DNA of 24,478 nucleotides from a virus. The position numbers and the translations under genes were made by a program. This document shows positions 1 through 24,478 of the stretch, in pieces. The stretch covers positions 1 through 24,478 of IMG/VR virus record IMGVR_UViG_3300035663_000103; one strand, given 5' to 3'. The notes under the pieces are model-generated. The model was not told where the DNA came from. It was given only the letters and a program-made list of their open reading frames with translations, and searched no databases. Each line of letters starts with the position of its first letter. The first letter of the stretch is position 1.

Positions 1-1794
1 GAGGGCGGCTGGGTTGATTGTGACTACGTGCGCTTTCGGTACGGCTTGCCGGAGAAGATCGGGGGCTGGACCTCGTTTGATCAGACGCCTGTTAATTTTG
101 TGGGCGCGGCCAGCGACGTTTTTACCTGGAACTCGCTCGACGGCTCACCCTACGCGGTAATCGGCACCAACAAGAAGGTCTACGCCTTCTATGGCGGTTC
201 GTGGGGTGATATCACTCCAATTCGCAAAACGGTCACCGGCACGATTACCTTCGATACGACGAACGGCTCGACCAGCGTCACGGTCAACGACACGGGGCAC
301 GGCGCGATCGGAGGGGACTTTGTCACCTTCAGCGGCACGACGGGAGACCCAGGAGGCATTCCGAATGCGAGCTTGAACAACCAGTTCGAGATTATCGAGG
401 TTCTCAATGCCAACGAGTACCGCATCACCTCGCCCACAGCGGCGACCAGTACGGCCACAGCGGCCGGCACGGCCAACGCGGCCTACCAGATAAACACGGG
501 CGCGGACAAAAGCTTCATCGACTTCGGGTGGGGCACGGGCACTTGGGGCTTGAGCACTTGGGGCACGCCTCGTCCGCCTTCTGCTTCGTTGCAGCTCTTG
601 TCTCAGGTTTGGCAGTTCGACAACTACGGAGAAAAGCTGATCCTGCAATACGTGGACGGGGGCATTTACGAGTGGGATCCTGCCATTGGGTTGAGTGTGC
701 GGGCCACGGCTATTTCAGGGGCTCCGACCAAGAGCAAATACGCTCTGGTGTCCACGCCGGATAGACACTTGGTGTGCTTTGGGACCGAGAGCACGATCGG
801 TACGCCAAACACACAGGATCCGATGTTCGTGCGCTTTTCCAATCAAGAGGACATCAACACCTTTGTGCCGACGGCCACCAACACGGCCGGCGGACAACGG
901 CTCACGGACGGCAATGAAATCATCACGGCCCTGCGCTCACGCGGCCAGATTTTGATCTGGACGGACACGTCGCTTCATGGCCAGCAGTATCTTGGGCCGC
1001 CCTACACCTTCGGTTTCCAGCAGTTGGGAGCCAACTGCGGGTGCATCGGGCCGCATGCAGCGGCGGACGTCAACGGCGTGTCGTATTGGATGAGCAAGGA
1101 CGCGTTCTTTGTCTTTGACGGCACGGTGAAGAAGATCCCTTGCACGGTTCAGGACTATGTGTTCAAGGACATCAACATCGTCCAAGCGCAGAAGGTCCAC
1201 ATCGGGATCAACACGCAGTTTAACGAGGTCACGTGGTGGTATTGCTCGTTCACCAGCGACTACATCGACCGCTTCGTCACCTACAACTATCTGGAGAACG
1301 TCTGGTCGATCGGATCGATGGCGCGCACGGCTTGGGCAGACATCGGGACGTTTGAGAAGCCGACTGCGACGGAGTACGACCCTGAAAGCACTGCTGCGAC
1401 TTTGACCACGATCTACGGCCTCACGGCAGGCCGATCGGTGCTGTACAACCAAGAAGACGGTGTCAATGGCGCAGGCGCACCGATCGCAGCCTACATCTAC
1501 TCCGGCTACTTCGACATTGGCGACGGCGACGACATGTTGCTCATGAGCCGATTCATCCCGGACTTCAAGAACCAGGTTGGCAATCTGACGGTCAGGCTGT
1601 TGCTGCGGGCCTTCCCGCAAGCCAGCGCCAGCCCCAGTTCGCTTGATCCGTACGTTATCGCTCCTGGTACGGAAAAGGTGGATACGCGGGCGCGAGGGCG
1701 ACAGATTCAGCTTCGCATTGAAAGCGATGAGTTGGACAGCAACTGGCGCTTTGGCACGATGCGGGTTGACATACAAAAAGACGGCTTGCGATGA
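1..1794 (+). CDS. Phage structural protein, tail/DNA-stabilisation type (5' partial)
   Basis: The frame is open from base 1, so the gene starts before the window; the GTG at 28 is internal. The visible part is 597 codons plus a TGA. It begins with a G-W-V-D-x-D-x-V-R-F-R-x-G-L-P-E-K-I-G-G-W stretch, followed by a Thr/Gly/Val-rich insert that reads like an Ig-like beta domain, then a Trp-Gly repeat around GTGTWGLSTWG, and a long beta-rich body. It ends in a G-R-Q-I-Q-L-R-I-E segment. From memory this resembles a structural family common in aquatic podoviruses, often annotated as phage stabilisation or tail protein and loosely like P22 gp10. No signal peptide or membrane segment is visible. Its stop overlaps the next start by 4 bp (ATGA), so it leads a virion operon. 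A tail-hub or adaptor role is inferred; the virion assignment is firmer than the exact function. Confidence 0.8.
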   Translation, partial: EGGWVDCDYVRFRYGLPEKIGGWTSFDQTPVNFVGAASDVFTWNSLDGSPYAVIGTNKKVYAFYGGSWGDITPIRKTVTGTITFDTTNGSTSVTVNDTGHGAIGGDFVTFSGTTGDPGGIPNASLNNQFEIIEVLNANEYRITSPTAATSTATAAGTANAAYQINTGADKSFIDFGWGTGTWGLSTWGTPRPPSASLQLLSQVWQFDNYGEKLILQYVDGGIYEWDPAIGLSVRATAISGAPTKSKYALVSTPDRHLVCFGTESTIGTPNTQDPMFVRFSNQEDINTFVPTATNTAGGQRLTDGNEIITALRSRGQILIWTDTSLHGQQYLGPPYTFGFQQLGANCGCIGPHAAADVNGVSYWMSKDAFFVFDGTVKKIPCTVQDYVFKDINIVQAQKVHIGINTQFNEVTWWYCSFTSDYIDRFVTYNYLENVWSIGSMARTAWADIGTFEKPTATEYDPESTAATLTTIYGLTAGRSVLYNQEDGVNGAGAPIAAYIYSGYFDIGDGDDMLLMSRFIPDFKNQVGNLTVRLLLRAFPQASASPSSLDPYVIAPGTEKVDTRARGRQIQLRIESDELDSNWRFGTMRVDIQKDGLR

Positions 1795-2495
1795 GCAAGA
1801 TCACCAACGTCCGGCTGCCCAACGCGTCGCAGCAATACGACGCGGCGCAGTTCAACCAGCTCGTGCGATCGCTCGAGCAGGTTATCTTTCAACTCAACAA
1901 CACCTACACCCCTGTTGTCAGCGACAACATCGCGGCGGCCGCCACGTGGTCCGCGAACCGTGGTGCAGGCGGCGGGTTTGCTGGTGGGATTCGAGGGTTC
2001 CAGAACAGCAACGGCATCATCTTGCCCAATGCGATGATGATCTCCGAGGATGATCAGGCCAACGCCAGCATCACAGGGGAGAATTTGCTGACCCTGACGC
2101 CGGCGTTCTCCAACGGCATCACGGTGACCAACAACAGTCGCATCAAAGTACCATGCGCTGGGCAGTACCTAGTGACTTTTACGCTCCAAGTGACCAACCG
2201 TGGCAACACGGCGGCGGAGTTCGAGGTCTGGGTCAAGGACACAGGCGTCAACTATGCCTTGAGCAATACCCGTTACGACATCCCGGCTCGTAAGAGCTCT
2301 ACCATCTGGTCGCATGTGGTCCCGGCGGTTACCGGCATTTTCACCGTGGACAATCCGGCCAACGATTATCTGGAGATCGCGTGGTGGTCCGACAGCCTTG
2401 ACGTCTATCTTGAGCACTACGCAGCGGGCACTTCCCCCACGCGCCCGGCCATCCCTTCGGTGATCCTCACCATCAACTTCGTATCGGCGATGTGA
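1791..2495 (+). CDS. Virion protein with a C-terminal C1q/TNF-like beta domain
   Basis: This 234-aa protein starts in an ATGA overlap with the previous gene and has only a weak upstream ribosome site, so translational coupling is likely. Residues 1-45 form a polar, probably helical head (N-x-R-L-P-N-A, then Q-F-N-Q-L-V-R-S-L-E). From about residue 75 the sequence alternates hydrophobic beta-strand segments: G-Q-Y-L-V-T-F-T-L-Q-V, then F-E-V-W-V-K-D-T-G, S-T-I-W-S-H-V-V, Y-L-E-I-A-W-W-S and V-I-L-T-I-N-F. This resembles the jelly-roll layout of C1q/TNF-like domains found in phage appendage and decoration proteins. It lies between a tail-type protein and another small beta-rich protein, which supports a tail or fibre accessory role. 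The fold is inferred by eye and the function is not proven. Confidence 0.75.
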   Translation: MSKITNVRLPNASQQYDAAQFNQLVRSLEQVIFQLNNTYTPVVSDNIAAAATWSANRGAGGGFAGGIRGFQNSNGIILPNAMMISEDDQANASITGENLLTLTPAFSNGITVTNNSRIKVPCAGQYLVTFTLQVTNRGNTAAEFEVWVKDTGVNYALSNTRYDIPARKSSTIWSHVVPAVTGIFTVDNPANDYLEIAWWSDSLDVYLEHYAAGTSPTRPAIPSVILTINFVSAM

Positions 2496-2496
2496 C

Positions 2497-2829
2497 ATGG
2501 CCAACAAGTATCTGCGCAAGTACGCAACACCGGCCGCCACAACGGAATCGACACTTTACACAGTGCCGGATGCCAATGTAGCGGTCGCCTCGTCCCTTCG
2601 GGTGACCAACGAGAATGCGAGCACTACAAGCTTGACGGTTGCCGTCTATCCTGGTGGTGGCGGCACCAGCTACAAGCTTTTGAAGACCTATGCGCTGCCC
2701 ACGAATCAGACGATGGACGTGTTGTCGGGTGTTTCGTGCATCTTGGAAGCTGGCGATGTCTTGAAGGTGACCTCAAGCGTTGCAGACGTCGATTTCTGGC
2801 TTTCCTACTTGGAAATTGACCGGACTTGA
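2497..2829 (+). CDS. Small beta-rich phage structural protein
   Basis: This 110-aa protein begins one base after the previous stop, so it is co-translated with its neighbour. It has an N-terminal Y-L-R-K-Y-A-T-P segment, then L-Y-T-V-P-D-A, a strand-rich middle (S-S-L-R-V-T-N-E-N) and a C-terminal G-V-S-C-I-L-E-A-G-D-V-L-K-V-T-S-S. From memory this pattern (LYTVP, then S-x-x-V-x-N, then an L-x-x-G-D-x-L-x-V end) is shared by many small phage proteins beside tail genes. They are usually called hypothetical or tail-fibre-associated. It is compact, has no membrane segment and contains one cysteine. A virion or tail accessory role is inferred from context. Confidence 0.7.
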   Translation: MANKYLRKYATPAATTESTLYTVPDANVAVASSLRVTNENASTTSLTVAVYPGGGGTSYKLLKTYALPTNQTMDVLSGVSCILEAGDVLKVTSSVADVDFWLSYLEIDRT

Positions 2830-2936
2830 CAGTGGACAGGGCCCTATGACCTATCAGATAATCTCAGCCAATCTCGCGTCCTTTCCCGGCGCGCAGCCCT
2901 CGCTAGGGCTATTGGCCAGTCAAGGAAAGGAACATC
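2830..2936 (+). other. Non-coding gap with a small hairpin
   Basis: This is the longest gap in the structural block (107 bp). It holds a perfect 6-bp inverted repeat with a 4-nt loop at 2895-2910 (AGCCCT / AGGGCT) that is not followed by a T-run, so it is not a clear terminator. A TTGACA at 2826-2831 has no acceptable -10 box 16-19 bp downstream. The Shine-Dalgarno GGAAAGG for the next gene lies at 2923-2929. A 33-codon ORF at 2846-2947 has no good ribosome site and overlaps the next gene, so it is not called. Confidence 0.4.
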
Positions 2937-4934
2937 ATGGAAAATGAAGGGATCATGGCGCTCCCTATGCCGGGGCCCGAGGAACGCGGATCACGGGCCG
3001 AGCGGCCGACCGTAGCGAGCACTGACTCTTACGATGCCGCGCTGACGGCGCTTGGCATGTCCGATCCCAACGCCTTGGCAGGCCTGCAAGGCGAACTCAG
3101 CCAGTCTTTGGCCGGCATTGAAATCGCTCCAGAGGAACTCAGCCTCATCATCCAGATGTTTGAGGAGCTGATCAACAATCCTCGCCGCTACAAAGAGCTC
3201 CGTTCGCAGATCATCCAACAGGGTGTTGTGGATGCCGGGGACTTGCCTGAAGAATATGACCTCGAGCTTTTGAGCACGATCCTCGCGGTTCTCAACGAGC
3301 TAAAGCTCTCGCAGATCCGTGGCGCACAGGCCCCGATGGCGATGGCTCCTGCCATGCAGGAGCCTGCTCCTCCCCCGATGCAGATGGCCGAGGGTGGTCT
3401 TGCCGACATGGCGCAGTACCTTGCCTCCAAGGGCCGCCGTGGCGACACGATGCTTGCGCACATCACGCCGGAAGAGGCGGAGATGCTCAAGCGCATGGGC
3501 GGCTCGGGGACGATCAACCCCGACACAGGGCTGCCTGAGTTCTACAAGAGGTTCTTCAAAAGAGTTTTCGGTGGCGTAGTGGACGCCGTCAAATCCGTCG
3601 TCAACGTAGCCAAGAAGGTGGTGGAGAGCCCTGTTGGGCGGGTACTGGCGACAGTCGGATTGGCCATGGTCCTCGGACCTACGGCCTTGGGCGCGACACT
3701 TGGCTCGGCAGGCACAGCGGCGCTGTCAGCCGGTGCAGTGACGTTGGCGGGTGGCGGCAACATGAAAGATGCCCTGATTTCCGGGGCGCTGGGCTACATT
3801 GGCGGTGGCGGCGACTTTGGAGGCCTCGGAAGCCCGTTGAAGGGGGTTTCGCAATTCCTGTCTCCAATTGCTGCGCCCGGAACTGCCTTGAGCACTGGCT
3901 TGAGCACAGGCCTCTTGGGCACTGGCGCAGGCTTGGCGCTGGGCATGAAGCCTGGCGAAGCACTCCGTTCGGGTGCAATGGCCGGTCTGACCGCCGGGGC
4001 GTTGCAAGGTCTCCAAGGCCCGCAACAGCCTGCCGGTGCGGCTCCGCAGGACGCGGCGGCGGCACAACCTGCTGGTGCAGAGGGCGCAGTCCCTGCGTCG
4101 CCCACTGCGTCGGCGGTTACTGGGACCGGCGCTCCAGGGGCTACGGGTCCGATCGGCACCGCTGCCGAGCTTGGACCTCCCGGAGGTTCGACGTTCCGGC
4201 CCGGAGTCGGTTTCAGCGAATATGCCGCATCTGGGGCAGCTCCTCCGAAGCCCGGCTTTTTCGACAACATCGGCCAGAGCCTGTCCAACACCTTCTCCCC
4301 CAACCGCCCTGGGCTGTCTCCGGATGCAGGGTTCTTCACGCGCTACGGCCCGCTCATGGCCGCAGGTGTGGGGGCAGCCACGCTAGCTGGCGGCATGAAG
4401 AAAACTCCCGGCGAGCCCGAGCCTTTGTACAAGACTTCTGCGTTGGAAGAAGAGTCACTAGCGCGCATGCGTGCCCGGCAACAGGATCTAGAGCAGGCGG
4501 GCTATGGGTTCTCGAGGAACCGCGCTGAAGCTGCGCCTCGGTCCCCGGTCCTCGTGCCGACGCCCTCGTATGCTCAGATGGAGCGCTCGCCCGTGCCTAC
4601 CGTCACCCCGACGGGCATCACGAACATGCCGGGCGGCGTTGCGCAACCTTATAACGTAGCAGGGCTCTACGGCATTCCTCTCTTGTACGGGCAACAGGCA
4701 GTACAGCGGGCACGCGGGGGTGAGATGAAGATGACGGAGTTCCCGCGCAAGACAGGCCCGATCAACGGTCCCGGCACGGGGACCTCCGACTCCATCCCGG
4801 CGATGCTGTCTGACGGGGAGTTTGTCTTCACGGCCAAGGCGGTGCGCAATGCGGGGAACGGCAGTCGGCGCAAGGGCGCGGCCCGCATGTACAAACTCAT
4901 GAAAGCGCTGGAAGGTGGCGCTGTAAAGGCGTAA
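2937..4934 (+). CDS. Virion protein with hydrophobic Gly/Ala segment, probable internal/ejection protein
   Basis: This 665-aa protein uses an ATG preceded by GGAAAGG. Residues 1-130 are acidic and helical. A Pro/Met-rich linker around 133-150 leads into M-A-E-G-G at 150-154. Residues 236-285 are strongly hydrophobic and rich in Gly and Ala (V-L-A-T-V-G-L-A-M-V-L-G and onwards), resembling a glycine-zipper membrane segment. A Pro/Ala/Gly-rich low-complexity stretch covers about 360-420. The last 75 residues hold A-R-G-G, then G-T-S-D-S-I-P-A-M-L-S-D-G-E-F-V-F-T-A-K-A-V-R and a basic helical end. From memory, this C-terminal block recurs in large virion proteins of aquatic phages. The hydrophobic core and the place between tail genes and giant low-complexity proteins fit an ejected internal virion protein. 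That role is inferred; no enzymatic motif was seen. Confidence 0.75.
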   Translation: MENEGIMALPMPGPEERGSRAERPTVASTDSYDAALTALGMSDPNALAGLQGELSQSLAGIEIAPEELSLIIQMFEELINNPRRYKELRSQIIQQGVVDAGDLPEEYDLELLSTILAVLNELKLSQIRGAQAPMAMAPAMQEPAPPPMQMAEGGLADMAQYLASKGRRGDTMLAHITPEEAEMLKRMGGSGTINPDTGLPEFYKRFFKRVFGGVVDAVKSVVNVAKKVVESPVGRVLATVGLAMVLGPTALGATLGSAGTAALSAGAVTLAGGGNMKDALISGALGYIGGGGDFGGLGSPLKGVSQFLSPIAAPGTALSTGLSTGLLGTGAGLALGMKPGEALRSGAMAGLTAGALQGLQGPQQPAGAAPQDAAAAQPAGAEGAVPASPTASAVTGTGAPGATGPIGTAAELGPPGGSTFRPGVGFSEYAASGAAPPKPGFFDNIGQSLSNTFSPNRPGLSPDAGFFTRYGPLMAAGVGAATLAGGMKKTPGEPEPLYKTSALEEESLARMRARQQDLEQAGYGFSRNRAEAAPRSPVLVPTPSYAQMERSPVPTVTPTGITNMPGGVAQPYNVAGLYGIPLLYGQQAVQRARGGEMKMTEFPRKTGPINGPGTGTSDSIPAMLSDGEFVFTAKAVRNAGNGSRRKGAARMYKLMKALEGGAVKA

Positions 4935-4938
4935 AACC

Positions 4939-7900
4939 ATGGCAGACATCACCACCACGCAACAGATTGTCCGCGAAGCGCCGGAAGTCGAGGCGTACAA
5001 ACTTCGACTCCTTAGCGAAGCAGAGAACCTCGCACAAAACGTACAGGTTCAGCGAGATCCCAATACAGGTCAGCCTGTTATAGACGCCGCAACAGGGCGT
5101 CCAAAGCTTGTACCTTCTACGACTCTGGCACAACAACTCCCGCAGTACCAAGTTGCCGGCTTTTCCGACGCACAGACGGCCGCAATCCGAGCCGCAGAGG
5201 CACAAGGCGTAGGCGGATACAGCCCTTACATGACGGCCGCCAATCAGGCCTTGTCGGGAGGCCTGAGCACTACTGCTGAAGCCGCCGACGTCCTGCGGGG
5301 CGCAGACACACGCAATCAGTTCCGTGACGCGCAACTCGCGATGCAGCAGGCGGGCGGAGCAGCGGCAGGGATCAGTGGGGGCCTTGGGCAAATCGCCCAA
5401 GCCACGGGCTTCACCGTTCCGGAGGTTCGAGACGCTCAAGGCAATATCACCCAGCAGGCTCGATATGTCCCAGGGTCCATGGACGTTGCGCAACAGCGCG
5501 CGCTCGCTTCTGACACCACAGCACGCTTCACACCTGCTTTCCAGGACATCAACTCGGGCATTGGCGCGTTGGCCACGGCCCAGAACCTTGCTGGCGCATC
5601 GAGCGCCGCGAACCTCGCGCCTGCGACGGCGGCGATCGGGCAAGGCCTGACGGGGGTCTCTGAGGCACAGCGCATGGCCGCTGGGGCCGCTGGCGCAGAC
5701 TTCTCTGGTTCGCAAGGGATTCTTCAACGCGCGGCGTTGGCAACGGAAGCGGCGGTGCCGCAGTTCGGTGCTGCCCAACAGGCTGTCACGGGAGGGATCG
5801 GCCAAGCGGCGACCGCCGCCCAGCAGGCAGCGGCGGCGGCCCAGCAACCAGGGTTCACGCAACAGGGCCAATATCTTGACTTGGCCGCACTGTCTGCGGC
5901 AGGCGCAGGGCCGTCTGACTTTGCGGCGGCGCAGCGTCGTTTAACAGGCGCTGCGACTACGGGGCAGCAGGCAGCGGATGCGGCTGCGCTGGCGGCTGCA
6001 CAGCCGGGCTTCGGGCAAGCTGGCCTACAGGGCCAGCAGGCTGTGCAAATGGCACAGCAAGCGGCTGCACAGCCCGGCTTTGCACGAGGCACTGAGGCGC
6101 TCTTTGGCGGGGCGGAGCAGGCGGCCGCTGCCGCGCAACAGCCCGGTTTTGGCCAAGGCATTGCATCTGCGCTCACGGCGGCCGAGCAGGCCCGTATGGC
6201 GGCAGCCCAGCCCGGCTTTCAACAGGCGCAAGCCACGGGCATGGAAGCCGCGCGAGCCGCACAGGCTGCTGCATTCCAGCCAGGGCTACAGCAGGGGGTC
6301 GGCGCACAGTTCGCCGCAGCACAACAAGCCGCGCAGGCTGCACGTCAGCCGGGCTTTGCGGCAGCGCAGCAGGCGATCCAACAAGGCATCGGCCGCTTGG
6401 GCGGTGAGCAGCGGGCGTTTGATCCCACGTCCGCTCAATCCTTCATGAATCCGTACCAGCAGCAGGTGATCGACGAGGCAATGCGCCAGATCAATCGCCA
6501 AGGCCAGATCGCGCAGCAGGGCTTGGCAGCACAAGCAGTCAAGTCAGGTGCCTTTGGCGGCACGCGTGAAGGCGTGCAGCGGGCGGAGATGGAACGCGGG
6601 CTGTTGGAGCAGAAGTCCAGCACGATCGCAAACCTCTTGAACCAAGGCTACACGCAGGCGCAAGCCAATGCAATGGCAAGCTTTGAGCAACAGCAGCAGC
6701 GCCAACTGAGCGCCGCACAGGGCATCGGTCAGCTTGGTACACAGCAGGCCGCTGTCGCAGGCCAACAAGCGGGGCTCGGCCAGCAGGCAGCGCAGCAGCT
6801 TGGACAGGCAGGTGCTGCCCAGACCGCAGCCGCCGCGCAGCAGGCCGCTCTTCAACAGCAAGGCGCGCAGGCCCTTGGCACGCAGGCAGGGCTTCAAGCT
6901 TCTATTGCAGCGCAGCAAGCGGGCCTCGGTCAGAGCGCCGCGCAACAGCTCGCACAGGCCGCGCAACTGCAAACGCAGACCGCTGCGCAGCAGGCAGGGC
7001 TAGGCCAGCAGGCGGCACAGATGACGCAGGCGGCTGGCACTGGGGCGATTGGAGCGGCCGCGCAGCAAGCCGGCCTTGGGCAGCAGGCCGCACAGCTCCA
7101 GGCTCAACAAGCAGCGCTCACGGGCCAGCTCGCGGGCCAGCAGGGCCAGCTTGGATTGCAGGCGGCCGCGCAGCAGTTCCAGCAGGCGGGGTTCGATGCG
7201 CAGACGGCCATGCAGATGGCGCAACTGCAACAAACGCAACAGCAGCAGGCGGCGCAGCAGTCGCAGTTGATGTCAGGAATCGGTCAGCTTTACGGCCAGC
7301 AGGCGCAGGCGCAGGGTGCGCTTGGCCAGCAGGCGGCGCAGACCGCGATGCAGCAGGCGCAGCTCGGAGTCCAAGGCGGGGCGCAGTTGGGCCAGTTCGC
7401 CGCGCAGGGCGCGCAGCTCGGACAGGCGGCGGCGGGCCAGCTTGCCAACATCGGCACGACGGTCGGCCAGCAGGCAGTGCAACAGGCGCAGCTTGGGCAG
7501 GCGGGCGCTGGGCTCTACGGCAACCTGTCGCAACAGCAGATCGCAGCGGGCCAGGGCCTTGGTCAGTTAGGCGTGCAGCAGGCGCAGTTGGGCCAGGGCG
7601 CAGCGGGCCTGTACAGTCAAGCCGCGCAGCAGTACGGCAACCTTGCATCGCAGCAGGGTGCGCTCGCGGGGCAAGAAGCGGCGATCAACCAGAACATCGC
7701 CAACTTGATGTTGCAACAGGGCGGCCAGCGTATCCAAGCGGGGCAGGCGCAAGCCGGTATCTACGGCCAGCAGGCGGGCCAGTTCCAGAATATCGCGCAG
7801 GGCATCGGGCAGTTGGCCGGTCAGCAGTTCGGCATTGGACAGTCCACTGCGCAGGGCCTTGGGCAGTTCGGGCAGCAACTTGGTCAGTTGGGTGTGCAAC

Positions 7901-8211
7901 AGGCGGCGCTCGGGCAGACGGCACAGGCACTGCAACAGGGCGACGTCAACTTCCTGTTCAACGTCGGCCAGACGCAGCAGGCGCTCAACCAGCAGCAGTT
8001 GGATGCCCAGCGTGCGAACACGCTGCAATCGGTCTACGCACCGTACCAGCAGGCTTCGTTCTTGTCTGACATCTATCGCGGTGCGCCGTCCTCGCAGATG
8101 TCTACGACGGCGGCAAGCCAGCCCTCTGCCAGTCCGTTCCAGCAGGCGGTGGGCATTGGGCTTGGGGCAGTGGCCACGGCCGCTGGGGCGAAACGCGCCC
8201 AACTTTTCTAA
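4939..8211 (+). CDS. Giant Ala/Gln-rich tandem-repeat virion protein
   Basis: This 1090-aa protein starts 4 bases after the previous stop. Residues 1-280 are Ala/Gln-rich with a few charged residues. Residues 336-473 are six exact 23-residue units, each ending Q-P-G-F or Q-P-G-L. Residues about 490-585 are less repetitive (F-D-P-T-S-A-Q-S-F-M-N-P-Y-Q, then G-A-F-G-G-T-R-E-G-V). From memory, this block is the conserved one in homologues from aquatic phages. Residues 609-758 hold six 25-residue units starting Q-Q-A-G-L-G-Q or a variant. Residues 760-1000 keep looser Q-Q-A-Q-L-G repeats. The end (from about 1005) is more ordered and finishes with a short hydrophobic Gly/Ala segment. There is almost no Cys or Trp. 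An elongated, largely helical virion component delivered with the genome is plausible; no enzyme motif is visible. Confidence 0.8.
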   Translation: MADITTTQQIVREAPEVEAYKLRLLSEAENLAQNVQVQRDPNTGQPVIDAATGRPKLVPSTTLAQQLPQYQVAGFSDAQTAAIRAAEAQGVGGYSPYMTAANQALSGGLSTTAEAADVLRGADTRNQFRDAQLAMQQAGGAAAGISGGLGQIAQATGFTVPEVRDAQGNITQQARYVPGSMDVAQQRALASDTTARFTPAFQDINSGIGALATAQNLAGASSAANLAPATAAIGQGLTGVSEAQRMAAGAAGADFSGSQGILQRAALATEAAVPQFGAAQQAVTGGIGQAATAAQQAAAAAQQPGFTQQGQYLDLAALSAAGAGPSDFAAAQRRLTGAATTGQQAADAAALAAAQPGFGQAGLQGQQAVQMAQQAAAQPGFARGTEALFGGAEQAAAAAQQPGFGQGIASALTAAEQARMAAAQPGFQQAQATGMEAARAAQAAAFQPGLQQGVGAQFAAAQQAAQAARQPGFAAAQQAIQQGIGRLGGEQRAFDPTSAQSFMNPYQQQVIDEAMRQINRQGQIAQQGLAAQAVKSGAFGGTREGVQRAEMERGLLEQKSSTIANLLNQGYTQAQANAMASFEQQQQRQLSAAQGIGQLGTQQAAVAGQQAGLGQQAAQQLGQAGAAQTAAAAQQAALQQQGAQALGTQAGLQASIAAQQAGLGQSAAQQLAQAAQLQTQTAAQQAGLGQQAAQMTQAAGTGAIGAAAQQAGLGQQAAQLQAQQAALTGQLAGQQGQLGLQAAAQQFQQAGFDAQTAMQMAQLQQTQQQQAAQQSQLMSGIGQLYGQQAQAQGALGQQAAQTAMQQAQLGVQGGAQLGQFAAQGAQLGQAAAGQLANIGTTVGQQAVQQAQLGQAGAGLYGNLSQQQIAAGQGLGQLGVQQAQLGQGAAGLYSQAAQQYGNLASQQGALAGQEAAINQNIANLMLQQGGQRIQAGQAQAGIYGQQAGQFQNIAQGIGQLAGQQFGIGQSTAQGLGQFGQQLGQLGVQQAALGQTAQALQQGDVNFLFNVGQTQQALNQQQLDAQRANTLQSVYAPYQQASFLSDIYRGAPSSQMSTTAASQPSASPFQQAVGIGLGAVATAAGAKRAQLF
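5944..6357 (+). repeat. Six tandem 69-bp units (23 residues each)
   Basis: In the Ala/Gln-rich gene, the P of the Q-P-G-F/L motif falls at residues 356, 379, 402, 425, 448 and 471, a constant spacing of 23. Units cover residues 336-358, 359-381, 382-404, 405-427, 428-450 and 451-473, so 6 x 69 bp exactly. The unit body is Ala-rich with x-x-A-x-Q-A-x-x-A-A-A before QPGF. A degenerate unit ending A-A-A-Q-R-R-L precedes at 313-335, and an out-of-phase copy ending QPGF lies at 284-306. Codons differ between units, so the copies are old and kept at protein level. Confidence 0.9.
6763..7212 (+). repeat. Six tandem 75-bp units (25 residues each)
   Basis: In the same gene the Q-Q-A-G-L-G-Q motif or a variant starts at residues 609, 634, 659, 684, 709 and 734, a constant spacing of 25. 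Copies at 609, 659, 684 and 709 keep QQAGLGQ; those at 634 (QQAALQQ) and 734 (QQGQLGL) have drifted. A weak in-phase copy may start at 584. The period differs from the 23-residue array upstream, so the two arrays arose separately. Beyond 758 the repeats lose phase. Confidence 0.85.
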
Positions 8212-8220
8212 GGGGCTGAC

Positions 8221-9054
8221 ATGCTTTTCATGCCTGGGACACCTCGTGCAGAGCAAGAACAAGCCGAACAGGAGTGGATGGCGGGGCTACGGCAACAAAC
8301 GTCGCCGGATCCGATGGGGGCCCTCAGTACCCCAGGAAGCACCTTTGCAAGCGTAAACCAGCCTCGTTCTCCTTTCATGGACAACATGGGCTTGGGCCAG
8401 ATCGGCCCTTACGGCATGGGCATGGGAGGTTTTGGCCAGCAGATGCCGCAGATGGGTGGCTTTGGTGGGTATGGTGGTGGCTTCGGAGGCTACCCTCCGC
8501 AGATGATGGGTGGTGGCTTCGGAGGCTATGGTGGATACGGCATGCCTCCGCAGATGATGGGAGGATACGGTGGTGGCTTTGGCGGCTATGGCATGCCTCC
8601 GCAAATGATGGGTGGCTTCGGGGGATACGGTGGTGGCTTTGGCGGCTATCCAATGCCGATGATGGGCGGATACGGTGGCGGCTTTGGCGGTGGATACGGC
8701 ATGCCTCCGCAAATGATGGGTGGCTTCGGTGGGTATGGTGGCGGGTACGGCATGCCTCCGCCCCCGCCGCCTCCGCAGATGATGGGCGGCTTCGGTGGAT
8801 ACGGCGGTGGCTATGGAATGCCTCAACAACCTGCCCAAAACCCCTATGCTTCAATGCGGTCTGGGTTCAATCGGTTCCAGTCCTTTGGCAAGCCTCAAGG
8901 CTCCCCCATGCAGTCTCAGAACATGCCAAACGTAGCGATGACCATGGACAGGCCACAAGCCTATGGGGCCTCTGATGACACCATTCGTTCAATGCAAAAT
9001 GCGATGGGTAGCCGTAACGGTGGCGGTGGCGGCGGTGGCGGCGGACTTTTCTAA
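8221..9054 (+). CDS. Gly/Tyr/Met/Pro-rich low-complexity virion-block protein
   Basis: This 277-aa protein has an ATG preceded by AAGGGG. Residues 1-60 are ordinary and polar (it opens M-L-F-M-P-G-T-P-R-A-E-Q). Residues 81-200 are repeats of G-Y-G-M-P-P-Q-M-M-G-G-F-G-G-Y-G-G-G-F, with Met-Met pairs at 95, 112, 129, 147, 165 and 187 (spacing 17-18, last 22), plus a run of seven prolines near 179-185. The tail returns to mixed sequence (N-P-Y-A-S-M-R-S-G-F-N-R-F) and ends in ten glycines, Leu, Phe. No catalytic motif, signal peptide or clear membrane helix is present. It lies 9 bp after the Ala/Gln-rich gene and 9 bp before the next, so co-expression is near certain. The role is unknown; a flexible linker or self-associating virion component is inferred. 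Confidence 0.75.
   Translation: MLFMPGTPRAEQEQAEQEWMAGLRQQTSPDPMGALSTPGSTFASVNQPRSPFMDNMGLGQIGPYGMGMGGFGQQMPQMGGFGGYGGGFGGYPPQMMGGGFGGYGGYGMPPQMMGGYGGGFGGYGMPPQMMGGFGGYGGGFGGYPMPMMGGYGGGFGGGYGMPPQMMGGFGGYGGGYGMPPPPPPPQMMGGFGGYGGGYGMPQQPAQNPYASMRSGFNRFQSFGKPQGSPMQSQNMPNVAMTMDRPQAYGASDDTIRSMQNAMGSRNGGGGGGGGGLF
8461..8820 (+). repeat. Imperfect 17-18-residue Gly-rich tandem repeats
   Basis: Six Met-Met-Gly units recur with 51-54-bp spacing, the last one longer because of a poly-Pro insert. At DNA level, 8590-8621 and 8698-8729 are identical over 32 bp at a 108-bp offset (two units). This suggests more recent duplication or slippage than in the Ala/Gln arrays. Confidence 0.85.
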
Positions 9055-9063
9055 GGGATCGTC

Positions 9064-11604
9064 ATGAAAGATAAAGGTATGGGAAAACCCCCTGTCGATA
9101 ACGTCGGCATCATGCAAGGCTTCCTTGACATGTTCGAGGACGATCTCGAAAACGAGGGCGACGATCGGGATGAAGGCGAGATGATGGAGCGCCGCCCGGA
9201 TTCGCCTGAAATCCTCATGAACAACCTTCGCGGCGACATGCGCTCCATCGACGCTCGCCGCGAAGAGCTTGCTGACCTTGTCGGCTACGCGGCCGCCACC
9301 GAGACCCCTGAGCCGGTGCTCGCGATGCTTCAGCCTGTGCTCGCCCAACAGGGCGGTGGCGGGCTGGGCGGGTTGCCTCAGTCTGCGCCCATGGCCCAAG
9401 GGCCCCAGCCGCCGATGATGCCTCCGCCTGGAGGTGCACCGGGCGCGCCTCCCGGACCACCGCCCATGGGCCCCGGAGCAGGGCTCGGTGCCATGCCGCC
9501 TCCGGGCGCGATGGGAGCGCCCCCTGGGCCTCCGCCTGGGCCTCCTCCGGGCCAGCCGCCGGTTGGCATGGCGCGTGGCGGGTTCGTACAGCGTTTTCAA
9601 GAGGGGTCAGATGAGGAGGGCGTGACCCCTGTGGCAGAACCCTCCTCGGCAGCGATGTACAGCCCGGAAGTGCGCGATCTCTTGCGGCAGCGCGTTGAAA
9701 CGACGCTTGGGCAACAACCGCGAGAAGTGCCGAGCATTGAGTCGCTCTACGAGACCAAATTGCCCGTCTATCGTCGCCTGCTGGGCGATAACCAACAGAC
9801 AACCCAGTCACAGATGCTGTTTGACCTCGCGCAGCGCGCCTTTGGCTATGCGGCCAACGTAGACGAGCGGGGCCGCCCGATGCGGGGTGGCCAGCTTGCG
9901 CGCGTTGCCGGCGCATTCCAAGGGCTGCCTGCCACGATCGGTGCGCGGATTGGCGAGCTTGAGAAGGGCGAGCGGGCGGTCAAGTCTGCTGCGCTCAGTT
10001 CGGCCGAGAAAGAAGCGCAACGCATCATGGAATTCAACCAGCGCCTGCAAACCTCACAAGACAAGCTCTTGGGGGCGCTGTCAGGGCAGGCCGTCAGGGA
10101 AGGTGCAGACGAGCGCCGGGAACGCTTACAGCGTGAGGCCCTTGTGGCACGGACGGACCTGGAGAGGAACCGGCAGGAGGCTTTGACATTACGCAACCAG
10201 AATAACAACGACACGCGCCGTTTAGTGTCCGAGGCCAACAACATCGCAGAGGCCGAGCGCCAGCGTGAAGCATTGAATGCCAAGCTTCAGACAACCACGA
10301 TGAGCCTAGAGGCAAAGCAAGGCATTGCCAATCAGGTCAATGCGTTGAACGAGCGCATTGCCGGCATGAAGGATGCCTTGGGCCGCGCCAAGATCGGTTC
10401 TGCCGAAAGCATTGCCCAGGCCCGAGAAGTTGCCGCCATGGAGCGCTTGGACAAGCAGCTTGAGAGCCGCTTGCAGGTCGCTAACTTGGACAACGACACC
10501 AAGAAGGGGCTGGAGGCCGAGCGTCTTGCTCTGCGTGACAAGCTCGAAACGGCGCGGATGGATCTACAGGGCCGGATCGCGGACGACAAGAACCTTACCT
10601 CACGTTTGAACGCGCTGGATCGCAACGCGACCATGCTACAAATAGCGGCGGAGCGTGCTGCGGCGGCCGCGACGCCTGGATTCGGCAAAGGTTTGACGGC
10701 ACAGCAGCTCAATATCTTCTATCAGCTTTCTCCAAGCTTTGGTGCAAACACGGCAGGCGAGGAGGCTGACCGGATGTTTGAGACGGCGGTGGTGGACTAC
10801 ATCAACCGCAATACGGTGACCACAACGGATATAATGGGCGAGCGATCTACTCGTGTCCCCACACTTCCAAAGTTTGTTGTCACTGCGCTGACCGCGCGCG
10901 GACGTCAGGATCTCATTCCGCAAAGCGGCCGAGTGCCCCTCGGAGCACCGACCGTGGGCACAGCGCCCACAGCCACTGCGACTCCGACCACGGCTCAGGC
11001 GCAGGCCCCAGCTCCGGGAACAGTGACTCCTCCTGGACGTCCAGGGCTGGACACTAGGCCGTTTGAATTGACGCCGGAAGAGCGACAGTCCACCTTTTTT
11101 AACCTAGCTGAAAAAGGTACGGGCCCGGTTGCAATTGCTGGGTCTTTTCTCTCCAAATTCCCCGGCCTGGGAGGAATTGCGCCTGAACAGCAGTCGGCTC
11201 GAACTTTCTTGTCGGTAGCTGCCAACCAGATCAATCGATCCTTGTATGTGGGCGATCGGTTCACAGAGACTGAGCGCCAACAGATCCAAAACCAACTGGA
11301 CGCCCTGCCGCAGTTCATTGACAACCCGACTGCCTATCGCAACAGGCTGCTGGGTCTGGACAACCTGCTCGGCAATCTCGAACAACGGGCCATTCGCATT
11401 TACAACTCAGACCCTATGCCTGTAGACAGAATCCGCAAGGCAGCCGTCGATTTCGCAGAAGTCCGGAATCTTCGGGCCATGCTCGGCATGCCGCCACGGA
11501 TCAACAACGACCAGGCGGGGCAAGCCGCTTACAACGCGCTGCCTCCTGGGGCATACTTCATCCACCCGAACGGTAAGATTCATCAGAAAAACGCTCCGAG
11601 GTGA
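9064..11604 (+). CDS. Large virion protein with Pro/Gly linker and long coiled coil
   Basis: This 846-aa protein has an ATG preceded by AAGGGA. Residues 1-55 are acidic. About 55-100 is helical (G-D-M-R-S-I-D-A-R-R-E-E-L-A-D-L-V-G-Y), a segment I have seen in related aquatic-phage proteins. Residues about 100-165 are almost only Pro, Gly, Ala and Met. M-A-R-G-G lies at 169-173. Residues about 300-536 are long, charged and Leu/Ala-heptad-like, a probable coiled coil. A Pro/Thr/Ala linker follows (about 625-660), then a mixed helical domain ending in A-Y-F-I-H-P-N-G-K-I-H. The position among giant structural genes suggests an internal virion or ejection protein, but no enzyme signature is visible. 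Confidence 0.75.
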   Translation: MKDKGMGKPPVDNVGIMQGFLDMFEDDLENEGDDRDEGEMMERRPDSPEILMNNLRGDMRSIDARREELADLVGYAAATETPEPVLAMLQPVLAQQGGGGLGGLPQSAPMAQGPQPPMMPPPGGAPGAPPGPPPMGPGAGLGAMPPPGAMGAPPGPPPGPPPGQPPVGMARGGFVQRFQEGSDEEGVTPVAEPSSAAMYSPEVRDLLRQRVETTLGQQPREVPSIESLYETKLPVYRRLLGDNQQTTQSQMLFDLAQRAFGYAANVDERGRPMRGGQLARVAGAFQGLPATIGARIGELEKGERAVKSAALSSAEKEAQRIMEFNQRLQTSQDKLLGALSGQAVREGADERRERLQREALVARTDLERNRQEALTLRNQNNNDTRRLVSEANNIAEAERQREALNAKLQTTTMSLEAKQGIANQVNALNERIAGMKDALGRAKIGSAESIAQAREVAAMERLDKQLESRLQVANLDNDTKKGLEAERLALRDKLETARMDLQGRIADDKNLTSRLNALDRNATMLQIAAERAAAAATPGFGKGLTAQQLNIFYQLSPSFGANTAGEEADRMFETAVVDYINRNTVTTTDIMGERSTRVPTLPKFVVTALTARGRQDLIPQSGRVPLGAPTVGTAPTATATPTTAQAQAPAPGTVTPPGRPGLDTRPFELTPEERQSTFFNLAEKGTGPVAIAGSFLSKFPGLGGIAPEQQSARTFLSVAANQINRSLYVGDRFTETERQQIQNQLDALPQFIDNPTAYRNRLLGLDNLLGNLEQRAIRIYNSDPMPVDRIRKAAVDFAEVRNLRAMLGMPPRINNDQAGQAAYNALPPGAYFIHPNGKIHQKNAPR

Positions 11605-11607
11605 TCG

Positions 11608-14600
11608 ATGACTGATTTTGAAAAGCTGCTCGAGTCCACCTCGCGGCCCGTGGATGAAGAGCCTGCGGCCCCCGCAGCGGCGGCTCCTGCCCAAGAGTCC
11701 CCGCGCTTCGCGCCGTCGGCCACAGGGACTTCGCCTCAGGGCATGGCCTCCAACATCCAAGCGCAGCAGTTCCGTCGTCCATCGACCCCGGACACCGGCC
11801 CTGCCATGGTTCCGGTGCCTCCTGATGCCTCAGGTCTTTCGCCCGCACCCAACACGGAATTTGACCCCGCAGCCTTTGCCCGCCAGCTAGAAGCTACCTC
11901 CTCGGGCGGCGGTGACGGCGGGATTTTTGAGGGTCTGAAACAGATCGGCTACGGCATGTCCGAGGCTGCCGCTGAAACGGGGCTCCCCTTCTCCGGCATG
12001 CTTGCAGGAGCCGTGCGCGGTGCTCCGGCCGGCGTCCCAGGCATGCTTGCAGGCGCGGGGACCGGGCTCCTTGCAGGCTATCTCGGCGGCCAGGGTCTGA
12101 AGCCCTTGATTCCCCAAGCACGGCCCGAGGACCTGCCTTTACGGATCATGGGCCAGACGATCGGCGAGTCGATGGCCATGGCTCCGACGGCCTTTTTCAT
12201 CCCCGTCCAGACCGGCGGCCGCATCGCAACCTTCCTCTCCAAGATTGGCGAGTCGGCGCGTAAGTCACCGGGTGCTTATCTGACCGCTGAGTCATTAACT
12301 TCGCTTGGAGCAGGCATAGGGGCGGGGACTGCGGAGGCCGTTGCGCCCGGCGAGGCGCTGCCCCGGTTGGGCGGCTCGCTTGCGGGCGGCCTTGCGTTCT
12401 CGCTGCCGTCGTCCATTGTGCAGAACGTCATTGACAAGACTGGGCGAGGGCTACGGGCGGTTGCCGATGCCGCGAATCCTTTGCCGTGGCTCGCGGGCCC
12501 TAAAGAGCGGTTCGGGGAACTGCAAGACGCAGCGACCGAGTCCTTCAAGGCCTATCAAAATAGACGTGCGGTCAACGTCATCTATGACATTCTTGAGCAG
12601 AACAAGGAAGACATCCCTGCGCTGATTCGTGCGTTGGAAGACCCTGGCATTGAGGGCATTCCAATGATGACGGCGGCGCAGAAGACAGGCAACAAGACAC
12701 TGGCAGGGATCGAGGCAAGGCTTGCACTGGGCGGCAAGGATCGCTACGCCCCTGAGACGCTGAAGCAGGGCGAACTCGCGTTCGAGGCGCTTCGGATTCT
12801 CACTCGGCGATTAAGTGAAGTAGGCGATCCTGAGGCATTGCGCCTAGCCGCTGAGACGCGTGAGACGGTATTTAACCAGATGCTTCAGAACCGCCTGACT
12901 GCGGCGGAGGCCGATGCAGCGGCAAAGATTGCCCGTATTCCGAAGGTCGATGTAGCGGGCCGGCGTGAGATTGGCGACACGGTCCAGACGGAGATTTTGG
13001 TTGCGTTGCAGGAGGCCCGAGCGGTAGAAAGCGAACTGTGGCGCGTGGGACTGCTACAAGTACTTAAAGGGCCTCCGGTCGATACGGCCGCGCAGACTGC
13101 GGCATTCAAGACGGCCTTGAAAAAGGCCAAGATGACCGAGCAAGAGTACAACAACATCACTGCCATGATGGCGCGTCATTCAGACATCCGTGAAGACGCT
13201 GTCAAAACCATGGATGACTGGATAGAGCAGTTTGGCTACCTTCCGGAAAGCCGGAGATATAGCGTTGCCAAGGAGAGATACGCGGGTAATCAGCGCTATC
13301 GGGACTTTCTTGAGATTGAACCCCTGAAGCAAGGCGCTCGGGCCGCGAACCCTGCTGATGTGGTCCCCTCGAACGCAGCTCAGAACTTCCTCGAGCGCAC
13401 CAAAGACGTCAGCCCTGAGAACTTTGAAATGTTGCCTGCGCCACTGCGCAACATCATGCGAGGTCTCGGGGTGAACGCCAACGTATGGACCACATACAAG
13501 TCGGGCGCTCGCAGCCTGGAGGCCCTTGAGACAGGGTCTGTGCCCCAGCAGTTCTTGCCTAAGCTCAAACCCATAAATGCGGTGGATCTTTTGAGCAACC
13601 GCTCAGAGCTTTTAGAGCTTGCTCGATCCGCACGCGCCGGAGACAACCCAGATGTTAGGCTCGCGGGCATCTATAACACCGTTGCAGCAGGTCTGTTGGA
13701 CGATATCAAGACGCTGAATGCCCCTCTTTTGGACGAGGCACGTACCTTTTCCAAAGCGTTGAACGACGTCTTCACGCGGACCTATGCCAACGACATCACG
13801 GCGATGACTGCGCGTGGTGCGGAGCGCATGACGCCAGAAATGCTCGTGCGCCGTGCTTTCAGTCCATCGAACATGGACCAAACGACAGCCAGGATTGCAG
13901 AGCTTCGTGGCGCACTGGCACTGCCCAAGCGCCAATACGAGGACGCGCTGCAACGCCTGGGTCCCGACAATGAGATCACGATCGGTCTCAAGCCCTTGGC
14001 CGAGATGGCGGACTCTCAGCTCGACACGCTCAACGGTGCGTTCCAGTCGGTGCTGCTCACCGCAGCAACGAAGACGATGAAGCAGCAGATGGATCCAGCG
14101 ACAGGGCAGATGGCAACTCGCGTCGATCCGGCTGCGCTCACCAACTTCGTCACGGAGAACAAGCAGCTCCTGGATAGCCTCGGCTTGACCGACACCTTAA
14201 CGGACGCCGTTAAGGCCCAGAATGCGTTCGACCTTGTGCGCCTTGAGAACAGCGCAATCAACAAGTCGCTCCGGGAACAGACTGCCTTTGCCAAGATTCT
14301 GGAGGCTGGAGAGAGCCCGATCGTTGCGGTGTCGGATGCGCTCAACGGCAAGAACCCTGTTCGAGACTTCGGCAAGCTTGTGAAGTTCGCCAGGGCCAAC
14401 GGCCCTGATGCGGTGAACGGGCTCAAGGCCTCTGTGTACGAGTACGCGTACAACGAAGCGGGTGGTGCAAGGAACTTCAGTCCCAAGAAGTACCTCGAAG
14501 CCTTGTACGGCCGTGCGCCAGGTGAGCGCGGATCGTCCTTTGCCCAGCCCTCTGCCATGAACATCATGCGCCAGAACGGGCTCATCACGCTGAGCGAGCA

Positions 14601-15228
14601 GAAGAACATCCAGCGGCTGATAAATCCGATGATCCGGATTGAAAACGGCATTGAGAACAACGTGCCAGTGGACAATTTCATCACTGGGCGCTCTGCGCTT
14701 GAGACGCTGGGCCTACGCATTCTGGGATCAAACATCGCGACAAAAGCGGCTAACAACGCAAACTCTTTGATTGTCGCCTCGGCAGGCTCTGAATATGCTC
14801 GGCAGATCTTTGACAAGATGCCGACGTTGGAGCTGCGCTACGTGATCGAAAAGGCCACTCAGGACCCGCAGTTCATGGCCGAACTGCTCAAGCAAGGCCG
14901 CACTGAGCGAGAGAAGTTTGAGATCGCGAGGAAGCTCAACTCCTACATGATCTCTTCGGGCCTCACCGCGCTGACCTCTGACGAAGCGCCGCCTCCACCA
15001 GAGCCCTTTGCACAGCCTTCGCAGTCCTCGCGGATGTTCCGTCAGTTGCCGCCCGCCCCGACCACGCGCGGTGTCCCAGGTATGCCCCAGGGCGGCCAGG
15101 GCGGTGGTCAGCCGCCTCCAGGCCCGCAATCACAAGGCCCCGCCACGCAGAGCCGTGCAATGCTGCAACAGCTCTTCCCGTTTGACACCATCAGCGCGAT
15201 GGCAGCGCAGCAGCCTCCGCCTGCTTAA
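11608..15228 (+). CDS. Very large virion protein with glycine-zipper segments, probable ejection protein
   Basis: This 1206-aa protein starts 3 bases after the previous stop, with GAGGTGAT as a strong ribosome site. Residues 1-105 are a disordered Pro/Ala-rich head. Residues about 126-165 and 228-275 are hydrophobic and Gly/Ala-rich with many G-x-x-x-G spacings (G-M-L-A-G-A-G-T-G-L-L-A-G-Y-L-G-G), plus a shorter patch near 190-205. From about 290 to 1120 it is mostly helical and charged. The C-terminus is Pro/Gln/Gly-rich. Size, last place in the late operon and membrane-compatible segments resemble T7-like ejection proteins by analogy, but no transglycosylase motif was recognised. Its 3' end overlaps the convergent nuclease gene by 38 bp. 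Confidence 0.75.
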   Translation: MTDFEKLLESTSRPVDEEPAAPAAAAPAQESPRFAPSATGTSPQGMASNIQAQQFRRPSTPDTGPAMVPVPPDASGLSPAPNTEFDPAAFARQLEATSSGGGDGGIFEGLKQIGYGMSEAAAETGLPFSGMLAGAVRGAPAGVPGMLAGAGTGLLAGYLGGQGLKPLIPQARPEDLPLRIMGQTIGESMAMAPTAFFIPVQTGGRIATFLSKIGESARKSPGAYLTAESLTSLGAGIGAGTAEAVAPGEALPRLGGSLAGGLAFSLPSSIVQNVIDKTGRGLRAVADAANPLPWLAGPKERFGELQDAATESFKAYQNRRAVNVIYDILEQNKEDIPALIRALEDPGIEGIPMMTAAQKTGNKTLAGIEARLALGGKDRYAPETLKQGELAFEALRILTRRLSEVGDPEALRLAAETRETVFNQMLQNRLTAAEADAAAKIARIPKVDVAGRREIGDTVQTEILVALQEARAVESELWRVGLLQVLKGPPVDTAAQTAAFKTALKKAKMTEQEYNNITAMMARHSDIREDAVKTMDDWIEQFGYLPESRRYSVAKERYAGNQRYRDFLEIEPLKQGARAANPADVVPSNAAQNFLERTKDVSPENFEMLPAPLRNIMRGLGVNANVWTTYKSGARSLEALETGSVPQQFLPKLKPINAVDLLSNRSELLELARSARAGDNPDVRLAGIYNTVAAGLLDDIKTLNAPLLDEARTFSKALNDVFTRTYANDITAMTARGAERMTPEMLVRRAFSPSNMDQTTARIAELRGALALPKRQYEDALQRLGPDNEITIGLKPLAEMADSQLDTLNGAFQSVLLTAATKTMKQQMDPATGQMATRVDPAALTNFVTENKQLLDSLGLTDTLTDAVKAQNAFDLVRLENSAINKSLREQTAFAKILEAGESPIVAVSDALNGKNPVRDFGKLVKFARANGPDAVNGLKASVYEYAYNEAGGARNFSPKKYLEALYGRAPGERGSSFAQPSAMNIMRQNGLITLSEQKNIQRLINPMIRIENGIENNVPVDNFITGRSALETLGLRILGSNIATKAANNANSLIVASAGSEYARQIFDKMPTLELRYVIEKATQDPQFMAELLKQGRTEREKFEIARKLNSYMISSGLTALTSDEAPPPPEPFAQPSQSSRMFRQLPPAPTTRGVPGMPQGGQGGGQPPPGPQSQGPATQSRAMLQQLFPFDTISAMAAQQPPPA

Positions 15229-15886
15229 GGCGCTCCATCCAGCCGGCCTTGTAGTCCTCAAACTCTCGGCCGGCTGTGGTGAACTCCTGCGTGGTGCCGT
15301 CCTGCACGGCAACCAGGATCACGGCGAAGTCAATGTTGGTCCCGAACAGGCTGTCATGCGCAATGGCGTAGGCCGCAAGCTGGTGGTAGTAGTCCGTGAT
15401 CCATTGCGCGCGCTTCGGTTTCAACGCTTGCTTGAAGTCCACGATCGCAAGCTTGCCCCGGTACTGCGCCACCATGTCCGTGGTCCCTGCATAGCGATGC
15501 CCGTAGTGCAGTCCGACCTCAAAGCCCAGCACGACATCGATGTCCTTGAAGTGCTTGTTGATAAGGGCGAACGCCATTTGATGACCGCGCAAGGAGAGCC
15601 AGTCCTGGCCCACGGTCAACGGCTCATCGGCCAGGAATGATTCGATGGTTGCGTGCATAGTGGTGCCCACATAGGCCGCCTCGCGCTTGATCCGTTCTGC
15701 CTCTTCATGGCCCACGCGATCGGCCCATTCCTGAAGCTTTGCCTTGTCCTTGGTCCGATCGAGGATCGTCGTGACAGACGGTACGTTTTCAAACCCCGGC
15801 ACCTTGTAGACGCGGCCCGTCGCCGCATCGACGCGGGACAGGATGGGGTAGTCGAAGTCTTGCCGTTGACGGATCAGATGAGCCAT
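15191..15886 (-). CDS. PD-(D/E)XK exonuclease, RecB/Cas4-like
   Basis: This 231-aa protein should be a metal-dependent DNA exonuclease acting in phage recombination or replication. The superfamily residues are all visible: G74-T-T-M-H78, E123, G-T-T-D137, V-D150-F-K152 and the RecB-type Q169-L-A-A-Y173. Length fits stand-alone phage nucleases of this family. The ATG lies inside the 3' end of the upstream helicase gene (13-bp overlap), with GAGG about 10 nt before it. The two are therefore a coupled leftward operon in which the helicase could supply or remodel substrate. Its 3' end overlaps the last late gene on the other strand. Which polarity it degrades cannot be read from the sequence. Confidence 0.9.
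   Translation of the reverse strand: MAHLIRQRQDFDYPILSRVDAATGRVYKVPGFENVPSVTTILDRTKDKAKLQEWADRVGHEEAERIKREAAYVGTTMHATIESFLADEPLTVGQDWLSLRGHQMAFALINKHFKDIDVVLGFEVGLHYGHRYAGTTDMVAQYRGKLAIVDFKQALKPKRAQWITDYYHQLAAYAIAHDSLFGTNIDFAVILVAVQDGTTQEFTTAGREFEDYKAGWMERLKQAEAAALPSR
15240..15276. other. 9-bp perfect GC-rich inverted repeat at the convergent junction
   Basis: CAGCCGGCC at 15240-15248 pairs with GGCCGGCTG at 15268-15276 across a 19-nt loop. It starts 11 bp after the stop of the late operon and lies inside the nuclease coding region, where both arms encode Ala-Gly. There is no T-run on either side, so it is not a canonical intrinsic terminator; it could act as a pause site or 3'-end stabiliser. 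A coding by-product is possible. Confidence 0.4.
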
Positions 15887-17325
15887 TCTTTGAGGTCCTC
15901 GCCGAGCACTTGGGTTGCGATGTCGATCTTGTCACGGAGCGCCTTGACGATCTTCTCATCGACCGTGTTCGGTGCAATGAGATCGACGTAGGTCACGTTC
16001 TTCGTCTGCCCGATGCGATGCGCGCGGTCCTCGGACTGCAAGCGCTTCTCAAGGTCGAAGCTGTTGCTGTAGTAGATGACCGTGCTCGCCTCCGTGAGCG
16101 TGAGGCCGTAGCCGCCGGTGGATGGGTTGCCTACGAAGAAGCGGAGCTCGCTGTTGGGATCCTGGAAGTCGTTCACGATGCGCTCGCGCTCGTCGCTTGT
16201 CGTCTCGCCGTAGTAGGTCGCCACGCTCGTCATGCCGTAGGCGGTCTGCAAGTGGAACTTGATGTCTTCGATATCGTGGCGATAGGTCGCCCAGATGATC
16301 ACCTTGCCGTCTGTTTCTTCGAGTGTGGCGAGCAGCTCGTCGATGCGCTTGTTCGGAAGGCTCACCACCGTCCCGTCGTCGAGCTTCACGTGCCCGCAAG
16401 TGATCTGGTGCAGGCGCATGATTTGAGTGAGCGCGTTGACCGTTGAAACAAGGCCTCCGTCTATCGTCGCAAGGGCCACGGACTTCATCTGGTTGTAGGC
16501 CCTGACCTGCTCGTCTGTCAGCTCGACCTCGCGGCGGATGTACACCTTGTCCGGCAGGTCCAGGCACTCCTCTTTCTTCACGCGAAAGCTGAAGGTGTCG
16601 AGCATGAGCTTGAGCTCATCCAAGTGCCGATAGCCTACGACCTGCTTGAAGCTGTGGCTTGCGAGCTGGCGCTCGACCACCACTGCGTACCGCGCCTGGA
16701 AGGCGTAGTAGCTGTGGATGTTCAAGCAGTCGTCCGACAAGAACGCGCACTGCTGGTACAGGTCCATCGGGCTCTTGGTGACAGGAGACCCAGTCATGAT
16801 GCGCCTGTACCGTGCGCCAATGCCCACCTTCTCGGTGTTCTTGCTGCGGGCAGAGGTGTGGGACTTGATGGTCGTGCTCTCGTCGATCGCCATCAGCGCC
16901 TCGTGCGAAAGCAGGAAACGCGTGGCGAACGATGTGCCCTTCTGCGTGCTGAACGCTTCCACGTTCATGACCAGGATCTTTAAGTCCTCGGTGACTTCGA
17001 AGAGCCGATCGAGCGCCTGCTTTTCTGCCTTGCGTGGCGTTGCGGCCCACAGCGCCACGCGGTGCTCGACGTGGTCAGGCATGTGCTTGGGCAGTTCGAT
17101 GTTCACCCAGTTGCGGTACACGCCCTTGGGCGCTACGATCAAAGCGGCGTTGATCTTGCCCTTGTCGTAGAGCATCGCGATGTTGTTGATGAGCATGTAG
17201 CTCTTGCCCGTGCCCATCTCCGCGAAGAGGGCCGCTACGCGCGTGTTCCAAAAGCGTTCGAGATAAGCCGCTTGATGAGTGTAGGGCTTGTTCTTGAACG
17301 GGTACGTCGAGAGAAAATGGTCCAT
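15874..17325 (-). CDS. SNF2-type superfamily 2 helicase/translocase
   Basis: This 483-aa protein has the complete SF2/SNF2 motif set: Q-motif-like H17-Q18, Walker A E36-M-G-T-G-K41-S42, motif Ia around I-V-A-P-K, motif II D148-E149-S-T (DEST instead of DEAH), motif III T178-G-S-P181, motif V S-T-G-G-Y-G-L-T-L-T-E-A and motif VI R434-A-H-R-I-G-Q440. The HRIGQ form is typical of SNF2-like ATPases that translocate on duplex DNA. It is short for the group and has no extra DNA-targeting domain, as in phage versions. The ATG is preceded by AAGGAG six bases upstream (complement of 17332-17337). It is first in a two-gene operon with the nuclease. A role in recombination or replication-fork remodelling is inferred. 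Confidence 0.92.
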   Translation of the reverse strand: MDHFLSTYPFKNKPYTHQAAYLERFWNTRVAALFAEMGTGKSYMLINNIAMLYDKGKINAALIVAPKGVYRNWVNIELPKHMPDHVEHRVALWAATPRKAEKQALDRLFEVTEDLKILVMNVEAFSTQKGTSFATRFLLSHEALMAIDESTTIKSHTSARSKNTEKVGIGARYRRIMTGSPVTKSPMDLYQQCAFLSDDCLNIHSYYAFQARYAVVVERQLASHSFKQVVGYRHLDELKLMLDTFSFRVKKEECLDLPDKVYIRREVELTDEQVRAYNQMKSVALATIDGGLVSTVNALTQIMRLHQITCGHVKLDDGTVVSLPNKRIDELLATLEETDGKVIIWATYRHDIEDIKFHLQTAYGMTSVATYYGETTSDERERIVNDFQDPNSELRFFVGNPSTGGYGLTLTEASTVIYYSNSFDLEKRLQSEDRAHRIGQTKNVTYVDLIAPNTVDEKIVKALRDKIDIATQVLGEDLKEWLI

Positions 17326-17343
17326 GAGGATCTCCTTTCTGTT

Positions 17344-17388
17344 GGGGGGCTTGACAAGTCCCGTGCGACGTAGTGTACACTGGCCGCT
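17344..17388 (+). promoter_or_regulatory. Candidate rightward early promoter with overlapping palindromes
   Basis: The 86-bp divergent gap contains a consensus -35 TTGACA at 17351-17356. Possible -10 boxes are TACACT at 17376-17381 (19-bp spacer) or TGTACA at 17374-17379 (17-bp spacer); both are imperfect. The -35 lies in the palindrome CTTGACAAG (17350-17358) and the -10 in the perfect 10-bp palindrome AGTGTACACT (17372-17381), with centres about 22 bp apart. A start near 17388 would give a leader of about 24 nt ahead of the GTG at 17412. No convincing leftward promoter was seen. Confidence 0.5.
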
Positions 17389-17411
17389 CTACTTGAGAAA
17401 GGAGAAATTCA

Positions 17412-17756
17412 GTGCCTACCGTCTACGTCGTATCCGAGACCACCACGCATAACATCGCGTCGGCTTTGGACTACGGCAAGATTGAAACCGTCCTCCCACC
17501 CAACGCACAAGTCGCGTTCAGCGTCGTGCCTACGGTGCGGCGTGTACAGCGCAAGCTGGAAAAATTCTCCGACGAGGACTACCTGCTCCTCATCGGCGAC
17601 CCCTCTGCGATCGGCATTTGCTGCGCAGTAGCTGCGGCCCGTAACCACGGCCGTTTTAAGTGCCTCAAATGGGACAAGCGCGAACGTCGCTACATCCCAA
17701 TCGAGGTTGATCTTTTCAAGAAAGGAGAATCTGATGACGCTTACGAATCTGTTTGA
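17412..17756 (+). CDS. Small conserved phage protein of unknown function
   Basis: This 114-aa protein starts at GTG 17412, chosen because AAGGAG lies 7 bases upstream at 17399-17404 and no in-frame ATG exists nearby. It is the first gene of the rightward replication block. Features are an N-terminal V-Y-V-V-S-E strand, F-S-D-E-D-Y-L-L-L-I-G-D-P-S-A-I-G in the middle and a basic C-terminal part with L-K-W-D-K-R-E-R-R-Y-I-P-I-E-V. From memory, similar short proteins with F-S-D-x-D-Y-L-L-L-x-G-D-P and L-K-W-D-R are widespread in aquatic phages near replication genes, without assigned function. No nuclease, kinase or helix-turn-helix motif is obvious. The gene overlaps the next by 23 bp. Confidence 0.85.
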   Translation: MPTVYVVSETTTHNIASALDYGKIETVLPPNAQVAFSVVPTVRRVQRKLEKFSDEDYLLLIGDPSAIGICCAVAAARNHGRFKCLKWDKRERRYIPIEVDLFKKGESDDAYESV

Positions 17757-18288
17757 GAACGACGCCGACGCCCTCAAGGTTTCGGATGAAAACGTCACTG
17801 GGATCGCGGGCCTTGCTCGTCGCGCCAAGCTGCTCGAAAAGGAACTCGAGGATCTTGGCAAATCCCTGAAAGAGAAGGAAGATCAGTACCGCAACCTCAC
17901 TGAGGTGTCGATCCCCGAGGCCATGGCCAGCGCAGGCATGAAGAAGTTTGTCATGGAAGACGGGTCGATGATCGATGTCAAACCGTTCTACGGTGCGAGC
18001 ATTCCCAAAGCGCGCCAAGCCGAGGCCTTCAAATGGCTCCGGGACCATGGCTTTGACGACATCATCAAGAACACCGTCAGTGTCCGATTCGGCCGGCGAG
18101 AGGATGAGCTGTGCTCTCGTCTGCTGGAGCTTCTCCGCACGCAAGGGTTCTTGCCCGAGCAGACGGAGAAGATTGAGCCCCAGACCCTCAAGGCCTGGGT
18201 GAAGGAACGGATCGAGAAGGGGCAGCCCGTCGATTCGGAGCTTTTTGGCGTATTCATTGGCCAGAAAGCTGTCATCAAGTCTGTTTAA
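17734..18288 (+). CDS. Conserved phage protein with N-terminal coiled coil, unknown function
   Basis: The start is the ATG at 17734 (184 aa), because AAAGGAG lies at 17721-17727, six bases upstream. A TTG at 17707 would extend the frame by nine residues but would place that ribosome site inside the gene. Residues about 22-50 are a charged coiled coil (A-K-L-L-E-K-E-L-E-D-L-G-K-S-L-K-E-K-E). The middle has I-P-E-A-M-A-S-A-G-M-K-K-F and D-G-S-M-I-D-V-K-P-F. The C-terminal half has I-P-K-A-R-Q-A-E-A-F-K-W-L and P-Q-T-L-K-A-W-V-K-E-R. From memory, such proteins sit near single-strand-binding and primase genes in many phages without proven function. A replication-accessory role is inferred from neighbours only. 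Confidence 0.8.
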   Translation: MTLTNLFENDADALKVSDENVTGIAGLARRAKLLEKELEDLGKSLKEKEDQYRNLTEVSIPEAMASAGMKKFVMEDGSMIDVKPFYGASIPKARQAEAFKWLRDHGFDDIIKNTVSVRFGRREDELCSRLLELLRTQGFLPEQTEKIEPQTLKAWVKERIEKGQPVDSELFGVFIGQKAVIKSV

Positions 18289-18318
18289 TCACGAACCACG
18301 AAACAAGGACCATTAACC

Positions 18319-19086
18319 ATGGCTAAGAATGACGTTGCAGTAAAAGCGGCGAGCACCGAACTCGCCATCCTCAGCGACCTCGAGCAGGATGCAGGCGCTG
18401 GTTTTGACGGCATGACGCAAGACGACTACGCGCTGCCGTTCCTGCGCCTGCTCACGAACACCTCACCTGAGGTGGGAGAGGTCGATGGCGCGATGCCGGG
18501 GATGATCTACAACACCGTCACGGGGCAACTCTACGACGGCAAGAAGGGCATCTATGTTGTCCCGTGCGCCTACGTCCGGCAGTACATCGAATGGGCTCCG
18601 CGTGGCCAAGGCACTGGCGCTCCGATCCACATCCATCCTGCCACGAGCGACATCCTGTCGAAGACGCACCGCGAGCCGGGCGACAACAAGGACTACCTCG
18701 ACAACGGCAACTACATCGAGAACACCGCCAACCACTACGTGATGATCGTCGATGAAGACGGCGTGCCGAGCCCTGCGCTCATCAGCATGAAGTCCACGCA
18801 GTTGAAGAAGTCGCGCAAGTGGAACAGCATGATGCAATCAGTGAAGATGCAGGGCAAGAACGGCCTCTTCACGCCTCCGATGTACAGCCAGATCTATCTG
18901 CTCACGACCGTTGCCGAGAGCAACGACAAGGGCAAGTGGTACGGTTGGGAGGTTGAGCGTTTCGGTCCGGTGGACAATGCAGGCCTCTATCAGAACTGCA
19001 AGGCCTTTGCGCAGTCGGTCTTTTCCGGCGACGTGAAGGTCAAGCATGAGGGCGCAGAGGGGGCCCCAAGCGACGCTCCGTTCTGA
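18319..19086 (+). CDS. Candidate phage ssDNA-binding / replication-associated protein
   Basis: This 255-aa protein starts at an ATG with AAGGA nine bases upstream. From about residue 30 it reads as a beta-rich domain: A-L-P-F-L-R-L-L, then G-M-I-Y-N-T-V-T-G-Q-L-Y, G-I-Y-V-V-P-C-A-Y and Y-I-E-W-A-P-R-G. A basic K-S-T-Q-L-K-K-S-R-K-W-N-S segment follows near 155-170. The protein ends P-S-D-A-P-F, which resembles the acidic C-terminal tip of bacterial SSB proteins (D-D-x-P-F type). It lies directly before the primase, helicase and polymerase genes. I do not recognise a canonical OB-fold signature, so ssDNA binding is an inference from tip, context and composition. Confidence 0.65.
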   Translation: MAKNDVAVKAASTELAILSDLEQDAGAGFDGMTQDDYALPFLRLLTNTSPEVGEVDGAMPGMIYNTVTGQLYDGKKGIYVVPCAYVRQYIEWAPRGQGTGAPIHIHPATSDILSKTHREPGDNKDYLDNGNYIENTANHYVMIVDEDGVPSPALISMKSTQLKKSRKWNSMMQSVKMQGKNGLFTPPMYSQIYLLTTVAESNDKGKWYGWEVERFGPVDNAGLYQNCKAFAQSVFSGDVKVKHEGAEGAPSDAPF

Positions 19087-19091
19087 TTTGA

Positions 19092-19122
19092 CAGGGCCGA
19101 AAGCATCCGCCGGTAGGCCCTG
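19092..19122 (+). other. 7-bp stem with 17-nt loop ahead of the primase gene
   Basis: CAGGGCC at 19092-19098 pairs with GGCCCTG at 19116-19122. No T-run follows, so it is unlikely to be a complete terminator. It fills most of the 53-bp gap between the ssDNA-binding candidate and the primase and ends 17 bases before the ATG. It could tune translation or protect the upstream mRNA. An overlapping TTGACA (19088-19093) has no credible -10 box. Confidence 0.4.
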
Positions 19123-19139
19123 CCTTCGAGAAAGAAGAA

Positions 19140-20669
19140 ATGACAGATATCACCCGTTTCAAAGCAATCTTCAGCGGCCTCGATGTTGCCTATGGCACGT
19201 ACAAGATCGAGACGTCGAAAGAGAGCGGCAAGCAGGCAGGCAAGGCGGTTGTTGTCCGTAAGCCTCCGACCGATGACCTGTGGGCCAAGCACCTCGAAGG
19301 CGTGGAGCCTTCTCTTGGCATCATCCCCATCCGCGCAGACAACTCCTGCATCTGGGGCTGTATCGACATCGACCAGTATCCGCTCGACCACGCAGGGCTG
19401 GTGCAAAAGATTCGCAAGCTCGAGCTTCCGCTGGTCGTCTGTCGCAGCAAGTCCGGCGGTGCGCACGTCTTTCGCTTCTCCACCGAGCCCATGCCCGCTG
19501 CCAACATGCAGCGTTACCTCAAGGCCTGTGCAGCCGTGCTCGGTGAGGCAGGACGCGAGATCTTCCCCAAGCAGGCCGAGATCCTGGTCGAACGCGGTGA
19601 CACGGGCAACTTCCTGAACCTGCCCTACTTCGGCGGCGACCAGACCATGCGCTACGCCATCCGCGATGATGGCAGCGCCGCTACGCTCGAAGAGTTCTAT
19701 GAACTACATGCTCTGTGGTCACGGCCCCCGGACCACGAGCCACCCGAAGAACCCAAGAAGCCCGATCACCCGATCAAGGACGGCCCGCCATGCCTTCAGA
19801 CGCTTTGCACACAGGGCGTGCCTGAAGGAACACGGAACAACGCGCTCTTCAACATCGGCATCTACTTGAAGCGCCTGCATCCCGTGAACTGGGACGACGC
19901 ACTGTCTGAGCACAACTTCAAGTACGTTGCACCACCGCTCCCGAACAACGAGCTTCAGACCATCATCAAGCAGTTGCACAAGAAAGAGTACAAGTACAAG
20001 TGCAAGGACGCGCCGCTCAACCAGTTTTGCAATAGCGGCCTGTGCCGCACGCGCAAATACGGCGTGGGCGCAGACGGCCCCGACAGCCCGCAGATGTCAT
20101 CGCTCTCCAAGTACAACAGCGAGCCACCGCTCTGGTTTTTGGACATCAACGGCAAGCGCATCGAACTCGATACCGAGGCGCTCTTCAATCAAGCCGCATT
20201 CCAGAAGGCGTGCTTGGAGAAGATCAACGTGCTGCCGCCCACGCTCCGTAAGCAAGACTGGGAAGGCACACTGAATGCGCTCTTGCGCGAGATGGTGGAG
20301 AGCGAGCAGATCACCGAGGCCCCAGAGGATACGAGCCTCACTGGGCGCTTCAACGACCTCTTGGAAGAGTTCTGCGCTCACCGGCAACAGGCCATGGACC
20401 GTGATGAGTTGCTCATGGGCCGGCCTTGGGTGAACGAAGAAGAGGCGCAGGTGTATTTCCGGATCAAGGACCTCGAAGCGCACTTGCTTCGCAGCAACTT
20501 CAAAGGCCTATCCACTGCGAAGATCGCGCAGCGGCTGCGTGAGCTGGGCGGTGAGCCGATCAGCCTCTTCATCAAAAACAGGACGGTGCGCTGCTGGCAC
20601 ATGCCTGCGTTTGCCAAACAGGACGCGCCTTTCGAGTCGCCTGAACAGAAGAAAGGGAGCCCGTTTTGA
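19140..20669 (+). CDS. Archaeo-eukaryotic-type primase (AEP) with Cys-containing C-terminal region
   Basis: This 509-aa protein should make primers for phage DNA synthesis. The AEP core shows the metal-binding D76-I-D78 after a hydrophobic strand, the second motif R-S-K-S-G-G-A-H109-V-F and a third G156-N-F-L-N-L-P-Y region, an arrangement like TOTE-type AEPs. A P-P-C218 element then precedes a helical stretch (G-T-R-N-N-A-L-F-N-I-G-I-Y-L), followed by C288, C297 and C302. This resembles a PriCT/PriL-like domain and may hold Zn or Fe-S. Residues about 325-509 are a further helical domain, ending K-K-G-S-P-F. The ATG has AAAGAAG just upstream. The stop overlaps the next start (TTGA), linking it to the helicase. 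The primase call is strong; primase-polymerase activity and the metal centre are inferred. Confidence 0.85.
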   Translation: MTDITRFKAIFSGLDVAYGTYKIETSKESGKQAGKAVVVRKPPTDDLWAKHLEGVEPSLGIIPIRADNSCIWGCIDIDQYPLDHAGLVQKIRKLELPLVVCRSKSGGAHVFRFSTEPMPAANMQRYLKACAAVLGEAGREIFPKQAEILVERGDTGNFLNLPYFGGDQTMRYAIRDDGSAATLEEFYELHALWSRPPDHEPPEEPKKPDHPIKDGPPCLQTLCTQGVPEGTRNNALFNIGIYLKRLHPVNWDDALSEHNFKYVAPPLPNNELQTIIKQLHKKEYKYKCKDAPLNQFCNSGLCRTRKYGVGADGPDSPQMSSLSKYNSEPPLWFLDINGKRIELDTEALFNQAAFQKACLEKINVLPPTLRKQDWEGTLNALLREMVESEQITEAPEDTSLTGRFNDLLEEFCAHRQQAMDRDELLMGRPWVNEEEAQVYFRIKDLEAHLLRSNFKGLSTAKIAQRLRELGGEPISLFIKNRTVRCWHMPAFAKQDAPFESPEQKKGSPF

Positions 20670-22165
20670 ATATCACCAAGGTCTTCGGTCCTCCTGGCAG
20701 TGGCAAGACGACGTTCCTGCTGGGCATCGTTGAACTCGAACTCGAGTCCGGCGTGAATCCTGCCGCCATCGGCTACTTTGCCTTCACGCGCAAGGCCGCG
20801 AACGAGGCCAAGGAACGTGGCGTCGCGAAGTTCCCGCACTTGAAGCCCGACACTGACTTCCCGTGGTTTCGGACGCTACACAGCCTTGCCTACCGCTGCT
20901 TGGGCCTTGGCACAAAGGACATGATGGCGGTCGAGCACTACCAGGAGTTCGCACGCGAGGCAGGCATCACGCTCGCGACCGATACCGGAGAAGAGGATTT
21001 CATTGTCAAGACGGACCACCCGATTCTGAACGAGATCAACATCGCACGGATCAAGGGCCTGGACCTGCGTGAGCACTACAACCGCTCAGAGATCGAAATC
21101 GAGTGGCACTACTTCGAATTCATCGAGCGCGCGTACCGGCACTACAAAGACGCCCGCAACCTTCTGGACTTCACCGACCTCTTGGAGTTGATCGTCCAGC
21201 AGCCGGAGCGCTTGCCACGGCTCGAGGCGCTCATCATCGACGAAGCACAGGACCTTTCACCCCTGCAATGGAGGCTGGTAGAGCAACTCGCGTTGCGCTC
21301 CCAGCGCTGCTTTCTGGCAGGCGACGACGACCAGGCTATCTACACCTGGGCCGGGGCCGATGTCGAAAGCTTCCTGAACTTCAAAGGCCAGATCAAAGTG
21401 CTCGAGCAGTCGTACCGCGTGCCCGCAAAGATCCACCAGCTCGCCAACTCCGTGGTCCATCGGATCAAGAAGCGTCAGCCCAAGGCGTGGCGCGCTCGCG
21501 AAGAGACAGGCAGCATCCACTACTACCAGGACTGGCACGACGTCAACGTCGCTCAAGGCGACTGGCTGATCCTCGCGGCCGCCAACTACATGCTCTCGGA
21601 CATGTACGAGTGGTTGAAGAGCCAAGGCCTCCTCTTCGAGCGCTACGGACAACGGTCCATCCCTGAGTCCGTGCTCACGGCCGTCATCGGCTGGGAGCGC
21701 CTGAGGAAGGGCCAGGAAGTGCCTTTTGAAGTTGTAAGGACTGTTTACAAGTACATCGACACCCGGTTCGTGAAACACGGCTACAAAGGCCTGCGCACGG
21801 CCGACCCGGCTGCCATGTACACCATCGATTCTTTGAAAGAAAAGCACGGACTTCTTTCTACAGAAATCTGGCACCAGGCGCTCACCAAGATCGCGGAGAA
21901 CCAGCGCCACTACCTGATCGCGGTGTTGCGCCGTGGAACGCGGCTCACGGGCAAGGTTCCGATCAAGCTCTCCACGATTCACGCAGCCAAGGGCGGTGAG
22001 GCGGACAACGTGCTCCTGATGGGGGACTTGACCACCAAGTTCGCCCGAGAGTACGACCGCAACGCAGACGACGTGAACCGGCTGCTGTACGTCGGCATCA
22101 CCCGTGCCAAACAAACTCTGCACATCGTGCTCCCGAAGGATGAGCGCAAAGGATTTCGGCTGTGA
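20666..22165 (+). CDS. UvrD/Rep-like superfamily 1 helicase
   Basis: This 499-aa protein is an ATP-dependent DNA helicase, probably the replicative or recombination helicase here. It starts at TTG 20666 in a TTGA overlap with the primase stop, with AAAGGGAG about 8 bases upstream. Motifs in order: Walker A G8-P-P-G-S-G-K-T, motif Ia A-F-T-R-K-A-A-N-E-A, F-R-T-L-H-S-L-A-Y, motif II D192-E-A-Q-D196, motif III G-D-D-D-Q-A-I-Y-T-W-A-G-A-D, motif IV E-Q-S-Y-R-V-P, motif V T-I-H-A-A-K-G-G-E-A-D and motif VI Y-V-G-I-T-R480-A-K. All key residues are present. It is shorter than cellular UvrD (about 700 aa), with reduced accessory subdomains, as in phage relatives. Its stop overlaps the polymerase start (GTGA). 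Confidence 0.93.
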   Translation: MNITKVFGPPGSGKTTFLLGIVELELESGVNPAAIGYFAFTRKAANEAKERGVAKFPHLKPDTDFPWFRTLHSLAYRCLGLGTKDMMAVEHYQEFAREAGITLATDTGEEDFIVKTDHPILNEINIARIKGLDLREHYNRSEIEIEWHYFEFIERAYRHYKDARNLLDFTDLLELIVQQPERLPRLEALIIDEAQDLSPLQWRLVEQLALRSQRCFLAGDDDQAIYTWAGADVESFLNFKGQIKVLEQSYRVPAKIHQLANSVVHRIKKRQPKAWRAREETGSIHYYQDWHDVNVAQGDWLILAAANYMLSDMYEWLKSQGLLFERYGQRSIPESVLTAVIGWERLRKGQEVPFEVVRTVYKYIDTRFVKHGYKGLRTADPAAMYTIDSLKEKHGLLSTEIWHQALTKIAENQRHYLIAVLRRGTRLTGKVPIKLSTIHAAKGGEADNVLLMGDLTTKFAREYDRNADDVNRLLYVGITRAKQTLHIVLPKDERKGFRL

Positions 22166-24042
22166 CCAAACGCGACTTCAACACCATGCCCCTCTTTCCG
22201 CGACAGTCGGAGTGGATTCCTCCACAGTCTTTCCCCAACTTGTCCACCGCCAAGGAGATTGCAATTGACCTCGAAACCTGTGATCCCAACATGGAATCCA
22301 TGGGCCCAGGCTGGCCTCGTCGTGACGGCCACATTGTTGGGTACGCTGTTGCCGTTGACGGATGGGCAGGCTATTTTCCTGTTGCTCATAGCGGCGGCGG
22401 TAACCTTGATCGTCGGATTGTGGAGCGATGGATGGCCGAGGTCCTTGCGACGCCGGCTGACAAAATCTGCCACAACGCCTCCTACGACATAGGCTGGCTT
22501 CGCGCTTCAGGCTTCACGGTCAACGGCCGCATCATCGACACCATGCTTGCCGCGCCGCTCTTGGACGAGAACCGCTTCAGCTACGCGCTCAACAGCCTGG
22601 GCTTTGACTACCTTAAGGAGACCAAGTCCGAGCAGGGATTAAAGGAAGCCGCACAGGACTTCGGCATCCACGCGAAGAAGGAGCTTTGGAAGCTGCCGGC
22701 CATGCACGTGGGCGAGTACGCCGAGCAGGACGCCGCGCTCACGCTCAAGCTCTGGCACCACCTGAAGGCGCTCATGCGGTCCGATGACGTCGAGTTCATC
22801 TTCAACCTGGAGACGGAGCTACTGCCCATCCTCATTGACGTTACCTATCGAGGCATCCGCTTCGATCATGCCAAGTGCGACCGCCTTGTCCAGGACATGC
22901 GCCAACAAGAAAAGCAGATCTTGCAGACGATCAAGGAGCAGGCCGGAGAGCAGGTCGATATCTGGGCGGCGGCGAGCATCGCCAGAGCGTTCGACAAACT
23001 GGGTATTGAGTACCCGCGCACGGCTCAAGGCGCACCGAGCTTCACCAAGAGCTTCTTGGACAGCCACGACCATCCGATGGCCAAGATGATCGTGGAGGCG
23101 CGAGAACTGAACAAGACCCACGGCACGTTCTTGACACCCTACCTCGAGCATGCGCGACGCGACGGCCGCATCCACACGCACTTCAACCAAATGCGAAACG
23201 AGGACGGCGGCACGGTCACCGGCCGCCTGTCCGCCGCCAACCCAAACTTGCAGCAGGTTCCGGCCCGGCACGAGATCATCGGGCCGATGGTGCGCAGCCT
23301 CTTCCTACCTGAGGAAGGCGACCTCTGGGCCGCGAACGATTTCTCCTCACAAGAGCCGCGCCTGCTGGTGCACTACGCCACGCTCCTCGGGCTCCCTGGC
23401 GCAGAGAAGATGGCGGACGCCTACCGCGCCGACCCCAACACCGACTTCCACCAGATGGTCGCGGACATGGCCGGCATCAAACGCAAGGCCGCCAAGACGA
23501 TCGGCCTGGGGCTCATGTACGGCATGGGCAAACAGAAGCTGGCCAACAGCCTGGACCTGCCCCTGGAAGAGGCGAGCGAGCTCATCGGCACCTTCCACGC
23601 TAAGGTCCCGTTCCTGCGCGGCACGGTGGACGCGGTCATGCGCCGCATCGAGCACCCGGCCTCCGGTGGCGCGATCCGCACGCTCTTGGGCCGCAAGTGC
23701 CGCTTCCCGCTCTGGGAGCCCGTGCAGTACGGCGTGAACAAGGCGCTGCCGTACGAGCAGGCAATCATGGCCTACGGACAACGGATCAAGCGTGCCGGCA
23801 CCTACAAAGGCCTCAATCGCCTCATCCAAGGCTCGGCCGCCGACCAGACCAAGTCCGCCATGGTGGCGCTCCACAAGGCCGGCTTCAAGCTCTTGCTCCA
23901 GGTCCATGATGAGTTGGCCGTGTCGGTCAAAACACGGGACGAGGCCCGCGAAGCAGCGAACATCATGACCAAGGCGGTGAGTCTGGAAGTGCCCTCACGC
24001 GTTGATGTTGAAACTGGACCTTCCTGGGGCGAGGCGGCATAA
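22162..24042 (+). CDS. polA: Family A DNA polymerase with 3'-5' exonuclease domain
   Basis: This 626-aa protein is the phage replicative polymerase. The GTG at 22162 overlaps the helicase stop (GTGA). Proofreading motifs are intact: Exo I D36-L-E38, Exo II N105-A-S-Y-D109 and Exo III Y186-A-E-Q-D190. There is no 5'-3' nuclease domain, as usual for phage PolA. The polymerase domain has the S-A-A-N-P-N-L-Q-Q-V-P element, motif A D393-F-S-S-Q-E398-P-R, motif B R441-x3-K445-x7-Y453 and motif C H582-D583-E584. The residue equivalent to E. coli F762 is Leu449. Motif A differs from the usual D-Y-S-Q-I-E-L-R. It closes the primase-helicase-polymerase operon and is followed by an intrinsic terminator. 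Confidence 0.97.
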   Translation: MTKRDFNTMPLFPRQSEWIPPQSFPNLSTAKEIAIDLETCDPNMESMGPGWPRRDGHIVGYAVAVDGWAGYFPVAHSGGGNLDRRIVERWMAEVLATPADKICHNASYDIGWLRASGFTVNGRIIDTMLAAPLLDENRFSYALNSLGFDYLKETKSEQGLKEAAQDFGIHAKKELWKLPAMHVGEYAEQDAALTLKLWHHLKALMRSDDVEFIFNLETELLPILIDVTYRGIRFDHAKCDRLVQDMRQQEKQILQTIKEQAGEQVDIWAAASIARAFDKLGIEYPRTAQGAPSFTKSFLDSHDHPMAKMIVEARELNKTHGTFLTPYLEHARRDGRIHTHFNQMRNEDGGTVTGRLSAANPNLQQVPARHEIIGPMVRSLFLPEEGDLWAANDFSSQEPRLLVHYATLLGLPGAEKMADAYRADPNTDFHQMVADMAGIKRKAAKTIGLGLMYGMGKQKLANSLDLPLEEASELIGTFHAKVPFLRGTVDAVMRRIEHPASGGAIRTLLGRKCRFPLWEPVQYGVNKALPYEQAIMAYGQRIKRAGTYKGLNRLIQGSAADQTKSAMVALHKAGFKLLLQVHDELAVSVKTRDEAREAANIMTKAVSLEVPSRVDVETGPSWGEAA

Positions 24043-24081
24043 TGGACCTCGGTTTCTGTTGTCTCCTTCAGGTGGTGATTA

Positions 24082-24109
24082 GGCCGGGGCCGTTCCCCGG
24101 CCCTTTTTT
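24082..24109 (+). terminator. Strong Rho-independent terminator after polA
   Basis: GGCCGGGG (24082-24089) and CCCCGGCC (24095-24102) form a perfect 8-bp GC stem with a 5-nt loop, followed by C and six T residues (24104-24109). It lies 40 bp after the polymerase stop on the same strand. The T-tract ends only one base before the GAGAAAGGAGAA ribosome-site module of the next gene. Confidence 0.92.
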
Positions 24110-24127
24110 GAGAAAGGAGAATGTCCG

Positions 24128-24478
24128 GTGCCCCGGCATGTCATCAAGCAGCCCCCAATCCCGCCTAAGTACAAGGTGGGTCCACGGCCTCTTGAGATCG
24201 TTCACGTTCCTCGAGAGGTCGTCAACGGCTATGGCGTCCCAGAAGACTGGGTCATTGAACATTGGATGAACCTCCCCAAGGAGGTTGAACCCAAGAAGTA
24301 CAAATTCAAAGATCGTCTAGGAGCTAACGGATTGGACCACTTAAAGAAACCCCCCAAGCCGCCTAAGCCCAAGAAGCGCGGTCGGCCACGCAAGATCGGG
24401 CCCAAGAAGAAATGGCGCGAGGACCCGTACCGCTTGTCACCGTCCACGCGCCCCGGTGCACGTTGGCACACGGTCAGC
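24128..24478 (+). CDS. Basic AT-hook protein (3' partial)
   Basis: A frame opening with GTG at 24128 stays open for 117 codons to the end of the window, so the gene continues beyond it. The start is supported by AAGGAG at 24114-24119 (8-base spacing), the same module used by other genes of this block; an ATG at 24121 is too close and out of frame. Residues 1-30 are Pro/Lys/Val-rich, and 35-50 carry G-V-P-E-D-W-V-I-E-H-W-M. Residues 73-95 are very basic with K82-K-R-G-R-P-R-K89, a match to the AT-hook core R-G-R-P flanked by basic residues. AT-hooks bind the minor groove of AT-rich DNA, so a DNA-binding regulatory or packaging role is plausible. No other domain is recognised. Confidence 0.8.
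   Translation, partial: MPRHVIKQPPIPPKYKVGPRPLEIVHVPREVVNGYGVPEDWVIEHWMNLPKEVEPKKYKFKDRLGANGLDHLKKPPKPPKPKKRGRPRKIGPKKKWREDPYRLSPSTRPGARWHTVS

Follow-up and report, generated by a model that had tools for sequence, protein, structure and literature searches.

Phage AEP primase with a probable PriL-like initiation domain

A 509-aa protein encoded in a stretch of viral DNA (IMG/VR record IMGVR_UViG_3300035663_000103, 24,478 nucleotides, hereafter the window) is probably best explained as a phage replicative AEP primase with a PriCT/PriX/PriL-type initiation domain and a single metal site that is most likely a [4Fe-4S] cluster. Judging from its sequence, this compact chain appears to combine the two halves of a primase and probably contains a metal centre. 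The gene and its catalytic half are as follows:

19140-20669, + strand: AEP primase gene, 509 aa, ATG start (PF22548 and PHROG 21866 matches)
19140-19724, + strand: AEP catalytic domain, about residues 1-195 (CAPP profile match and Foldseek)
19365-19373, + strand: motif I, D76-I-D78 (invariant, 133/133 representatives)
19464-19466, + strand: motif II, His109 (invariant, 133/133 representatives)

The product of this ORF is an AEP primase. AEP-TOTE (PF22548) scored 44.3 bits against the curated Pfam cut-off of 27, and PHROG 21866 ("primase") matched residues 1-489, that is, the whole length, with 332 bits (E 2e-98). Among solved structures, the Prim-Pol domain of Marinitoga CAPP was the sole significant profile match (E 2e-14, profile positions 3-200), and a phmmer search of the PDB with the single 509-aa protein returned no match. 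The full-length AlphaFold model, built from 39 family members (mean pLDDT 88, pTM 0.55), was also matched by CAPP in Foldseek (7nqd, E 1e-10), with RepB' and the cyanophage S-2L PrimPol lower in the list. The AEP half is thus closest to CAPP/TOTE, away from PriS, and the AEP core recognised in the initial annotation was confirmed. All residues that it had named were also found in place, namely D76-I-D78, H109, P216-P217-C218, G230-T-R-N-N-A-L236, C288, C297, and C302. D76, D78, and H109 are conserved in every one of the 133 representatives, which were obtained from 234 sequences by 90% clustering. No near-identical phage record was found for the whole window.

Four cysteines are conserved as a set

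Downstream of the catalytic domain, the protein has a second domain with four conserved cysteines, followed by an alpha/beta region:

19779-20069, + strand: four-cysteine PriCT/PriL-CTD-like domain, about residues 214-310 (PriX model match, sub-threshold PriCT_1, PriL cysteine register)
19785-19793, + strand: P216-P217-C218, first putative cysteine ligand (invariant in three alignments)
20001-20003, + strand: C288, second putative cysteine ligand (invariant)
20028-20030, + strand: C297, third putative cysteine ligand (invariant; separated from C288 by 8 residues in 91/91)
20043-20045, + strand: C302, fourth putative cysteine ligand (invariant; separated from C297 by 4 residues in 91/91)
20094-20666, + strand: C-terminal alpha/beta region, residues 319-509, ending in a possible winged helix (model secondary structure, weak matches)

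P216, P217, C218, C288, C297, C302, and G308 were kept in all of 11, 39, and 91 aligned sequences, the 11 being diverse phage homologues with 23-76% identity. The four cysteines were a selection condition for the 39- and 91-sequence sets, and the unbiased count is that of the clustered representatives. The initial annotation had tied its proposal to conservation of the cysteines among homologues, and they proved invariant in every representative with the whole C-terminal module (118/118 at 90% clustering and 40/40 at 60% clustering; this count takes in L192, whose third cysteine reads X through an ambiguous base, and leaves out L231). The 509-aa protein has further cysteines, with invariance limited to these four, and their conservation is far above chance.

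In divergent relatives with a different C-terminal part the four cysteines are missing together; none of them occurs in the Rhizobiales proteins L214, L215, and L232 or in longer alphaproteobacterial AEP-helicase proteins. L231 (4641-6233, from an archaeal Thermoplasmatales metagenome bin) retains the first two, but the segment that carries the other two is missing, which may reflect natural site loss or a sequence error. In L211 (7917-10310, Woeseiaceae bin), the AEP domain and four-cysteine module run on into a helicase-like C-terminal part, giving a protein of 798 aa. On the AEP-domain tree the cysteine-module label needs about 6-8 changes, of which well-supported branches force only 1-2; this count suggests that the C-terminal module was probably swapped or lost more than once. 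Since the four cysteines come and go as a set, their distribution points to one metal site for all four.

Relationship of the four-cysteine domain to PriL, PriX, and PriCT

The cysteine spacing was compared with that of 29 archaeal PriL sequences collected via PF04104. The 509-aa protein has C-x69-C-x8-C-x4-C, and its phage family has x69 in 77/91, x8 in 91/91, and x4 in 91/91 sequences; the Fe-S cysteines of archaeal PriL are spaced by x71 in 24/29, x8 in 29/29, and x5-6 in 21/29. Pro-Pro directly precedes the first cysteine in both. The initial annotation had likened the PPC element and cysteines to the PriL Fe-S site, and the match holds in order and spacing, the interval between the second and third cysteines being eight residues throughout both sets. 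It had also called the arrangement compressed, which needs correcting, as x69/x8/x4 nearly equals the x71/x8/x5-6 of archaeal PriL.

In an unforced profile-profile alignment, C218, C288, C297, and C302 fell on the four PriL cysteines. The score was equalled by 1/1000 column shuffles, by 3/1000 when the cysteine columns were fixed, and was reached by 44/1000 when GPPC and the cysteines were fixed; with PPC and the cysteines masked, 80/1000 shuffles scored as well, so there is no significant similarity beyond these positions. According to the shuffles with fixed or masked positions, the sequence evidence for PriL likeness is the PPC and cysteine pattern, and hardly more. HHalign, run against PriL in local, global, and other modes, gave a low probability (3.6-5%, E about 0.01). 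Its local matches spanned PPC only, and solely a low-stringency realignment aligned all four cysteines, in the same register as the unforced alignment. PF04104 had no match in the window's record, with four archaeal controls positive, and the PriL N-terminal domain is absent from the 509-aa protein. At the level of sequence comparison, the likeness to PriL is hence stronger in spacing than the initial annotation supposed and weaker in sequence than a claim of fusion needs.

Residues 192-330 modelled alone (AlphaFold, 91 sequences) reached a pLDDT of only 77 and a pTM of 0.63. The top PDB match of this domain model among 350,542 chains was PriX (4wyh; prob 0.77, rmsd 2.6, TM 0.38/0.51, the latter by target, E 1.2), and PriX in the PriSLX complex (5of3_C) ranked third with a weak E of 1.9. 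As PriX chains are few in the PDB, this ranking of a predicted model is notable despite the weak E-values. PriX is related to the PriL C-terminal domain but carries no cluster (PMC5700102). A domain-only profile found no match in the PDB, hence no solved Fe-S protein. Viral predicted structures matching the domain model included a DNA primase small subunit (E 3e-5), a PriCT-1 protein, and several Prim_Pol proteins, and PriCT_1 (PF08708) matched residues 225-277 below threshold (16.0 bits against a cut-off of 21.1, E 0.009). Of the profile comparisons suggested in the initial annotation, AEP-TOTE was over its cut-off, PriCT_1 remained below threshold, and PriL was not recovered by PF04104 and had only a low HHalign probability.

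Homology of PriCT-1, PriCT-2, PriX, and PriL Fe-S_N has been proposed by Kazlauskas and colleagues (PMC5862659). If this homology is accepted, PriCT and PriL are not exclusive options for the domain, in which a PriL-type cysteine set would enclose a PriCT-type core lying between C218 and C288. Farther downstream, the model predicts the secondary structure H442-451, H459-468, E472-478, and E481-489, and weak Foldseek matches of the C-terminal region were to winged helices (7wh4 and 1fyl); on this model, residues 421-489 may form a winged helix.

Nature of the putative metal centre and relation to a PriS-PriL fusion

Three sequence features favour a [4Fe-4S] cluster over Zn in the four-cysteine site: it opens with PPC, CxxC knuckles are missing, and the cysteines are spaced as in PriL. 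A serious though less likely alternative is that the same AEP-PriCT primase binds one structural Zn through its four cysteines and performs no redox chemistry. Four-cysteine sites commonly hold Zn, and the sub-threshold PriCT_1 match is in keeping with this model, as are some mobile-element primases in which a Zn-binding domain occupies the position of PriCT (PMC5862659). The site itself argues otherwise, as it lacks a CxxC knuckle and its four cysteines, spread across 85 residues, fall into two halves and are spaced much as in PriL, the first of them preceded by PPC as in PriL. PriCT with Zn had been offered in the initial annotation as the alternative to PriL; it gains the sub-threshold PriCT_1 match at residues 225-277 and, under the homology proposed in PMC5862659, ceases to exclude PriL.

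The same annotation suggested a PriS-PriL-like fusion. The AEP core, the PriL-like cysteine set, and PriX as top model match support the likeness, whereas a strict fusion is not supported, as a PF04104 match and a PriL N-terminal domain are missing. That the protein is a true PriS-PriL fusion descended directly from a captured cellular heterodimeric primase appears very unlikely: the four-cysteine register with PriL and the PriX-like fold of the model agree with it, but these two absences and an AEP half nearest to CAPP/TOTE rather than PriS speak against it, and similarity outside PPC and the cysteines is not significant. As a broader reading, we tentatively suggest that this may be a widespread phage primase family in which the catalytic subunit is fused to a true [4Fe-4S] initiation module of the PriL type, intermediate between the cysteine-less PriCT-1 and the cellular PriL Fe-S domain.

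The primase gene lies among replication genes

The neighbours of the primase gene in the window include:

18319-19086, + strand: Pam3 gp34-like gene, upstream of the primase (PF23977, E 5e-68)
20666-22165, + strand: UvrD/Rep-type SF1 helicase and probable partner, its gene overlapping the stop codon of the primase (PF00580, E 3e-33)
22162-24042, + strand: family A DNA polymerase (PF00476, E 3e-62)

This arrangement recurs in viral contigs with enough flank, in which a UvrD-type helicase was found downstream of the primase within 3 kb in 145/148 cases and PolA near it in 129/132. The Pam3 gp34-like gene, whose product may be a replication accessory factor, was present in all 142 viral contigs with room for it. 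Searches of 13 relatives (48-68 kb) for a DnaG N-terminal domain and for DnaB found neither, and phage DSL-LC04, which is complete, has no second primase in its annotation. The protein is likely the own replicative primase of a tailed phage. A role instead as a component of a TOTE-type or CRISPR-associated conflict system, to which the AEP-TOTE Pfam match and CAPP as nearest structure might point, is highly improbable, as the TOTE proteins of chromosomes (L266-L268) fuse AEP to an SF2 helicase and have no PPC/four-cysteine module, the CAPP profile NF040561 gives the phage protein 21 bits against a cut-off of 200, and the neighbours are a helicase and a polymerase; the TOTE role was rejected because of the architecture (no fused helicase) and the replisome neighbours.

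Other features of the window were also recorded. An SNF2-type helicase is encoded just upstream of the replication genes (15874-17325, - strand), and most relatives have one close to the primase. Long ORFs at 2937-4934 and 9064-11604, with no Pfam match at E 0.01, probably encode virion proteins. The family A polymerase (22162-24042) matched DpoZ_1, an aminoadenine-incorporating polymerase, with 331 bits, below the cut-off of 500, and a search of 13 relatives for PurZ found none. Salmonella phage PMBT28, which has a homologous primase, carries an adenylosuccinate synthetase gene beside PolA. As others lack this gene, the primase module occurs in both phage types.

Proposed mechanism

In the model below, we infer the identity of the metal, the triphosphate binding, and the partner contacts. 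One further residue is central to it:

19833-19835, + strand: R232, predicted phosphate ligand of the initiating NTP (conservation, helix start, PriX/human comparison)

R232 is Arg in 121/123 aligned representatives and lies in the model at the N-terminal start of helix 232-246. An NTP bound to PriX has its phosphates at the first turn of the central helix, where R72 matches human R306 (PMC5700102), and human Arg-306 is essential for initiation (PMC5700102; PMC5333051).

The AEP domain (residues 1-195) would join nucleotides in a metal-dependent active site formed by D76, D78, and His109. Through R232, where its central helix starts, the small helical domain (about residues 214-310) probably binds the initiating nucleotide by the 5'-triphosphate and keeps it against the template, and this hold would allow the AEP domain to make the first dinucleotide. 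C218, C288, C297, and C302 are predicted to bind a single metal centre and thereby hold the two ends of the helical domain together. As in PriL, a [4Fe-4S] cluster is the most likely occupant; the alternative is the structural Zn discussed above. The C-terminal, possibly winged-helix region may bind DNA or a partner, while the UvrD helicase would open the duplex and the phage PolA extend the primer.

The role of the Fe-S cluster in priming is disputed, and it has been argued to be unneeded in Sulfolobus (PMC5700102). A single-chain phage enzyme with a PriL-like cysteine set, together with cysteine-less relatives built on a similar AEP domain, would offer a small and tractable test of this role. 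If the family is indeed a [4Fe-4S] intermediate, its natural relatives without all four cysteines would allow the contribution of the cluster to priming to be asked. The family would also lend sequence support to the proposed PriCT-PriL relationship, for which structure and weak profile matches have so far been the main basis (PMC5862659).

Comparison with known primases

Primase fusions of a similar kind are already known, namely PolpTN2 and CAPP, and an open-literature search found no paper describing a PriL-type cysteine motif in this phage family. The closest relatives are the PHROG 21866 phages (e.g., DSL-LC04, 023Pt_psg01, PMBT28, JeffCo, and HTVC023P), whose proteins are whole-length homologues with 23-76% identity. 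They have the same four cysteines in the eleven aligned and the same primase-helicase context, without essential difference, and thus constitute the family itself; they are annotated merely as "primase" or hypothetical protein.

CAPP of Marinitoga has the closest solved AEP domain, and its C-terminal domain is PriCT-like with conserved cysteines (PMC8211822). CAPP differs in its N-terminal TPR domain and CRISPR-Cas neighbours, whereas the phage protein begins with AEP at residue 1 and no cas genes were among its identified neighbours. A Bacillota-like phylum-wide search for true CAPPs, sought for comparison of the C-terminal cysteines, found none over the cut-off.

Residues 225-277 show a sub-threshold resemblance to PriCT-1, and here the cysteine set frames this PriCT-1-like core; relatives such as L228 and L214 are without the set. 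The phage protein shares with archaeal PriL CTD/PriX the PPC start and four cysteines spaced by x69-71/x8/x4-6, and PriX is the top, though weak, fold match of its domain model. Archaeal PriL and PriX, however, are separate subunits, PriX is without a cluster, and the phage protein is without a PF04104 match. PolpTN2 of the Thermococcus plasmid pTN2 combines a PriS-like domain with a four-cysteine PriL-like domain and a C-terminal winged helix, and the protein is brown, consistent with Fe-S (PMC3973330, PMC5862659). At 923 aa it has a longer PriL-like domain and a separate PriCT-1, and its motif II His is not conserved; in the phage protein, a single compact domain would take both the PriL-like and the PriCT-1 parts.
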